A program made the translations under genes and the position numbers. Shown here in pieces: positions 1-64,000 of a stretch of DNA of 64,000 bases. This DNA is from Roseivirga spongicola (lineage in GTDB: Bacteria; Bacteroidota; Bacteroidia; Cytophagales; Cyclobacteriaceae). Each line of letters starts with the position of its first letter. The stretch's first letter is position 1. The notes under the pieces were generated by a model that was given only the letters and a program-made list of their open reading frames with translations, was not told the DNA's origin and ran no database searches. Location: assembly GCF_001592965.1 (NCBI RefSeq), contig NZ_LRPC01000031.1, positions 103,122-167,121 of the forward strand. The letters run 5' to 3'.

Positions 1-665
1 AGATACTCGAAACTGGAAAGGTAGCTTTGAGTGTAGAGACTTTCGAAGCTATGGCCAATCACGAAGGTGCCTTAGTGTTAGATACCAGAAAGCCTCAGGA
101 GTTTGCCAAAGGCTTTATCCCTAACTCAATCTTCATCGGTATCGATGGAAGTTTTGCCCCTTGGGTAGGAGCTTTGATTCCTGATCTTCAGCAACCTATT
201 ATTTTCTTAGCCGATGAAGGTAGAGAAGAAGAAGTGGTGACCCGACTTTCTAGAGTAGGGTATGACAATACGCTTGGCTATTTGAAAGGTGGAATGGAAG
301 CCTGGAGAGCAGCCGGAAAAGAGATTGATTCAGTAACCTCTGTTGGAGCTGATGTATTGAAGGAAAAACTCGAAGAAGGAACTGCCAATGTCTTAGATGT
401 GAGAAAGCCTGGAGAATACTTGGCAGAACACATTGAAAAAGCGAAAAATACGCCACTAGATTTCATCAACGATGAGATGGCAAGAATTGATAAAAACACT
501 GAGTACTACATTCACTGTGCCGGTGGTTACCGATCTATGATCTTCTCTTCCATCTTAAAATCAAGAGGATACGATAAGATTATCGATGTAGCTGGTGGCT
601 TTAAAGCCATTCAGGAAGTAGGTATTCCAGTAACGGATTATGTTTGTCCAAGTACTCTAAACTAA
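1..665 (+). CDS. MBL-fold/double-rhodanese protein, C-terminal part only (5' end outside window)
   Basis: The reading frame is open from the first complete codon (position 3), so this is the 3' part of a longer gene. It aligns without gaps to residues from about 249 onward of the 468-residue protein at 4718-6124, so the missing part should be a metallo-beta-lactamase domain. Visible are two rhodanese domains. The first has the PNSIFIGID and PWVGALI stretches but no catalytic cysteine (IIFLADEGREEE). The second carries an active-site loop HCAGGYRS. Known relatives combine persulfide dioxygenase-like and sulfurtransferase chemistry on glutathione or low-molecular-weight persulfides. A GC hairpin separates it from the transporter pair that follows on the same strand, so it probably belongs to the same sulfur operon. 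The internal TTG at 27 is not a real start. Confidence 0.9.
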   Translation, partial: ILETGKVALSVETFEAMANHEGALVLDTRKPQEFAKGFIPNSIFIGIDGSFAPWVGALIPDLQQPIIFLADEGREEEVVTRLSRVGYDNTLGYLKGGMEAWRAAGKEIDSVTSVGADVLKEKLEEGTANVLDVRKPGEYLAEHIEKAKNTPLDFINDEMARIDKNTEYYIHCAGGYRSMIFSSILKSRGYDKIIDVAGGFKAIQEVGIPVTDYVCPSTLN

Positions 666-671
666 CAATTG

Positions 672-695
672 CCCTGAGCCACTTCAGGCTCGGGG
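672..695 (+). other. GC-rich hairpin between rhodanese and transporter genes
   Basis: CCCTGAGCC (672-680) pairs with GGCTCGGGG (687-695), 9 bp with one G-T pair and a 6-nt loop. No T-run follows, so it is more likely an mRNA-stability or intercistronic element than an intrinsic terminator. Confidence 0.45.
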
Positions 696-711
696 TCATA
701 TAAAAAATCAA

Positions 712-1287
712 ATGAACAATCTTATTGAATTCATTCAACAGCCATGGCCGTGGTATGTTGCCGGGACCATTATTGCCATTGTAATGTTCGCATTGCTCTA
801 TTTTGGCAACAGTTTTGGCCTTTCTGCAAACTTCAGAAATATGTGCTCCATGTTAGGCGGGGGCAGGTCTTGTGACTTCTTCGACTTTGATTGGAGAAAG
901 CAAACTTGGAACCTTTTGTTCTTGGCAGGAACAGTAATTGGAGGCTTCATTGCTCATCAATACCTAATGCCAGATGCCACTATTGCCATATCAGAAGCTA
1001 CTGTGGCAGATTTGCAAGCGTTGGGAATTGCCAATCCTGGAGAGGGTATTGTACCTCAAGATCTCTTCAGTTTTGAGTCACTATTCAGCCTAAAAGGCCT
1101 CATTATGTTTGTGGTGGGAGGCTTTTTAGTTGGCTTCGGAACACGCTATGCTGGTGGTTGTACCAGTGGGCACGCCATCAGTGGTTTGAGCGATCTTCAG
1201 CCAGCCTCTTTGGTAGCTGTGATAGGTTTCTTTATTGGTGGTCTGGTTATGACGCACTTGCTATTGCCTCACCTTCTTTCCCTTTAA
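712..1287 (+). CDS. YeeE/YedE-family sulfur (thiosulfate) transporter, first half
   Basis: A 191-residue polytopic membrane protein. Hydrophobic segments lie near residues 13-33, 63-83, 125-150 and 160-188. The motif GTRYAGGCTSGHAISG near residue 145 is the conserved cysteine signature of the YeeE/YedE (TsuA) family, in which cysteines pass thiosulfate through the membrane. Here, as in many Bacteroidetes, the transporter is split into two proteins, and the next gene supplies the second cysteine motif. Start ATG at 712; the gap to the next gene is 10 nt. Context (rhodanese, TsdA-like cytochrome) supports thiosulfate or another sulfane-sulfur compound as substrate. Substrate and direction are inferred. 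Confidence 0.88.
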   Translation: MNNLIEFIQQPWPWYVAGTIIAIVMFALLYFGNSFGLSANFRNMCSMLGGGRSCDFFDFDWRKQTWNLLFLAGTVIGGFIAHQYLMPDATIAISEATVADLQALGIANPGEGIVPQDLFSFESLFSLKGLIMFVVGGFLVGFGTRYAGGCTSGHAISGLSDLQPASLVAVIGFFIGGLVMTHLLLPHLLSL

Positions 1288-1297
1288 ATCTAGACTT

Positions 1298-1711
1298 ATG
1301 AAATTCATAAAATATATCTTTCTGGGTATTCTATTCGGTATTACCCTCACCAAAGCAGAGGTGGTTTCTTGGTTCAGGATTTACGAAATGTTCAAATTTC
1401 AGTCTTTCCACATGTATGGTGTTATAGGTACTGCAGTGGTCTTGGGAATCATCATTACTCAGATTATTAAGCGTACTAAAATGAAGGCCATCTCTGGCGA
1501 CCCAATTGTTATTCCGCCTAAGCAGTTTTCTATACCACGTTACCTTATTGGTGGAACCATTTTCGGGCTGGGTTGGGCAATGACTGGCGCTTGCCCGGGA
1601 CCAATGTTCATTCTATTAGGAAATGGAGTTTTCGTGATTATTGTGGCTATTGCTTCAGGAATTTTGGGAACTTACGTTTACGGAAGAATAAAGCGTAAAC
1701 TGCCTCATTAG
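1298..1711 (+). CDS. YeeE/YedE-family transporter, second half (DUF6691-like)
   Basis: A 137-residue membrane protein with four hydrophobic segments. The motif GWAMTGACPGPMFILLGNG near residue 96 is the second conserved cysteine signature of the YeeE/YedE fold. It probably pairs with the 712-1287 product to make one complete transporter. ATG at 1298 is 10 nt after the previous stop. The outer-membrane protein gene follows only 2 nt after its stop, so the three are likely co-transcribed. Confidence 0.87.
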   Translation: MKFIKYIFLGILFGITLTKAEVVSWFRIYEMFKFQSFHMYGVIGTAVVLGIIITQIIKRTKMKAISGDPIVIPPKQFSIPRYLIGGTIFGLGWAMTGACPGPMFILLGNGVFVIIVAIASGILGTYVYGRIKRKLPH

Positions 1712-1713
1712 GG

Positions 1714-3048
1714 TTGAAGAAGGTTTTTATAGTTTTCACGGTTCTTACTTTTTCAGTAAGAGTTTTACCGGCTCAAGACGAAAAGCCATTTCAGACAAAA
1801 GGTGCTGTGACAATGCGCTATATGTCTACCAATAACAAGGGTGAACTGACTGATTTTAATGCTTTTGTGGGCTATGGTTCTTATAAGGCAAGTTATAAGC
1901 TTAAATCTTGGCTGAGTTTTTCCGGTCAGGTTAATGGAGTTTTTCTGCCAAGCACAGAAAACTTGGAGAAACGAGATGCTATAACGGGAAGAGGGCCAAT
2001 TTATGAGGCGAACCTTTTCAATTTAAGAACTATGAGTGCTCATTCTGAGTTTGCACTTCCCGTTCTTAACGCTGAGTTGAATCACAACGGACAAATACTA
2101 ACTGTCGGTAGGTTTGTTAAGAATGCTCAAGCTTTAAAAGCTGAGCAATGGCCTTTTCCTAATGCTTTAGAAGGTATTTGGTATGAGAATTATAAAGCTG
2201 AGAATGCCTCGTGGCAATTGGCCATTATACATAAGTCTATGCCAAGATTTTCTGGAGATTTTGAAAAAATAGGGCGCTCATTAGGTGTTGCAGGAGTTGG
2301 TTTTAATAAAGATGGATCTCCGAGTGGTTACCGCAATAATATAGCATCTGATTTTCTGCTGGTAACCAACTATAATAAGCTTTTTAGTGGAGGGCTCTCT
2401 TTAGATATTTGGAATTATTTGGTTGAGGGGGTGATGAACACCTTCCTAGTTGAACCGAGGTTACAGCTTTCTGAAAGCCGCTTGAGCATTGCTGCAAAGG
2501 TTATGTATCAAGAACGCTTAGGCAGTGGTGGTAATTCCGATCAAAGCAGAACTTATAAGGTAGATCAATCGGCTTTGTATTATGGTTTGAGACTTGAGAA
2601 GCAATGGGAGGATAATTCAATGCAACTGAATGTTTCTAGAATTAGTGATGCTGGAAGGTTTTTAATGCCAAGAGAATGGGGCTACGAGCCTTTCTATACT
2701 TTTCAAAGAAGAACACGAATTGAAGGTGTTAGGGATGCAATTTCTCTTATGTTTAAGTGGCAAAATGCTTGGTCTGATGAGCAAATGAGCTATCAATTTA
2801 CCAGCTCAATCGCCTACAACCGTTTGCCAAAACCGAGTGATGTTGAAAGCAATAAATACAAGTTGCCTTCTCACATTCATTGGGATGCTGTTTTAAAAGT
2901 TAAGCCCATAAAAAATCTAAGTAGTTTAAGCTTGGAAACATTAGTAGCTTATAGGTTTCTGTCGGACAACTCTATCTCCGACTCATCAGTGATAATTAAT
3001 AATGCAGACTTTTTTCATACAGATTTAAGCCTAGTATATAGCTTTTGA
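1714..3048 (+). CDS. Outer-membrane beta-barrel protein in the sulfur operon
   Basis: 444 residues with an N-terminal signal peptide (about residues 1-20, basic start, hydrophobic core, cleavage near AQD). Much of the chain alternates polar and hydrophobic residues, as in beta strands, and it ends in aromatic LSLVYSF, typical of outer-membrane barrels. No catalytic motif was recognised. The start is a TTG at 1714, 2 nt after the transporter stop. Its place between the inner-membrane transporter and the cytochrome suggests an outer-membrane channel for sulfur anions, but that is inferred from position only. Confidence 0.72.
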   Translation: MKKVFIVFTVLTFSVRVLPAQDEKPFQTKGAVTMRYMSTNNKGELTDFNAFVGYGSYKASYKLKSWLSFSGQVNGVFLPSTENLEKRDAITGRGPIYEANLFNLRTMSAHSEFALPVLNAELNHNGQILTVGRFVKNAQALKAEQWPFPNALEGIWYENYKAENASWQLAIIHKSMPRFSGDFEKIGRSLGVAGVGFNKDGSPSGYRNNIASDFLLVTNYNKLFSGGLSLDIWNYLVEGVMNTFLVEPRLQLSESRLSIAAKVMYQERLGSGGNSDQSRTYKVDQSALYYGLRLEKQWEDNSMQLNVSRISDAGRFLMPREWGYEPFYTFQRRTRIEGVRDAISLMFKWQNAWSDEQMSYQFTSSIAYNRLPKPSDVESNKYKLPSHIHWDAVLKVKPIKNLSSLSLETLVAYRFLSDNSISDSSVIINNADFFHTDLSLVYSF

Positions 3049-3127
3049 TATGTTCGGAATCAAAAACTGAGTATTTTGGTGTATATCCACTTTAGAGAGA
3101 ATGGTTACTTGAACTTTTTCTAAGGAG

Positions 3128-4147
3128 ATGGGAAAAATGGACAAATTGCTTTTTAGAATTCGGTTATTACTCAGTACAATAGTATTGCTTGTTTTCTCTG
3201 CATTATTTGGCCTTGTGGCACTGCATATAGGTCTCATTCAGCATAAACCAAATAACCTCGTTTGGAAGCCTAAATCTATAACTACCGATTTGGAGGGCGA
3301 AGAAAAAGCTTCATTGATCAAGTTAGGATATGATGTAATTACTAGAACTCCTGAGCTTATTGGTCCTTTGGCAGAAAAAGAGGAAATGCAATTTGCTGGG
3401 AATAACCTTACCTGTCAGAGCTGTCATTTAGAAGCCGGAACTAAGCCAGGGTCTGGAAGCTTCGTGGGCGTCTATAACCGATTTCCTCAATACCGAGGGC
3501 GCGAAGACAAAATGGGCACCTTGGAGGAAAGAATTGATGGCTGTATGGAGCGCAGTATGAATGGGCAAAAACTGCCTCATAATACACTAGAAATGAAAGG
3601 CATGATAGCCTATATGAAGTGGCTAAGTGAAGATGTGCCTGAAGAGAAACTCGCTGAGTATAAGGGGTATGTGGCTATTGACCTACCTGAAGTAAAGGCA
3701 GATCTTTCTAAAGGGGAAACGATTTTTCAGAAGTATTGTATTGTTTGCCATGGAGCAGATGGACAAGGGGTGAGACCAAATGAAGGTGCGCTCTATGAGT
3801 TTCCACCATTATGGGGCAATGATTCTTACAATCATGGAGCGGGAATGCACCGAGTAATCACCGCTGCAGAGTTCATTAAATCCAATATGCCATTTCAACA
3901 AGCTACTTACGATAAGCCAGTGTTAACCGATGAAGAGGCCTACCATGTGGCAGCTTACATTAACAGTTTTGATAGACCTCAGAAGGCAAACCCTGAAGCC
4001 GATTTTCCAAAGAAGGAGCTAAAGCCTGTTTCTACACCCTACGGGCCTTGGCGAGATAATTTTTCTGCTGAGCAACATAAGTATGGCCCTTTTCAGCCTA
4101 TCATGGAATACTACAAGCTTACTTTTGGTATAGAAAAGAAAAAGTAG
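3128..4147 (+). CDS. tsdA: TsdA-like dihaem c-type cytochrome (probable thiosulfate dehydrogenase)
   Basis: 339 residues: membrane anchor or signal at about 7-37, then two haem-binding motifs, CQSCH (Cys96, Cys99, His100) and CIVCH (Cys204, Cys207, His208). Cys139 in the IDGCMERSMNG segment lies 39 residues after the first haem histidine. This is the same spacing as from the first haem histidine to the cysteine axial ligand in Allochromatium vinosum TsdA. The LEAGT, VGVYNRFPQYRGR and MKGMIAYMKWLS stretches also fit that family. Met254 (SNMPF) could be an axial ligand of haem 2. TsdA enzymes oxidise two thiosulfates to tetrathionate in the periplasm, or run in reverse. Direction cannot be read from sequence. 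Confidence 0.85.
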   Translation: MGKMDKLLFRIRLLLSTIVLLVFSALFGLVALHIGLIQHKPNNLVWKPKSITTDLEGEEKASLIKLGYDVITRTPELIGPLAEKEEMQFAGNNLTCQSCHLEAGTKPGSGSFVGVYNRFPQYRGREDKMGTLEERIDGCMERSMNGQKLPHNTLEMKGMIAYMKWLSEDVPEEKLAEYKGYVAIDLPEVKADLSKGETIFQKYCIVCHGADGQGVRPNEGALYEFPPLWGNDSYNHGAGMHRVITAAEFIKSNMPFQQATYDKPVLTDEEAYHVAAYINSFDRPQKANPEADFPKKELKPVSTPYGPWRDNFSAEQHKYGPFQPIMEYYKLTFGIEKKK

Positions 4148-4151
4148 TCGC

Positions 4152-4511
4152 TTACTGAACCATTAGTGGTAGGCACTCTGCAGTAAAGTTGTCTTCATTA
4201 CAATAGTGAATTTCTACTTCTTGGTCTGTAGTTATGATTGGAGGCTTATCTACAGAAGTGATAATTATCTTAGACTTATTGCAATGGCCTTTTTGCACTA
4301 GCTGCTTGACTAAGCCAAAGTTAGAAGCACTATTGGTAGATATGTTGAAAACGTAAATCTGATACTCCTTCTCAGAGATCAGCTTTTCGGCAGCATCAAA
4401 GCCGCATGTGTTTATTGAAAGAGGTTTTTCATCAGGCCAATAGTTTTCGATTAAATCCGAAAACAATGTCCTAAGAATCTCGCGATCCTCCACGAGCAAG
4501 ATGTTAGTCAT
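4152..4511 (-). CDS. Degenerate receiver-domain protein
   Basis: About 119 residues, convergent with tsdA (only 4 nt between the stops). The start MTNILLVEDRE at 4511 is chosen because it begins exactly at the receiver-fold beta-1 strand; a TTG 51 nt upstream would add an unrelated tail. The acidic pair (Glu8-Asp9) is present. The usual phospho-acceptor aspartate is replaced by asparagine (YVFNIST), and there is no clear switch lysine near HYCNED. It is therefore probably a pseudo-receiver that cannot be phosphorylated in the normal way. No output domain. The partner is unknown. Confidence 0.6.
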   Translation of the reverse strand: MTNILLVEDREILRTLFSDLIENYWPDEKPLSINTCGFDAAEKLISEKEYQIYVFNISTNSASNFGLVKQLVQKGHCNKSKIIITSVDKPPIITTDQEVEIHYCNEDNFTAECLPLMVQ

Positions 4512-4623
4512 AATCTTAGTTTGGTCGGCACAATTTCTTGAGCTCCCACGAAAATATTCCAATAGTTGTTAACAGCAAAAAAATGTATTTAAAAATTCAT
4601 ACTGGTTGAAGTGCTATAGAATC

Positions 4624-4637
4624 CTGATATATATCAG
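4624..4637. promoter_or_regulatory. Perfect 14-bp palindrome, candidate operator
   Basis: CTGATATATATCAG is a perfect inverted repeat about 80 bp upstream of the MBL-rhodanese start at 4718 and about 110 bp upstream of the divergent receiver-like gene. A second, weaker inverted repeat (GTAAC-4-GTTAC) follows within 20 bp. Position and symmetry suggest a repressor site for the sulfur genes. The regulator is unknown. Confidence 0.4.
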
Positions 4638-4717
4638 TTTATGAGGTAACATAGGTTACGCAAGGCAAATGAGGCTTTTTCCAACTTTGAGTCATTGATC
4701 GGAAAAAGTACTCAGAT

Positions 4718-6124
4718 ATGAAAATAGAACAGATTTACACCCAATGTCTTGCCGAAGCAGCTTACTACATCGAGTCGAACGGTGAAGCGGCCATTGTAGA
4801 CCCTTTGAGAGAAGTTGAGCCATATATTGAAATGGCTAAGCAAAATGGAGCAACCATTAAGTATGTCTTGGAGACTCACTTTCATGCAGATTTTGTCTCT
4901 GGTCATTTGGATTTAGCCAAGAAAACTGGAGCAACCATTGTTTACGGCCCCACTGCCCAGCCAAACTTTAAAGCTCATGTAGTAAAAGATGGTGAGGTGC
5001 TTCAACTGGGAAATGTAAAGATCAAGGTACTGCACACGCCAGGTCACACTATGGAGTCTTCAACCTTTCTCTTAATTGATGAAGCGGGGAAAGAACATTC
5101 AATTTTTACAGGTGATACCTTGTTTTTGGGCGATGTTGGCCGGCCAGATCTGGCGGTGAAAACAGATTTGTCTAGAGAAGATTTAGCAGCTCATTTGTTC
5201 GATTCACTTAGAAATAAAATTATGCCCTTAGCAGATGATGTTATTGTTTATCCTGGTCATGGGCAAGGTTCTGCATGCGGAAAGAACATGAGTTCGGATA
5301 CTGTTGATACGCTGGGGAATCAGAAGAAATTCAACTATGCACTGAGAGCAGATATGACCAAGGAGGAGTTTGTACAAGAAGTTACGTCAGACCTTGTCGC
5401 GCCACCTCAATACTTCCCTAAAAATGCAGTAATGAACAAAATGGGTTATGAGAGTATCGATCAAATACTTGAGCAAGGTGTCATTGGTTTAGACGTAAAA
5501 GAATTTAAGCAAGTAGTACGAAAGAATAAGGCGCTTATTTTGGATACGCGACCTAAGGAGCAGTTTGCTGAAGGCTTTATTCCAAATTCAATATTTATTG
5601 GAATTGACGATACGTTCGCGCCTTGGGTGGGTGCTTTGATAACCGATTTAAATACCCCAATTGTATTCTTAGCCGAAGAAGGAAAAGAAGAAGAAGTAGT
5701 GGTTCGCCTCTCTAGAGTAGGCTACGATAACGCCTTAGGCTTTCTGAAAGGTGGCATTAAAGCATGGCGCAATGCAGGTGAAGAAGTTCAGAGGGTTGAG
5801 CAAGTTACAGCAGAAGAGTTTGTATCCATCTTTGAGAATGGGGCGAACTTATTGGATGTGAGGAAAGAGAGCGAATTCGAATCGCAGCACATTAGGGGAG
5901 CAACCAATTTTCCACTAGATTTTATAAACACGAACCTCAAAAATCTAGATAGTCAGAGTAAATGGTATATACACTGCGCGGGTGGTTACAGATCTATGAT
6001 AGCCACATCTATTCTTTTATCGTCAGGTTATTACAATGCTGTAAACATAAAAGGAGGCTTTAAAGCGCTCAAAGAGACTGCTCTGCCAATGACAGAGTTT
6101 CAAGAGCAAATCACTATGCTATAG
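4718..6124 (+). CDS. MBL-fold hydrolase fused to two rhodanese domains (persulfide dioxygenase/sulfurtransferase type)
   Basis: 468 residues. Residues 1-200 are a metallo-beta-lactamase domain of the ETHE1-like group: metal ligands THFHAD (His54, His56, Asp58), His63, His110 (HTPGH), Asp133 (TGDTLF) and His181 (YPGHG). Residues about 255-355 form a rhodanese domain with no catalytic cysteine (VFLAEEGKEEE). Residues about 365-465 form a second rhodanese domain with Cys420 in HCAGGYRS. Known relatives oxidise low-molecular-weight persulfides to sulfite or move sulfane sulfur. It is a close paralogue of the truncated gene at the left edge. A strong terminator follows directly, and a palindromic candidate operator lies upstream. 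Confidence 0.92.
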   Translation: MKIEQIYTQCLAEAAYYIESNGEAAIVDPLREVEPYIEMAKQNGATIKYVLETHFHADFVSGHLDLAKKTGATIVYGPTAQPNFKAHVVKDGEVLQLGNVKIKVLHTPGHTMESSTFLLIDEAGKEHSIFTGDTLFLGDVGRPDLAVKTDLSREDLAAHLFDSLRNKIMPLADDVIVYPGHGQGSACGKNMSSDTVDTLGNQKKFNYALRADMTKEEFVQEVTSDLVAPPQYFPKNAVMNKMGYESIDQILEQGVIGLDVKEFKQVVRKNKALILDTRPKEQFAEGFIPNSIFIGIDDTFAPWVGALITDLNTPIVFLAEEGKEEEVVVRLSRVGYDNALGFLKGGIKAWRNAGEEVQRVEQVTAEEFVSIFENGANLLDVRKESEFESQHIRGATNFPLDFINTNLKNLDSQSKWYIHCAGGYRSMIATSILLSSGYYNAVNIKGGFKALKETALPMTEFQEQITML

Positions 6125-6150
6125 TGATTCTGGTTAAGTTGATGGTTGGA

Positions 6151-6182
6151 AACCCCTGCAATACGTGTAGGGGTTCTTTTTT
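6151..6182 (+). terminator. Intrinsic terminator of the sulfur gene
   Basis: AACCCCTGCA (6151-6160) pairs with TGTAGGGGTT (6166-6175) over 10 bp, including one G-T pair, with loop ATACG. It is followed by CTTTTTT. Confidence 0.85.
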
Positions 6183-6226
6183 GTTTGACTTTCAAACATT
6201 TAGGACTAAAAGTATATTTATTGAGT

Positions 6227-6505
6227 ATGATTGAGAAACATGGTTTGTCTTTTGAAGATATAGATAGAATTATTGAGATGGCGTGGGAAGATAGGACCCC
6301 TTTCGATGCTATTGAACAACAGTTTGGTCTACCTGAGAAAGAGGTTATCAAGTTGATGAGAAGAGAGATGAAACCAAGTTCCTTCGAAATGTGGAGGGCC
6401 AGAGTTCAAGGGAGGAAAACTAAGCATTCAGCACTTCAGTCATCTAAAAAGTTCAGAAGTAATCAGCAGCGTGATATTACCAGAAACAAGATTAGTAAAA
6501 GGTAA
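6227..6505 (+). CDS. TIGR03643-family (DUF2805) small protein
   Basis: 92 residues beginning MIEKHGLSFEDIDRI. Start ATG at 6227 is chosen because the upstream in-frame extension runs through the terminator hairpin at 6151. Conserved features of the family are visible: FEDIDRIIEMAWEDRTPFD, FGLPEKEVIKLMRREMKPSSF and WRARVQGRKTKH. The predicted helices look like a small helix-turn-helix fold, and the tail is very basic, which would suit nucleic-acid binding. Function is not established. It stands alone, between a terminator and the convergent rtcB gene. Confidence 0.82.
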   Translation: MIEKHGLSFEDIDRIIEMAWEDRTPFDAIEQQFGLPEKEVIKLMRREMKPSSFEMWRARVQGRKTKHSALQSSKKFRSNQQRDITRNKISKR

Positions 6506-6537
6506 AAGAGCCTTGCGCTTTAACAAGACTCTTTATT
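6503..6537. terminator. Probable bidirectional terminator
   Basis: AAAAGAG...CTTG pairs with CAAG...CTCTTTA (6-bp and 4-bp helices separated by one mismatch). It lies between the convergent TIGR03643 gene and rtcB. Weak U-run on both sides. Confidence 0.45.
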
Positions 6538-6551
6538 GATTCTAGGCTGTT

Positions 6552-7973
6552 CTAATCCACCTCCCCAAACCTTTCATCCCCACACATACGGACGATTTTT
6601 GGTTCGAAGGTACCAAGTACTTCAACCAAGTCGGTTTGTTGAGCCATTACCTCATGGATGTTTTTATAAACCTGAGGCGCTTCGTCCAAACCGGAACCGA
6701 TTAAGGTAACTCCAGCTTTTTTGATGTGCTTTTTCACTTCCTTTTTAGAAAGTGTCTGCTTGGCTTTGGTTCTGGAAAGTACCCTTCCTGCTCCATGAGA
6801 AGCTGAATTGATAGAATCCCCGTTCCCTTTGCCTTTTACAATAAAGCCCGGTGAGGTCATTGAGCCTGGGATAATTCCCAGAACACCTTCACCTGCTGGT
6901 GTAGCTCCTTTTCTATGCACAATGATTTCCTTTCCATCCGCATCTTGCTCTTTCCAGGCAAAGTTGTGGTGGTTTTCGATCAGTGCCAGTGGTTGCTCAC
7001 CTAAGGCAGCAGCCAGTCTATCGTGAATCTGGTGATGGCATGCCGAGGCATAGTCACCGGCCAGATTCATAGCTTGCCAGTATTCCTGACCCGCTTCAGT
7101 GTCTAAATCCAACCAAGCCAGATGCTTAGCTTCTCCCGGTAATTTGGTCATATCCATGGCCAGCTTGGTGTAATGCCTTGCGATATTCGCACCAAGTCCC
7201 CTCGATCCCGAGTGGGAGAGTACCGATAAATACTTGCCAACCGGCAGGTTGAATTCATTGATCTCCGAATGAATCTCAGTAATACCGAATTCCACAAAGT
7301 GGTTGCCACCTCCGGAAGAACCGATTTGCTTCCATGCTGTGTCTTTCAAAGATTTCAAAATATTGATTTCGTTGAAAAGCCCTCGGTCTAACACCTCATG
7401 GTCTTTTGGCCTTTTAAATACCGCCTGACCGAATTTGGTGTTCTCCATCAACATGTCCTTCAACTCCTCTGTGTTTTGATGCACAAAAGCAGGAGGGACG
7501 TCATACATGGTCATGCACATTCTGCAGCCAATGTCTACCCCAACTCCATAAGGGATCACTGCATTCTCAGTTGCCAGAACGCCACCAATTGGCAGTCCGT
7601 AGCCATGGTGTGCATCCGGCATCAGTGCTCCATACTTAGTCACCGGCAATTTCATGGCAATCTCCATTTGGTTGATTGCTCCTTGCTCAATGCCGTCTGC
7701 CCCATATATATGATATGGTATGCGTTTTTCCCGCAAAGCCAGTGTCTCGTTGTGGTCTTTTTTGATGATCAGCGCCATCGCCACAGGGCCCCAGGCCTCA
7801 TGTTTTAGGTAAAGACCAGGGTTTCCGACCACCTTTTTCAACATGGCTTTTTTATGCAATATGGATTTGCCTTTGAAATACTCTTCCATAGCCTTGATTG
7901 CCTCGCCAATGGCTCTGCCTTCAGGGAATCCGAGCTTTCTCAGGTCTTTTCCAGTTAATTTTCTCGTTGCCAT
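6552..7973 (-). CDS. rtcB: RNA-splicing ligase RtcB
   Basis: 473 residues. RtcB joins RNA 2',3'-cyclic phosphate or 3'-phosphate ends to 5'-OH ends, using GTP and Mn2+. The metal-site motifs are all present: VDIGC (Asp147, Cys150), GGNHFVEF (His225), SHSGSRGLG (His254) and the ENHHN histidines (335/336). HRKGATPA (His353) is the region holding the guanylated histidine in characterised RtcBs, and the SHGAGR loop (392-397) is intact. The first ~85 residues are a family-typical N-terminal extension. ATG at 7973 is chosen over a TTG at 7982. It overlaps the upstream TPR gene by 19 nt, so translation is probably coupled. It is the last gene of a minus-strand series: tRNA-like RNAs, slipin, TPR, rtcB. 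No RtcA, RtcR or Archease gene is visible. Confidence 0.96.
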   Translation of the reverse strand: MATRKLTGKDLRKLGFPEGRAIGEAIKAMEEYFKGKSILHKKAMLKKVVGNPGLYLKHEAWGPVAMALIIKKDHNETLALREKRIPYHIYGADGIEQGAINQMEIAMKLPVTKYGALMPDAHHGYGLPIGGVLATENAVIPYGVGVDIGCRMCMTMYDVPPAFVHQNTEELKDMLMENTKFGQAVFKRPKDHEVLDRGLFNEINILKSLKDTAWKQIGSSGGGNHFVEFGITEIHSEINEFNLPVGKYLSVLSHSGSRGLGANIARHYTKLAMDMTKLPGEAKHLAWLDLDTEAGQEYWQAMNLAGDYASACHHQIHDRLAAALGEQPLALIENHHNFAWKEQDADGKEIIVHRKGATPAGEGVLGIIPGSMTSPGFIVKGKGNGDSINSASHGAGRVLSRTKAKQTLSKKEVKKHIKKAGVTLIGSGLDEAPQVYKNIHEVMAQQTDLVEVLGTFEPKIVRMCGDERFGEVD

Positions 7974-8479
7974 AATTTCCAACGTTTCTTTAGTCGTTTG
8001 TACTTATTTCGCTTGATGTGGTCTTTCAAATCGTCCACATCATAGTTGTCAAGGGCTTGCATCATACCTTTTCGGTACCAAGCAATCGCCTTGCTAAATT
8101 GACCTTGAGTTTCGGCCACTTTGCCTAGGTTTTCATAGACAAAGGTTTTGTTGAAGCCTTCAACCTTCATGGCTTTATGCATAAGGTTTTCCAGACCAAG
8201 GTATTTCTCATTATCCAGATAGAGCTGCGCGAGATTGACATAAGCACTTCGGTAATCTGGTTTAAATTTTATTGCCAGCAGATAATGCTGTTCAGCTCCC
8301 GCTTTATCATCAAGGCCGTATTGAAGTAGGCAAGCCATTCTAAAATGAAGTTTGGCACTACCAGGCTCTTCACACAATCCTCTCTCAAACCATCTTTTGG
8401 CCTCATCATCTTGGCCATTATCTATGGCTTGATCTGCCATCTGAATAATACTTTCTATGTATTCTTCGTAAATGTCCAT
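7955..8479 (-). CDS. TPR-repeat protein coupled to rtcB
   Basis: 174 residues from ATG 8479 (MDIYEEYIES). It contains about four degenerate tetratricopeptide repeats (for example AKRWFERGLCEEPGSAKLH, AEQHYLLAIKFKPDYRSAY, FSKAIAWYRKGM) and a basic end (KRNKYKRLKKRWKLW). Its 3' end overlaps the rtcB start by 19 nt. An upstream in-frame extension to 8539 exists but looks non-coding. The likely role is a protein-interaction adaptor for RtcB, judged from the overlap only. Confidence 0.8.
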   Translation of the reverse strand: MDIYEEYIESIIQMADQAIDNGQDDEAKRWFERGLCEEPGSAKLHFRMACLLQYGLDDKAGAEQHYLLAIKFKPDYRSAYVNLAQLYLDNEKYLGLENLMHKAMKVEGFNKTFVYENLGKVAETQGQFSKAIAWYRKGMMQALDNYDVDDLKDHIKRNKYKRLKKRWKLWQREN

Positions 8480-8615
8480 TTTCGTTTGAGAGGGTAAATA
8501 CCCCTCAGTCCTTCGGACAGCACCCCTAAAGTGGAGCACAGAATCCGCAGCATTGGGAGGTATTCCCTCAGTTTTTATGTAATTGTTTCATGTTCCTTTT
8601 TATCCTCTCTTTGGA

Positions 8616-8680
8616 CGTCATTCCCGTGAAAACGGGAATCTCACCTATCATTCGGAGATCCCCGCCTACGCGGGGATGAC
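8616..8680. repeat. Palindromic intergenic repeat (GTCATTCCCG type)
   Basis: GTCATTCCCG...CGGGGATGAC forms an outer inverted repeat holding two smaller hairpins (CCCG-CGGG each). A related element lies at 33727-33804. Both sit between genes. Here it separates slipin from the TPR gene and could affect mRNA stability. Confidence 0.7.
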
Positions 8681-8710
8681 ATACCATTAGAGTGGCAGCA
8701 GGTAGACCAA

Positions 8711-9805
8711 CTACCTAGAGAAAATCTCCTTCAATTGATCTACCACCTGATTGCCGCCAGAAAGTGAAATGTTGTTGATCTTATCTGCGATTCGTTCAAC
8801 ATATTCCATCTCCTTCAATTTGAACAACATGTCGTTGTCTTCCATCAATTTGGCGGTGTTCAACAAGCTTCTGGTAGAAGCTGTTTCTTCACGTCTGGTA
8901 ATCACGTTGGCTTGTGCTTGTTTTTGCGCCACCAAAACTTGGTTCATGATGTTTCTCAATTCACCGGAAAGTATAATGTCCTTGACACCACAATCCCTGA
9001 TTTCAATTCCCAGAGTTTCGGCTTTGCTCTTCAGAACTTCCAGTACATATTCTGCAATCGCAGATTTTTGCTCTAGCAGTTCGTCAAGCGTGTAGTTGCC
9101 AATGTATTCCCTCAAAGCTAACTGCATCAATACATAGAGCTGTTTTTCAGCATCCTTGTTGTCGATAAGAAATTTCTCAATATCAACCACTTTGTATTGG
9201 CAGTAGAAGTTGATTCTCAAACCGGCTTTGTCTTTGGTGAGAATTTCCTGACCAGAAATTTCCATTTGAAGCTTCCTCATATCAGCCTTCAAAACATTGA
9301 TGGCGGTGGTGTTTTTCCAGAAGTAGTAAGTGCCTTTATCAAGCGTTTTTTCCAACTTTCCATCTATCATCAAGAGTCCTTTTTCGTAAGATTCAACTAC
9401 GTAAACTCTGATGTGTCTTAGCAAATCGGTGCTGGTAAACACAGCTTTGCTAATGTCTTGCGAAATGTTGAAATCGCTTAGGTCTACTCTGGTGAAAGTG
9501 TATTCCACCAAACCTTTCCAGAAAGCATACTTTCCTACAGTCAAAACTTGTTTGAACTTGCCGTCAGCATATTGAATGACAATCTCATTGTCTTTCACGT
9601 CTACTACTTCAAGCATTGAAGCCAAGGCTTCATCCTTCAAAAGGATGTTTAAGTTTTTAGAAGAGTAGAACTGATCGGTAAGGTTGTAAACCATTACAGT
9701 GTCCGCTAGCGATAACCAAGTAGTACCTGCGGTGATCACTTTGCGGTAATCTCCATTTCTGAAAACCAAACCGACTTTTCCATCGTTGATTCGTATTCTT
9801 TTCAT
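8711..9805 (-). CDS. Slipin-family SPFH/band-7 protein next to rtcB
   Basis: 364 residues, ATG at 9805. The N-terminal third has two related beta-rich repeats (GLVFRNGDYRKVITAG near 13 and GLLMIDGKLEKTLDKGTYYFW near 144). An SPFH/band-7 core follows (about 175-310), with ALREYIGNYTLDELLEQKSAIAE-type sequence. It ends in a helical tail (AQKQAQANVITRREETASTR). There is no obvious transmembrane helix. Slipin/band-7 genes are known neighbours of rtcB in comparative genomics of RNA repair. The molecular role is unknown; a membrane-associated or ring-forming scaffold is the usual family behaviour. It is preceded by about 370 nt of untranslated DNA, then the two tRNA-like RNAs on the same strand. 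Confidence 0.87.
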   Translation of the reverse strand: MKRIRINDGKVGLVFRNGDYRKVITAGTTWLSLADTVMVYNLTDQFYSSKNLNILLKDEALASMLEVVDVKDNEIVIQYADGKFKQVLTVGKYAFWKGLVEYTFTRVDLSDFNISQDISKAVFTSTDLLRHIRVYVVESYEKGLLMIDGKLEKTLDKGTYYFWKNTTAINVLKADMRKLQMEISGQEILTKDKAGLRINFYCQYKVVDIEKFLIDNKDAEKQLYVLMQLALREYIGNYTLDELLEQKSAIAEYVLEVLKSKAETLGIEIRDCGVKDIILSGELRNIMNQVLVAQKQAQANVITRREETASTRSLLNTAKLMEDNDMLFKLKEMEYVERIADKINNISLSGGNQVVDQLKEIFSR

Positions 9806-10171
9806 TTTTACAATGGTTGTGAGGTTTCCCTCGGTTAAACATTTATTTATCGCTATTGGCCAAATAGTTTCGTTTTATGAAAGGTTGAACAGTTTTGCCA
9901 TCTATCCAAAGCGAGGTGTTTATTGAGTCTGAATTCAGAAGTGAGTTCTAGAGTCAGGGGAATTTGCTTGGAACTGAAGTTCGCAACGTCTTCCTGTGAC
10001 AGCAGAAGTCAAATCTTGCATCGGGCGATATCCTAAACCACCTTGGCTTTTTCAAAACTTTCCTCATCTACCGAAGTAGGTAAGGGGCAAACTGAATCTT
10101 CCTTTCAGTATTGGCATCGGTTTTTAAAGAAGACCCGATGAACTTCTGAAAATGGATTTTTAGTCCATTTA
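9806..10171 (-). other. Leader between the permuted tRNA and slipin
   Basis: No reading frame. Several small stem-loops are visible: CATCGG/CCGATG around 10115-10140, ACTGAA/TTCAGT around 10091-10109, a perfect palindrome TCTGAATTCAGA near 9930, and CTTC/GAAG-closed hairpins. Directly after the 5' half of the permuted tRNA there is a 5-bp stem with a 7-nt loop (ATGGA-CTAAAAA-TCCAT). It has T-arm geometry but lacks the TTCGA loop, so it looks like a diverged T-arm. Confidence 0.5.
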
Positions 10172-10260
10172 CCATGTTAAAAGCATGGTGCTCTACCAAC
10201 TAAGCTACTACCCCATTTCTCATTCAATTGTGGGGTAGGGAGGATTCGAACCTCCGACAA
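10172..10260 (-). tRNA. Circularly permuted tRNA-Lys (anticodon TTT)
   Basis: On the minus strand the 3' half comes first (10260-10231): variable loop TTGTC, T-stem GGAGG/CCTCC, loop TTCGAAT, acceptor strand CTACCCC, discriminator A. After a 16-nt linker (CAATTGAATGAGAAAT) comes the 5' half (10214-10172): GGGGTAG, T8 A9, D-stem GCTT/GAGC, D-loop AGTTGGTA, A26, anticodon stem CCATG/CATGG, loop CTTTTAA. The halves are exactly nucleotides 44-73 and 1-43. Joined, they give 73 nt with a perfect 7-bp acceptor stem and U8, A14, G15, G18, G19, A21, U33, C48, TTC and A58 all present. CCA is not encoded. Maturation needs ends joined at 43/44 and the linker removed, as for permuted tRNAs in red algae and archaea. 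Alternative: the inner halves of two decayed tandem tRNA-Lys genes. Confidence 0.75.
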
Positions 10261-10369
10261 GCATGGGAATATGTCCTCAAGCTAAGTAGCATACCGAGAC
10301 TTACTAGTTCGGCACTATGGGGCTATACTGAAACCCTCATCAGGCCTTATACCTGACGATTATATTCCG

Positions 10370-10452
10370 TGGAAATGGTAGGATTCGAACCTACTCAGCC
10401 TGAGGCACTGGTTTTACAGACCAGTATAACTCTCCCTCGTTATCGCATTTCC
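10370..10452 (-). tRNA. tRNA-Tyr(GTA)-like RNA with abnormal D domain
   Basis: 83 nt in normal order: acceptor GGAAATG/CATTTCC (7 bp), anticodon stem CTGGT/ACCAG with loop CTGTAAA (anticodon GTA, U33 present), long class II variable arm (GCC-TCA-GGC), T-arm GTAGG-TTCGAAT-CCTAC, discriminator A, no encoded CCA. The D domain is wrong for a normal tRNA: positions 8 and 9 are C and G, position 14 is C, and a 5-bp ATAAC/GTTAT stem closes a GAGGGAGA loop. U8-A14 cannot form. It may be a tRNA mimic rather than a translating tRNA-Tyr. Same strand as, and about 110 nt upstream of, the permuted tRNA-Lys. Confidence 0.72.
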
Positions 10453-10547
10453 ATTGAGGCCATTGTTCCTTTCAGCTGGCGATCAACCAATTGTTGGATG
10501 CAATGACCCGCTATTTACATTGGAGCTTTTTCAAACATCACAGTCCG

Positions 10548-10565
10548 TCCCGATAGCTATCGGGA
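10548..10565. repeat. Dispersed palindrome TCCCGATAGCTATCGGGA
   Basis: A perfect 18-bp palindrome, identical to the one at 17421-17438. Related TCCCGA-N4-TCGGGA palindromes lie at 10617-10632, 41979-41994 and 45992-46007. Confidence 0.85.
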
Positions 10566-10616
10566 GAAAGACTGCTTGAGGGCTTTAACCCTGCCTGCGG
10601 CAGGCAGGCTCTCTCC

Positions 10617-10632
10617 TCCCGATGTTTCGGGA
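10617..10632. repeat. Dispersed palindrome TCCCGA-N4-TCGGGA
   Basis: TCCCGA/TCGGGA with spacer TGTT, a member of the same short palindrome family as 10548-10565. Confidence 0.75.
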
Positions 10633-10792
10633 TTGAGGAGACACTCGTTCTGCCTCTCCTTTAGCTTCTTGACCCCTTGACCCCTTTGTACTGCGGACAT
10701 TTTCCGTTGATAGGGGAGTAATTAAACTCTCCTCCTTTTAGGAGGAGTGCCCGAAGGGCGAGGTGGTTTTTTAGTTTCATTTTGTTTGGGCA

Positions 10793-10827
10793 CAAAAAAA
10801 GCCCGGCCTTATGCAGACCGGGCTTTT
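10793..10827. terminator. Strong bidirectional intrinsic terminator
   Basis: AAAAGCCCGG (10797-10806) pairs with CCGGGCTTTT (10818-10827), 10 bp, loop of 11 nt, with an A-run on the left giving a U-run for minus-strand transcripts. It would end a minus-strand transcript arriving from 10854-10979 before the tRNA-like region. Confidence 0.85.
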
Positions 10828-10853
10828 CAATGCCGCGCTTATGTACGGTATTG

Positions 10854-10979
10854 TCAAGTCATATTCTTCCCGATCTTATTTTGCAAAAGACATATTTTAC
10901 CAACTTCAAAATCACTGTGATTTTGATAGCCCAAAGGCGCTAGTCCTGTGTTTTCTAAGCGAATTGTCATCTTCTGCAT
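10854..10979 (-). CDS. Possible 41-residue small protein
   Basis: An ATG-to-TGA frame starting MQKMTIRLENTG, located between two terminators on the minus strand. There is no similarity I recognise and no clear ribosome-binding site. The frame contains a 21-bp inverted repeat (10906-10926). It may instead be untranslated RNA. Low confidence. Confidence 0.25.
   Translation of the reverse strand: MQKMTIRLENTGLAPLGYQNHSDFEVGKICLLQNKIGKNMT
10906..10926. promoter_or_regulatory. 21-bp inverted repeat, candidate operator or hairpin
   Basis: TCAAAATCAC, one central T, then GTGATTTTGA: a perfect 10-bp inverted repeat. Without a T-run it is not a terminator. It resembles a dimeric regulator site or an RNA hairpin. 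Confidence 0.4.
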
Positions 10980-10996
10980 TTCTTAATTTTTTTGAA

Positions 10997-11025
10997 ACAA
11001 AAAACCCGAACTGAAAGCCCGGGTT
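10997..11025 (-). terminator. Intrinsic terminator of the small RNA
   Basis: On the minus strand AACCCG (11025-11020) pairs with CGGGTT (11008-11003), followed by a T-run (A-run on plus at 10998-11005). Confidence 0.75.
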
Positions 11026-11149
11026 GTAAAAATCTTATATCGAAAATTCTACTTTCCCGAACGGCTTTCATCACATAGATCATAGGCTGTTTTACCTATT
11101 GGCTGTAATGTTTCGCTATGTGAGTTGAAATTTTTCATTTCGTTGTTAT
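10998..11149 (-). ncRNA. Candidate small RNA (~150 nt), promoter to terminator
   Basis: A Bacteroidetes-type promoter (11155-11186) is followed about 125 nt later by an intrinsic terminator (10997-11025), with no open frame between. Internal structure: TCACATAG pairs with CTATGTGA (8 bp), enclosing ATAGG/CCTAT, and there is a 5' hairpin GAAAT/ATTTC. It does not match tmRNA, SRP RNA or RNase P RNA by eye. A 6S-Flavo-type RNA or another Bacteroidetes sRNA is possible but not shown. Confidence 0.55.
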
Positions 11150-11154
11150 GGCTG

Positions 11155-11186
11155 CAAATGTACTGAAAAGGATTTTTAATTTGCAA
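11155..11186 (-). promoter_or_regulatory. Bacteroidetes sigma-A promoter for the small RNA
   Basis: On the minus strand TTGC (11186-11183), 20-nt spacer, then TACATTTG (11162-11155). This matches the -33 TTG / -7 TAnnTTTG consensus. Expected start of RNA is near 11149. Confidence 0.75.
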
Positions 11187-11324
11187 GTGACTGATTTTCA
11201 GTGGTTAACTTTTTACTCTTTATATATAAATGCTAAGTATTTGATAGTCAAGTTTTTGTGTCAGTAGAATTTTTTCAATAAAATTTGAAATTCTTATAAA
11301 ACCCTAGTAAACGTTTATACGAAT

Positions 11325-12611
11325 TTAGTCTATTGATTGGTAAATAAGCTTATACATTCCTTCCCAAAAAGCACCTCCCTGAAAAGCATTGACTTGTGTC
11401 ATTCCAACGAAAATCATGTTTTGCTGAGGGTCTATGAAGAACTTGGTATTGAAGTATCCGCTCTATTCATAAGTGCCTGGAGATTTCGGACTCTTCTTGG
11501 TGGGTTTGTCTTGATAGAGTTGAAAGCCTAATGCAAAACTGCCATCGGGGCCTTTAGGGTAGTTTTCATAGTCATTTATCACTAAAGGAAGCTGGTCTTT
11601 GGTCATTTCAGCCATGGCTTCTGATCCAAGTAGGTCTCCACCTCCTTCAACCAGCGTTTGTATGAAACGTGCATAATCTAATGCTGTAGAACTTAAACCA
11701 GCACCTCCAGCAAAGAAATCTCTAGGTCCTTGCTTTGGGTAGTCGGTAAGAGCACTCATGCCTAGTTGATCGGTAGACATAAAAGTGCCGTTTATTTTCT
11801 GAGCTAAAGGTACTAGTCTATCGTGCTTAGATTCAGGTAAATAAAAGTAGGTGTCTTCCATTCCAATAACATCGAATATGTGCTCTTTAAAGTAGGTGTT
11901 TAGTTTCTGGCCAGAGACTACTTCTATAATTCTTCCCATCACATCCATGTTGAGCCCATAAGAAAAACGTGCTCCCGGTTGATGGGCCAGTGGTACTTCT
12001 GCAAGTCTGTTAATCCACTTTTCCGTAGACCATGTAGGGTGAGTAAATCCAACGTTCATATCGAATTGATCATATACAGCCATAATTTTGCCTGGGTTGA
12101 ATGATCCATATACTATACCTGAGGTGTGAGTCATTAGGTTTCTGATGGTTACAGGTTTGTCTACAGGTAAGGTAGTGTAAGTGGAGTCACTAGAGTTGAA
12201 TTGGTCTAAGACCACTTGATTCTTAAATGCTGGAATGTACTCATATACCGGGTCGTCTAAGTTAATTTTGCCTTGTTCTACCAGTTGCATAATGGAAACT
12301 GAAGTAATAGCTTTTGTCATAGATGCTATCCGGTAAATCCCTTCGTTTTTTATATTAGTCCCGGCTATCTCGCCATAGCTTTTATGGTAAACTATTCGGC
12401 CATTCCTAGCAATCAGAAACGTGCCTCCTGGTATTATGGTGTCATTTATAGCTGTTTGTATATAGTTATCTAACTCTGTTTCGAATGTAGAGCTGAAGCC
12501 TTGTTCGCTAGGAGAAGCATTAGAAAGCCACTTTTCCTCTGAACTTTCTTTTGAAGGTTGGCAACTGACTATTAAAAGGAGTAGAAGGATTGAGAGTAGG
12601 TTGGGTTTCAT
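11325..12611 (-). pseudogene. Serine hydrolase (beta-lactamase/class C PBP-like lipoprotein) with in-frame amber codon
   Basis: From ATG 12611 the product has a lipoprotein signal (hydrophobic core, Cys17), then the serine-hydrolase fold: SxxK as SMTK, YxN as YGLN, and a GGAGLSSTALDYARF block. The frame stops at TAG 11463-11465 just after SPKSPGTYE. In relatives this continues as a tryptophan-glycine-rich strand. In the same frame the sequence goes on for 45 codons with family-typical sequence (SGYFNTKFFIDPQQNMIFVG) to a TAA at 11325-11327. A single TGG-to-TAG change explains this. The truncated protein keeps both catalytic motifs but loses the last core strand, so it is probably inactive unless the stop is read through. 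A sequencing error is possible. Confidence 0.82.
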
Positions 12612-12796
12612 GGCTTATTTTTTCAGGAAGATAACAAAAGATGACTTAACCATTTGGCCTTCCTTAGATAGTGCAGTTTGTTTACTTCTTTTATATATAA
12701 GAGTGGAAAACCTTAAGTATCCATTTTTCTTAATGAGTAAAAGCAAGGATTAAATTCATGAGTAAGGTAGGAATAGGCTATGGCTAGAATTAGCTG

Positions 12797-12804
12797 TAAC
12801 TTTG
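12797..12804 (+). promoter_or_regulatory. Probable -7 promoter box of rhlE
   Basis: TAACTTTG matches TAnnTTTG, 43 nt upstream of the rhlE ATG. The -33 element is weak. Confidence 0.45.
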
Positions 12805-12846
12805 CATGGCTCAATAATGCAATAGGGCAGTACTCTAATTTTATAT

Positions 12847-14136
12847 ATGTCATTCGCTACCCTTGGTTTGTCCAAGTCTTTGTTACACGCTATTAACAAA
12901 AAAGGATATACCACTCCCTCGCCAATTCAAGAAAAAGCAATTCCTCACATTTTAAAAGGAAGTGATGTAATGGCTTCCGCCCAAACGGGAACTGGCAAAA
13001 CCGCAGGTTTTACCCTGCCTCTTCTGCAAATCCTTTCCGAAGGCCATCAGCCAAGACGAAGGCCAATTCGGGCTTTAGTACTTACGCCTACTAGAGAACT
13101 TGCGGCCCAAGTACATGAAAATGTAAAAACCTATAGCGAGTTTCTTCATGTGGAGTCTGCCGTTATTTTCGGAGGGGTTAACCAAAACCCTCAGATTCGA
13201 GCTTTAAGAAATGGTGTGGATGTTCTAATTGCCACACCTGGGCGTCTGTTGGATTTGGTTGGTCAGGGCCATATTTCTCTGGCTCACGTAGAAATTCTAG
13301 TGCTAGACGAAGCAGATAGAATGTTGGATATGGGCTTTCATAGAGATATTAAAAAGATACTTCCTCTTCTTCCTTCAAAAAGGCAGAACCTTTTGTTTTC
13401 GGCTACTTTTTCGAAGGAAATTAAAGAACTGGCTGGCTCGTTTTTGCAAGATCCTGTTTTAGTAGAAGTGAATCCAGAAAATTCTGCTTCGGAACAAGTT
13501 CAACAATTTCTCTATCATGTAGATAGAAAGCAGAAGTCTGAAGTAGTCTTGAAAATGATTAAAGAAGGCGACTGGCAGCAGGTTCTTATCTTTATGAGAA
13601 CCAAGCACGCATGCAATCGCCTAAGTGTTAAGCTAAACAAAAACGGAATAACAGCTGCTGCTATTCACGGAGAGAAAAGCCAAGGCGCTAGAACCAAAGC
13701 CTTGGCGGGATTTAAGGAAGGGACTATACGCGTGTTGGTGGCAACAGATATTGCAGCCCGGGGTTTAGATATTCCTTTGCTTCCTTACGTTGTCAATTTT
13801 GAACTGCCAAAGGCAGCTGAAGACTATGTGCATAGAATAGGAAGAACAGGGCGAGCTGGGGCAAATGGAGAGGCAATTTCCTTGCTCGATGCAGAAGAAT
13901 TTCCGTTGGTTAAGGGAATAGAAAAACTACTCGAACACCGACTAAATATTGAAGTAATCAAGGGCTTTGAGCCTACTGGAGATTTGTCTGCTGCGAGTAA
14001 GCCACAGCCAACTCAGACTACCCAACCAAGGAAGAAATCAGGTCAGCCAAAGTCAAACAAACCAAAGTCTAATTCAACTTCAGAGAAGCCATACAGAAGT
14101 AAGAGGTTTAACTCCAAGCGAAGGAGGAGGGGGTGA
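12847..14136 (+). CDS. rhlE: DEAD-box RNA helicase, RhlE type
   Basis: 429 residues with the complete DEAD-box set: Q motif (YTTPSPIQ, Gln28), Walker A AQTGTGKT (45-52), [32 protein letters not shown], and in the second RecA domain [13 protein letters not shown] and [10 protein letters not shown]. The last ~45 residues are a lysine/arginine/serine-rich tail, as in RhlE proteins that bind structured RNA. Likely roles are RNA remodelling, ribosome assembly or cold adaptation. Stand-alone gene. Confidence 0.95.
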
Positions 14137-14277
14137 CAGTGGTTGCCTATTGAGTTGATCTCTCTTAAAATAGATTTATAGTTGGCTTTTTTTGTTATTC
14201 TATTTGTTGAAACCCGTTATCAGTTGCGACAAGCATAGGAGTCTTAGGATCATTTTGAGGGGTCTTGTTGTTGGGGC

Positions 14278-14865
14278 TTAAGTTCTCACAAACTCCACTA
14301 ACCCAGAATAATCATGATTGTCGGCTTGCCTTAATGCTTGAATATATTGTGACCTCACATTCCCTTGGTTGTCAATGTTGGTACTTCCCCAAGTAAATGG
14401 CTCTAAGCCAAAAACATCCATAAGCAGTCGGTCAGTCGCTAGTCGAGCGTGTCTACCATTACCATTCGGAAATAAATGTATCCACACCAATCTATGATGA
14501 AACCTTACAGCAATTTCATCCGATGGAAATGTTTCATGCTCTATCCAATAATTCATGTCATTAATTAGTTGGCGAAGCTCAATTGGTACTTGAACCCAAT
14601 CAATTCCGATACTCTTTTCAGATCGTCTGAAGTCACCAGCCCATTGCCAAACCTTCCCAAACATTTGTTTGTGAAGGGTGGTCAAGAACTCTTCGGAAAC
14701 CACATTCTTTTTATTTCGCCTTCTCTCACACCAAGAATAGGCTTGATTGATATTTTCCTGTTCCCAACGGTTGAGTTCTTCACGGGTAGATATATGAGAG
14801 AGTTTTAAGCCAACTGCTTCATCGGGATCGAGAGGTGTTGCGCCATCTGGTTCTTCAAATATCAT
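14278..14865 (-). CDS. Mobile mystery protein B (Fic-domain protein)
   Basis: About 195 residues. It starts near MIFEEPDGATPLDPDEA and carries the Fic active-site motif HLFPNGNGRHAR (HxFx(D/N)GNGRxxR), with the histidine needed for AMP or other nucleotide transfer. It fits mobile mystery protein B (TIGR02613). ATG 14865 forms an ATGA overlap with the stop of the upstream mobile mystery A gene and is preferred to ATG 14877. Fic enzymes modify target proteins. The target here is unknown; a toxin-like role held in check by partner A is a common guess. Confidence 0.88.
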   Translation of the reverse strand: MIFEEPDGATPLDPDEAVGLKLSHISTREELNRWEQENINQAYSWCERRRNKKNVVSEEFLTTLHKQMFGKVWQWAGDFRRSEKSIGIDWVQVPIELRQLINDMNYWIEHETFPSDEIAVRFHHRLVWIHLFPNGNGRHARLATDRLLMDVFGLEPFTWGSTNIDNQGNVRSQYIQALRQADNHDYSGLVEFVRT

Positions 14866-15323
14866 TTGATCTCCCATAACTCTTTATCACCCTCTATCAG
14901 GATACGATCAACCATATCACTTATGGCCTTTTCCTTTTCAGGCTCACTTAAGTTTTGAAGCTCTAAGCGCATGGTGTGATCAAGTCGTTCCATGCGACTT
15001 AAAGCAAGTTTTCTAGCCTGTGATCTAACAGTATTTTCAAGGCTTTCTTTAGGAACAAAGCCATATACAAACTTCATCCCTAACCCTTCAGCTACCTTAT
15101 TCATAGTTGATAGCTTGAGGTTTTCTTCGGGTTCAGCTTGCTCCATATGAGTTATGCGAGGTTGATTAACACCAACTCTTTTTGCCAATTGAGCAGTTGT
15201 CATCCCTAAGGCTTCCCGAATTGTTTTTATCCATCCGTTTGACGGTAAAGGAGGTGTAGACCTAAATTTAACAAGCTTTTTATCAAGCTGTTCACGTACT
15301 AATAACTTGTCCCAGTGGTTCAT
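14862..15323 (-). CDS. Mobile mystery protein A (XRE-type HTH regulator)
   Basis: 153 residues. A helix-turn-helix of the XRE/Cro type lies at about 33-90 (GMTTAQLAKRVGVNQPRITHMEQ), followed by a helical C-terminal region. It fits mobile mystery protein A (TIGR02612), nearly always found directly upstream of protein B. Overlap with B is ATGA, so translation is coupled. Probable repressor of its own operon and antitoxin-like partner. Confidence 0.88.
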   Translation of the reverse strand: MNHWDKLLVREQLDKKLVKFRSTPPLPSNGWIKTIREALGMTTAQLAKRVGVNQPRITHMEQAEPEENLKLSTMNKVAEGLGMKFVYGFVPKESLENTVRSQARKLALSRMERLDHTMRLELQNLSEPEKEKAISDMVDRILIEGDKELWEIK

Positions 15324-15499
15324 TAGATTACCTTTATGTAATAAATATAAGGTGTAATTATTATATAAATGTAATTAAAAAAGAACTATTCTATTATAGT
15401 GAGGTAATTGGAAAGCCCGATTCAATCAGGCTTTCTATATTAATCGACCGTTAGAAGGCTGTTATCCATGATTGGTGATCTTCTCAGATGGTGTCTGCT

Positions 15500-16069
15500 T
15501 TAAAACCAATTAAAACCAACTTCAAAAGAGAGCACTACAACCTCTCGATCTATATCATTGTCTAATCTTGCCCATCCCATCTGCAATTGTGTTTGAAGGT
15601 CTAATACAAAGCTTTTCTTTTGTACTAATTCATAGCCTGTACTAAAGGCTACTGCTCCACCAAAATTCCAATCTTCTTCTTCAATACTATCTTCATAGAA
15701 TGCTGGAAAATCCATAGCCAAACCTGCACCGGCATTTATCCACCATCGGTCCTTTACCCAATATTGTACAGAAGGCATCAATGCATCAAAACTTCGGTCT
15801 TTGTCTTCGAGTTCGTAACCCATTCCTGCGTAGGTTGCTAGAATGGCTAGACGATCATTGACCATCCAACCTACTTTCAAGTTTGGAAAACTGCCACCGG
15901 CTTGAGCATCATCGAAAGGTACTGCTTGATCGCTGTCGGATATACTGATGACACCCCCGCCAATTCCAAAACCAATAACAAATCCGTTTCTGTCAATTGG
16001 CTTGGTGTCATTTTGACCATAGGAGAGTAGCGCGCAAAATGTGAATATGATAATTAATATGTTTTTCAT
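15500..16069 (-). CDS. Secreted outer-membrane beta-barrel protein
   Basis: 189 residues from ATG 16069 (signal peptide MKNILIIIFTFCALLSYGQ). Glycine-rich beta strands (GFGIGGGVISI, NAGAGLAMDFPAFY) and an aromatic end (VLSFEVGFNWF) fit a small outer-membrane barrel of the OmpA/OmpW-like type. The next gene downstream is a similar barrel. No enzyme motif. Confidence 0.7.
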   Translation of the reverse strand: MKNILIIIFTFCALLSYGQNDTKPIDRNGFVIGFGIGGGVISISDSDQAVPFDDAQAGGSFPNLKVGWMVNDRLAILATYAGMGYELEDKDRSFDALMPSVQYWVKDRWWINAGAGLAMDFPAFYEDSIEEEDWNFGGAVAFSTGYELVQKKSFVLDLQTQLQMGWARLDNDIDREVVVLSFEVGFNWF

Positions 16070-16167
16070 TTTTTTGATAATTAAAGTGATTAAATGTTTT
16101 AGGAGCATTGCCAAAATCTAATCCCGGCAATGAATCTTTGGATGTATAGAAAATTGCTCTGTTTATG

Positions 16168-16731
16168 CTAGAATCTATATCCTATTCGCAAGTGCATATT
16201 CAATTCTATTTCACTTTTGTCCTTAGAATAACCAGCACGTTCTGCAAAGGTGTAGCTGTACCCTACACCAATTCCTGCTTCATAATTAAAATGGTCTCCT
16301 AGATTTCTTCTAATTCCCCATGTAGGTATAATGGCGAAATCACTTACCACTGGAGCCTCGTCAGTATTGAAAAGAGCCAATTCTGGATGGTAACTAGTTT
16401 TTATAGCAATGAAATTGCCGCTGTTTCCATCAGTTCGTTGAGAATTTTCTGAACGTCTTTTGAGGTTGTAATAGAATCTTGGCTCAACCACTATAACAGG
16501 TGTGAGAATGAACGGAGAATCATAATCATCGTAATAAGTAGTTTCCCAAATACCAAAATCAAAGCCAAGCTCTGTTCTTAGTGCTATGGCGTTTGATAGT
16601 TTTGCTTCATTGTATGCCCAGATTCCTAAAACTCCAGTTTGTACTCCGAAGGTTGATTTTTCAACGCTTGTTTCTTGTGCTTTGGCGGCTAATGTGCTAA
16701 AGAATAAAAGAATGAATAGTAGATTTTTCAT
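16168..16731 (-). CDS. Secreted outer-membrane beta-barrel protein
   Basis: 187 residues, signal peptide of about 18 residues ending AKAQ. Strand pattern and terminal LRIGYRF are typical of outer-membrane barrels. Same strand as the preceding small barrel, 98 nt apart, so the two may be co-expressed. Specific role unknown. Confidence 0.7.
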   Translation of the reverse strand: MKNLLFILLFFSTLAAKAQETSVEKSTFGVQTGVLGIWAYNEAKLSNAIALRTELGFDFGIWETTYYDDYDSPFILTPVIVVEPRFYYNLKRRSENSQRTDGNSGNFIAIKTSYHPELALFNTDEAPVVSDFAIIPTWGIRRNLGDHFNYEAGIGVGYSYTFAERAGYSKDKSEIELNMHLRIGYRF

Positions 16732-16741
16732 GACCTTAAAT

Positions 16742-17348
16742 TTTTAATGTTGTTTGAAATAAATTGCTTCTTACAAAGGTCAGGAAGAACTCAAAGTGAG
16801 GGATATGAACTATGCTGTCTAATTCATAAAGTTTAAGGATAGTTTAAAAATTATGGAGCAGCGATATAAATTATGAAGCAAAACATGCTGTAAGCCACCC
16901 TCAAAGGGGGAAAATTGTCAATCTTGATTTGTTGTATGTATCACAAGCTTTAAAATACCAAATGAAAGGTCAGGCTCTTTCTTTAGTACAGAGAATTTTG
17001 TTGTAAGGCGGAGTCCATCTTCTTAGAGAACATCACCATGGAGGATTTGGTATTTCTGAGCAGGCAGAGGCAATTAGTAACAGCCGTTCTAATCTATTCA
17101 ATAAAATAAAGCAACAGAATAAGCTTTTAGCGAGTTAATTCATAGGCCAGATTCGATAGGGGAAGAGTATTGCTCTGAAGTACTTCTATAACTGTTTTCA
17201 AAGTATCTTTTAAAGTTGGGTTTGAAAATACCTCCTTTTGATACTCTCGTTATATCGTATGCCGAAAACTTGTCTTATAGCTTTTGTTTATTTTACACTT
17301 ATTTGTGTAAACCAACTTCAAGACAAGATATCAATTGAATTGCTAAAG
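16742..17348. other. Intergenic stretch without a clear gene
   Basis: About 600 bp. Only short fragments of open frame (for example 17007-17137, plus, without a start codon) are visible. It could be decayed coding DNA. No RNA gene or transposase motif recognised. Confidence 0.5.
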
Positions 17349-17448
17349 AGGATGTAAATATGTGCGTCCATAAACAAAAATAGCACAACCTTTCGATTGT
17401 GCTATTTGTGGGCCCACCTGTCCCGATAGCTATCGGGACGAACCAGGG
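17349..17448. repeat. Duplicated tRNA 3' end plus terminator, interrupted by a palindrome (copy 1)
   Basis: 17349-17420 matches 17713-17784 at 71 of 72 positions: the start of the GIY-YIG gene, a terminator hairpin, and the 3' acceptor/T-stem end of the CAT tRNA. At 17421-17438 the palindrome TCCCGATAGCTATCGGGA replaces the T-loop. The tRNA sequence then resumes for 10 nt (CGAACCAGGG) before matching stops. Confidence 0.85.
17421..17438. repeat. Dispersed palindrome inserted in the tRNA remnant
   Basis: Identical to 10548-10565. It sits exactly in the T-loop of the tRNA 3' fragment and supplies the stop codon of the GIY-YIG gene. Confidence 0.85.
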
Positions 17449-17735
17449 TATCTCAATAATAACTTTGTCATGATTTCAGGGTATTTCTTGAGATTCTGAA
17501 TATATACTCTGCTCTTCATCTTCTTGATGTGGTTTTCGATTAGCTTGGCTTGCCTAATATTTGAGCATAAATGCTGATAATATAACTCCCAGTCATTGGC
17601 AATGCTTGTGAACTTTTCATTGCCATATACCTTATTAAGATGAAGTTCAAGTCTTTTTGTGGGTTCTAGTTCAGTGCTTCCTGTATAAAACTTATTTAGT
17701 GACTTGCTGCAAAGGATGTAAATGTGTGCGTCCAT
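17430..17735 (-). CDS. GIY-YIG nuclease family protein
   Basis: 101 residues from ATG 17735. The fold-defining motifs are present: HIYILCS...KFYTGST (GIY/YIG in the relaxed form YIL/YTG), RLELHLN, a catalytic-type glutamate in AKLIENHIKKMKSR, and the KYPEI end. Length fits the short GIY-YIG (UPF0213-like) proteins common in Bacteroidetes. The gene begins inside the repeated terminator flank of the CAT tRNA, and its last codons (YPGSSR) run through a duplicated tRNA 3' end into the palindrome. This layout suggests a homing-like unit that inserts at tRNA 3' ends. Activity unproven. Confidence 0.75.
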   Translation of the reverse strand: MDAHIYILCSKSLNKFYTGSTELEPTKRLELHLNKVYGNEKFTSIANDWELYYQHLCSNIRQAKLIENHIKKMKSRVYIQNLKKYPEIMTKLLLRYPGSSR

Positions 17736-17784
17736 AAACAAAAATAGCACAACCTTTCGATTGTGCTATTTGTGGGCCCACCTG
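17713..17784. repeat. Original tRNA 3' end and terminator (copy 2 of the direct repeat)
   Basis: Partner of 17349-17420, offset 364 bp, one mismatch. It includes the real 3' end of the CAT tRNA gene. Confidence 0.85.
17735..17771 (-). terminator. Intrinsic terminator of the CAT tRNA
   Basis: AAATAGCACAA/TTGTGCTATTT, 11 bp, loop of 8 nt, followed on the minus strand by a T-run. A duplicate lies at 17371-17407. Confidence 0.85.
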
Positions 17785-17846
17785 GGCTCGAACCAGGGAC
17801 TTTCTGATTATGAGTCAGATACTCTAACCAACTGAGTTATAGGCCC
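17773..17846 (-). tRNA. tRNA with anticodon CAT (elongator Met or Ile2)
   Basis: 74 nt, canonical cloverleaf: acceptor GGGCCTA/TGGGCCC (one G-U), T8, D-loop with GG, anticodon stem TCTGA/TCAGA with loop CTCATAA, variable loop AAGTC, T-arm CCTGG-TTCGAGC-CCAGG, discriminator A, CCA not encoded. Elongator Met and lysidine-modified Ile2 cannot be separated by eye. Confidence 0.95.
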
Positions 17847-17920
17847 TTTTCAATTGCTTAAGAAAGCCGTTGAAAATTGGAGTGCAATGTTACATATTTG
17901 ACCTTAATTAAACAAAGTTC

Positions 17921-18544
17921 ATGGCTATAGAAATATCAAATATCTCGTACATAATTTTCGACCTTGGCGGTGTTATTATCGATTTGGACACCGAAGCTAC
18001 TTATAGAGCATTTGCTGAGGTTTCTGGTAAGCCTTTGCCAATGGTTCAAAGTTTAGCTGCCGAAGCTGATTTTTTCAAAACTTATGAGAGAGGAGAGATC
18101 GATGACCCTACGTTCCGCGCTCACTTAAGAGAAGAGCTTGAGTTTACTGGTGAAGAGGGCTTGTTAGACGAAGCATGGAATGCGATGCTTGGACCTATTA
18201 CTAAGGAGCGATTTGAGTTACTAGAAAAGTTGGCAGAGCAGTATGACCTATATGTGATGAGCAATACGAATGAAATCCATGTAAGAAGGTTTCTTAATAT
18301 TGCCAAGTATACTTCTCCTCAAAAAGATTTTCATGACTATTTTAAGCAGGTCTACTTCTCTCAAGAAGTGGGAGCAAGAAAACCTGAGCCTCAGGCTTGG
18401 CAGGTAATCTTAAATGATCATCAACTGAATGCTTCAGAAGGGTTGTTTATCGATGACAATAAAATGAATATAGAAGCCGCTGCTAAACTAGGTCTACAAG
18501 TTTACCATAACCAAAACGTAAATGATTGGATGAAACTCTTTTAG
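17921..18544 (+). CDS. HAD-superfamily hydrolase (YihX-like phosphatase)
   Basis: 207 residues. HAD motif I is FDLGGVIIDLD, with a second aspartate offset by the GGV form typical of the YihX/epoxide-hydrolase-N-like IA subgroup. Motif II is MSNTN, motif III the lysine in GARKPEP, motif IV FIDDNKMNIEAA. Expected to dephosphorylate sugar phosphates or similar small substrates in the cytoplasm. Single gene, ATG 17921, divergent from the tRNA. Confidence 0.87.
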   Translation: MAIEISNISYIIFDLGGVIIDLDTEATYRAFAEVSGKPLPMVQSLAAEADFFKTYERGEIDDPTFRAHLREELEFTGEEGLLDEAWNAMLGPITKERFELLEKLAEQYDLYVMSNTNEIHVRRFLNIAKYTSPQKDFHDYFKQVYFSQEVGARKPEPQAWQVILNDHQLNASEGLFIDDNKMNIEAAAKLGLQVYHNQNVNDWMKLF

Positions 18545-18609
18545 AGGTTCATTCAATCCTAACACAAGAAGTTTAGCGAATCAAGCGTCTCTTTAATGGG
18601 GAGTGGGGA

Positions 18610-18912
18610 CTAAAACCCTGCAGCTCTATAGGCGTCAATACCGCCTGTCATGTTAATTACTTTGCCGAAGCCTTGCTGTCTTAGGTACATTTGGGCTTGA
18701 GAAGCTCTTTTACCGGACTTGCAATGAATAACTATCTCAGCTTCCTTTAATTCAGCTAAATCAGAAATTTTATGGGGTATTTCAGCTAATGGAATATTCT
18801 GTGCGCCAATATTGTCTTCTTCATACTCCCAAACTTCGCGCACATCTATAAAACAAAAATCTTCTCCGTTATCTAATCTGTCTTTTACCTCTTGAACGGT
18901 GATGTTCTCCAT
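18610..18912 (-). CDS. Single-domain rhodanese-like protein
   Basis: 100 residues, one rhodanese domain with active-site loop CKSGKRA and the DVREVWEYEEDNI entry motif. Cytoplasmic (no signal). It lies 2 nt downstream of the T9SS protein gene, so it may be co-transcribed with it. Probable sulfurtransferase with unknown acceptor. Confidence 0.88.
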   Translation of the reverse strand: MENITVQEVKDRLDNGEDFCFIDVREVWEYEEDNIGAQNIPLAEIPHKISDLAELKEAEIVIHCKSGKRASQAQMYLRQQGFGKVINMTGGIDAYRAAGF

Positions 18913-18914
18913 TT

Positions 18915-20774
18915 TTATTCCTTTAGTATTATTCTTTTAAAGCTTACATTTCCGCCTTGGCTAAGGCGCAGCAAATATATTCCTTTTTTGTTGAAGCTTA
19001 GGTCTATTGTATATCCGTTTGCCACTTTGCTAAGCTCATAATTTGCCACTTTGCCCCAATTGTCAAAAACCGAAAGGTTCTCCAGTTCACCTTCAAAGAA
19101 AAGTATACCCTCAGTAGGGTTAGGGTAAAGTTTAATGTCTCTGGCTTCGCCTGAATCTGCCTCTTCAAAGTTGGCTGCGGTTTCTTTATCGAACCTAGGG
19201 CGCATGAGAAAGCTACCTGTCACAAACTCGTTTTCTTGCCATTGTCCGCTTACGTTATAGTACATCTTGTCACCAGAGTCTATGTTCTTATCAAGACCTA
19301 CTGCTAGAAACTCGTTAGTACCTTGTTCAAAACCAATGTAAATAGTGTCTTGAACAAAAATTGGGGTTTCTAGTGCATACGCTCTCAATTCGCCAATGCT
19401 AGAAGGCCTTAAGACACTATATGAGTTTTGGTACAAGATCGATTCTGGGTCATTATTCAGGTTGTTCCAAACATAAAGTTCAATTGGTTCTCCAGCTTGT
19501 TGAACAAATGGGAAGTTAATGTCTATGTGAGTCAGCAGTGCTCTTCCTTCTACATAATATGCATAAGCTAATTTGCCACCTCTTTGATTGATACCAGCAG
19601 CAAAGTCTGGTTCACCGTCATCGTAAGCCAGATAGTCATCTATTACAGTAATTACTTTTACGGTGTCATTCAGTCTGTAGTCAATGTTGGTGTTAAAGGT
19701 GGTGTCTACACCTGGGTTAATACGCTCAATAAAATAGTTGTCGCCAGACCTGATTACGTAAGAGGTTTCTAGCCACAGAGAGTCGGCCAAGGCATTTAAA
19801 TTGGCAGAAAGCGCAGGAGAGGTAAAGGTTCTTCTTTCAAAAGCTCCGGGCAAGGGGTTAGCCACTCTATCGTCATTCAGTACTTCTATTTGTTCATTGG
19901 CAATTAACTCTCTAACGGTTGTGGTAAACTGAATGGGTTGAAAAGATGAATTTAAGTTGTAGAAGCCAACATTGGTTTCTTGTAAGTAGCGCGATGGGTT
20001 AGCAAAGAATTGCTCTGTGGGCATTGCCGAGTATGGCGCGGTCAAGAACGAAGGCTTTCGGGTAAGGGCTCTGTCTAGGTAAGCTGTGTCTGCTTCGTAG
20101 CGAGAATCGTTCAAATAAACGTAGTCTAGAAGCCAAGTATCGAAAGCTCCTGAAAGTCTTGAATAAGATTGAAATTTGAACTGAAAGGTGTCTGAGAAGT
20201 ATTCAGAGTTTACTTTAATGTTTTCTTGGAAAAACTCTCCAGTTTCTAAATTTATACCACCGGTAGTAGACCAAACAGACCGCCATGTACCATCAGGTGT
20301 TTTAAACTCAAGGCTTAAACTGTCTTCTTCATCGGGTAATTCTCCATTGCCCGTTACTTGCCAGAAAAAGCTTAAGTAAACCGAGTCGGCTTGGCTTGCT
20401 TCTAAAGTAGCTAGGTTAATAGGATGAGAAACAAGGCTATCTGTCTTTCCATTAATTAGGCTCGATGCATTATAAGGTGCCCCATTAGCATCTACACCAT
20501 CAAAGATAGCCACGTTTATAGTAGGAGCATTTACCCCTGTGCCATTGCTTATTCTAACCTGATTGCCACTAAGCCATAGGTTGGATGAAGGAACAATGGA
20601 AGCGGTACTAAAATCGTCCCAGAAGGGGAGGCTAAGAGTAGCTTGAGACTGTTGCGCAGAATATGGAACGGAGTTAAGGCTCCACATTGTATTTGGAAGA
20701 GGGCGCTCAACGATTTGCCCTTTCACAATCGTACAGAGAAGTAAAAGCCCTATGATCCAAACTGATTTCCTCAC
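18915..20774 (-). CDS. Large secreted protein with type IX secretion sorting domain
   Basis: 619 residues. Signal peptide at 1-19 (ends VKGQ). Residues 20-540 are beta-rich with no recognised catalytic motif. The C-terminal ~75 residues form a T9SS type A sorting domain (LYPNPTEGILFFEG..., ending GIYLLRLSQGG..KRIILKE). It is expected to cross the outer membrane through the Por/T9SS machine and end at the cell surface or outside. Its ATG overlaps the stop of the PASTA gene upstream (20771-20774), so the two are translationally coupled. Confidence 0.88.
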   Translation of the reverse strand: MRKSVWIIGLLLLCTIVKGQIVERPLPNTMWSLNSVPYSAQQSQATLSLPFWDDFSTASIVPSSNLWLSGNQVRISNGTGVNAPTINVAIFDGVDANGAPYNASSLINGKTDSLVSHPINLATLEASQADSVYLSFFWQVTGNGELPDEEDSLSLEFKTPDGTWRSVWSTTGGINLETGEFFQENIKVNSEYFSDTFQFKFQSYSRLSGAFDTWLLDYVYLNDSRYEADTAYLDRALTRKPSFLTAPYSAMPTEQFFANPSRYLQETNVGFYNLNSSFQPIQFTTTVRELIANEQIEVLNDDRVANPLPGAFERRTFTSPALSANLNALADSLWLETSYVIRSGDNYFIERINPGVDTTFNTNIDYRLNDTVKVITVIDDYLAYDDGEPDFAAGINQRGGKLAYAYYVEGRALLTHIDINFPFVQQAGEPIELYVWNNLNNDPESILYQNSYSVLRPSSIGELRAYALETPIFVQDTIYIGFEQGTNEFLAVGLDKNIDSGDKMYYNVSGQWQENEFVTGSFLMRPRFDKETAANFEEADSGEARDIKLYPNPTEGILFFEGELENLSVFDNWGKVANYELSKVANGYTIDLSFNKKGIYLLRLSQGGNVSFKRIILKE

Positions 20775-21556
20775 TGCTGTGGCTCTTCTTCCTCTTCTTC
20801 TTTTTCCTTATTAATCCACACCTCAATTAAGTCTCCAGTTCTTACCATAGCACCTACCGGAGGTAGTTGTTTGTACACTCTGTTAGGAGGAACGGTGTCG
20901 TTGAGTATGTAGTTAATCTCGTCAAGTTTTAAGCCTGAAGCTTGAATTTGAAACTTAACCTCATCGGCAGACTTGCCAAGGAAATCTGGAGTAGGAAAGC
21001 TTTTGATACCCTCGCCATTACCTATCACTAAGTCTATTGTAGAACCTTTGTAAATCATGGTTCCAGTGGTAATATCTTCATCGCTTAATTTCTGAGAAAT
21101 TACCGCGTTTACTCTTCTGTCTGGCACATAAGAGATTTCTCCAAGTTTAAGGCCGTGGCTGTTTAGTATATCTGCTGCGTTCGGTAAGTCAGTGTTGATC
21201 AGGTTAGGCATGCGCACCTGCGGTGGAACATTGGCGTTAAGTGTAAGGTAGATTTTCCTGTCTTCCTTTACCTTGGCACCGCCCTTTGGATTTTGGCTAA
21301 GAATAAATTCAGGGTCGTAGTCTTCAGAAAAACCTGAGTCTTCGGTAACTACGTACTGAAGATTTCTATTGGTTAAGAATTCATCTATATCATCGAAAGA
21401 CTTACCTACCAGATCGGGTACCGTAATGGTCTCGTTGTGGTTGGTAGTAGACGGTAGGTATACATAAAAAAAGAAAAGTAGGGCAACTAATCCGATGCCT
21501 ACCATAATTCCGATGTTCTTAAGAAAGCTTAAAATATTGAAGGGCTTTTTGCTCAT
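20771..21556 (-). CDS. PASTA-domain membrane protein
   Basis: 261 residues from ATG 21556. One transmembrane helix at about 12-32, then three PASTA repeats, roughly 40-108, 110-180 and 182-252 (each with a VPDLVGKS-like entry), and a glutamate-rich tail. PASTA repeats bind peptidoglycan fragments or act as cell-wall contacts in penicillin-binding proteins and kinases. Here no enzyme domain is attached. A TTG 6 nt upstream is a less likely start. Confidence 0.87.
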   Translation of the reverse strand: MSKKPFNILSFLKNIGIMVGIGLVALLFFFYVYLPSTTNHNETITVPDLVGKSFDDIDEFLTNRNLQYVVTEDSGFSEDYDPEFILSQNPKGGAKVKEDRKIYLTLNANVPPQVRMPNLINTDLPNAADILNSHGLKLGEISYVPDRRVNAVISQKLSDEDITTGTMIYKGSTIDLVIGNGEGIKSFPTPDFLGKSADEVKFQIQASGLKLDEINYILNDTVPPNRVYKQLPPVGAMVRTGDLIEVWINKEKEEEEEEPQQ

Positions 21557-21674
21557 TTCCAAAGTTTAGAACGGCCAAAAATGAAAATCATTTTATCCGT
21601 TGAGGGCTAATCGCCAACAAAGATAACTATTAGTTCAACGTGTCAAATTTAAGCTGATAATTCAATGACCACCA

Positions 21675-21703
21675 ACAAAAAAGGCGCTTCAAAAAAAAGC
21701 GCC
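21675..21703 (-). terminator. Intrinsic terminator after nifU-like gene
   Basis: GGCGCTT (21683-21689) pairs with AAGCGCC (21697-21703). The minus-strand transcript then has a T-run. Confidence 0.8.
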
Positions 21704-21726
21704 TCTTAAAGAATTGTAATTCTTTA

Positions 21727-21963
21727 TTAAGCTTCAGCTACATTTACCGCTATTACTTCCTTTACTTCAGGAATATCTCGCTTAATGGCCTCTTCAATTC
21801 CGGCTTTCATGGTCATGTGAGACATTGGGCACGATTCGCACGCGCCTTCTAACTCGAGCTTCACCACCATGTCTTCAGTTACTTCCAGCACACGAACATT
21901 TCCTCCGTCTGCAATCAGAAAAGGTCTGATTTTCTCTAGTGCTGTTTCAATTCTCTCAAGCAT
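21727..21963 (-). CDS. NifU C-terminal-domain Fe-S scaffold/carrier
   Basis: 78 residues. It is the Nfu domain alone, with the CxxC motif in GACESCPMSHMTM that binds a bridging [4Fe-4S] cluster in the family. Follows mrp after 3 nt and is followed by a terminator. The pair is a compact Fe-S cluster delivery operon. Confidence 0.93.
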   Translation of the reverse strand: MLERIETALEKIRPFLIADGGNVRVLEVTEDMVVKLELEGACESCPMSHMTMKAGIEEAIKRDIPEVKEVIAVNVAEA

Positions 21964-21966
21964 ATT

Positions 21967-23061
21967 TTAAACGTTAATTTCTACTTTCTTCGTTTCAGCC
22001 TTTTCTGCGTTTCTTATGGCTATTTTCTGAGCCACAACTTCTGCCACATTTTTAAAAGCTTCTCCTGTAATATCGCTATTCATAATGGCCGGGTATCCCA
22101 CATCTCCACCTTCTCTAATTCCCTGTACCAGAGGTATTTCGCCTATGAATGGAACATTATGTTTCTCGGCAAGTTTTCTTCCACCTCCTTTACCAAAAAT
22201 ATAGTATTTGTTTTCTGGTAATTCCTCGGGTGTAAAGTAAGCCATATTTTCAATCACTCCAAGAACCGGAACATTGATTTGGGCTTGCTGAAACATGTTC
22301 AACCCTTTTTGCGCATCGGCAATAGCTACTTTCTGTGGAGTTGTTACTAAAACAGCACCAGTTACAGGTACAGTTTGAACTAGTGTAAGATGAATATCAC
22401 TGGTGCCAGGAGGGAGGTCTATGAATAAATAGTCTAACTCACCCCATTCGGTATCTGCAATAAACTGCTTAAGTGCGCTGCTGGCCATAGGCCCACGCCA
22501 AACCACGGCATTTTCTGCAGGGGTTAATAGCCCAATAGAAATAAGCTTTACACCGTATTGTTGCACAGGAATAATCAGGTTTTTGTCTCCTTCTTTCTTT
22601 ATACCTGGTTGTTCATGCTCGCAGTTGAACATGGTAGGCATAGAAGGGCCAAAAATATCGGCATCAATAACTCCAACTTTAGCCCCTTGTTTGGCTAATG
22701 CCACAGCCAGATTAGCCGTTACAGTAGATTTTCCAACACCACCTTTACCAGAAGCTACAGCGATAATATTTTTAACATCCGGTAGAAGCGGTGCATTATC
22801 TCTAGTAGAAGTTACATGAGAACTCATGGTAACTGTTACCTCAATATCTTCTCCAATGTACTTGGCAATTGCCTCTTCACAATCTTTTCTAATTAGCTCC
22901 TTTAGCGGACACGCAGGAGTAGTGAGCATTACGGTAAACCCTAGCTTGTTTCCGTCAATCTCAATGTCCTGAATCATATTAAGAGTTACCAAGTCTTTCT
23001 TAATATCTGGATCTTGAACGTTTCTTAAGGCCGCTAAAACCGCTTCTTTACTCAATGCCAT
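21967..23061 (-). CDS. apbC: Mrp/NBP35-type Fe-S carrier ATPase
   Basis: 364 residues from ATG 23061 (MALSKEAVLAALRNV); an upstream TTG would add 14 residues. N-terminal MIP18/DUF59 domain (1-80, CPLKE motif), then a P-loop ATPase with deviant Walker A GKGGVGKST, FGPSMPTMF and DLPPGTSD. Mrp proteins hold and transfer [4Fe-4S] clusters. Divergent from dnaG. Confidence 0.94.
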   Translation of the reverse strand: MALSKEAVLAALRNVQDPDIKKDLVTLNMIQDIEIDGNKLGFTVMLTTPACPLKELIRKDCEEAIAKYIGEDIEVTVTMSSHVTSTRDNAPLLPDVKNIIAVASGKGGVGKSTVTANLAVALAKQGAKVGVIDADIFGPSMPTMFNCEHEQPGIKKEGDKNLIIPVQQYGVKLISIGLLTPAENAVVWRGPMASSALKQFIADTEWGELDYLFIDLPPGTSDIHLTLVQTVPVTGAVLVTTPQKVAIADAQKGLNMFQQAQINVPVLGVIENMAYFTPEELPENKYYIFGKGGGRKLAEKHNVPFIGEIPLVQGIREGGDVGYPAIMNSDITGEAFKNVAEVVAQKIAIRNAEKAETKKVEINV

Positions 23062-23175
23062 CTTCTCAAATTTGGGTGCAAATAAAAGGCTTTCGCCCGA
23101 CATTTAATAAAAACATCGGTACATAGGAATAGTTCATGTTTCGCGTAACACAATCAACTATATTTGAAACCCTTT

Positions 23176-25086
23176 ATGGCCATAAGCGATTCAACAATTC
23201 AGGAGATAAAAAATCGTATCGATATAGTCGAAGTTATCAGCGATTTTGTCAGTCTAAAAAAGGTAGGTAGCAACTACAGAGGCTTAAGTCCTTTCACCAA
23301 TGAAAAGACTCCTTCTTTCTATGTTTCGCCAAGTAAAGAGATTTTCAAGTGCTTCAGCTCAGGAAAGGGTGGAGACGCCATTTCGTTTGTGATGGAAGTT
23401 GAGGGAATCAGTTACATTGAGGCCCTCAAGTATCTGGCTGGTAAATACGGAATTGAGGTTCAGGAAGAAGAACAAACCGATGAGCAAATTCAAGCTCAGA
23501 ATGAAAGAGACAGTCTTTTCATTATACTGAACTTTGCTAGTGAATTTTTCAAAAAGCAGCTGTTTCAGTCAGAAGAAGGTAAGTCTATTGGTTTAAGCTA
23601 CTTTAAAGAGAGAGGTTTTAATGAGCAAACCATTAAGACCTTTGAGCTTGGTTATTCTTTAGATCAGTGGGACGGTCTATTAAAAGAGGCCAAGAGTAAA
23701 GGGTATTCTGAAGATATTCTTGAAAAAGCCGGTCTTATACTCAGGCAGGAAAATAAGAAGTACGATCGTTTTAGAGGTAGGGTAATGTTTCCCATCCAAA
23801 ACGTTGCTGGTAAGGTAATTGCGTTTGGAGCTAGAACACTCAGGTCGGACAAGAAGCAGCCTAAGTACATTAATTCTCCTGAAACAGATGTATACCACAA
23901 GAGTAATATCCTCTATGGAATCCATCAGGCAAGGCAGGCCATTCGGAACGAAGACCTGTGTTACTTGGTAGAAGGTTATACTGATGTTATATCCATGCAC
24001 CAGGCTGGTGTTCATAATGTGGTGGCATCTAGCGGAACAAGCTTAACAAAGGAGCAAATTCAGCTAATCAGTCGCTACACCAAGAACATTACTGTTCTAT
24101 ACGATGGAGATAGTGCTGGAATTAAGGCCTCTTTCCGTGGAATCGATATGATTCTCGAGAATGATCTGGATGTAAGAGCGGTGGTTTTCCCTGACGGGCA
24201 AGACCCAGATAGTTTCTCCCGAACCATGACTTCCGATGCTTTTCAGGAATATCTGAAAAGCAACGCTCGAGATTTCATCACCTTTAAGACAGACATTCTT
24301 ACCGATGGTGGTAAGCAAACCGATCCTACTAAAAAGGTGCAGGTAATAAGAGATATTATTGAGAGTATATCGCTTATTCCTGACGGAATTAAAAGGTCTG
24401 TCTATGTTTCTGCCAGTGCCAATTTGCTCGATGTTGAGGAGCAGGTATTGCTAAGTGAGCTGAATAAACTCATTATTCAGAAACAAAGGAAAGACAAAAA
24501 GCCGGAGGCTTATCAAGAAGAATTGCCACCACCTGTGGCAGAACCTCAGCAGAAGAAACCAGATATTGGTTCGCTTGCCTTTCCGGTAGAAAGAGAATGC
24601 CTTCGTCTCGTAATCAATTATGGTCATGAACCTTTCGATGAAGAAATGAGTATTGCCGAGTTTGTTTTGGGCGAAACCGAATCTATCAATTTTGAAAATA
24701 AATTGATCGAGGAAACACTCAATTGGGCTACTCAACTTTTAGATGAAGGAAAGAAATTAGATGCCGATCAGTTTATTGGGCCTAATAATCCGTCTATGAG
24801 TCAGTTGGTCATAGATATGCTAGAAATGAAATACTTTGTAAGTGAGGGTTGGGAAGAACGACACCGAATCAGCACAATGCATGAGTCAGAAGATTTACCA
24901 AATGCTGCTTATTCGGCCATTTTAAGGTTGAAAAGAAAGAAATTGGAGTCACTCATTCATCAGAATGAAGAGACCCTTAAAAAGTCTAAAAACCAAGATG
25001 AACAAGATGAGTTAATGAGAATGCATCAGCATTTGAAAATTATGCTCAAAGAGATCAATGATGAACTGGGTACCGTCATTTCATGA
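23176..25086 (+). CDS. dnaG: DNA primase
   Basis: 636 residues from ATG 23176; a TTG four codons upstream is also possible. Order: N-terminal zinc-ribbon fold (about 30-75), RNA-polymerase/TOPRIM core (VEGYTDVISMHQAGV and YDGDSAGIKA acidic motifs), and a C-terminal helicase-interaction region with a helical end. The zinc ribbon keeps its frame (GLSPFTNEKTPSF...KCFSSGKGG), but three of the four metal ligands are replaced (Ser, Thr, Ser), so it probably binds no zinc. This is common in some Bacteroidetes DnaG proteins. It makes RNA primers at the replication fork. Confidence 0.95.
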   Translation: MAISDSTIQEIKNRIDIVEVISDFVSLKKVGSNYRGLSPFTNEKTPSFYVSPSKEIFKCFSSGKGGDAISFVMEVEGISYIEALKYLAGKYGIEVQEEEQTDEQIQAQNERDSLFIILNFASEFFKKQLFQSEEGKSIGLSYFKERGFNEQTIKTFELGYSLDQWDGLLKEAKSKGYSEDILEKAGLILRQENKKYDRFRGRVMFPIQNVAGKVIAFGARTLRSDKKQPKYINSPETDVYHKSNILYGIHQARQAIRNEDLCYLVEGYTDVISMHQAGVHNVVASSGTSLTKEQIQLISRYTKNITVLYDGDSAGIKASFRGIDMILENDLDVRAVVFPDGQDPDSFSRTMTSDAFQEYLKSNARDFITFKTDILTDGGKQTDPTKKVQVIRDIIESISLIPDGIKRSVYVSASANLLDVEEQVLLSELNKLIIQKQRKDKKPEAYQEELPPPVAEPQQKKPDIGSLAFPVERECLRLVINYGHEPFDEEMSIAEFVLGETESINFENKLIEETLNWATQLLDEGKKLDADQFIGPNNPSMSQLVIDMLEMKYFVSEGWEERHRISTMHESEDLPNAAYSAILRLKRKKLESLIHQNEETLKKSKNQDEQDELMRMHQHLKIMLKEINDELGTVIS

Positions 25087-25112
25087 TCATTTTTTCACCC
25101 CGCTGAACTTTA

Positions 25113-25120
25113 TACCTTTG
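25113..25120 (+). promoter_or_regulatory. -7 promoter box of the ribBA-like gene
   Basis: TACCTTTG (TAnnTTTG) 20 nt upstream of ATG 25140, placed just after the dnaG stop. Confidence 0.5.
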
Positions 25121-25139
25121 CAGGGCTTTTACTAGAGAT

Positions 25140-26279
25140 ATGTCTGAAGAAATTAAGCTTAATACCATTGAGGAGGCCATTGAGGCTATTAAGAACGGAG
25201 AAGTAATTATTGTAGTAGATGATGAAAACCGTGAAAATGAAGGAGACTTTATCTGTGCAGCAGACAAAGTAACTCCAGAGATCATCAATTTTATGGCTAC
25301 TCATGGCCGAGGCCTTATTTGTGCTGCAGTTGTTGAAGATAGGTGCGATGAATTGGGACTCAACCTAATGGTTGATAATAACTCGGCAGCTTATGAAACT
25401 CCATTCACCGTTTCGGTAGATCTTATTGGTCACGGCTGTACTACGGGTATTTCTGCCTCAGACCGCGCCAAAACGGTAAAAGCTTTGGTAGACCCGAACA
25501 TTCGACCTGAAGAATTGGGTAAACCAGGCCATATTTTCCCGTTGAGAGCTAAGCGAGGAGGGGTGTTAAGAAGAACAGGCCATACAGAGGCAGCTATGGA
25601 TTTAGCCCGATTGGCAGGTTTGAATCCGGCTGGTGTTCTAGTAGAAATTATGAACGAAGATGGTACCATGGCCCGTTTACCAGACTTGGTTCATGTAGCA
25701 AAACGCTTTAACCTGAAGCTGGTTTCTATAGAAGACTTAATCTCATATCGATTAGAAAATGAGAGTCTGATCGAAAGGGAAATGGGCATTGACTTGCCTA
25801 CTGAATACGGAGATTTCCACTTACAAGCCTATAAGCAGATCAATACTAATGAAATGCACCTGGCAGTTATAAAAGGAGAGTGGGAGCCTGACGAGCCTGT
25901 ACTCGTAAGAGTTCACTCATCTAGTACCCTTGGTGATATATTTGGTTTTAAGTTCGACTCTGGTAACCCTATTAAACATGCTCTTAGAATGATTGAATCT
26001 GAGGGTAAAGGTGTGGTACTCTATATGAATCAGAGTGCTAGAGGGCAGCGACTTATTCATGAAATGAAAATGTTGCAAAAAGATGGAGTAACAGAACAAC
26101 CTTTGAGCCGTAAATTCGGTCTAAAGATGGACACCAAAGATTATGGAGTAGGTGCTCAAATTCTTAGAGATTTGGGTATATCTAAAATCAAGCTCATTTC
26201 TAATAATCCTCAAAAAAGAGTAGGTTTAATAGGGTATGGCTTAGAGATTTTAGAATATGTGGAGATGAAGAAGCTATAA
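25140..26279 (+). CDS. ribB: DHBP synthase with degenerate GTP cyclohydrolase II domain (RibBA/RibBX-like)
   Basis: 379 residues. Residues 1-205 are a complete 3,4-dihydroxy-2-butanone-4-phosphate synthase: DDENRENEGDF metal/substrate loop, HGRGLIC, CTTGISASDRA, RRTGHTEAA. Residues 206-379 align with GTP cyclohydrolase II, but the three zinc cysteines are lost: the SECLTG and CDCG motifs read HSSSTLGD and FDSG. The arginine of the catalytic motif is lysine (MDTKDYG). The second activity is therefore probably gone, as in described RibBX proteins. Riboflavin synthesis would then need a separate ribA elsewhere in the genome. Confidence 0.92.
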   Translation: MSEEIKLNTIEEAIEAIKNGEVIIVVDDENRENEGDFICAADKVTPEIINFMATHGRGLICAAVVEDRCDELGLNLMVDNNSAAYETPFTVSVDLIGHGCTTGISASDRAKTVKALVDPNIRPEELGKPGHIFPLRAKRGGVLRRTGHTEAAMDLARLAGLNPAGVLVEIMNEDGTMARLPDLVHVAKRFNLKLVSIEDLISYRLENESLIEREMGIDLPTEYGDFHLQAYKQINTNEMHLAVIKGEWEPDEPVLVRVHSSSTLGDIFGFKFDSGNPIKHALRMIESEGKGVVLYMNQSARGQRLIHEMKMLQKDGVTEQPLSRKFGLKMDTKDYGVGAQILRDLGISKIKLISNNPQKRVGLIGYGLEILEYVEMKKL

Positions 26280-26343
26280 TTTTTCGCTTCTGTTCGCTCT
26301 ACAAACGAAACATTCTAAGGGTAAACCGTAGTTTATAATAGTA

Positions 26344-27000
26344 ATGAGAGCGTTCTTCTTTTTTGCTTTGTTGGTTTGTGGAGGTCTTACAGCCGTAGGG
26401 CAGCAGTTTCCTAGTGAGAAGTTTCACACGGGTTCAGTAACGCTTAATGACGGAACCGAACTCAAGGGTAGAATTAAGTATGACTTAACAGCAGACGTAA
26501 TTCTGGTCATAGAAACTGGTAAAAGCAATGTCACTACCTTAAGCGCTAATCAGTTTCAGTACTTTTCAATTGATGGTGGTAAAGGAAAGGCCATGAGGTT
26601 TTTTTATGCCGTACCAGTAGTTAATCAGACAGGATACCGTAGGCCGAAAATCTTCGAGTTAATTCATCAAGGTGGAGTGTCACTTATAGCCAGAGAATAC
26701 ATTGCCACTCGTTCCAGGTCATCCTCTAACCGAAGTTCTTTTAGAAGAAGCATGTACGATCCATTTTATGGCCCGGGTAATCAAATTGTAACCTTTCGCT
26801 ATTTAGCTTATGAATTGTGGCTGATAGATGAAAATGCCAACCTCACCGAAGTAGGGAATACTAAAAATGATGTGATTAGAGCATTTCCTGATCAGCATTC
26901 GGAGTTACGGAAATTCATAAAAAGAGAAAGACTGAGGGTAGATAAGTTGGTTGATCTCACCAAAGTGGTCGCGCATTACAATGAGTTGAAAAACTTATAA
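26344..27000 (+). CDS. Secreted protein of unknown function
   Basis: 218 residues. Signal peptide (MRAFFFFALLVCGG..VGQ), then a mixed sequence with a TGSVTLNDGTELKGRIKYDL opening, which resembles a small beta domain found in Bacteroidetes periplasmic proteins. A serine/arginine-rich patch lies at about 120-135. No catalytic motif recognised. ATG 26344. Confidence 0.7.
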   Translation: MRAFFFFALLVCGGLTAVGQQFPSEKFHTGSVTLNDGTELKGRIKYDLTADVILVIETGKSNVTTLSANQFQYFSIDGGKGKAMRFFYAVPVVNQTGYRRPKIFELIHQGGVSLIAREYIATRSRSSSNRSSFRRSMYDPFYGPGNQIVTFRYLAYELWLIDENANLTEVGNTKNDVIRAFPDQHSELRKFIKRERLRVDKLVDLTKVVAHYNELKNL

Positions 27001-27050
27001 TTTCAGACAATTCCCTTTAGACAAACTCTGTCCCTTCCAGCATAAAACAA

Positions 27051-27058
27051 TATCTTTG
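27051..27058 (+). promoter_or_regulatory. -7 promoter box of surE, possibly leaderless
   Basis: TATCTTTG (TAnnTTTG) ends 5 nt before the surE ATG, so the transcript may start at or next to the start codon. Confidence 0.5.
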
Positions 27059-27062
27059 AAGC

Positions 27063-27839
27063 ATGTCAAAGCCACTTATTCTTGTTACTAACGATGACGG
27101 TATAGTTTCTAACGGCATTCGCGTTTTAGCGGAGGTAATGTCCGAAATAGGAGAGGTAATCGTAGTTGCTCCCGATAGTCCACAGTCTGGAATGGGGCAT
27201 GCCATTACTATTGGTGAACCGCTACGTTTAATTCCAGAAGATCTTTTTGATGACCTTAACATAAAGAGTTATAAGTGCTCTGGAACACCTGCCGATTGTG
27301 TGAAGTTGGCTAAGCATCATGTATTTAAAGATAAGAGCCCAGACCTTGTGGTAAGTGGAATTAATCATGGTAGCAACTTAGCGGTAAGCGTTTTGTATTC
27401 TGGTACTATGTCTGCAGCTATTGAAGGAGCCATTGAAGGCTATCCCTCTATAGGTTATTCACTGGCAGATTTTTCTCACGATGCAGACTTTTCCCACACC
27501 AGAGATTACGTGAAGCAAATTGCAGAAGAAGTGCTAGCTAAAGGCCTTACCAAAGGCGTTGCACTGAATGTCAATTTTCCTCCTAAGCAAAATGAAAAGA
27601 TAAAGGGTATTAAGATTTGTAGACAGGCAAAGGCACATTGGGAGGAGGAATTCGACCATAGGAAAGACCCTTATGGTAGACCATACTTTTGGTTAGCTGG
27701 CAATTTTGTTAACAATGACAAAGGTGAAGATACCGATGTGTGGGCTGTAGACCATAATTATGTGGCCGTAGTGCCTTGTCAGTACGATATGACAGCATAT
27801 CATACCATGGCCCAAATTAATGACGATTGGGAGATTTAG
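27063..27839 (+). CDS. surE: 5'/3'-nucleotidase SurE
   Basis: 258 residues. SurE metal site TNDDG (Asp-Asp near residue 11-12), APDSPQSGMG with the conserved serine, SGINHGSN and SGTMSAAIEG are all present. SurE hydrolyses nucleoside 5'- and 3'-monophosphates and short polyphosphates, and is linked to stationary-phase survival. Stand-alone, followed by long tandem repeats. Confidence 0.95.
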   Translation: MSKPLILVTNDDGIVSNGIRVLAEVMSEIGEVIVVAPDSPQSGMGHAITIGEPLRLIPEDLFDDLNIKSYKCSGTPADCVKLAKHHVFKDKSPDLVVSGINHGSNLAVSVLYSGTMSAAIEGAIEGYPSIGYSLADFSHDADFSHTRDYVKQIAEEVLAKGLTKGVALNVNFPPKQNEKIKGIKICRQAKAHWEEEFDHRKDPYGRPYFWLAGNFVNNDKGEDTDVWAVDHNYVAVVPCQYDMTAYHTMAQINDDWEI

Positions 27840-27850
27840 GGCTAATGTTG

Positions 27851-28493
27851 AGCTGGAAGTCGGAAGCGGGAAGCCAGAAAGCCAGTTGCTGCGACTGAAC
27901 CGTTGATCTATTGCCCCTTCAGGGGTTAGGGGTGGAGTGAGCTGGAAGCTCGGAGTCGGAAGCGGGAAGCTAGATGCTTGGAGCTAGAAGCCATAAAAGG
28001 AGACTTACCGAGGATACTGATGGATTGCACCTCTTCCAAGAGGTAAGCTTAAACTGAGTATTTACCTTATGCAGTAATCTTTTTTATCCTGAGCGTGGCC
28101 GAAGGATCTGCCAAGCTTTCGGTCTATTGAGCCAGAAGCCAGAAGTCGGAAGCTAGAACAGGAAGCCAGAAAGCCTGTTGTTGCGACTGAACCGTTGATC
28201 TACCGCCCCTTCAGGGGTTAGGGGTGGAGTGAGCTAGATACTTGGAGCGAGAAGCCATAAGTAGGAACTTACCGAGGATACTGATGGATTGCACCTCTTC
28301 CAAGAAGTAAGCATTTACCTGATGCGGTCATCTTTTTCATCCTGAGCGTAGCTGAAGGATCTGCCAAGCTTTCGGCCTATTGAGCCAGAAGTCGGAAGCT
28401 CGGGAACTAGAACAGGAAGCCAGAAAGCCAGTTGCTGCGACTGAACCGTTGATCTACTGGCCCTTCAGGGGTTAGGGGTGGAGTGAGCTAGAA
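27851..28493. repeat. Imperfect tandem repeat, about 2.5 units of ~250-290 bp
   Basis: The anchor GACTGAACCGTTGATCTA recurs at about 27893, 28185 and 28439 (periods about 292 and 254). Each unit also holds GGAAGCCAGAAAGCC, a CCCCTTCAGGGGTTAGGGG palindrome-like core, GAGGATACTGATGGATTGCA, and a CATCCTGAGCG...GAAGGATCTGCC segment. Short GGAAGCTAGAAG-type subrepeats surround them. No open frame. Untranslated repeat DNA. Confidence 0.85.
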
Positions 28494-28558
28494 ACAGCCC
28501 AACTGCAAAAGCACTGATGAACTACTGCTCTTTCTGAGGGCAGATGTTAAACACTTTA

Positions 28559-29170
28559 CTAGTTCAGGTTATGTTTCTGGATTTGTGTTTTAGGCTTTAG
28601 CGATTTTGAAGATAGAATTAGAGCTTGAATAATTACCGCCAAGCAAATTACTATAGCCATTTCAAATTGAGAGGAAATCTGACTTCCAGAAATAATTCGT
28701 TCTGACTTATCCCATAAAGAAGCTCCTTCATCGGTTTGAATATTTGAGAGCGCATTCAGGTGCTCAATGGCTTCCATATTGGTAGCAGTTTTATTCTCAA
28801 AAGCAGTGCCTTGGTCAAAATCGTTTAGGGTTTCTTTGAGAGCATTGAAATGCAATTCTTCTTCTTCTGTCAGATAAGTTTGTGCATAAAGCAGCATAAG
28901 TTGCTCTCTTTCTTGCTTTAACTCTGTAAGTTCTTCCGAAAGCTGTGGTTGTTCTGCGAGAAGACAATCGTTTTGTTTTTGCAGGTTATCGTAGAGTTTA
29001 AAAATATAGCTTTCTACCAATAACCTATCTTGATAAATAGAAGAGATGGACTCTTCAAGCTGTCTGAACCTCTTTCTTTCGGAAATATTGTTGATGACAA
29101 TTAAGCCCATAATGGCTGCTAGTATGCCTGCAGCAGTAGCTTTTTGTTTAATTCCATAGGTCCATTTCAT
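28559..29170 (-). CDS. Two-TM protein with four-helix-bundle sensor-like extracytoplasmic domain
   Basis: 203 residues: transmembrane helix at about 12-30, a long helical region (35-165) resembling the four-helix-bundle ligand domain of chemoreceptors and some kinases, a second transmembrane helix at about 172-190, and a short basic tail. There is no cytoplasmic signalling domain, so it is a sensor-like module without output. Function unknown. Confidence 0.65.
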   Translation of the reverse strand: MKWTYGIKQKATAAGILAAIMGLIVINNISERKRFRQLEESISSIYQDRLLVESYIFKLYDNLQKQNDCLLAEQPQLSEELTELKQEREQLMLLYAQTYLTEEEELHFNALKETLNDFDQGTAFENKTATNMEAIEHLNALSNIQTDEGASLWDKSERIISGSQISSQFEMAIVICLAVIIQALILSSKSLKPKTQIQKHNLN

Positions 29171-29390
29171 AACTTCTTTCTTTAAGTATACCGAATGAAT
29201 AACGCTCTGAGGTCTTATTCATTGAAAAAATCTAAGCAATACAGCTTTTCTAAAAATATCTTAGCTAGTAGAGTGGCAGGCTTACTTTTTGGCAGTGCTC
29301 TGCAAGCTCTATTTCTCTCTCTGACTTATATTGGAGCAGAAGTTAGAGAAATAAGACAAGAAAAGCTTGCCAAAATTATTCTATTGCTTC

Positions 29391-29966
29391 TTATTGGTTG
29401 TTAGCGGCTTTATAGAGCTCTATAGCTTTGAGATAATTAAGAGCTCCTGCTTTAGTTTGATCGTAAATGAATCCATCGAGTTCGGGGTGGTTGGCCGCAA
29501 CCCATTCTATAAGCGCTTGTCTGCGTGCTACCCAAGTTTCATCATCAAAGTATAGGTATTCAATTATTTCAACCTCATAAATCTTATCTTTTTCAAAACT
29601 CAATACTTCTTTGGTAATAATGGGGTTGTCCATCAGGAAGTTAATTCTTGGGCCTAGCTTTGAAATTTGGAGTTCAATCTTTTCGCCAGGTAATTCCTGT
29701 ATTTGTAGAACCTTGTATTCTGGTTGAAAAATGGAGTCCCACTGAAATAGGTTATAGTAATCTGCCTTAGAGAAAGTAGTTTCATAAACTATTTCCTTCA
29801 TTCGCACACTGTCATAAAATAAGGAGATTATGCTCGGGTAATCGAATTCATTTAATGCCTGAATGTACTCTTCTGCTAAAACCGTTCTATCTACTTCTTT
29901 GAGTTTGGGTTGGCAACTTCCTAAAAATAAAGGAAGCAAGCAGGTAGAGAGCAGTAGCTTTTTCAT
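29391..29966 (-). CDS. Lipoprotein of unknown function
   Basis: 191 residues with a lipoprotein signal (LLPLFLGSC, Cys18). The rest is an alpha+beta domain with no motif I recognise. Probable outer-membrane or periplasmic lipoprotein. ATG 29966. Confidence 0.7.
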   Translation of the reverse strand: MKKLLLSTCLLPLFLGSCQPKLKEVDRTVLAEEYIQALNEFDYPSIISLFYDSVRMKEIVYETTFSKADYYNLFQWDSIFQPEYKVLQIQELPGEKIELQISKLGPRINFLMDNPIITKEVLSFEKDKIYEVEIIEYLYFDDETWVARRQALIEWVAANHPELDGFIYDQTKAGALNYLKAIELYKAANNQ

Positions 29967-30182
29967 AGACTAAAGCTTGCTGTAAAATGTTGGAAAAGCA
30001 ATTATAGCCTCTTTTAGTAATTGCTTTTCTTTTATGGATCTATTGTTATATGGCTCTAAAGAAAACCAAAGTGAAGTAGATGTCTATTTCATGTTTTTAC
30101 CCTAGGCTAGTAGGCTCCAACAGAGTCAAATGCGAAATAAGGTTAAGTTTAGAGATGGTGGCTGTAGAAGAGAACAGTGTTT

Positions 30183-30884
30183 TTAAAAGCTGAATATTAA
30201 AGGCACATGATCACTTATCTTTATCCATTCATCTCGTTTTCCAATTTTGAAATCTTTAAAATTCTGAAACTGTGGACTTACGAGGAAATAGTCTATATGA
30301 TATGGCTTGTTCTCATTCTTCTGTAGAAAGAAAGTAGGTGTTGTTTCAAAGCCTTGTTGCTCTCCGCTCGAGGAATGATAAACACTTTCAATGCGTTTCT
30401 CTTTTAGCATATTTATCACATCTGTGTGATTCCACCACCTATCCCATTGATCCCAGATGGCATTACTATTTAAGTCTCCTGCAATTATGATTTCGTCAAA
30501 GTGCACCAAATTGGTATGTAAGTATTTCCAAAACTGTCCTATATAGCCAAAATTTGGAGACTTGTTTCTATGAGTCCAAACTGCCAATAGCTGAAAGCTT
30601 TTATTTATGGTACAGGGTAAAAAGTATTTAACGGAGTGGTCTTTATATTGACATGACCAGTCTAGCTTGTCGATTTGAATGGACGGTTTGGCAAAAACAC
30701 CTAGACCCTTGTTTTTGGAATCTCCTATCCAAAGATGATTATGGCTCCACTCTTGATACTCTTTGTGTTTGCTAAGAGTTGGATTTTCACATTCTTGAAT
30801 AATGAAGATGTCTGCGTTTAGATATGTTAGCAGGTGGAATTTGTTTCTTAAAGCTCCATTGCAATTCCATGATACGATTTTCAT
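30183..30884 (-). CDS. Endonuclease/exonuclease/phosphatase family protein
   Basis: 233 residues. The EEP fold motifs are present: SWNCNG (Asn), IIQECEN (Glu), AGDLNSN (Asp, Asn) and ISDHVPLIF (Asp-His). No signal peptide. Metal-dependent phosphodiesterase, with DNA, RNA or lipid substrate not determinable. Single gene. Confidence 0.85.
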   Translation of the reverse strand: MKIVSWNCNGALRNKFHLLTYLNADIFIIQECENPTLSKHKEYQEWSHNHLWIGDSKNKGLGVFAKPSIQIDKLDWSCQYKDHSVKYFLPCTINKSFQLLAVWTHRNKSPNFGYIGQFWKYLHTNLVHFDEIIIAGDLNSNAIWDQWDRWWNHTDVINMLKEKRIESVYHSSSGEQQGFETTPTFFLQKNENKPYHIDYFLVSPQFQNFKDFKIGKRDEWIKISDHVPLIFSF

Positions 30885-30939
30885 GACATGTATAAATTCA
30901 AACTAAGGAATTACATTGAATAGAGTATTTCTGTCTATT

Positions 30940-31185
30940 CTAAAACCACTTCTGACCATCTCTCTTCGGAACCGGATCATAACCATGGCCACCCCAAGGG
31001 TGACAGCGACTAAAACGCCTGATACCTAACCAAGTTCCGCGAATTGGTCCCCACTCTTTAATAGCCTGAACTGTGTAGCTAGAACAAGTAGGAGAGAAGC
31101 GGCAATTGGCTCCCAATAATGGCGAAATACCATACTGGTAAACCTTTATTGGAAAGGTAAATATGAGTATCAGTGCTCTTTTCAC
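30940..31185 (-). CDS. yidD: Membrane protein insertion efficiency factor YidD
   Basis: 81 residues, GTG start at 31185. Signature GANCRFSPTCSSYTVQAI with conserved cysteines and RFSRCHPWGGHGYDPVP. YidD is a small membrane-associated protein that helps YidC-dependent insertion. Not beside yidC here. Confidence 0.93.
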   Translation of the reverse strand: MKRALILIFTFPIKVYQYGISPLLGANCRFSPTCSSYTVQAIKEWGPIRGTWLGIRRFSRCHPWGGHGYDPVPKRDGQKWF

Positions 31186-31291
31186 TCGGGAAGATAAGCT
31201 CTCTCTGGTCAGTAGGCAAAAGCTTATGCCGGTAGATTACAGATTGTAGTATATAAACCTTATTCCAGTATGAGTTAATCAGTCAAATGGA

Positions 31292-32803
31292 CTAAGAAAG
31301 CGGAATGGTAAAATAGAACGTACTGCCTTTACCTTGCTCGGATTCTACCCATATTTCGCCCTCATGGAGTTCCACTATTTTCTTACAATGTGCAAGCCCA
31401 ATTCCTGTGCCCGGGTATTCCTCTCTGCTGTGTAATCTTCTAAAAATCTGGAAGATATCTGGTAGGCAGTCTTTGGCCATACCAATGCCATTGTCTTTTA
31501 CTGTAAAGGTCCAGCAATCTTCATTAAGTTCTGCCGAAACGTGTATTACAGGTTTTTCATTGGGTTTTCTGAACTTAATGGCGTTTGAGATAAGGTTTTG
31601 AAAAAGTAGCCTTAGCTCTGTTCTATAGCATTGAACCACTGGCAGTTTGTTAAAAACTATTTCTGCGTTAGCCTCATCTATTGCCACTGCAAGGTCTTTG
31701 CAAACCTCTTCCATTATTACCGTACAGTTATGAGTAGATTGAGTTCTATCAGTTCCGAGTTTGCTGTAATCAGACAGGTCGTTGATGAGTTGTTTCATTC
31801 TGCCTGCTGCATTGGAGATGATCTCCATTAGCTCTCGCCCTTCTTCATTCAGCGATGCACCATTGCTTTGCATAAAAAGCTGGGTCATGGCACCAATTGT
31901 TCTTACAGGTTCCTTAAGGTCGTGGCCGGCAACATAGGCAAACATTTCAAGCTCCTTATTTTTTGCTTGTAACTGCTGGGTGAAAAGTTCAACCCTTTTT
32001 TCATCTGCTTTTTGTTTGGTTACATCTTGGCAGGTACCAACCATTTCGGCTACTTCTCCTCGCTCATTTAAGAATACCTTTCCCATAAGATGAACGGTTT
32101 TAATTTGTCCTGTTCCAGTTTTTATTCTGTGAAAGAAATCGTAGAACTGTTTGTCTTCAAGTATTTTTTGAGTTCTACCTAATACAAATTGGCTATCTTC
32201 TTCATACACATAGCTGAAGTAGGTTTCATAACAGAGTTCCCCGCCTTTTTCGCGTTGAAACATTGCGTAGAGGTTATCAGACCAAGTAATTTTATCGTCA
32301 ATAACGTTCCATTGCCAATGACCTATTTGGTTGATTTGCTCTCCTAGATTAAGTAATTCGTTTTTTTTGATCAGATCTTCCTCTACCTTCTTTCGCTTAG
32401 TATTGTCAATAATGGTCACTGCTAACAAATTAGCGCCATTTCTATTGAATGGAGTTAAGCCTATTTCCATAGGGAATTCTTCCCCATTCTTTTTAACTCC
32501 TGTAACTTCAACGCCACTTCCAATAGGAAGTGCATGTGGTCTAGTATAAAATTCTGATCTTTTTTTAGCGTTTAATTTCCTCTGATAGTCTGGGATGAGT
32601 ATTTGGGCTTTTTGACCCAGTACTTCTTCTTTGGTATATCCGAAGGTTTTTTCAAGCTGATTGTTTGCATAAATGATTACTCCTGAATCATCTATGATGA
32701 GCAGGTTGTTGGGTAAGTGATGGAGTACTCCGTCAAATTGATGTCTATCTATTGTGTTCACGCTACGCACTATTGTCTCAAAAAGTAAAGCAGGGTCACC
32801 CAT
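31292..32803 (-). CDS. Cytoplasmic PAS-PAS sensor histidine kinase
   Basis: 503 residues, no transmembrane segment. PAS domain 1 at about 20-140, PAS/PAC domain 2 at about 150-265, a short coiled coil, HisKA with His294 in AGHDLKEPVR, then HATPase (NLISNAIKFR, DNGIGM, GTGIGLAHC). The DLKEPVR form is typical of phytochrome-like PAS kinases that pair with stand-alone receivers. Signal unknown. No response regulator adjacent. Confidence 0.92.
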   Translation of the reverse strand: MGDPALLFETIVRSVNTIDRHQFDGVLHHLPNNLLIIDDSGVIIYANNQLEKTFGYTKEEVLGQKAQILIPDYQRKLNAKKRSEFYTRPHALPIGSGVEVTGVKKNGEEFPMEIGLTPFNRNGANLLAVTIIDNTKRKKVEEDLIKKNELLNLGEQINQIGHWQWNVIDDKITWSDNLYAMFQREKGGELCYETYFSYVYEEDSQFVLGRTQKILEDKQFYDFFHRIKTGTGQIKTVHLMGKVFLNERGEVAEMVGTCQDVTKQKADEKRVELFTQQLQAKNKELEMFAYVAGHDLKEPVRTIGAMTQLFMQSNGASLNEEGRELMEIISNAAGRMKQLINDLSDYSKLGTDRTQSTHNCTVIMEEVCKDLAVAIDEANAEIVFNKLPVVQCYRTELRLLFQNLISNAIKFRKPNEKPVIHVSAELNEDCWTFTVKDNGIGMAKDCLPDIFQIFRRLHSREEYPGTGIGLAHCKKIVELHEGEIWVESEQGKGSTFYFTIPLS

Positions 32804-33144
32804 GACTAAACACAGATAACCACAGTTAGATGGTTAAATAAACAAAGTCACCGCATGGAGAAATCCATACGCCTTAGTTCAGTCTCGGAGGTGAATAGTG
32901 TCAGATTCTAGACAGAATCTGAAAGTAGGTACGTTGAGGCTCAAGTCAAGATAATTTCCTCACAGGTAAATGAAAATCCAATTTTTTCATATAAGCAACC
33001 AATACCCAGCCATAAGCATTGATAACCACCAAATGAGTTAAATCAACTTTGACACAATATACAAGATGTATTTAATGAGGCTCTAGGTAAAACCCTTAAT
33101 TTTATCTAAAAATATTAATAGTACTAGAGAGTATTAGGAAGTAA
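32804..33144. other. Intergenic stretch
   Basis: About 340 bp between the kinase and dcd. I see no gene, RNA or clear repeat. Confidence 0.5.
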
Positions 33145-33666
33145 CTATTTCTCGAAATCTTTATATAACATACTGGCCTGAATGCCCGTATTGTTCTGGT
33201 ATTTGCCGCTTTTATAGGTGTCGTAATCGCCTTCAATGGTATGGTAGAAAATCTGGCAAATGTCTACTCCGGCATAAATGCGTATAGGTTGAACGCAAAA
33301 AATCTCCAGTGTCCAGAAACCGTTAAAACCAACATCTCCAAAACCTGCGGTTACGTGAATAAAAAGACCCAAGCGCCCAATTGAGCTACGGCCTTCCAGC
33401 ATAGGTACAAACTTTGATGTTTCCGTTTTCTCAATGGTTCTACCCAAGTACAGCTTGCCTGTTTCTAGTAAAAGACCTTCTTCAGGAATGATCAGCTTTT
33501 CTACCGGGTTTGGAGTTTTCATATCCAATACCGGATTGGTGTACACCATCAGCTCATTGTGAAGCTTAAGGTTGTAGCTGTTCGGGTTTAATTGCGACTC
33601 ATTGTAAGGCTCAATGTTAATGCCTTTACCTATTTCTCGCTTAATTTCTCTTCCTGAAAGAATCAT
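33145..33666 (-). CDS. dcd: dCTP deaminase
   Basis: 173 residues. Family motifs: LNPNSYNL (nucleotide binding), EGRSSIGRLGLF with catalytic-site arginine and serine, HVTAGFGDVGFNG. It makes dUTP (or dUMP in bifunctional forms) from dCTP for thymidylate supply. Single gene. Confidence 0.93.
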   Translation of the reverse strand: MILSGREIKREIGKGINIEPYNESQLNPNSYNLKLHNELMVYTNPVLDMKTPNPVEKLIIPEEGLLLETGKLYLGRTIEKTETSKFVPMLEGRSSIGRLGLFIHVTAGFGDVGFNGFWTLEIFCVQPIRIYAGVDICQIFYHTIEGDYDTYKSGKYQNNTGIQASMLYKDFEK

Positions 33667-33704
33667 AAGTCTTATTCAATTTCTTTTTACCGTCATGCCA
33701 TTTC

Positions 33705-33821
33705 AAAATCAAAAGCCAATTAGTAAGGTCATTCCCGCGAAGGTGGGAATCTCCTCAAACATGCTCTAAGCTCTATGAGATTCCCAATCGGAGTCGGGAA
33801 TGACGAATGGCTTTTGATTTT
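33705..33821. repeat. MITE-like palindromic element
   Basis: 14-bp terminal inverted repeats AAAATCAAAAGCCA (33705-33718) and TGGCTTTTGATTTT (33808-33821) enclose a GTCATTCCCG...CGGGAATGAC palindrome (33727-33804) related to 8616-8680. No coding content. Confidence 0.65.
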
Positions 33822-33948
33822 TGCATTAACAATCTATTCAATGAGGCTCCGGATGTTTTTCTTTCAAAGCTTTGTGTGGTTTTGGAAGAAAAATTCCGGA
33901 ATAACGTCCTATTCTTAGCTTGGTTAAAGATTTGAGATCGCTCTAACC

Positions 33949-35460
33949 TTAATTTATTGTGTAGGACATTTCGCCCCCTTTTTCGTCCTTTAACTGTATG
34001 CCGGCTGCCTTCAAATCGTCTCTGATTTTATCAGATAGAGCATAGTTTTTACTGAATTTTGCCTGCTTTCTTAGCTCGATCAACACCTGCATTACGCTAT
34101 CTAAAGTTTTACCATCCTGAGCTGCTTCTGCCTCATTTCTAAGGCCTAACACGTCAAAGATGATTCCTTTAAATCGCTCTATTACCTGTTCGAAAACTTC
34201 AGGGTCAATTACTGCTAACTCTGAAGGTTGCTGGTAGTAGGTATTTATTTTGGTACTCAGTTCAAATAAATTAGCAATGGCTTTTGCTGTATTGAAGTCA
34301 TCGCTTAAGTCTTTCATGGCCTTATCTACAATATCGCCCAGCTCTTGGGTTTTGGCTTTATCAATACTTGCTGTACCTGGCTTAGCTAGTTTCTCCAAAA
34401 GGTTGACACTCGCCATTAGTCGCTTGTAACCTTTTTCGGCAGCTTGTAGCGCTTCATTCGAGAAGTCCAAAGTGCTGGCATAATGAGACATAAGCATAAA
34501 GAAACGCACCGTCATTGCTGAGTATCCTCTTTCCAAAAGCTTATGGTCACCTGTTAGTAATTGCTCTGGAGTAAAGCCATTACCCTCAGACTTGGCCATT
34601 TTTCGGCCATTTACTGTAAGCATGTTTCCGTGAATCCAGTAGTTGGCTCCACCTTTATGGCAGCAGCCTTTGTTTTGAGCAATTTCAGCTTCGTGATGTG
34701 GGAACTTCAAGTCCATTCCTCCACCGTGAATGTCGAAGGTTTCACCTAGGTATTTGGTGCTCATTACAGAGCATTCCAAATGCCATCCCGGAAAGCCTTC
34801 TCCCCACGGAGATGGCCAACGCATAAGGTGGCCGCCCTCTGCCTTCTTCCAAAGAGCAAAATCTAAAGGATCGTTTTTCTGATCTTGACCAGAAAGTGCT
34901 CGAGTGTTGGAAAGCATTTCATCAATATTTCTTCCACTCAACTCTCCGTATTCATGGTCTTGGCCAAACCTCCTTACATCGAAATAAACGTTTCCGTCTT
35001 TTTCGTAGGCATAGCCGTTATCTATAATCTTCTGAACAAACTCAATTTGCTCAACTATATGACCTGTAGCGGTTGGCTCAATAGAAGGAGGGATGTTGTT
35101 GAAGAGTTGCATAACATCGTGAAAGCCATTGGTGTATTTTTGAACCACTTCCATTGGTTCAAGTTCTTCCAAACGTGCCTTCTTGGCTATTTTATCTTCC
35201 CCTTCATCCGCATCGCCCACTAAATGGCCAACGTCAGTGATGTTTCTTACATATCGAACCTTGTACCCGAGAAATTTTAAGTATCTAAAAATGATATCGA
35301 AAGAAACGAAGGTGCGCACATTGCCTAAGTGCACATCGCTATAAACAGTTGGGCCACAGACGTACATGCCCACGCGGCCTTCGTGTATTGGTTTGAATAC
35401 TTGCTTTTCTTTCTCTAATGAATTGTAAATGCTTATCGGATACTGTTCGTATAGGCTCAT
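33949..35460 (-). CDS. cysS: Cysteinyl-tRNA synthetase
   Basis: 503 residues. Class I synthetase: [19 protein letters not shown] (HIGH region, zinc cysteine), [10 protein letters not shown] and HHEAEIAQ zinc ligands, and RKMAKSEGN (KMSKS variant). Its ATG overlaps the folE stop by 4 nt (35457-35460), so the two are coupled. Confidence 0.96.
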
Positions 35461-36149
35461 TTCAACTTGTCGTTGATGTAGGTCAAAAATTCTTTTTTGG
35501 TAGCTTCTTCTTGGAATTTGCCGCTGTATTCAACAGTAACGGTAGAAGAATGCTGATCGGATACACCTCTTGAGCTAATACACATATGTTCGGCATCTAC
35601 ATAAACAGCCACATCTTCCGTATTAAGCGCTTCTTTCAGTTCGTTCAACACTTGTAGTGCAAGTCTCTCTTGAACTTGTGGCCTACGCGCATAGTAGTCT
35701 ACAATTCTATTGATTTTAGAAAGGCCAATTACATTACCGTTTGGTATGTAGGCAACGTGCGCTCTTCCAACAATTGGTAAAAAGTGATGCTCGCAGTTAG
35801 AGTAAACTGTGATGTTCTTTTCTACCAACATTTGGTTGTAGTTGTACTTGTTTTCGAAGGTAGACATAGATGGCTTATTGGCCGGATCTAACCCTTTGAA
35901 TAAGTCTTTGATGTAGAGTTTGGCTACCCTTTTTGGTGTACCTTTTAGACTGTCGTCTGTTAAGTCTAGGCCAAGGGTATGCATTATCTTTTCGAAGTAA
36001 CCCTGAATTTTCTCGATCTTCTCCTCGTCACTTAGCTCAAATGCATCTTCTCTCATCGGAGTGGCTATAGAAGTCATGATATGGTTATCACCAATCTCAT
36101 CTACCTCTTTCAATAATTCGTCAGAAACTTTTGTTGACTTATCTTCCAT
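35457..36149 (-). CDS. folE: GTP cyclohydrolase I
   Basis: 230 residues with an N-terminal extension of about 50 residues before the catalytic core. Zinc ligands in YSNCEHHFLPI and AEHMCISSRG, GTP-site residues in GLSKINRIVD and RPQVQERL. First step of folate/pterin synthesis. Operon with cysS. Confidence 0.95.
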   Translation of the reverse strand: MEDKSTKVSDELLKEVDEIGDNHIMTSIATPMREDAFELSDEEKIEKIQGYFEKIMHTLGLDLTDDSLKGTPKRVAKLYIKDLFKGLDPANKPSMSTFENKYNYNQMLVEKNITVYSNCEHHFLPIVGRAHVAYIPNGNVIGLSKINRIVDYYARRPQVQERLALQVLNELKEALNTEDVAVYVDAEHMCISSRGVSDQHSSTVTVEYSGKFQEEATKKEFLTYINDKLK

Positions 36150-36325
36150 TACTCAATTTTTGAATGCCGAACCTTTCATGCCTCAGGGGCGTAAAAAGTT
36201 GGGCAAAAGTACGATTAATTCCTATGCAATTAAAATCAGATAATGATAACTCTAGTTGAATGAAAATGATTCGATTTTAGGAAGCCTTTCGGTAATTTTT
36301 TTGTGCTAATCTGTATTTTAGAAAG

Positions 36326-36907
36326 ATGGGATTGTTTGGTGAAAGGTTGCTGGCTTATGCTTACAGGCTAAAGGAGAGGAGAGGCTTCTTCCTAAGTGAT
36401 GTTAAGCGACTAGCATGTTTTGCCAATAACCCTAGGAATCAAGAGGTTGAGGCGGTTAAGCTAAAGCTGAGTGTGCTCAACCATAAGCAAATAAATGATT
36501 TGGCTTGTCAGCAAGAAATGACGAACCACATTATTACACAGAATATAGACGAAGATTTAGATGGTAATGCTTTAACGGCTGTGACTAAATTGGCAAAATT
36601 TCAGTTTAAGGGGAATGAGTATCATTTATTAGCCTTTGCTTCAGCATATTGTAACTCGCATAAACCCAGTGTTTTTCCAATTTACGATGTAAAACATTTG
36701 GGCCTTATGAAACAATATATGAGCCATTATGCTTTATTGGGGAGCGAAGAATCTTTAGAAGATTACTCCGTTTTTAAACGTGGTCTCGATCATTTTATGA
36801 ATCATTACCGTTTAGATGAACTTTTGAATTATTATGAGGTAAAGAAGCTTAGCTGGCTATATTTGGATAAGCTATTGGCCGAAGAGGCCTGCGAATTGAA
36901 TCAATAA
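36326..36907 (+). CDS. Protein of unknown function
   Basis: 193 residues, mostly helical, no signal peptide or membrane segment. The segment LLAFASAYCNSHKPSVFPIYD resembles a stretch seen in uncharacterised Bacteroidetes proteins. No catalytic motif. 31 nt upstream of the antiporter gene, same strand, perhaps co-transcribed. Confidence 0.65.
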   Translation: MGLFGERLLAYAYRLKERRGFFLSDVKRLACFANNPRNQEVEAVKLKLSVLNHKQINDLACQQEMTNHIITQNIDEDLDGNALTAVTKLAKFQFKGNEYHLLAFASAYCNSHKPSVFPIYDVKHLGLMKQYMSHYALLGSEESLEDYSVFKRGLDHFMNHYRLDELLNYYEVKKLSWLYLDKLLAEEACELNQ

Positions 36908-36938
36908 TACCTCTTTTTTTAACCATTAACCGACCTGA

Positions 36939-38309
36939 ATGAACGCGTATAATCTTATCATTGTACTCGCTTGCGTCATTATCGCATCGCACATTTTTAA
37001 TTATATATCTAAGAGAACTAACATTCCGAGTGTTATTCTTTTGATTCTGCTGGGTATTGGTGGTAAGTACGCAATGGACTACTACAACTTTAACCAAGAC
37101 GGACTCATTTTTGGGACCTTGGAGGTACTAGGGATTGTAGGGTTGATTATGATTGTTTTAGAGGCAGCCATAGATCTAAAGCTGAGTAGAGAGAAGTGGC
37201 CAATTATTTGGAAGTCGTTTACGGTTGCGCTGATTTCTTTGATTGTCTGTGCCTTTGGTATTTCGTTGATTATCAATCAGGTATTTAAAGAAGATCCCAT
37301 CATTTCTCTGGTTTATGCGGTTCCACTTTCTATAATGAGTAGTGCCATTGTAATCCCTTCTGTAAGTCGGTTGGCAAAGGATAAGAAGGAATTTATGATC
37401 TACGAGAGTACGTTCTCAGATATTCTAGGCATTATGTTCTTCTATTTCTTGGTAGAAAATGTAGGTGTTGAAAGTGCTAATCAGGTCATTTACAGTGTAG
37501 TGGGTAATATCATTATTACCATCGTAATCTCGGTTGTGGTTAGCTATGCCTTGGTTTTGCTTTTCCAAAGATTGGAAGGAGATGTAAAACTGTTTATGCT
37601 GATTGCAGTACTGATTTTGCTCTATGCTATTGGTAAGCAATTGCACTTGTCTTCTTTGGTAATCATTCTCGTTTTTGGTTTGCTGTTGAATAATAATAAC
37701 CTCTTCTTTATTGGCAAATTGAAGGAGTTTATAAACGAAAAAACCATCAACTCAATACTTAAAGATTTGCACCTAGTTACACGGGAGTCTGCATTTGTTG
37801 TGCGAACTTTTTTCTTTGTGGTTTTTGGTACTACAATCGACTTAAGGGCTTTGCTCGACCTTGAAATATTTGCTGTAGGCTTAGGGATAGTGGTGTTCTT
37901 CTTTATCGTAAGGTTTGTTTTCTTAAAGCTGTTTTTCCTTAAGAAATCTATATTTCCTGAGTTTTTTATTACACCAAGAGGATTGATTACTGTACTCTTA
38001 TTCTTCTCAATTCCTGAAGAACTGACTTCGCTTACTTTCAATTCCGACATTATTTTGATAACCATTATTGTCACCAGTTTGGTAATGACTTGGGGACTGA
38101 TCAAGTTCGGAAAAGAAGGCTTAGAAGAAGGTGCCCCAGCTCCATTAGAAGATACTGGACTGTCTTACTTTTTGCAGCGTATGAGCAGTAATACCTCTGG
38201 CACTAAAGATGTGGTGCTGGCAGAACAAGTAGAAGAGGCGGTAGAGGAGATTGAGAAGGAAAATGCTGAAGAGGATTCTGAGTCTAAAGAAGAGAAGGAT
38301 AAAGAGTAG
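36939..38309 (+). CDS. Cation:proton antiporter (CPA1/CPA2 type)
   Basis: 456 residues with about 12 transmembrane helices over residues 1-395 and a long acidic cytoplasmic tail (EEAVEEIEKENAEEDSESKEEKDKE). Motifs fit the Na+(K+)/H+ exchanger fold: LLGIGGKYAMDY, LIMIVLEAAIDLKLSREKWP, SAIVIPSVSRLAKDKKEF, TRESAFVVRTFFFVVFG, PRGLITVLLF. Inner membrane, pH and ion homeostasis. The ion is not determinable. Confidence 0.88.
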   Translation: MNAYNLIIVLACVIIASHIFNYISKRTNIPSVILLILLGIGGKYAMDYYNFNQDGLIFGTLEVLGIVGLIMIVLEAAIDLKLSREKWPIIWKSFTVALISLIVCAFGISLIINQVFKEDPIISLVYAVPLSIMSSAIVIPSVSRLAKDKKEFMIYESTFSDILGIMFFYFLVENVGVESANQVIYSVVGNIIITIVISVVVSYALVLLFQRLEGDVKLFMLIAVLILLYAIGKQLHLSSLVIILVFGLLLNNNNLFFIGKLKEFINEKTINSILKDLHLVTRESAFVVRTFFFVVFGTTIDLRALLDLEIFAVGLGIVVFFFIVRFVFLKLFFLKKSIFPEFFITPRGLITVLLFFSIPEELTSLTFNSDIILITIIVTSLVMTWGLIKFGKEGLEEGAPAPLEDTGLSYFLQRMSSNTSGTKDVVLAEQVEEAVEEIEKENAEEDSESKEEKDKE

Positions 38310-38595
38310 TTTGTTCTGGTTCTTCATTGCGAGAAACAAACTTCGCCTCCCGAGGCCCCGATACTTCGGGGCGGGAGTGAAAGTCTGTGCCGAAGGTCTG
38401 ATTAGCGTACTTCCAAACAGGTAGATTACTTCGTCACAATTAATTGCCTCGCATTAATTCTTCCTCGTAATGACGGGGCAGATGATCATTCGATTTGTTC
38501 TAGGCTTTTCAATTCATGCGAACTTTCAATATACCGATTATTGTAAGACTACATAATGGCTTTTCTCCTCGTAATGACGGGCCGAGAGAGATTGT
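38310..38595. other. Intergenic region with palindromes
   Basis: Contains nested hairpin CTCCCG/CGGGAG around GCCCCGA/TCGGGGC (38347-38377) and two copies of TCCTCGTAATGACGGG (about 38461 and 38565). No gene. Confidence 0.6.
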
Positions 38596-41112
38596 CTAAT
38601 GAGGGTCAACATCTACAACCACTTCAACGGATTTGAGTTCTTTTACTTTGAGTAACTCCAGCTGAGCATTTCGAATCAGGTCTTTTACGGCTTCCATCTT
38701 ATATTTCTTTTCAATCTTTAAGAAGATGTCCATCAAGAATTTATCTCTGATTTTGTTGATTAGCGGCTCTTGAGGGCCTAGCACTCTGCTGGCTCCCATG
38801 TCTTCTTTGAGAATGTTGGCCAATCTTTGAGCTGCTTCATTGGTGAGTTTTTTGTCTTTGCTTCGAAGCGTCAAATGAATCATTCTAGTGAAAGGAGGGT
38901 AGTGATACTTTTTCCTTTCCATCATTTCTCGTTGATAAAAAGTATGGTAATCACCAGTTCTGATGAGTTCGATAATGCCCTGCTCAGGGTTCCTACTTTG
39001 AATAATTACCCTGCCTTCAGTATCTCTTCTTCCAGCTCTACCACTTACTTGGGTAACCATTTGAAAGGCTCTTTCATAAGCTCTAAAATCAGGGAAGTAA
39101 AGCATTCTGTCAATGTCGAACACACCTACCAAACTTACCTTGTCGAAGTCTAGTCCCTTAGAAACCATTTGAGTTCCTACTAGAATATCAATTTCACCTT
39201 TCTCAAAATCGTGTATTATGTTCTGATAGGCGTATTTGGCTCGGGTGGTTTCTAAGTCCATTCTTTGCACCCGTGCCTTCGGAAAGAGCAGCTTAATATC
39301 TTCTTCAATGCGTTCTGTACCAATACCAACGGTATGCACCTTTGTGCTGCCACAAGCGGGGCAGACCAACGGAACAGCATCTTTATGGCCACAGTAATGG
39401 CAGTTGAGCTGGTTTTTATATTGATGGTAGGTGAGGCTAACCGAGCAGCGAGGGCACTCAGGAATATGACCACAATCTTCGCATGTGAGATAGTTAGAAA
39501 AACCTCTTCGGTTTTGGAAAATGATGGCTTGCTCTTTTTTCTCTAGAATCTGTCCGATGGCTTCAATAAGCACAGAAGTGAACTCGCCAACACTGGTTTT
39601 TCGCTTCTTTTCCTCCGTTAGGTTGGCCAGGTTAATAACTGGTAAACTAGCATCGTTGTATCGCTGAAATAGCTCAACCAAACCGTACTTTTCTTGCTTG
39701 GCATTGGTGTAAGATTCCAACGATGGCGTAGCAGAGCCTAAAACTGTTTTTGCACCATGCAAATGTGCCAAATAGAGTGCAACATCTCTCGCATGGTATC
39801 TCGGTGCCGGATCATACTGTTTATAGCTGGTTTCGTGCTCCTCGTCTACTATTACTAGCCCTAGGCTACCAAAGGGAAGGAAAATGCTGCTTCGAACCCC
39901 CACAATAAAGTCGAATCGACCTTCCATAAGTCCGTACCAAACCTCAACCCTTTCGTTGTCTGAGAATTTAGAATGGTAAACACCCATTCTGTCACCAAAA
40001 ACTTTTCTGAGCCTGTTGACTATCTGAGCAGTAAGGGCAATTTCTGGCAGAAGATAGAGTACTTGCTGACCGCTTTCCAGTGCCTGCTGAATTAGACTGA
40101 TATAAATTTCGGTTTTACCACTACCTGTAATGCCATGGAGTAAAACGGTAGACTTATTGGTAAAGTAATCGAAGATTTCTTGCTGAGCATTTTGCTGAAT
40201 ATCGCTAAGCTCTATTTCAGTAGTTTCTGCGGGACCTTCATCTCCAAAGCGAGAAACAATCTCTTCAAACTCAATCAGTATTTCATTCTTTACCATCGTT
40301 TTGATGGATGAAGCTGAAAGACCAGCTTCAGTAAAGGTCGACTTAGGAATACCTGATGAGTTCAATTCTGGGTTTTGAAACACAGGGACTTCTCTCAAGT
40401 AAAGCAACAGTATGTCCGACTGCTTTGGCTTTTTCTCCAACTCTTGAAAGAGCTCATCTAACAAATCTTCATTCGCTAAGTAATCACCATGAAGCCGTAT
40501 TTTCTTTACTTTTTTCGGCTTGTAACGCTCTTTTACTTCTTCATAAATGATCACCAATTCTTTCTGAACCAGTGATTTGATATAGCGGTAAGCACTTTTG
40601 AGTTCTAAGATGTCGGCTGCGTCTCTGTAGCTTAATGAGTCTTTTTTCTCTAATGCCGAGAGAAGAATTACTTCCTTATCATCTAAAGTAAGGTCTGTAT
40701 CATTCCAGTCGTAGTGCGGATGAAGCTGAATTTTTGATTCACTACTCAACTTAAGTCCTGAAGGAAAGGCTGCATTTACCACTTCGCCATAAGTGCAGAG
40801 ATAATAGTTGCTCATCCACTTCATCATGTTTACCTGCTGAGGAGTAACAACCGGTTCTGCATCTAGTACATCTAAGATGGGTTTAGCTGTGTAGACTTTA
40901 GGCGCTTCTTGGTGGATAGAATCAACAAGGCCAGTTACCACTTTCTGTCTACCAAACGAGACGATTACTCTGATGCCTGGCTTTACTAACTCCAGAAATT
41001 CAGTGGGGACTCTGTAAGTGAAAAGCTGCGGAATGGGTAGTGGCAGAGCTACATTAGCAAAGTAAGTGGCTGCTTCTTCAGGAGCGTCAATATTGAATTG
41101 GAGTGATGACAA
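38596..41112 (-). CDS. priA: Primosomal protein N' (PriA helicase)
   Basis: 838 residues from TTG 41112. N-terminal DNA 3'-end-binding domain, helicase motif I LLHGITGSGKTE, DEEH box, GSATPSLES, zinc-binding cysteine block CEDCGHIPECPRCSVSL...CHYCGH...CPACGS, motif VI SGRAGRRDTEG. It restarts stalled replication forks. Confidence 0.96.
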   Translation of the reverse strand: MSSLQFNIDAPEEAATYFANVALPLPIPQLFTYRVPTEFLELVKPGIRVIVSFGRQKVVTGLVDSIHQEAPKVYTAKPILDVLDAEPVVTPQQVNMMKWMSNYYLCTYGEVVNAAFPSGLKLSSESKIQLHPHYDWNDTDLTLDDKEVILLSALEKKDSLSYRDAADILELKSAYRYIKSLVQKELVIIYEEVKERYKPKKVKKIRLHGDYLANEDLLDELFQELEKKPKQSDILLLYLREVPVFQNPELNSSGIPKSTFTEAGLSASSIKTMVKNEILIEFEEIVSRFGDEGPAETTEIELSDIQQNAQQEIFDYFTNKSTVLLHGITGSGKTEIYISLIQQALESGQQVLYLLPEIALTAQIVNRLRKVFGDRMGVYHSKFSDNERVEVWYGLMEGRFDFIVGVRSSIFLPFGSLGLVIVDEEHETSYKQYDPAPRYHARDVALYLAHLHGAKTVLGSATPSLESYTNAKQEKYGLVELFQRYNDASLPVINLANLTEEKKRKTSVGEFTSVLIEAIGQILEKKEQAIIFQNRRGFSNYLTCEDCGHIPECPRCSVSLTYHQYKNQLNCHYCGHKDAVPLVCPACGSTKVHTVGIGTERIEEDIKLLFPKARVQRMDLETTRAKYAYQNIIHDFEKGEIDILVGTQMVSKGLDFDKVSLVGVFDIDRMLYFPDFRAYERAFQMVTQVSGRAGRRDTEGRVIIQSRNPEQGIIELIRTGDYHTFYQREMMERKKYHYPPFTRMIHLTLRSKDKKLTNEAAQRLANILKEDMGASRVLGPQEPLINKIRDKFLMDIFLKIEKKYKMEAVKDLIRNAQLELLKVKELKSVEVVVDVDPH

Positions 41113-41189
41113 ACGACTGTTTTCTATGAAAGTTTGAAGTTATTAATTAAAGGCTTTCTAGTGGTAGAAGAAGTGGAGAATGTTTTGGC

Positions 41190-41295
41190 GACCCCTAAAT
41201 CCCCTAAAGGGGACTTTGCTTCATCATTTTGACAAGTTTCATCTCTCACCCTCCCGAGTTCTCGGAAGGGCTAGGGTAGAATTTACTTTGTTTGA
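41190..41295. repeat. Direct repeat copy A near the DUF559 gene
   Basis: CCCCTAAATCCCCTAAAGG...CATCATTTTGACAAG...CTCACC...GGGTAGAATTT. Same order of elements in copies B and C. Confidence 0.8.
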
Positions 41296-41406
41296 GTAAA
41301 CTTTATCGTTTAAACTTTACCCTCGAGTCCATATGGCATATTGTCTTGCGAAGGGCTCGGGTAAAAGTTATGTGATCTTTATGCAAGCTTGAAGGCTAGG
41401 GCATTA

Positions 41407-41490
41407 GGCCCCTAAATCCCCTAAAGGGGACTTTGCTACATCATTTTGACAAGCTTCATCACTCACCCTTTAGGGTCGGGGTAAAAACTT
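41407..41490. repeat. Direct repeat copy B
   Basis: CCCCTAAATCCCCTAAAGG, CATCATTTTGACAAGC, ACTCACCC, ending at the DUF559 stop codon. Confidence 0.8.
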
Positions 41491-41884
41491 ATTCTGATGA
41501 AATGTGCCTTAATAGATTTAAACATAGGTTGCTAATTTCAGTTATTACCTTCTCAATATTCTGTTCTATTTCTTGATTCGAAAACCTTATCACCGAAATT
41601 CCAAAATCATGTAATTCATGAGATCTATCAGCGTCATATTCTGCTTGATCTTTTTCCATATGATTTTTTCCATCGACCTCAATTACCAGTTTTAATTTAT
41701 GACAATAGAAATCTACAATGTAGATGGCAATGGGATGCTGAGCCTTAAAACGAAGGCCATGAATTTGGTTTGATTTAATCTTTTCCCACAGGAGCTTTTC
41801 ATGATAAGTCATGTTCTCTCTTAGCCGCTTTGCTTGCTCAAAGAGAGTCGGTGAAGCACCATAAAACATTTTTCGTTCCGTCAT
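41489..41884 (-). CDS. DUF559 endonuclease-like protein
   Basis: 131 residues, Vsr/PD-(D/E)xK-like fold: LRENMTYHEKLLWEKIKSNQ, then LRFKAQHPIAIYIVDFYCHKLKLVIEVDG (catalytic Asp and Glu-x-Asp), DGISVIRFSN-like end. Such proteins are frequent, often mobile, in Bacteroidetes. The gene sits between direct-repeat copies A/B on one side and C on the other, which suggests it moved in with them or that they serve as insertion sites. Confidence 0.85.
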   Translation of the reverse strand: MTERKMFYGASPTLFEQAKRLRENMTYHEKLLWEKIKSNQIHGLRFKAQHPIAIYIVDFYCHKLKLVIEVDGKNHMEKDQAEYDADRSHELHDFGISVIRFSNQEIEQNIEKVITEISNLCLNLLRHISSE

Positions 41885-41918
41885 TGAATGTATGTGTTCG
41901 AGGATTGAATTTAAGAGT

Positions 41919-42017
41919 TTACTCCTAAATCCCCTGTATGGCTTTTTACTTCATCATTTTGACAAGCTTTATCGCTCACCTTCCCGAATTCTCGGGAAGG
42001 GCTGGGGTAGAATTTGC
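41919..42017. repeat. Direct repeat copy C
   Basis: CCTAAATCCCCT...TTCATCATTTTGACAAGC...GCTCACC...GGGGTAGAATTTGCATTG. It contains palindrome TCCCGAATTCTCGGGA (41979-41994). Confidence 0.8.
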
Positions 42018-42097
42018 ATTGTTTTCGATTTTATCTCGAAACTGTTCTCCATGAGTTCGAGAGAGATACAGCACCTACTTTCCCTGCTTCCCAGGTG

Positions 42098-44143
42098 CTA
42101 TTGGGGTGGACCTATTGAAAACTCCATTTGCTCAAAAACCTCTTTTGAACTATGCACAGGTAATTGACAAGCCTTATTGTAGCAAACGAAATAGGTCGGT
42201 TGATTATTGATCATTTCTCGTCCTTCAAGAAGCTCTAGCTCTGAAGACTGATTGCTTACTTTTCCAGCGATGACCTTGTTAGGGAAATAGGCTTCGCTCA
42301 GCAATTGACTTGCTTGGTTGTTGTCAATGGCCACGACTTCCGCAGTTGGGTAGGTGTTTAAGGCATACAACGAAGCCCAATTGGCCAAGTCTTGCGGAGC
42401 AAGCATTAGCATTCTGTTCACCTTATCCACCATATCCTTCGAGGCCTCGATGTATTGGTCATGACTCAACAGCAATCCTAAAGTTTTGAGGTTACTGGCC
42501 ATCATGGAATTGGAAGAAGGAATCACGTTATCGAACAATTCTTTCTTTCTAGCTATCAGGGCTTCTGACTGGTTTGAAGTGAAGAAGAATAGTCCTTCTT
42601 GCTCATCGTAAAACTCTTGTAGAGTTACCTTCATCAGTTCATTGGCGAGGAAAAGCCAGTTCTCATCAAACGTAATTTGATAAAGCTTAAGGTAGCCTTC
42701 TATTACGGCAGCGTAGTCTTCCAAATAACCATCAATGCTAGGCTTTCCGCCCTTGAAATTCCTGTACAGGTGATGGTCTTTCATCATATGGTTTTTGATG
42801 AATTCGGCATTGGCTAGTGCTAGACTCAGAAATTTTTCTTCTCCAAAAGTAGCATAAGCATCACACAAGCCAGAAAGCATAAGCCCGTTCCAACCACTGA
42901 GGATTTTATCATCAAGTCCTGGTCTGATTCTGCTACTTCTGGCATTGAGCAGCTTCATGTTGCAAATCCTGACAATGTCTTTTAGCTCGTCTACTTCCAA
43001 ATCATTGGCTTCGGCAAACGCCTCATCTGATCCAGAACGGAAAGGAATATTCTTTCCAGGTTCCAAGTTGCCTGCGGTGATGTTATAGAAGTCTAGCATC
43101 ATTTCAGCATCTGGCCCTAAAAGGTCGTAGAATTCTTGAACGGTCCAGAGGTAGAACTTACCTTCTTCGCCTTCACTATCGGCATCTAGCGCGGAGTAGA
43201 AACCACCTTCTTCGGAAGTCATTTCTCTTTCCAGCCAGTCGATGGTCTGGTAAACGGTTTCCTTGTAAAGCGCCTTTTTAGTGGCTTGATAAGCGTGGGC
43301 ATAAAGGCTCACCAGCTGACCATTATCATAGAGCATTTTCTCGAAGTGTGGAACAAACCAATCCATATCGGTAGAATAGCGGGTGAAGCCGCCACCCACC
43401 TGATCGTAAATGCCGCCCAATGCCATGTGGTCTAAAGTTCGTTCTACATGAGCCAAAGCTTCATTATTCTCATTGATGTGATACTCCTTCAGCAGAAACT
43501 CATAAATAACAGGCATGGGAAATTTGGGCGCTCGGTTGTTTCCGCCTTGTTGTAAGTCGAAGTTTTCAGCAAACTTCAAATACATTTCATGCACCGCGGT
43601 TTTCTTAAAGTCGTTGCCTTGGCCAATAAGTCCGTATTTCTCAACTTCACTTCTGCCTAGGGTATTCATAAAGCCTTCTGCCGATTTTTCCAGTTCGTCA
43701 TGCTGCTCGTTGAATGCTCTGTTCACTTGCATACAAAGCTGCGCCCAGCCTTTCGGTGGAAAGTAAGTTCCTCCGTAAAAAGGTCGCTGATCGGGGAGTA
43801 GAAAAACATTCAGCGGCCAACCGCCCTGCAAACCCATGGCATGCACTGCATCCATATAAACCTGATCTACATCGGGGCGCTCTTCTCTATCCACCTTAAT
43901 GCAGACAAAATGCTCGTTCATAATGGCGGCAATGTCTTCGTTTTCGAAACTCTCACGCTCCATCACATGGCACCAATGGCAAGCCGAATAGCCAATACTG
44001 ACAATGATTGGCTTGTTTTCCTGCTTCGCTTTTGCTAGTGCTTCTTCGCCCCAAGGAAACCAATCTACAGGGTTGTGCGCATGCTGAAGCAGGTAAGGTG
44101 AGGAGGCTTCGGTAAGTCGGTTGGAGTGTTTCTGGTTGGCCAT
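42098..44143 (-). CDS. DUF255 thioredoxin-fold protein (YyaL/SPATA20 type)
   Basis: 681 residues. N-terminal thioredoxin-like domain with [15 protein letters not shown] (CxxC), then an (alpha/alpha)6-barrel glycosidase-like domain (about 200-560). Starts [20 protein letters not shown], the family signature. Function uncertain; a redox or carbohydrate role is proposed for the family. The ATG follows the GSCFA... neighbour arrangement: the GSCFA gene downstream on this transcript is upstream in coordinates, and the two genes abut (stop 44144-44146, ATG 44141-44143). Confidence 0.9.
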
Positions 44144-45115
44144 TTACTTCAATTGCTTGTTAAGGTTTTCAATTTCTTTGTCTAGAGGTAGCTCTTTACC
44201 CAGCTGTTTCAGTTGATCGAGTGTTTTGCTTAAGAATTTTTGGTGTCCGCCAGATTTTGGGTTGAATGGCTTATGGTTAAGCGCCATCCGCAGCTTATTC
44301 CATTTTTCTAAAGTTGCCTGATCTTTTTTGGCTAAATAGGTTTGAACGAATTGCTCCCAGATGTAGTCTATGGCTTGCTCGTTGGGATGAATGAGGTCCT
44401 TCTCATAGAATCGGTAATCTCTGAGGTCGTCCATCATTATCTCATAGGCGGGAAAATAATGAACATCTGGCGCCATGTCATCCATGTAATAAGCCGCTGA
44501 CCTTAAAACTGATTTGCTCACTGAATTCAGCTTTAAGGTATCACGCGTATGTCTTACAGGGCTCACGGTAAAGATAAACTGTACTTCTGGATTGAATTGA
44601 TTGATGACTTCTTTGAGTGCAAAAAAGGCTGGGACAATCTCTTCAACCGAAAGTAGCCTTCTGGTAAATTCTTTCTGTGGTGTTTTGTGGCAGTTGGCCA
44701 CTAGCATATGTGTTTTGTTTTGCTCATAAACCCAAGCCGTGCCCAGTGTAATGAAAATGAAGTTGGCTTCTTTTAGCTGCTGAGCCACTTTGGTGAGCGC
44801 TTCTTCCATTCGCTTGTGGAGGGTGTCTTTAGTTTTTGCTCTAAAGGAAGAATGGAATTTATAATTGAAGTAGTATCCATCGCGCTTTAGAACGGCCGCG
44901 TCTAATATTTCTGAACGCTCTAAGGAAAGCTCCATTAGCTCAAGAATTGATAATGGATTAAAAATAGTGCCGTAGGGATTGACCTCCGATTGAAATTTGG
45001 CTTCCGTAAGTCTTTGGCCAATGCTGTCTGAAAAGCATGAGCCTAAGGTCAAGATCTTCGACTGATAATCAATTTTAATAGAACTGTCTTGTGGTTCAAT
45101 TTCGGTTCTGAACAT
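44144..45115 (-). CDS. GSCFA-domain protein
   Basis: 323 residues from ATG 45115; a TTG two codons upstream is less likely. The family name motif reads LGSCFSDSIGQRL at about 29, with IFITLGTAWVYE, FTVSPVRHTRDTL and DLIHPNEQAIDYIWE (catalytic-type Asp/His). It is an SGNH-hydrolase-like fold, probably an esterase. Its stop is directly followed by the ATG of the DUF255 gene, so the two form an operon. Confidence 0.9.
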   Translation of the reverse strand: MFRTEIEPQDSSIKIDYQSKILTLGSCFSDSIGQRLTEAKFQSEVNPYGTIFNPLSILELMELSLERSEILDAAVLKRDGYYFNYKFHSSFRAKTKDTLHKRMEEALTKVAQQLKEANFIFITLGTAWVYEQNKTHMLVANCHKTPQKEFTRRLLSVEEIVPAFFALKEVINQFNPEVQFIFTVSPVRHTRDTLKLNSVSKSVLRSAAYYMDDMAPDVHYFPAYEIMMDDLRDYRFYEKDLIHPNEQAIDYIWEQFVQTYLAKKDQATLEKWNKLRMALNHKPFNPKSGGHQKFLSKTLDQLKQLGKELPLDKEIENLNKQLK

Positions 45116-45348
45116 GCGCAAAGATAAAGTTTAAAAGTGGCCTTCCCTTCTAAAAGCAATGCAAGGAAATAAGGTTCAGATTACTAAACCTTCGATTCAG
45201 CTAAAAACAAACGTTTGATATTTGAAACTGATTGAAAAAGAGTGACTTACTATGGTGGGAAGTATGCAAACGTTTCACTACTTTTTTTGCCTTGGTGCTT
45301 GTTGCGTGCTGTATTTGTGCGAAGATTTGTATTAGTAAACGCAAGGAA

Positions 45349-45657
45349 ATGAGCATTAAAAAGCAAATCCTGAAAACTAAGCCGCAAGCGAATGTAACTT
45401 TTCAGTTACCTGCAGAGGCGGCAGAAGGAGCAGAGAAAGTGACAGTGGTTGGTGAATTCAACGACTGGGATACTACTGCAACAGAAATGAAGAAATTAAA
45501 AAGCGGTGACTTTAAGGCTACCGTTAAACTTGCTACTGGCAAAGAATATCAGTTTAGGTATTTGATCGATGGTCAGAAGTGGGAGAATGATTGGGATGCA
45601 GACAAGTATGTTCCTAATCAATTGACCTTTGAAGATAACTCGGTAGTAGAGTTATAG
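45349..45657 (+). CDS. Glycogen-binding (CBM48/AMPK-beta-like) domain protein
   Basis: 102 residues from ATG 45349 (MSIKKQILKTKPQ), preceded by AAGGAA. A single E-set/CBM48 domain: TFQLPAEAAEGAEKVTVVGEFNDWD, then YQFRYLIDGQKWENDWDADKYVPN. Such small proteins bind alpha-glucans or act as regulators. It lies about 7 kb from the glucan operon. An upstream TTG (45232) extends the frame but looks unnatural. Confidence 0.88.
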   Translation: MSIKKQILKTKPQANVTFQLPAEAAEGAEKVTVVGEFNDWDTTATEMKKLKSGDFKATVKLATGKEYQFRYLIDGQKWENDWDADKYVPNQLTFEDNSVVEL

Positions 45658-45700
45658 AAAGATATTTAGGACTTTCCATAGGTGAGTTCTCGTTTGAGAC

Positions 45701-45733
45701 GGGCGGTTATTGGAAACAATACCGCCTTTTTTT
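45701..45733 (+). terminator. Intrinsic terminator
   Basis: GGCGGTTATT/AATACCGCC stem with one bulge, followed by TTTTTTT. Confidence 0.8.
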
Positions 45734-45788
45734 ATGCTCTAGTTTTTTGGCGGTGATGATGGCTTGTTGGGGATGATACCAAGCGGTA

Positions 45789-45992
45789 GTGAGTAAAAGC
45801 AGTTGGGATAATCTAAAACGCAAGCTCAAGCGAATCACCAAGAAAACGCTGCCATACAGTTTTGCAGAACGTACAGAGCGGCTCAAAGAAGTAGCTAGGA
45901 GTTGGATAAATAACTTCCGATTGGGGACTGCATACACCAAACTCAAGAAGCTGGATGAGTGGCTACGTAACCTACTGTGCTACGTATATGGT
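45789..45992 (+). pseudogene. Group II intron reverse transcriptase/maturase, C-terminal remnant
   Basis: About 68 codons matching the end of the GIIM maturase domain: LKRKLKRITKKT, ERTERLKEVARSWINNFRLG, KLKKLDEWLRNLLC. No reverse transcriptase core, no intron RNA domains seen upstream, and the similarity stops at palindrome TCCCGAGGCATCGGGA (45992-46007). A relic of a lost intron. Confidence 0.8.
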
Positions 45993-46007
45993 CCCGAGGC
46001 ATCGGGA
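45992..46007. repeat. Dispersed palindrome TCCCGA-N4-TCGGGA
   Basis: Spacer GGCA. Marks the end of the maturase remnant. Confidence 0.75.
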
Positions 46008-46107
46008 GGCGCACCGTGGGCTTATGGCTCACGGCCGTCTTTTTCGTTTTTACTTTGTCTGTTCGTCCGTGCGTTGGCTCAGACACTTATTGACAAGCTT
46101 TGACTGG

Positions 46108-46119
46108 TGCGTTTGGCTT
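46108..46119. repeat. 12-bp direct repeat, left flank of the methyltransferase island
   Basis: TGCGTTTGGCTT, identical to 51373-51384, with similar GGCTTGA/GGCTTTG-type sequence after it. Confidence 0.55.
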
Positions 46120-46153
46120 GAGCGGCTTGACAATGTGTGTGGTTGCAGTGAGC

Positions 46154-47263
46154 TTAAAACAATCCTTTATATAATTCATCTGTATCAAAATCTGGTGAAC
46201 CTTGTCTCGAATAATAATATGAGAATCTAGCTACAATGTCCTTTGTGAAGGTGCTGTTGACTGAAGCCTTACGAACAAACTTCTCACTAAATTCTTTTAC
46301 TCTAACAGATTTCATTTTCTGAAAATTTATGAGACCTCCTTCAATGTCTTTGTATTGTGGCAGAAAATGATACTTATTGGAATAGCTATTATGTATAATT
46401 CTTTTAAGGGTATCTTCAGCACTTTCTAAGACTTCTTGATCAGCTTTACCCTTAATGATAAGACCAACTTTTTCTTTAAGAATACCTTCATTCGGTGAAT
46501 CTATTTGTACAACTAAAATGTCTTTTGCTTTACCCTGCGCTAAATCACAAGATGGGGTTAACACAATATAATTCGTTGAAGTATCCTTCTCTTCGACCAA
46601 ATCCCCAGTAAAAATACTAGGCTTAATACATGGGGTGATATAGATTTCAGAAGGGTGGTAGTTTTCAAAACCTGATTCTTCAGTAATTTCTAAATACTCT
46701 TGAATATGTAAAAGAGTATATCTTAAAAGAGATTTTTGCTTTTCTTCTGGACTCCTTTCGTTATCGTTTGTCCAAAGGTCTAAAGAGTTGGATAAATGAT
46801 TCCAGAAAATGTCATTAATGTACCTCTCTACGGTTCCTTTTCTGTTCAAAATCTCAGTAATTCCAGTATTGTATATGGCAACAATTTCTTCTATGAAATC
46901 AAAGTCAGCATCCCTGTCCCGAACTTTAAAAAAAGAAGTTTCCTCACTTAATGACGAGTGAAGATTATGAGATGTACCAGAAATAACAAAAACAGGAAAT
47001 CTTAGATTTTCTTTAACTTCTTTAATTATTTCGTTGCCAGAACTATCACTACCACCTGATTGCTTTAAATCCAAATCAATGACTGCTCCGTCAAAAATAT
47101 TATCTGAATTCCTTAGTATGTCTAGAGCTTGATCCTTTTCAGAAAGAATAGTTTCTCTAATTATTAAATTCCCATTTGTTTTATTGTATGAATCAATATC
47201 CCTCGTGTATGTAGCGATAACATTTGAATCGTCCTCTACGATTAGTAATTTTAATTCTTTCAT
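46154..47263 (-). CDS. Response-regulator-like protein with unknown C-terminal domain
   Basis: 369 residues. Receiver domain 1-125: acidic triad Glu10-Asp11-Asp12, phospho-acceptor Asp63 (AVIDLDL), Ser/Thr in VISGTSH, lysine in FFKVRD. Residues 126-369 are an unknown domain containing a TPSCDLAQGKAKDILVVQ segment, which I cannot assign. It starts 1 nt after the stop of the kinase-like ATPase gene, which is the likely phosphodonor. Last gene of a four-gene minus-strand operon with a DNA methyltransferase. Visibly AT-rich compared with the flanks. Confidence 0.75.
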   Translation of the reverse strand: MKELKLLIVEDDSNVIATYTRDIDSYNKTNGNLIIRETILSEKDQALDILRNSDNIFDGAVIDLDLKQSGGSDSSGNEIIKEVKENLRFPVFVISGTSHNLHSSLSEETSFFKVRDRDADFDFIEEIVAIYNTGITEILNRKGTVERYINDIFWNHLSNSLDLWTNDNERSPEEKQKSLLRYTLLHIQEYLEITEESGFENYHPSEIYITPCIKPSIFTGDLVEEKDTSTNYIVLTPSCDLAQGKAKDILVVQIDSPNEGILKEKVGLIIKGKADQEVLESAEDTLKRIIHNSYSNKYHFLPQYKDIEGGLINFQKMKSVRVKEFSEKFVRKASVNSTFTKDIVARFSYYYSRQGSPDFDTDELYKGLF

Positions 47264-47264
47264 A

Positions 47265-49511
47265 TTACTTGTTGATTTCTATCTGAAAATAAGCTCCTTG
47301 ATTATAGCTACGAGCAGAAAGTTCTCCGTTTAATCTGTCGATTGCTTCACCGGCAATTGCCAGACCTAATCCGGTTCCATTAAGTTTTTTAGAATACCCT
47401 GGTTCAAAAATAGCTCCTGATTCAATTTCTAAATCTGTTAATCCAGGGCCAGAGTCTTTGATGTCAATAATTACAGCGTTGTGATTCTCATGAACGGAAA
47501 TGAATATTTCTTTGGTTTTAGATTTTGAAATTTTAAGCCAATAAATGCTATTTTCAATTAAATTGGTTAGTGCTATATATAGATCTTCAGACCAACCGAA
47601 TGTTTCGATTTTTTCATCTCCTGAAATGGTAATTGTAATATTTTCATCCTCAAGTTGAGATTTGAAAACATCCATACTTTCTCGAATAACATTTACGACA
47701 GCAAAGTCAGTTTTTTTATCTCTTTTTTGTTTGGCTAGTGGAGAAATCCTTTTGAATAAGTTTGAGATAAACTTGCTGTTTACTTTGAATCCGTTTATAC
47801 TATTTGTTAGTTCTTCAAGGTTTTCTTCATCCTTAGTGGCTTTGTAAAATTTCAAATAGCGTTCCATTACTCTAGCTTCAGAATTGAAAAACTGTAATGG
47901 TTTTCGACCTTCGTGAAGAATAAAATTGACAATTTTGCCTAAAGTTGCATGACCTTGATAAATAGCAATTGTTTTTTCAATTTCCTCTTTCAATTCTGCT
48001 TTTTTCTCTTCTTCCTTCGTTAAGATTGTATCGATCTCATCAATAGCTTTTTTGTCTATTTTGAATTCCGATAGCTTCTTCCCAATTGTGGTTTTAACTT
48101 CTGCAAGACTGAATAATGAGTTTATTGTATCTTGTACTTTTGTTTGCTTCCCTCTACTTTTTTCACTCTTAATCCTAAAAGCAAGACGTCTGATTTCTAA
48201 TTCTGATATAGCTCTACTAGCTAATGCAATTAATCCAAAATAACTTTCATTTTCCTTCAAACCGTCTCTAGCACTCTTTTCAATTAGACCAGATTCTTCT
48301 TCTGACTGAATAGTTACAAAACCAACAATTTGATTATTACTAATTCTCATTGTTGGATTTTGTATACGTCTATGGTCTAATTTTAGCCAATCAACACCGC
48401 TATTTCCATAAGGCCTGATTCTGAAACTATTTTTATAAACATTTACGCCAAACACTTCATTTAACAACCTTCTTGCATCATTTTTACCCATATACTGTTT
48501 TGATACAGGGTTAATTAAGCCTTTGTTAATAAGGTTGTCGATTGCTTCTGGTTCTCTATCAAAAACTCTAAAGTCAATGCGTATTAATCCACAATAACTC
48601 TCAGTCTTGTTATCTAAATCAAATGTTACATTAATTTCTTCTTTTTGAATTGCATTTGGATTTATGTTGTTTTCAAATAAAAGTTTAGCATTTCCCTCTT
48701 TGGAAATAGTACCTGAAATTCGATAATCATAGAATTTTATTATTGGATATGTATCAATTTTAATATTCTCGTCAATTTCTGGAAACGGTGAATTTTCAAA
48801 AGATAAATTGATTTTGAACTCATCATCAATTGATTCGTCAAAGGGCGAAATAAGTTTGCGCAATTCATTGACTAATTGAATCAGTGTGTCTTTGTTCCAA
48901 TAAGAGAGTTTTGTATCGATCTTTTCAATTGTTTCTTCATCTCCATTTTCATCAATTACGATTTCGGTATATTTTTCATCCTTGGCAATGATGAGTATTT
49001 CTGTCCCAGAAACTTCATTGGTTTTTTTCTTCTCTACGAGAAGGTCAATGTTTTCTAAAAACTCATCAGTTTTAAAAATTCTCCAATCTATAACCGCTTC
49101 TGATTTTTCTCCATTTTCGTCTATAGTAGACATAGTCATTTCTTGACCAAGAATTGAAGCTGCGAATCGACCAATACCTTTTCTTCCTTGTAAGGTTCTT
49201 GTTTTATTTTTACTTAGTTTTCTTTTTAACTTATCGTCAGTAGCAGGAACCAACCATTTATTTATGACTGTATTGAAATCCATACCATGACCATCATCTT
49301 TAATTGAAATAACCAAGGCATTTTCATTGCCAATTTCTGTGTACTTAAAAATAATATCAACCTTAGTAGCATCAGCGTCATAAGAGTTTTTAACCAGCTC
49401 GACAAGAGCTGCATAGGAGTCACCTATCAGATCGCTCCCAATGGTATGGATTAAACGAGCAGCAGGTCTAATCTGATAATATCCATCTATTAACTCTTCT
49501 TTGCCTGACAT
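47265..49511 (-). CDS. MORC/Hsp90-like ATPase fused to a histidine-kinase-like module
   Basis: 748 residues with two GHKL ATPase sites. N-terminal: ALVELVKNSYDADATKV (N box), IKDDGHGMDF (G1) and GRKGIGRFAA (G2), the MORC/MutL-like form. C-terminal: a helical region with a possible phospho-histidine (NFILHEGRKPLQFF, about 535) and a HATPase (LYIALTNLIENSIYWL, DIKDSGPGLTD, LNGTGLGLAIAGEAI). paraMORC-type ATPases are known in restriction-modification operons (Iyer and colleagues, 2008). It overlaps the methyltransferase gene by 22 nt. Confidence 0.8.
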   Translation of the reverse strand: MSGKEELIDGYYQIRPAARLIHTIGSDLIGDSYAALVELVKNSYDADATKVDIIFKYTEIGNENALVISIKDDGHGMDFNTVINKWLVPATDDKLKRKLSKNKTRTLQGRKGIGRFAASILGQEMTMSTIDENGEKSEAVIDWRIFKTDEFLENIDLLVEKKKTNEVSGTEILIIAKDEKYTEIVIDENGDEETIEKIDTKLSYWNKDTLIQLVNELRKLISPFDESIDDEFKINLSFENSPFPEIDENIKIDTYPIIKFYDYRISGTISKEGNAKLLFENNINPNAIQKEEINVTFDLDNKTESYCGLIRIDFRVFDREPEAIDNLINKGLINPVSKQYMGKNDARRLLNEVFGVNVYKNSFRIRPYGNSGVDWLKLDHRRIQNPTMRISNNQIVGFVTIQSEEESGLIEKSARDGLKENESYFGLIALASRAISELEIRRLAFRIKSEKSRGKQTKVQDTINSLFSLAEVKTTIGKKLSEFKIDKKAIDEIDTILTKEEEKKAELKEEIEKTIAIYQGHATLGKIVNFILHEGRKPLQFFNSEARVMERYLKFYKATKDEENLEELTNSINGFKVNSKFISNLFKRISPLAKQKRDKKTDFAVVNVIRESMDVFKSQLEDENITITISGDEKIETFGWSEDLYIALTNLIENSIYWLKISKSKTKEIFISVHENHNAVIIDIKDSGPGLTDLEIESGAIFEPGYSKKLNGTGLGLAIAGEAIDRLNGELSARSYNQGAYFQIEINK

Positions 49512-50764
49512 AATATTTTTAATATAATTTTTGAGATTTCATAAGCCATAAGTGGTGGTACAGCATTTCCAATTTGTTTAAATGCAGGAGTTCTATTGAC
49601 TCCTTCACGAACTCCTTCAAAATAATAGTCGTCTGGAAATGATTGAAGTCTTGCAGCTTCACGGATTGTTAGTGAACGATTTTGACTTAAATCAGGATGA
49701 ATATAATAGTGGCCGTCTTTTGCAATATGTGCAACCACTGTTTGTGAGTGGGGCTCATTAGCTGCAACTACCTTAAACCTGTCGAAGAATGAAGACCTGT
49801 TCTTATGAGTTTTTAATTTTTCTGGGAGATCATTATAGTGTAACCTCTCTTTCTTATCGTTCCACTTTTTAACAGCTATCCTATAGATTTCTTTATCCTG
49901 TTCCGAGTGCGGTCTGGCTTTATGTTGTGTTAAAATATCAATACCATTTCTTATGAAACTGTTGTTTAAGTATTCATTCGTTAAAGTTTCATATTTTACA
50001 AATTTATCTTGTCCTTCTCCAGCTTGGAGTTTAGGTAAATCGGAAAGTAAATCCTGTACAGAATATTTTGTTGATGAAAGATTTATCGCTTCTAAATCAG
50101 GAATTTCAAAATCATATTTCTTATTCCATCCTATGATGATAATTCTTCTTCTGTTCTGTAGTACCCCAAATTTGTTAGCTTCTACCGTAAAGAGTTTCAT
50201 GTTATAACCTTTTTTGTCAAAAAGTTTTTTCATGTTGTTCAGGTAGAGTCCGTCCTTGGCAGACTTAAGTCCAATCACATTTTCGAAAACAAATAGCTTT
50301 GGATTGTACTTTTCGAGATAACCAGCATATTGAACATAAAGGAAGTTTCTCGGGTCACCAGACATCCCATTTTTTGACCTTGCACGCCCAACGAGAGAAT
50401 ATGCTTGGCAAGGTGGTCCACCAATAATTAAGTCAACAGTTTTGTTTTTTAAGTTCTTTTGAATTTTATCATGGATCACATAATTATTTTCTTCTGAAAT
50501 CGAAAGGTTAATTACGGATTCCATAATCTTCTCAGGAACAAAAGAATACAATTCAGTTCTCGTTATTTCTCCTTTTAAATATTTGATGTAAGTATCATAG
50601 TGGTCTATCGATTTAAGGTAATGGTATGCAGCTCGGGTCTTTAATGTAAAACAAGCTGCAGTATCTGTTTCAACATGAGCAATTGGCTCAAAACCATTCC
50701 TAGCAAAACCTTCCGAAAGTCCACCAGCTCCTGCGAATAGGTCGATATAAGTTTTACCTTTCAT
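49490..50764 (-). CDS. DNA (cytosine-5) methyltransferase
   Basis: 424 residues. Motif I DLFAGAGGLSEGF, motif IV GGPPCQAYSLVGRAR (Cys119), motif VI FENVIGL, motif VIII QNRRRIIIIGW, motif X GNAVPPLMAYEIS. A full C5 methyltransferase; recognition sequence unknown. No partner restriction endonuclease gene is recognisable in the operon. The MORC-like ATPase and response regulator take that place. Overlaps the XRE gene by 11 nt. Confidence 0.93.
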   Translation of the reverse strand: MKGKTYIDLFAGAGGLSEGFARNGFEPIAHVETDTAACFTLKTRAAYHYLKSIDHYDTYIKYLKGEITRTELYSFVPEKIMESVINLSISEENNYVIHDKIQKNLKNKTVDLIIGGPPCQAYSLVGRARSKNGMSGDPRNFLYVQYAGYLEKYNPKLFVFENVIGLKSAKDGLYLNNMKKLFDKKGYNMKLFTVEANKFGVLQNRRRIIIIGWNKKYDFEIPDLEAINLSSTKYSVQDLLSDLPKLQAGEGQDKFVKYETLTNEYLNNSFIRNGIDILTQHKARPHSEQDKEIYRIAVKKWNDKKERLHYNDLPEKLKTHKNRSSFFDRFKVVAANEPHSQTVVAHIAKDGHYYIHPDLSQNRSLTIREAARLQSFPDDYYFEGVREGVNRTPAFKQIGNAVPPLMAYEISKIILKILCQAKKS

Positions 50765-50972
50765 CTTTTGTTCGGTTTAGCAATTCTCTTATATCAACAT
50801 CTAGGGCTTCAGCAATCTCCACTAACGTTTCAAGTGAAGGCTGCATGTCGTTTGTGCACCATCTTGAAACAGTTGTTCTATTTTTGTCTACTTTTTCTGA
50901 TAGCCATTTGTTTGTTCTGTCTTGTTCAGCAAGTACTACCCTAATTCTGTTGATTTGCTTTTTAGATGTCAT
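50754..50972 (-). CDS. XRE-family regulator of the methyltransferase operon
   Basis: 72 residues from ATG 50972 (MTSKKQINRIRVVLAEQ); ATG 50993 is an alternative. Cro/C1-type helix-turn-helix (NKWLSEKVDKNRTTVSRWCTN) covering nearly the whole chain, like restriction-modification C proteins. It is first in the operon and overlaps the methyltransferase start, so it probably controls the system's expression. Confidence 0.87.
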   Translation of the reverse strand: MTSKKQINRIRVVLAEQDRTNKWLSEKVDKNRTTVSRWCTNDMQPSLETLVEIAEALDVDIRELLNRTKDER

Positions 50973-51139
50973 TTGAATCGTATTACGTTGCATAAATAGC
51001 AATTAAAACAAACTTAGTTCATTAATAATTTTTAAACGTGTTCCTTTTACAATATATTTGTTTCGTTAAACGATTCAGTAGTTGTTTATTTCAGTTCTGA
51101 TGAATCATATTAAGAATCAAAATTTGAAATTGACTTTTT

Positions 51140-51283
51140 ATGAGTACGAGATACACCAAATCCGGTTTAGAGCAAACTGTATACAAACAATTAGATAATC
51201 TAAATGCAATGCACTATTTACTGAGAGTTCAAAATGCCCTGATCCAAAGTATTAATAAGACGCTTAGGGACGAGAATGGTTAA
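51140..51283 (+). CDS. Possible 47-residue small protein
   Basis: ATG 51140 to TAA 51283, divergent from the XRE gene: starts MSTRYTKSGLEQTVYK, helical and charged. Followed by a possible terminator at 51349-51372. No homologue recognised. Confidence 0.4.
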   Translation: MSTRYTKSGLEQTVYKQLDNLNAMHYLLRVQNALIQSINKTLRDENG

Positions 51284-51348
51284 TTCAAGGAGAAACAAGT
51301 CATGTATCCAACAAGAAGAAAGTCAAAATCATAACTTTTTAGAGAGGT

Positions 51349-51372
51349 GAGCTGGTTAAGCTCTTTTGGTTT
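51349..51372 (+). terminator. Weak intrinsic terminator
   Basis: GAGCT-GGTTA-AGCTC followed by TTTTGGTTTT. Confidence 0.4.
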
Positions 51373-51384
51373 TGCGTTTGGCTT
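51373..51384. repeat. 12-bp direct repeat, right flank of the methyltransferase island
   Basis: TGCGTTTGGCTT as at 46108-46119. It is followed by an inverted pair GTTGGCAA (about 51389) and TTGCCAAC (about 51440). The rest of 51285-51640 shows no gene. Confidence 0.55.
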
Positions 51385-51641
51385 TGGGGTTGGCAAAAAC
51401 CAAATGTGCCTATTAGTGCGGTGGCTTTTTCAGCTTGTTGCCAACATTAGCTACACACCACTGTGGCAGTTATATTCACCAGTCTGTAAAACTTCTTTAT
51501 AGCACACTAAAATAGTGTGCTATATGCACCTTTTATTTCCAGAAAAGCACAGAGATTCTAAAAGAGATTTTGTGTGTTTTCTTAGTTCAAGAAAGCTAAT
51601 CGGGAGGAGATATGCAAAAGGGACTAGATGCCCCTGAAACA

Positions 51642-52538
51642 TCAGCGTTTTAACGGTGGCTTAAGGTCTTTCACTACCTGAAAATCGACCCAAAAAATGT
51701 CTACATTTCTACCTTCGTCTGGCCCTACTTTTCTATTGAAGAAAAGGTATTTGCCGTCTGGAGTAACGCTGGCAGATGCCTCCCATGCTTTTGTGTTTAT
51801 TTCGGGGCCTAAATTAATAGGAGTTCCCCATGATCCGTCCTGTTGACGGTAACTAATATATAGGTCGGAATTTCCATATCCCTCTTCTCTGTAGCTATCG
51901 AATATGAGGTACGATTCATCTGGGGCAATAAAGGGGTGGAAACTTCTACCGTTATTGATTTTTTCATCGAGCAATTTCGGTTCTTCATAAATACCGTCTT
52001 TTAGTCGAGAGTATCGGATGTCGCCTGTTAAGTCTTGTTTAAACTCGTCAAAGAAATAAGTGCCCTGAGAAGAGGCAGTTAGTCGCATAATTGGCAACTC
52101 ATTGAATGGAGCATCAAGTTCTTTTATACCCGACCACCTATTGGAGTCCATTCGTTCCATATATCTACGGCCCAAATGCATGGTTTTGCCTTCGGGTGAA
52201 ACGAATGGTTGACCTTGGCGAGGGGAGATGACAACCTCATTCCATTGATTGTTTCTCTTTTCGTAAACCACGAATTCCCTCTCTTCAGACCCTTCAACCT
52301 GTCTTAGGAAGTAAAATTCTGTCATGTCTGGATTGAAGACGCCACTGTATTCCCAATTTGTAGTGGTTACAAGCTTAGGGGCGAATGCTTCTGGAGTTTT
52401 GCCGGGTGGTTTTTGACCAAGGTAACTGCTCTCTTCCGGGAGTGAATTTTCAGTTTTGGAGTTCGGTTGCTTATCTGTGCAGGCACTTAGTAAAATTACT
52501 AATGATAGTATGAAGAATTTAATTACTGTACTTCTCAA
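51642..52538 (-). CDS. PD40/TolB-like beta-propeller lipoprotein
   Basis: 298 residues with a lipoprotein signal (LSLVILLSACTDK, Cys20). Repeats of the PD40 kind: NPDMTEFYFLRQ, SPEGKTMHLGRR, APDESYLIFDSYR, TPDGKYLFFNRK. Probably an extracytoplasmic propeller; partner unknown. Confidence 0.82.
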   Translation of the reverse strand: MRSTVIKFFILSLVILLSACTDKQPNSKTENSLPEESSYLGQKPPGKTPEAFAPKLVTTTNWEYSGVFNPDMTEFYFLRQVEGSEEREFVVYEKRNNQWNEVVISPRQGQPFVSPEGKTMHLGRRYMERMDSNRWSGIKELDAPFNELPIMRLTASSQGTYFFDEFKQDLTGDIRYSRLKDGIYEEPKLLDEKINNGRSFHPFIAPDESYLIFDSYREEGYGNSDLYISYRQQDGSWGTPINLGPEINTKAWEASASVTPDGKYLFFNRKVGPDEGRNVDIFWVDFQVVKDLKPPLKR

Positions 52539-52882
52539 GGTTTATCCTGTTTTAATACTGCTAGCATTGGCCACGGGCTAACGTAATCGCGATCATATTT
52601 AGCTTAGCTCTTGAATTACTTCTTAAGGTACGCCTATAAGTGGCTATAGTTTTCAAAAAGTAGCCTTCTATTCGCAAAGCTGTATTTCCCTTGGTTCAGG
52701 AGCATTTTTCTGGAAAAAAAGCAAGAGAGCCCATCTCTTCCAAGGTTTATTGGGTTCTTCAGTTGATGGACTTTCCTGAAACATCGAATCCCCCTAGCCC
52801 TTTTTCAAAAAGGGGGAATGGTCTGTGGAAACACCTCAGGTTTGACGGCCTGTATAGGTTGTGTATCATCTAGGGTTTGGAT
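52539..52882. other. Intergenic stretch
   Basis: About 340 bp. It contains a CCCCCTAGCCC...AAAAGGGGGAA inverted repeat typical of dispersed Bacteroidetes repeats (about 52790-52822). No gene. Confidence 0.5.
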
Positions 52883-55306
52883 CTACCAAGCCACTTGTTG
52901 TTTTACATAGGTCAGGTCAATATTGATTTCTCGAGCTATTTCTTCTAAGGTTTCTATCAATGTATTGTCATCTTCGGTAGCTGCCGAACCCTTTGAATAC
53001 ATGGTTTTGCTTAGTTCAAAAACGCCATTTTGCAAGTTTACCAATATGGGGTTCAAACTAACCTTTTTAAAGAGCTTTATAGTGGCCAAGATATCATCTA
53101 ACACCTTGAGGTTTGAATGGTCAAGAAGGAACTCACGGAACATAGCGTCTAACTTGTCGTTGAGTTTGGCATTGAGCAGGTCTTCATTCAACTGAATACC
53201 CCACTTAATAACTTCATCACAAAGTTCGTCCATCTTTTGAATACTGAAATGGCCGTTTACAAGCAGGTCCTTAAACTCAATATTGATAACATCTTCAATG
53301 TTCTGCTTTAGCGTAGGCGGAATTTGAAGATTTTCTACCCGCATTACATTCATGATGTTGTAATTACGGTCGTAAATCTTTCGGTAAGAGTCATAAGCCA
53401 ATTCCTCACTTTCTGCGAGGTATTGATTGACGAGCTTCATTTGCTCATCTTTAAACATTCCGAAGAAGGAGAAAGTGTGCGCTTTAAATCCTTCTTTGAT
53501 GATGTCTACCACCTGAGAAATATTACTTTGATCGAAGGCCTTGCAAAGTGCACTAGAAATTGGTTCAAATTCTTCGGTAGATAATCTTCTCGAAGTTCCT
53601 CCAATAAGGTGATGCTGTCCAAGGTAAATCACCACAAAGCTGAATTCTTTTTCTGATGTGGTTACTTTAGATTTCACCCTAGTTGTACCATAGGCCAGCT
53701 TCTGAATACCTGCGCTCCGTCTATCGAAAAAGATACTATTACAATCGTAATTTAAGACCGTTAAACTTTGAGGATTATCGGCAAAAAGAGAAGCCACAGC
53801 GTAGTGCATGCCCACTTGTGTGAGCGATAACATGTAGGGCTTAATGTGTTTGAGGTAAATGTCTTTACCGCTGCCTTCTGCTGTTCTATTACTGTGGCCT
53901 CGGCTTAGGTCTTCTAGAAATTTGTCTTCGAACCTATACTCAGATTCACTTTCTCCTAGTTGAATGGCTCGGCAAGCATACTGTAGAATTTGAAGTGTTT
54001 CAATACCAGAAATATCGTTGAAGAACCAACCACAGCTGGTGTACATGAGCATGGCATTGCGCTGCATTTCGAGCATGCGCATTACGTGAGTGCGCTCGTC
54101 ATTTGTTAGCTTTTTATTGATGTGCTTTTTCAGAAAGCTCCTCAGGTTAGGTTTGCTTCTGTCTAAGATCACTTCAATGTATTCATCGCGCATGGCCCAA
54201 GGGTCATCAACAAAGCTAGCCATTCCCTTTTCGTAAATGTCTATCATGGTATCTCGCGCATTGTCTAGAGCAGTTCTGAGCGGCTCTCTCCATTTCTGGT
54301 TCCAATGACCTTCTCCACCTGTATGGCAACCGCAGTTAGATCTCCATCTTTCTACTCCGTGAACACAGCTCCATGAGCTATTTTCATGAATTTGCACTTC
54401 GTATGCTGGTTCGAAAAGCGATAAATACTGACCATAGTTGGTCAGCTTAGTGAAGTTATTCTCTTCGATGTATCTTAGGCAATAGGCCAGGGCCATATCG
54501 CCATTCTTGTGGTGATGGCCATAGCTTTCACCATCGGTAGCAATGTGAACGAACTCATTTTCTACATTTCCGCGGTAGCCTTCCATCAGGTCGTGGGCAA
54601 AGGCCTTACCATTCTGCAATACACCTTTAAATGCTACATTTTGAGAGCGTTCGCCATCATAAAAATAGAGCGTAATGCTTTCTCCGTTGGGCAGCGTGTA
54701 TTTGTAATGTTTGTTGGGGTCTATTCCTTCAGTCCAGTTTTGCTCACCAATTTTTCTAAACCTTGCAGCTTGTCTAGGAGCCAATAGGCTGAACTTTATG
54801 CCATGCTTAGCCATTAACTCAAGCGATTCTGAATCTACTGCAGCTTCGCCAAGCCACATGCCTTCTGGCTGACGGCCGAAACGCTTTCTGAAGTCTTCAA
54901 TTCCCCAGATAATCTGCGTTTCCTTGTCTCTTCTGTTGGCCAAAGGCATAATCATATGATTATAAACCTGAGCCATGGCCGAACCGTGCCCACCAAAGTT
55001 CTGCTGACTTTCTCTGTCTGAATCTAGAATGGCCTGATAAGTTTCAGGTGCATGTTGTTCCATCCATGAGAGTAGAGTAGGGCCAAAGTTGAAGCTGATC
55101 TTAGAGTAATTGTTGACAATGTCTATGATCTTCTGATCGTCATTGAGCACTCTGGAGAATGCATTAGGATAGTAGCATTCTTTGGTGATGCGCTCGTTCC
55201 AATCGTGATAGGGGAAAGCACTAGGTTGAATTTCGATTTTTTCTAACCATGCGTTTTCTCTTGGGGGCTGATAGAAGTGCCCGTGAATACATAAATATCT
55301 TTCCAT
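52883..55306 (-). CDS. GH57-family glycoside hydrolase (DUF3536 type)
   Basis: 807 residues. GH57 opening HGHFYQPPRENAW, WLGEAAVDSESLELMAKHGIKF (catalytic-region glutamate), then a DUF3536 region and long helical C-terminus. Likely an amylase- or branching-type alpha-glucan enzyme. It is the last gene of the glgE-maltokinase-glgB operon, with an 11-nt gap after glgB. Confidence 0.9.
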   Translation of the reverse strand: MERYLCIHGHFYQPPRENAWLEKIEIQPSAFPYHDWNERITKECYYPNAFSRVLNDDQKIIDIVNNYSKISFNFGPTLLSWMEQHAPETYQAILDSDRESQQNFGGHGSAMAQVYNHMIMPLANRRDKETQIIWGIEDFRKRFGRQPEGMWLGEAAVDSESLELMAKHGIKFSLLAPRQAARFRKIGEQNWTEGIDPNKHYKYTLPNGESITLYFYDGERSQNVAFKGVLQNGKAFAHDLMEGYRGNVENEFVHIATDGESYGHHHKNGDMALAYCLRYIEENNFTKLTNYGQYLSLFEPAYEVQIHENSSWSCVHGVERWRSNCGCHTGGEGHWNQKWREPLRTALDNARDTMIDIYEKGMASFVDDPWAMRDEYIEVILDRSKPNLRSFLKKHINKKLTNDERTHVMRMLEMQRNAMLMYTSCGWFFNDISGIETLQILQYACRAIQLGESESEYRFEDKFLEDLSRGHSNRTAEGSGKDIYLKHIKPYMLSLTQVGMHYAVASLFADNPQSLTVLNYDCNSIFFDRRSAGIQKLAYGTTRVKSKVTTSEKEFSFVVIYLGQHHLIGGTSRRLSTEEFEPISSALCKAFDQSNISQVVDIIKEGFKAHTFSFFGMFKDEQMKLVNQYLAESEELAYDSYRKIYDRNYNIMNVMRVENLQIPPTLKQNIEDVINIEFKDLLVNGHFSIQKMDELCDEVIKWGIQLNEDLLNAKLNDKLDAMFREFLLDHSNLKVLDDILATIKLFKKVSLNPILVNLQNGVFELSKTMYSKGSAATEDDNTLIETLEEIAREINIDLTYVKQQVAW

Positions 55307-55317
55307 GAGGAATTTTC

Positions 55318-57279
55318 CTACTTCTTAGCCTTTGGTTTAGCTGCGCTTTTCTTCGCAGTTTTCGCTTCTGGCACTTGTTTGAAAATAATTACCGACAAAG
55401 GAGGTAGTGTCAGCTCCAATGAGTTCGGTCTTCCATGGTGAGGTTGTGCTTGCGACTGAATCTTACCTTCGTTGGCTACTCCGCTTCCCCAGAATTCTTT
55501 AGCATCTGAGTTAAAGATTTCTTGCCAAGTGCCACCGTTGATTCCGATTCTGTAATGCTCGCGAACAACAGGCGTAAAATTACAGATTACTGTCAGGTTA
55601 TCTGCTTCATTCTCGCCTTTTCTAATAAAGCTCAGCACCGAATTCTGATAATCGTTTAGTTCAATCCATTCAAAACCTTCTGCGGTGAATCCATTTTGGT
55701 ATAAGCCTGGCTCTGACTGGTAGAGTTTGTTCAGGGCCTTAGTAAGTTGCTGAACACCTTGGTGGGGTGCATGCTTTAGCAAATGCCAGTCTAAAGAATA
55801 ATCATGTTTCCATTCAGAAGTCTGCCCAATTTCTCCCCCCATAAATACCAGCTTAGTGCCAGGGTGAGTGTACATATAGCCATAAAGCAAGCGCAAATTG
55901 GCAAATCGTTGCCATTCATCGCCTGGCATTCTGTCAATCAGAGGACCTTTGCCATGTACCACCTCATCGTGTGAGAGTGGCAGCATAAAATTCTCAGTGA
56001 AAGCGTAGTTTAAGCTGAAGGTAATGTTGTTTTGGTGGTACTGGCGGTGAAACGGATCTTTCTTGAAATACTCTAGCGTATCGTGCATCCAGCCCATCAT
56101 CCACTTCATTCCGAAGCCTAAGCCGCCTACATAAGTAGGTCTTGAAACTGCTGGCCATGCCGTAGATTCTTCGGCAATAGTCTGAATGCCTTCAAATTCG
56201 CTGTAAACGTATTCATTTAGTTCTTTTAAAAGGGAAATGGCCTCTAAGTTCTCTCTTCCACCATATTGGTTAGGTATCCATTCGCCTTCTTTTCTTGAGT
56301 AATCTAAGTAGAGCATAGAGGCTACTGCATCTACCCTGAGTCCATCGGCATGCCCAACATCTAACCAAAATCCTGCGCTACTGATCAAGAATGATCGTAC
56401 TTCATTTCTACCATAATTGAAGATGTAGGAGCTCCAGTCAGGGTGATAGCCTTGGCGAGGATCTGCATGCTCGAAGAGGTGAGTGCCATCGAAGTTATAG
56501 ATTCCGTGGTCATCGTTAGGGAAGTGGGAAGGAACCCAGTCCATGATTACGCCTATTTCAGCTTCATGGAAAGCATCCATCATCGCAAAGAAGTCATCTG
56601 GAGTTCCGTATCTAGAGGTTGGGGCAAAGTAACCTGTGCCTTGGTAACCCCATGAACCAAAGAATGGATGTTCCATTAAAGGTAGAAACTCCACATGCGT
56701 ATAGCCCATGTCTTTGACGTAATTAACTAAGTCTACCGCTAGTTCTTGATAGCTTAAAGATTCGCCATTCTCTTTGCGCTTCCATGACCCTAAATGCACT
56801 TCATATACCGAAAAAGGCTGATTTAAGGCGTTTTTTTCTTTTCTTGCTTGCATCCACTGAGCATCTTTCCACTGGTAGTTGTTTTGCCACACAACAGATG
56901 CTGTTTTAGGTGGAACTTCCCAGTGCATAGCAAAGGGATCTCCTTTTTCTAACACTTGCCCGTAATTGTTAGAGTGGATTTTGTACTTGTAAACCGTTCC
57001 TTGGGCTAGTTCTGGTACAAAACCTTCCCATACACCAGAACCATCCCAGCGAGGGTAAAGCTCATATCCATCTCCATTCCATGAGTTGAAGTCACCAATA
57101 AGCTGAACCTTACTGGCATTGGGTGCCCAAACGGCAAAATGGGTGCCTTTTGTGCCTTCAACCTCTATGATATGGGAGCCTAGCTTTTCGTAAAGCTTAA
57201 AGTGTTTTCCTGACTTGAAGAGGCTACTATCGAATTCAGTAAAAAGAGAGTTGGAGCTAACGTGCTTATGTTCCTTCAT
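55318..57279 (-). CDS. glgB: 1,4-alpha-glucan branching enzyme
   Basis: 653 residues. N-terminal CBM48 (FAVWAPNASKVQLIGDFN), GH13 core with DWVPSHFPNDDHG, GLRVDAVASMLYLDYSR (nucleophile Asp), IAEEST (acid/base Glu), LPLSHDEVVHGK. C-terminal beta domain and a lysine/alanine tail. It creates alpha-1,6 branches. Starts 2 nt after the maltokinase stop. Confidence 0.96.
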   Translation of the reverse strand: MKEHKHVSSNSLFTEFDSSLFKSGKHFKLYEKLGSHIIEVEGTKGTHFAVWAPNASKVQLIGDFNSWNGDGYELYPRWDGSGVWEGFVPELAQGTVYKYKIHSNNYGQVLEKGDPFAMHWEVPPKTASVVWQNNYQWKDAQWMQARKEKNALNQPFSVYEVHLGSWKRKENGESLSYQELAVDLVNYVKDMGYTHVEFLPLMEHPFFGSWGYQGTGYFAPTSRYGTPDDFFAMMDAFHEAEIGVIMDWVPSHFPNDDHGIYNFDGTHLFEHADPRQGYHPDWSSYIFNYGRNEVRSFLISSAGFWLDVGHADGLRVDAVASMLYLDYSRKEGEWIPNQYGGRENLEAISLLKELNEYVYSEFEGIQTIAEESTAWPAVSRPTYVGGLGFGMKWMMGWMHDTLEYFKKDPFHRQYHQNNITFSLNYAFTENFMLPLSHDEVVHGKGPLIDRMPGDEWQRFANLRLLYGYMYTHPGTKLVFMGGEIGQTSEWKHDYSLDWHLLKHAPHQGVQQLTKALNKLYQSEPGLYQNGFTAEGFEWIELNDYQNSVLSFIRKGENEADNLTVICNFTPVVREHYRIGINGGTWQEIFNSDAKEFWGSGVANEGKIQSQAQPHHGRPNSLELTLPPLSVIIFKQVPEAKTAKKSAAKPKAKK

Positions 57280-57281
57280 GG

Positions 57282-58907
57282 TTAATCTTCTAATATTTGT
57301 TTGATGCCGGTGAGTGGAATTATCACCCAGTCGGGTCTGGCTTTGAGTTCATAGCCGATTTCATACACTGCTTTTTCGAGTAGGTGATATTTGAGCAGAT
57401 ATCTTATTTCTGACTCGTAGCCTATATTCAGGCCTTTGTTCATGGCTGTGGTTACATACTTGTTTAAGAAAACTGAAGCTATGGCTCTATAGTATTTTTC
57501 GCCCGCTTCAAACAGCTCTTCTCTAGACAGCTTGTGGTTGAGTTTGTCGTCAAAGATCACTGCATATACGCCATAGTGAAAAGAGCGAAGCATTCCGGCT
57601 ACATCTTTCAATGGAGTTTGCTTTACCTTGCGGTCACGAATAGTACTTTCTGGTTCGCCTTCGTAATCGATGATGTAAAAATCATCTTGCTCATTCATTA
57701 GAATTTGGCCTAAGTGCAAGTCGCCATGAATTCTGATTCGGCTAGAGTTGAGCTGAGACTCTTCAAAAGCCAAGAATCGAGTAGTGATTTCTTCCCTAGC
57801 AGAAACAAACATTTCAGCGTATTCTTTGGCTAGGCCATCCAGTTTATTCAGGTTTTCTTCTACCAAAATAAAGCGGGCATTTAACTGGTAGATGATCCGG
57901 TTTTTAAGCCATACCGTATAGTCTCCGTTAAATGGTATGGGGAAGAACTTGGCGTCAATCTTATTTTTGAAAAGAGCAATATGCATTTCTGCTACCCTTA
58001 GTGCCATCTTCTCTACCTTTTCCAAAACATCATCTCCGATGAGAAGCCTAAAATCAGACCTGATATCATCGGGAGAGTTGAAGTCGAATTTGTTGATGTA
58101 TTGAATGTCTTCAGGTGCCATATCGGTTGCCTGAATTCTTTCAAAGTACCCCTTCATCATTTCTAAAGTATGATTCCAGGCTTCTCCAATATTATCAATG
58201 CGCTCTTGCATTATGCCAATGGAGATGGTGGCGTATTCATTCTTAATCCAGCTTACGCTACCAGCATATTTTGGGCAGTTATTAAAGTCACTTTCATCTG
58301 AAAGAAACTTGGTGAGTTCCAAGTCTGGGTTAGCGTCTTGGAATAGCCTTCTATATGCTTTGAAGAAATATTTTCCGTTGAATTCAATAGACGTGTTACT
58401 CTGATCGAAACCTAATACTCTAGATGACTCATAAGTCTGGCTAGACCTAAGGACCTTGCCTTTTTCAAAGAGTATTTTCGTATTTCCGTCTGTTACAGTT
58501 TTTTGAGATAGTATTTGCTTGTAGAGGGCTTTTCTGAACTGTTCATAGTAAAGGGCATCTATTAACAGTCCCTGTTCTTCATCCAGTACCAGAGGAGTTA
58601 TTTCGCCCTTCGCATCATCTATTTGATCTGAAGAATCGACCAATGCTAAGGTGATGAAGTAGTACTCAGTAAAACCGGCTTCGAAGTTTACTTCTATGGT
58701 AATAAAAAATGCCGTTTCTTGATCATTGATCTGAAACGGCATTTTCATTTCTATTCTACATGTTTTTGCCTTTTGGGTTTTGGCTGCATACCAACGGGTA
58801 CTCATCATATACTTGGGCAGTATACTATTGCTGAGCTGATGTCTGAAGTCTTCGTCTTCAAACTTTGCTATCCATTCAATGTCCCTATTGTTGGTTGCTT
58901 TAGCCAT
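57282..58907 (-). CDS. mak: Maltokinase (trehalose synthase-fused-kinase-like, stand-alone)
   Basis: 541 residues. Kinase fold with IRIHGDLHLGQILMN (catalytic HGD) and YIIDYEGEP (metal-binding DYEGE). N-terminal cap domain typical of Mak/Pep2. It phosphorylates maltose to maltose 1-phosphate for GlgE. No trehalose synthase domain is fused and none lies next to it. 8 nt after glgE. Confidence 0.9.
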   Translation of the reverse strand: MAKATNNRDIEWIAKFEDEDFRHQLSNSILPKYMMSTRWYAAKTQKAKTCRIEMKMPFQINDQETAFFITIEVNFEAGFTEYYFITLALVDSSDQIDDAKGEITPLVLDEEQGLLIDALYYEQFRKALYKQILSQKTVTDGNTKILFEKGKVLRSSQTYESSRVLGFDQSNTSIEFNGKYFFKAYRRLFQDANPDLELTKFLSDESDFNNCPKYAGSVSWIKNEYATISIGIMQERIDNIGEAWNHTLEMMKGYFERIQATDMAPEDIQYINKFDFNSPDDIRSDFRLLIGDDVLEKVEKMALRVAEMHIALFKNKIDAKFFPIPFNGDYTVWLKNRIIYQLNARFILVEENLNKLDGLAKEYAEMFVSAREEITTRFLAFEESQLNSSRIRIHGDLHLGQILMNEQDDFYIIDYEGEPESTIRDRKVKQTPLKDVAGMLRSFHYGVYAVIFDDKLNHKLSREELFEAGEKYYRAIASVFLNKYVTTAMNKGLNIGYESEIRYLLKYHLLEKAVYEIGYELKARPDWVIIPLTGIKQILED

Positions 58908-58915
58908 AATTCATT

Positions 58916-60859
58916 CTAATAATGTATTGAAAAAATATGATAAGGTATCTGATATGGATCTAGCTCAACAAAGTTCCACTCTTGGTTCCAGATATAGCTG
59001 TTACCAGTAATGAGGTCAGTAACTCTGATTGGGTGATTATTATCTAAGCCTAATTTATGTTTAGGTACTTGTACCCAGCCGCCTTGTTTATTGTAAGGGT
59101 CTAGGTTTACGGCAAACAGCATGTTGTCCGTTTTATCTTGGCTTTGCTTGAAATAAGCCAGAATTCGATCGTTTTCTATTTGGCAGAAATCAATGTTGTT
59201 GGTTTCCTGGAGGGCTTTGTGCTCTTTTCTAATCTTATTGATTTTCCCTACAAGCTGCCCCACTTTAGTCACTTTTTTCCAATCCCAATGCCTTACTTCA
59301 TACTTTTCTGAGTTGAGATATTCTTCCTTACCAATTACCGCAGCGTTTTCAATTTGCTCATAAACAGGGCCGTACATTCCAAAGTTAGAACTCAATGTTG
59401 CGGCCATCATGTGTCTGGTAATGTATAGATTTTCGTTACCTCCTTGCAGCATCCAAGGGTTAATATCTGGTGTGTTAGGCCAAAAGTTAGGACGGAAATA
59501 GTCCTTCATTGGGCTTTTGGTCAACTCGTTCATGTACTCAATGAGTTCGCTCTTACTGGTTCTCCAAGTATAGTAAGTATAGCCTTGGGTAAAGCCAATT
59601 TTAGCTAAGCGCTGCATGGTTTTGGGCTTAGTAAAAGCTTCGGAAAGAAATAGAACGTCCTGATCTACTTTCTTCACTTCTGCAATCAGGTATTCCCAGA
59701 AACCGAATGGTTTGGTGTGGGGGTTGTCTACCCTAAAGATTTTAATACCAAGTTTGTTCCAATACAGCACTATGCTGATGAATTCGTCCCACATATTCTC
59801 CCAGTCTTCCGACTCGAAGTAGATAGGGTATATATCCTGATACTTCTTTGGTGGATTCTCGGCATACTGAACCGTTCCATCCGGTCGCCATTTGAACCAG
59901 CTTGGATGTTCCTTAACATAAGGGTGATCGGGAGAGCACTGAAGTGCAAAATCCATAGCGATTTCAATGCCATGCTCCGCTGCTACTTTTATTACTTCCT
60001 GAAAGTCTTCTAAAGAACCTAGTTCAGGCAAAATGTCTTTATGACCACCTTCTTTGTTGCCAATAGCCCAAGGCACACCAACATCGTCCGGCAAAGCGGT
60101 AGTGGTATTGTTCTTGCCTTTTCTATGCGCAGTTCCTATAGGGTGAACAGGAGGGAAGTAAATAACATCGAAGCCTTGTTCTGCTACTAATGGAATAATT
60201 TCCAATACATCTTTAAAGGTTCCGTGTTGGTTAGGCTCTTTGGCGGTAGATCTAGGAAAGAATTCATACCAAGAACTAAACAAAGCCTTCTTTCGGTCTA
60301 CATATAGAGGTAAGAGTTTATCGTAGGTTGTAGCAAATTGCTTAACTGGATTTGTTAAAAAGACCTGATGTAGTTTTTCTGATTGAGCTTCTTCTATAGC
60401 AAAGTTATAGTCGTCAGTATTCTTGAAAGCAGCAATGAGTTGCTCTAAATACTCCTTATCCGCCTTACTTTTTTTCTTGGCAGCCTGGAGGTATTGAATA
60501 CCATCTTCTAGTTCTACATTTACTTGTTGTCCGTCTTCAATTTTGCGCTCTATATTGTGCTGCCAAGTAAGTGGGTAGTCTATCCAGGCTTCAACAGTAT
60601 ACTCGTACAATCCTTGTTTTTCGACCTTAAAAGAGCCAGCCCATCGATCGTTTTCATGCAATTCCATGGGAGCGTACTTCCACGCCTTAGCGCTTTGGTG
60701 CTTATACTTGACGTGCGCATTGAGTACATCGTGCCCATCGGCCAATAAGTCTGCAGATACTTCAAGTATTTGGCCTACAACCCGCTTAGCAGCATGCTGT
60801 CCACAATTGATTTCAGGAGAAACGTTTTCAATGACAACGCGTCTTTGACCAGATTTCAT
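58916..60859 (-). CDS. glgE: Alpha-1,4-glucan:maltose-1-phosphate maltosyltransferase
   Basis: 647 residues. N-terminal DUF3416 beta domain, then a GH13_3 core: FPPVHPIGTAHRKGKNN, MDFALQCSPDHPYV, FRVDNPHTKPFGFWEYLI (nucleophile Asp), FLSEAFTKP (acid/base Glu). It extends alpha-glucan from maltose 1-phosphate. First gene of the operon. Confidence 0.96.
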   Translation of the reverse strand: MKSGQRRVVIENVSPEINCGQHAAKRVVGQILEVSADLLADGHDVLNAHVKYKHQSAKAWKYAPMELHENDRWAGSFKVEKQGLYEYTVEAWIDYPLTWQHNIERKIEDGQQVNVELEDGIQYLQAAKKKSKADKEYLEQLIAAFKNTDDYNFAIEEAQSEKLHQVFLTNPVKQFATTYDKLLPLYVDRKKALFSSWYEFFPRSTAKEPNQHGTFKDVLEIIPLVAEQGFDVIYFPPVHPIGTAHRKGKNNTTTALPDDVGVPWAIGNKEGGHKDILPELGSLEDFQEVIKVAAEHGIEIAMDFALQCSPDHPYVKEHPSWFKWRPDGTVQYAENPPKKYQDIYPIYFESEDWENMWDEFISIVLYWNKLGIKIFRVDNPHTKPFGFWEYLIAEVKKVDQDVLFLSEAFTKPKTMQRLAKIGFTQGYTYYTWRTSKSELIEYMNELTKSPMKDYFRPNFWPNTPDINPWMLQGGNENLYITRHMMAATLSSNFGMYGPVYEQIENAAVIGKEEYLNSEKYEVRHWDWKKVTKVGQLVGKINKIRKEHKALQETNNIDFCQIENDRILAYFKQSQDKTDNMLFAVNLDPYNKQGGWVQVPKHKLGLDNNHPIRVTDLITGNSYIWNQEWNFVELDPYQIPYHIFSIHY

Positions 60860-61137
60860 GATAAGGTTGATTTAGAGTGATTTGAAGGAGTGTTTTCTTA
60901 GTGTCAGTCAAGGCAATGCAAATTGCTCTAATGAAATTAAAGAAAAATCTAACGCCTTATCAAGCTAGGTTGGTCGAATTCTAATGCAAACGCTTGCCAA
61001 AGAGTAGTAGTTCTAGTTCAATGTTTTATGTTCAAAGAGGTTGTAACCTAGAGTGATTGATTTTTCATAAGAACTCAAGTAGTTGATAAGCTCTCAATTT
61101 CATTCGCTCGTGGGTGGGGGAGTTGAGCCTAAGCCCA

Positions 61138-61170
61138 ACAAAAAAGCCCGAGCATTGCTGCTCGGGCTTT
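61138..61170 (-). terminator. Intrinsic terminator of the ribosomal operon
   Basis: AAAGCCCGAGCA/TGCTCGGGCTTT, 12 bp, loop TTGC, T-run on the minus strand. Confidence 0.9.
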
Positions 61171-61191
61171 CCTTTTATGTTTTAAGATTGC

Positions 61192-61635
61192 TTACTCAGC
61201 TACAACGCTGAATTTTACATCTTTCTTAACTTCTTTGTGAAGATCGATTTCTACTTCGTAGTCACCTACCATTTTCACTTCGCTCTTGAAAGAGATTTTC
61301 TTTCTATCAACATCGATGCCTTTAGCTTTCAATGCATCAGAAATTTGAAGTGTAGTAACTGCACCAAAGATTTTACCGCTATCACCAACTTTAGCTTTGA
61401 TCTCTAATACAGAGTCACCAATTGCATTTGCAATAGCTTCTGCATCAGTTTTGATTTTCTCTGCTTTGTGAGCCGCTTGCTTAATGTTCTCTTCGATCAT
61501 TTTGCGGTTAGACTCGTTAGCAATGATAGCAAAACCTTGAGGAATAAGGTAGTTTCTACCGTAACCAGGCTTTACACTTACTGTGTCGTTCTTATAGCCT
61601 AAACCTTTAATATCTGTTTTCAATATTACTTCCAT
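61192..61635 (-). CDS. rplI: 50S ribosomal protein L9
   Basis: 147 residues. N-terminal globular domain MEVILKTDIKGLGYKND...GYGRNYLIPQGFA, long connecting helix, C-terminal domain. Third gene of rpsF-rpsR-rplI. Confidence 0.97.
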   Translation of the reverse strand: MEVILKTDIKGLGYKNDTVSVKPGYGRNYLIPQGFAIIANESNRKMIEENIKQAAHKAEKIKTDAEAIANAIGDSVLEIKAKVGDSGKIFGAVTTLQISDALKAKGIDVDRKKISFKSEVKMVGDYEVEIDLHKEVKKDVKFSVVAE

Positions 61636-61657
61636 GACTTCTCTACAGTTTAGGTTA

Positions 61658-61909
61658 TTACTTCAATCCATCAGCTACGTAAGGTAGAAGGGCAAGGTGT
61701 CTTGCTCTCTTTACCGCCTGAGTAACTTTCTTCTGGTATTTTAAGCTAGTACCGGTAATTCTTCTTGGAAGAATTTTACCTTGCTCGTTTACGAAGCTCA
61801 ACAAGAAATCTGGGTTCTTGTAGTCTACGTATTTGATACCGTTTTTCTTGAAGCGGCAGTATTTCTTCTTCTGCTGCTCTCTGTTTACTGGTTCGTTAAC
61901 TAATGTCAT
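61658..61909 (-). CDS. rpsR: 30S ribosomal protein S18
   Basis: 83 residues, with [18 protein letters not shown] and [29 protein letters not shown]. Overlaps rpsF by 4 nt (ATGA). Confidence 0.97.
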
Positions 61910-62271
61910 GCTGCTGCCTCCTCTTTCTTAGATTTCTTCTTAAATGCACCTGATCTTCTCTTGTCGTTGTACTCTACTGCGTGTTTGTCTAGTGCAACAG
62001 TTAAGAATCTCATTACTCTCTCATCTCTTTTAAATTCGATTTCTAGAGAGGCGATTAAACTTGGGTCGGCTTTGAACTCTACAAGATTATAGAAACCGGT
62101 AGACTTGTGCTGAATTGGGTACGCCAATTTCTTAAGTCCCCACATCTCTGTGTTAATAATCTCAGCTCCACCATTTTTGAGGAGTTGTTCGTACTGGCCG
62201 ACAGCATCCTTCATCTGGTCTTCAGACAAAACGGGATTTAAAATGAATACTGTCTCGTAATTCTTTAACAT
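61906..62271 (-). CDS. rpsF: 30S ribosomal protein S6
   Basis: 121 residues, with [39 protein letters not shown] and a lysine/alanine-rich tail. First gene of the operon. Confidence 0.97.
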
Positions 62272-62294
62272 TTGAATAAATTTATTTTGGGCTG

Positions 62295-62302
62295 CAAAGG
62301 TA
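62295..62302 (-). promoter_or_regulatory. -7 promoter box of the rpsF operon
   Basis: On the minus strand TACCTTTG, 23 nt upstream of the rpsF ATG. Confidence 0.6.
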
Positions 62303-62402
62303 GGTGTTTCTGTTTAAAAATCCACCCTTTGTAAAAGAATGTCACAAAATTAATAAGGCCATTCTCTATTGCTTATTTTCATGCAGTTAAAATGCCTTAG
62401 TA

Positions 62403-63956
62403 TTGACAAAATCAGGTAAAAAATCAGTCCTTTTAGTTCTACTTATATTGGTTGTGCCAGTAGTTACTTATGGCGTATTTCAGCTGAATTCACTTACAGT
62501 AGACGAGAGAGAGCTTACCACTATTTATCGTAGACAGTTAGAGTCTGTGCTCTTTTCGGTTAACCAAGTGGCTCAAGAGAAGAGTGCTGAGGTATTTAAA
62601 ATTATTGAGGAAGAAAATTGGGGAGCCGATTCTGATAGAATGTTAGAAAGACTTAACTCCTACACTTTTTTTCAGGCGCTTTACAGTAAGGAGATCAACG
62701 GATGGGACGAGACCGTGCTTTCTCAAAATGCAAAGCTTTTGAACGAGGATTTTCTTGGAGTGGCCAACAATTTGGCCGAAGCAAACACCTCAATAGTCAA
62801 CAGGCTGATTCGCTACATGGAGGAGGGTGACTTTCAGAAAATACAGTCGTTTGATGATTGGATAGAATATGATGGCCTGTATATGGACTATCAGTTTTTT
62901 GTTTCTAAGGTAGGAGATAGGCTCTTTTTGAACATCTACTTCTTTAATGCGCAAAAGTTTGTGGAGCAGGCCCTAGTACCCAAGTTTCAAGAAATGGCTC
63001 AGGGCGATTTTATTATTACCTGCTCTAGAATTGAAGATGGCTTTCAGATTTATTCTACCTCTGGTGAGTTAGTCGGGCAGATTGAAAGTGAGCCTCTCGA
63101 CTTAATTCCAAGGTTTGAAGTAGGGATTGCTCGCGAAGGTGGAACCGTAGAGCAGGCCGTAAACCGTAGAAAAACGAATAATCTCATTGCTCTTGGCATA
63201 CTCATGCTAATCATGATTATAGGAGTTGGGTTGGTCTTTAGAAATGTTCAGCGCGAAATGGAGCTGGCCCAGAAGAAAGCAGATTTTGTCTCGAACGTTT
63301 CACACGAGATCAGAACGCCATTGGCCCTCATTAATATGTTTGCTGAGACTCTTTTGTTGGGAAGGGTAAAGAATGAAAGCAAAAAGATGGAATACTATGA
63401 GATCATTACTAAAGAGGTGAATCGCCTTTCTAATATGCTCAATCGTATTCTTAGCTTTTCTAAAATTGAGGCAAACAAGCGAGAATATAGTAGGTCAGCA
63501 CTAGATTTATCTGAAGTGGTTCAAGATGTGATGAATACTTACTCATACCATTTAGAAAGTAATGGTTTTGAACATTCAGTTCAATTGAGCGAAAGTAGCC
63601 TTCCAATAAAAGCTGACAAGGAAGCCTTGATTGAAGTCCTAGTCAACCTAATAGATAATGGGATGAAGTATAGCTTAGAAGAAAAGCAATTGGAAGTAAA
63701 AACGGGGAAGGATGGTGAATTTGCTTTCGTTTCAATCAAAGATAATGGAATGGGAATAGCCAAGAACCAACTGGACAAGCTCTTTGAGAAGTTCTACCGG
63801 GTACCTACAGGCGATGTACACGACACTAAAGGTTCAGGCTTAGGACTTTCTATTGTAAAGCATATTGTAGATGCTCATGATGGAAAGGTCACAATAAATA
63901 GTAAACCAGGAGAAGGCAGTGAGTTTAAAGTGCTTATTCCATTAAAGAGTGAATGA
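62403..63956 (+). CDS. Membrane sensor histidine kinase
   Basis: 517 residues from TTG 62403. Transmembrane helix about 8-28, extracytoplasmic sensor (30-255), second helix about 260-278, HisKA with His301 (SNVSHEIRTPLAL), HATPase (LVNLIDNGMKYS, IKDNGMGIAK, GSGLGLSIVKHI). A partner response regulator is probably just beyond the right edge. Signal unknown. Confidence 0.92.
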   Translation: MTKSGKKSVLLVLLILVVPVVTYGVFQLNSLTVDERELTTIYRRQLESVLFSVNQVAQEKSAEVFKIIEEENWGADSDRMLERLNSYTFFQALYSKEINGWDETVLSQNAKLLNEDFLGVANNLAEANTSIVNRLIRYMEEGDFQKIQSFDDWIEYDGLYMDYQFFVSKVGDRLFLNIYFFNAQKFVEQALVPKFQEMAQGDFIITCSRIEDGFQIYSTSGELVGQIESEPLDLIPRFEVGIAREGGTVEQAVNRRKTNNLIALGILMLIMIIGVGLVFRNVQREMELAQKKADFVSNVSHEIRTPLALINMFAETLLLGRVKNESKKMEYYEIITKEVNRLSNMLNRILSFSKIEANKREYSRSALDLSEVVQDVMNTYSYHLESNGFEHSVQLSESSLPIKADKEALIEVLVNLIDNGMKYSLEEKQLEVKTGKDGEFAFVSIKDNGMGIAKNQLDKLFEKFYRVPTGDVHDTKGSGLGLSIVKHIVDAHDGKVTINSKPGEGSEFKVLIPLKSE

Positions 63957-64000
63957 TTTGGGCTAGAAAAGAATTCCTAATTGAACATTGAACATTGAAC

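Follow-up and report, generated by a model that had tools for sequence, protein, structure and literature searches.

Gene content of the slipin locus

The 64,000-nt stretch of Roseivirga spongicola DNA analysed here (the window) carries on its minus strand a cluster of genes for a slipin (SPFH/Band 7; 8711..9805), a TPR protein (7955..8539) and an RtcB RNA ligase family protein (6552..7982), the last of which matches Pfam PF01139 over its cut-off and the NCBIfam RtcB models below theirs. The slipin gene is the first protein gene downstream of a tRNA-like unit at 10260-10172 (minus strand, variable-loop piece included), which a first-pass annotation had read as a circularly permuted tRNA-Lys(UUU) gene possibly dependent on rtcB; the hint was apt, in that rtcB lies in the adjacent gene cluster. 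Also on the minus strand, at 14278-15323, a Fic-family protein is encoded beside a helix-turn-helix protein, possibly forming a toxin-antitoxin-like pair.

Farther upstream, two leader ORFs of 29 codons (11049..11138, minus strand) and 41 codons (10854..10979, minus strand) end 23 or 28 nt before terminator-like hairpins on the same strand (11003..11025 and 10799..10825, respectively), the two pairs spanning 11138-11003 and 10979-10799. Tandem pairs of this kind, with ORFs of 28-53 codons whose stop lies 22-28 nt ahead of a hairpin of 10-13 bp with a T-run, occur in 7 of the 7 loci checked (from the set of the window, L001-L005, L013 and L016). The check covered 7 of the 19 genome-search loci, chosen for having terminators that could be seen by eye. 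Judged from sequence, the tandem units look like a putative translation-controlled attenuation system for the downstream tRNA array and operon. GC-rich palindromes of the type CCTGCCTGCCGCAGGCAGG were observed in or near tRNA elements, for instance in the L008 array and around position 10600 of the window, and may be the cause of overlong tRNAs. A Tyr-like tRNA gene in ordinary order but with an unusual D-arm (10370..10452, minus strand; 41.4 bits; missed by ARAGORN) adjoins the permuted RNA.

Structure of the permuted unit

Read 5′ to 3′ on the minus strand, the unit begins with a variable-loop piece, TTGTC (10260-10256), and continues from 10255 to 10172 through a T-arm, the 3′ strand of the acceptor, a linker, the 5′ strand of the acceptor, a D-arm and a UUU anticodon arm, as the first-pass annotation had described. 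The T-arm, GGAGGTTCGAATCCTCC (10239..10255), has a helix that is 100% paired over the 98 distinct rows of alignment A2 (described below). The acceptor 3′ strand CTACCCC (10232..10238), assigned by register pairing and covariation, forms 7 of 7 pairs with the 5′ strand GGGGTAG (10208..10214), and the two are separated by A73 and a 16-nt A/T-rich linker, 17 nt together (10215..10231). The dinucleotide TA leads from the 5′ strand, which ends at 10208, to the D-arm, which starts at 10205 and is covered by the A2 covariation alignment (10190..10205). The D-arm is followed by A26 and by the anticodon arm CCATG-CTTTTAA-CATGG (10172..10188), all on the minus strand.

When the two halves are joined at 43/44, they give a complete 73-nt tRNA that ARAGORN calls tRNA-Lys(ttt), bearing out the earlier description, whereas the same program finds no gene in the stretch in its native order. 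A strict search (5/5 T-arm, 7/7 acceptor and 4/4 D-arm pairs) had a single hit over both strands of the window, the unit on the minus strand, and no hit when 50 shuffles were searched on both strands; a loose search returned four places including the unit, and 31 in 20 one-strand shuffles. Model R1, built with the window sequence included, scores the unit at 55.8 bits (E 3e-14). The permuted cloverleaf comes straight out of energy folding (z −2.9; 1 of 200 shuffles equally stable), and folding alone recovers the T-arm, acceptor hairpin, D-arm and anticodon arm together with one further hairpin (10168-10152). By eye, a 4-bp CCAT/ATGG pairing of the flanks is also possible, in competition with that hairpin. 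The Rfam tRNA model reads the unit as an off-register tRNA and ARAGORN misses it, making the unit an example of how ordinary tRNA finders misread permuted units.

The first-pass annotation had taken the outer flanks for decayed tRNA halves, a description that does not hold. On the 3′ side, the further hairpin, ATGGA-CTAAAAA-TCCAT (10152..10168, minus strand), is itself like an anticodon arm and recurs in relatives (by eye, uncounted). It is followed by a predicted H-type pseudoknot formed by AGAAG/CTTCT and CATCGG/CCGATG (10115..10147, minus strand). With a strict, shuffle-controlled finder that still picks some doubtful stems, an H-type pseudoknot 3′ of the units reaches a score of at least 8 in 62 of 82 loci versus a mean of 3.0 in shuffles, and the stricter score of 10 in 38 of 82 versus 0.7; this finder replaced an earlier, looser one, whose calls contained spurious stems and were rejected. 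On the 5′ side lies a conserved, covarying domain of the same RNA (10265..10357, minus strand). In alignment A3, this domain before the first unit has 98.1% of cells paired and a covariation score of 0.60 versus 0.26 shuffled over 32 rows. These were taken from 38 regions that a search of the 92 loci returned with a pattern in which some of the sequence flanking the helices is prescribed; five outliers and one near-duplicate were left out. As modelled, the permuted unit is predicted to sit within a larger structured RNA, with the covarying 5′ domain and the pseudoknot, upstream of slipin, TPR and RtcB genes.

Permuted units in relatives

Slipin searches gave 19 close homologues in 59 genomes, the window's own included, and 80 named loci, whose records nearly all carry labels of Bacteroidota taxa (three have other labels). 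Seven of 99 upstream regions were removed as duplicates, leaving 92, and nine weak slipin matches (L020-L028) were left aside. The slipin is sporadic: a sample of 296 genomes from the phylum contains it, at E 1e-60, in 14.

Units were detected through a T-arm and the next D-arm, independently of acceptor pairing. For the 136 units that lie no more than 1 kb from slipin (83 loci), the permuted register forms a mean of 6.21 of 7 acceptor pairs, with 111 of the 136 units at 6-7 pairs; the ordinary register of these proximal units forms 3.39 of 7 (n = 44, including two that are clearly ordinary tRNAs) versus 3.42 (sd 0.12) with shuffled partners. Farther upstream (70 units, 29 loci), the ordinary register forms 6.67 pairs (n = 60) and the permuted register 3.13. 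The method thus separates the two kinds, reading distal tRNAs as ordinary and proximal units as permuted, and the proximal units are permuted. The first-pass annotation had proposed looking for the same order in related genomes, and it recurs with 6-7 of the 7 acceptor pairs at 74 of the 92 slipin loci, or 82 of 92 at five pairs or more, 44 of these 82 having two or more units. With shuffled partners a unit reaches six pairs in 8% and five in 23% of cases, and a few of the five-pair loci may be due to chance. In 7 of the 10 remaining loci, none of which had been used in training, a model built from A2 located units no more than 1 kb upstream of slipin; it gave no unit in the last three, for one of which only 62 nt of upstream sequence were available. 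Model R1 also matches all 19 slipin genomes next to slipin, a result that is partly circular in that R1 was trained on most such loci. Its genome-wide matches have a high background, with at least 56 of 59 genomes represented among the matches listed; R1 also matches ordinary tandem tRNAs and TROVE-adjacent Y RNAs, and only slipin-adjacent matches were used.

Alignment A2 (100 rows, 98 distinct) combines the window unit with 99 units whose linker is at most 9 nt long, out of 100 such units; it leaves out L057:5092-5147 and every long-linker unit except that of the window, and 4 of the 136 proximal units had been removed beforehand as ordinary or doubtful. Its cells pair in 95.0% of cases versus 66.2% when shuffled, with a covariation score of 0.80 versus 0.24 shuffled and at most 0.20 slid; related sequences can outscore such shuffles even without structure, but the slid and ordinary-register controls carry the same relatedness. 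All seven acceptor pairs vary on both sides. The acceptor has 91.4% of its cells paired, and pairing is weakest at the outermost position listed (columns 24/42), which is unpaired in 35 of 98 rows. Because of this covariation across relatives, the permuted order is, on sequence grounds, judged to be held by selection, as the first-pass annotation had suspected.

The relatives vary in their linkers and anticodon arms. Among 111 well-paired units, the linker has 1-6 nt in 82, 7-16 nt in 11 and 17-23 nt in 18, and the window unit belongs to the last, mostly A/T-rich group. By eye, the window unit and 15 other long-linker units combine G/C-rich acceptors with linkers of 17-23 nt and 65-90% A+T. 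A 5-bp/7-nt anticodon arm is present in 48 of the 82 last units (6% at random positions) and absent from 34; U33 is found in 45 of the 48, and their most frequent loop (14 of 48) is CTTTTAA, that of the window unit. Of 46 units standing earlier in a series, 44 have no such arm and two do. The last unit begins 326-810 nt (median 480) before slipin.

RtcB lies downstream at 37 and upstream at 11 of 80 loci (48 in total within the flanking DNA examined), a tally that includes 7 duplicates and distant RtcB paralogues; it was not found in the flanks examined, partly too short, at 32 of the 80. At L060 and L063 neither a unit nor RtcB was found in the flanks examined. Of 28 loci examined, 13 (L067, L068 and L114 among them) have a homologous gene on the upstream side of the array, and the three copies scanned match TPR families, placing the array and permuted RNA between TPR and slipin there.

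ARAGORN reports 248 tRNAs upstream of slipin in 59 of the 92 loci, all on the slipin strand, of which some few may be misread permuted units. The array isotypes are mostly those of two-codon boxes (Tyr 34, Phe 24, Gln 23, Asp 20, Cys 16, Glu 15, Lys 13), and Ala (0), Thr (1) and Gly (2) are rare. Slipin leaders labelled Subdoligranulum, Burkholderia and Photobacterium (L134, L135, L138, L139) hold tRNA-like pieces, which in Burkholderia and Photobacterium are in ordinary order by eye, and both Burkholderia slipin loci have sigma54-like sites. In E. coli and Citrobacter (L133, L136, L137), the leader of an operon of slipin and a nucleotidyltransferase has a T-arm and a 6-7 bp hairpin; this operon has matches in 1650 of 5426 complete E. 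coli genomes, and in Citrobacter it adjoins rtcR. The two E. coli leaders also have a sigma54-like site upstream, the pattern of which has no match in the Citrobacter copy.

Comparison with known RNAs

To our knowledge, permuted tRNA folds in bacteria have so far been linked either to Ro60 (as Y RNAs) or to tmRNA. The closest known RNA is YrlA (RF02553; PDB 6CU1), a bacterial Y RNA which has the order T-arm, acceptor hairpin, D-arm in common with the window unit. RF02553 aligns to the unit end to end over the full model length, weakly and with mismatches in the outer stems, a point that bears on the Ro-binding basal stem (33.1 bits, E 6e-5; gathering cut-off 69 bits). The cut-off was reached in none of 59 genomes, and this weak match says little by itself, because weak YrlA matches also occur in 7 of 14 control genomes. 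Ro60/TROVE (PF05731) has no match in the genome of the window or in 16 of 19 slipin-locus genomes, and a canonical Y RNA was ruled out by the absence of Ro60 and the sub-cut-off score. In 6 of 9 Ro60-bearing genomes a weak YrlA match lies no more than about 2 kb from the Ro60 gene, which places true Y RNAs there at separate loci. Four R1 matches beside a Ro60 gene (G040:C1:5845229-5847514) are possibly a tandem Y RNA array. Unlike YrlA, the RNA described here often has units in series, often carries an anticodon arm on the last unit, and belongs to a larger RNA with a pseudoknot and a 5′ domain beside slipin, with no Ro60 match and a score below the Rfam cut-off.

The first-pass annotation had known of no established bacterial case, a statement that needs revision: permuted tRNA folds are known in bacteria from YrlA, which superposes on tRNA as a circular permutation (PMC11472068), and from two-piece tmRNA (PMC3978253). 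Permuted two-piece tmRNA (RF04321) likewise places the 3′ acceptor strand before the 5′ strand across a linker, with a pseudoknot nearby, and its model covers the T-arm and acceptor of the unit at 21.9 bits, versus a cut-off of 47. Unlike two-piece tmRNA, most relatives have a short loop for a linker, and the genome has an ordinary tmRNA on another contig, which ruled out the unit as the genome's own tmRNA. A copy of the host tRNA-Lys was also ruled out, the best identity being 75%, to tRNA-Pro, among 30 ordinary tRNAs compared (the Met gene of the window and five further tRNA places left out). Besides the tmRNA, the genome contains an ordinary tRNA-Lys(UUU) and tRNA-Tyr elsewhere.

YrlA binds Rsr and PNPase and is located in the Salmonella rtcB operon (PMC8394870, PMC7790460). 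This rsr-yrlBA-rtcBA operon resembles the window in joining rtcB with a tRNA-mimic RNA; slipin and TPR here replace Rsr and RtcA, and attenuator-like leaders stand upstream. In Anabaena, clustered extra tRNA genes of the trn operon, with the repressor TrcR, are described as co-regulated with rtcB and a slipin gene, but the tRNA cluster, rtcB and slipin are separate loci and the portion of the report available describes no permuted tRNA (PMC10272220). Among the literature titles and abstract openings covered, a partial sample from which absence from print is not claimed, none concerned slipin-linked tRNA-like leaders.

Candidate functions

Two readings see in the unit a tRNA gene or the remains of such genes. 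Ordinary-order tRNA genes do lie upstream of the unit in the window and in relatives, as expected were it the relic of two tandem genes with decayed outer halves that the first-pass annotation had also entertained. This reading is ruled out by permuted-register pairing and compensatory changes over many loci, together with flanks that are conserved structures; barring an artefactual alignment, covariation refutes it, and its probability is next to nil. A permuted mimic accounts for a gene order that otherwise resembles a broken tRNA. It is also highly improbable that the unit is a true permuted tRNA gene, circularised by RtcB and opened at the linker to translate AAA/AAG. The permuted genes of unicellular algae and Thermofilum pendens likewise have the 3′ half first and give a full tRNA when joined, and the complete tRNA-Lys called by ARAGORN and the neighbouring rtcB are in keeping with such a gene. 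In contrast to those systems, the splicing endonuclease family (PF01974, which gave matches in four archaeal controls) is without a match in the genome, linkers in relatives are usually 1-6 nt, and earlier units lack an anticodon arm. For these reasons, and given the ordinary tRNA-Lys(UUU), the unit of the window is probably not a translating tRNA, and the algal or archaeal kind of gene favoured in the first-pass annotation is not sustained.

Three further readings keep the permuted RNA as a functional element. RNase P and RNase Z might cut the linker and free an acceptor end, producing a two-piece tRNA-like RNA as in permuted tmRNA; the 16 long-linker units, the window's included, have A/T-rich linkers that by eye resemble a 3′ trailer plus 5′ leader, and RF04321 matches weakly over T-arm and acceptor, but the 1-6 nt linkers of 82 of 111 well-paired units and the ability of several other long linkers to fold on themselves (by eye) make this very unlikely. 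A purely cis-acting leader, in which uncut mimics and the pseudoknot control slipin translation or mRNA stability, would fit the position of the units upstream of slipin on the same strand, even where a TPR gene or RtcB is upstream instead, and the minus strand of the window has no terminator-like site between the unit and slipin. The distance from the last unit to slipin is, however, far for direct control of the ribosome-binding site, and this explanation seems unlikely. The main rival to a bait or sensor is a Y-RNA-like scaffold without Ro60 that would bind an effector, for example PNPase, tRNA-modifying enzymes or slipin, and steer the decay or repair of RNA in the manner of YrlA. It draws on the order shared with RF02553, the weak full-model match and the PNPase binding and rtcB operon of YrlA, while the missing Ro60/TROVE matches, the YrlA cut-off reached in no genome and the weak matches in controls weigh against it; it is rather unlikely, if a serious contender.

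The reading preferred here, at close to but not quite an even chance, is that a covarying family of permuted tRNA mimics beside Bacteroidota slipin genes is embedded in the leader and acts as a bait or sensor, not as a translating tRNA. The joined acceptor strands would prevent charging of the mimic, and a short-loop linker would spare it from excision by RNase P and RNase Z, so the mimic would stay covalently part of the operon leader RNA. The anticodon loop would then be an exposed site, lying in the chain between the slipin message and the upstream part of the leader. Should an anticodon nuclease cut this loop, the leader would be broken in two, with ends of the kind that RtcB reseals, and cutting and resealing could tie tRNA damage to the expression or activity of the repair proteins.

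A bait or sensor is favoured because RtcB is in the cluster and the leader ORF and terminator pairs would respond to translation. The permuted pairing, the anticodon arms with U33, the pseudoknot, the proximity of RtcB and the induction of the YrlA-encoding Salmonella rtcB operon by tRNA halves (PMC7790460) lend support. A cut in the anticodon loop cannot be the whole story, because such an arm is missing from 34 of 82 last units and from 44 of 46 earlier ones. In Salmonella with cut tRNAs, fragments of YrlA, a known mimic of this kind, were not detected (PMC7790460), which counts against a model of anticodon-loop cutting only. The 32 of 80 loci with no RtcB in the flanks examined also weigh against this reading. 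The 17-nt linker of the window may moreover be long enough for cutting by RNase P and RNase Z, and the leader would then be split.

Implications

A more specific proposal, that slipin/RtcB leaders with one or two permuted mimics, the last of them often bearing an anticodon loop that looks functional (UUU being the most frequent), form a new RNA family cut by anticodon nucleases, resealed by RtcB and reporting tRNA damage, is put forward tentatively and is somewhat unlikely as a whole. If it were true, the cell would read its own tRNA damage from a decoy built into the messenger for its repair proteins. A Ro60-free, often serial and often anticodon-armed form beside RtcB would widen the class of bacterial permuted tRNA folds, and would offer a defined RNA for studying the repair targets of RtcB in bacteria and the sensing of cut tRNAs by cells.
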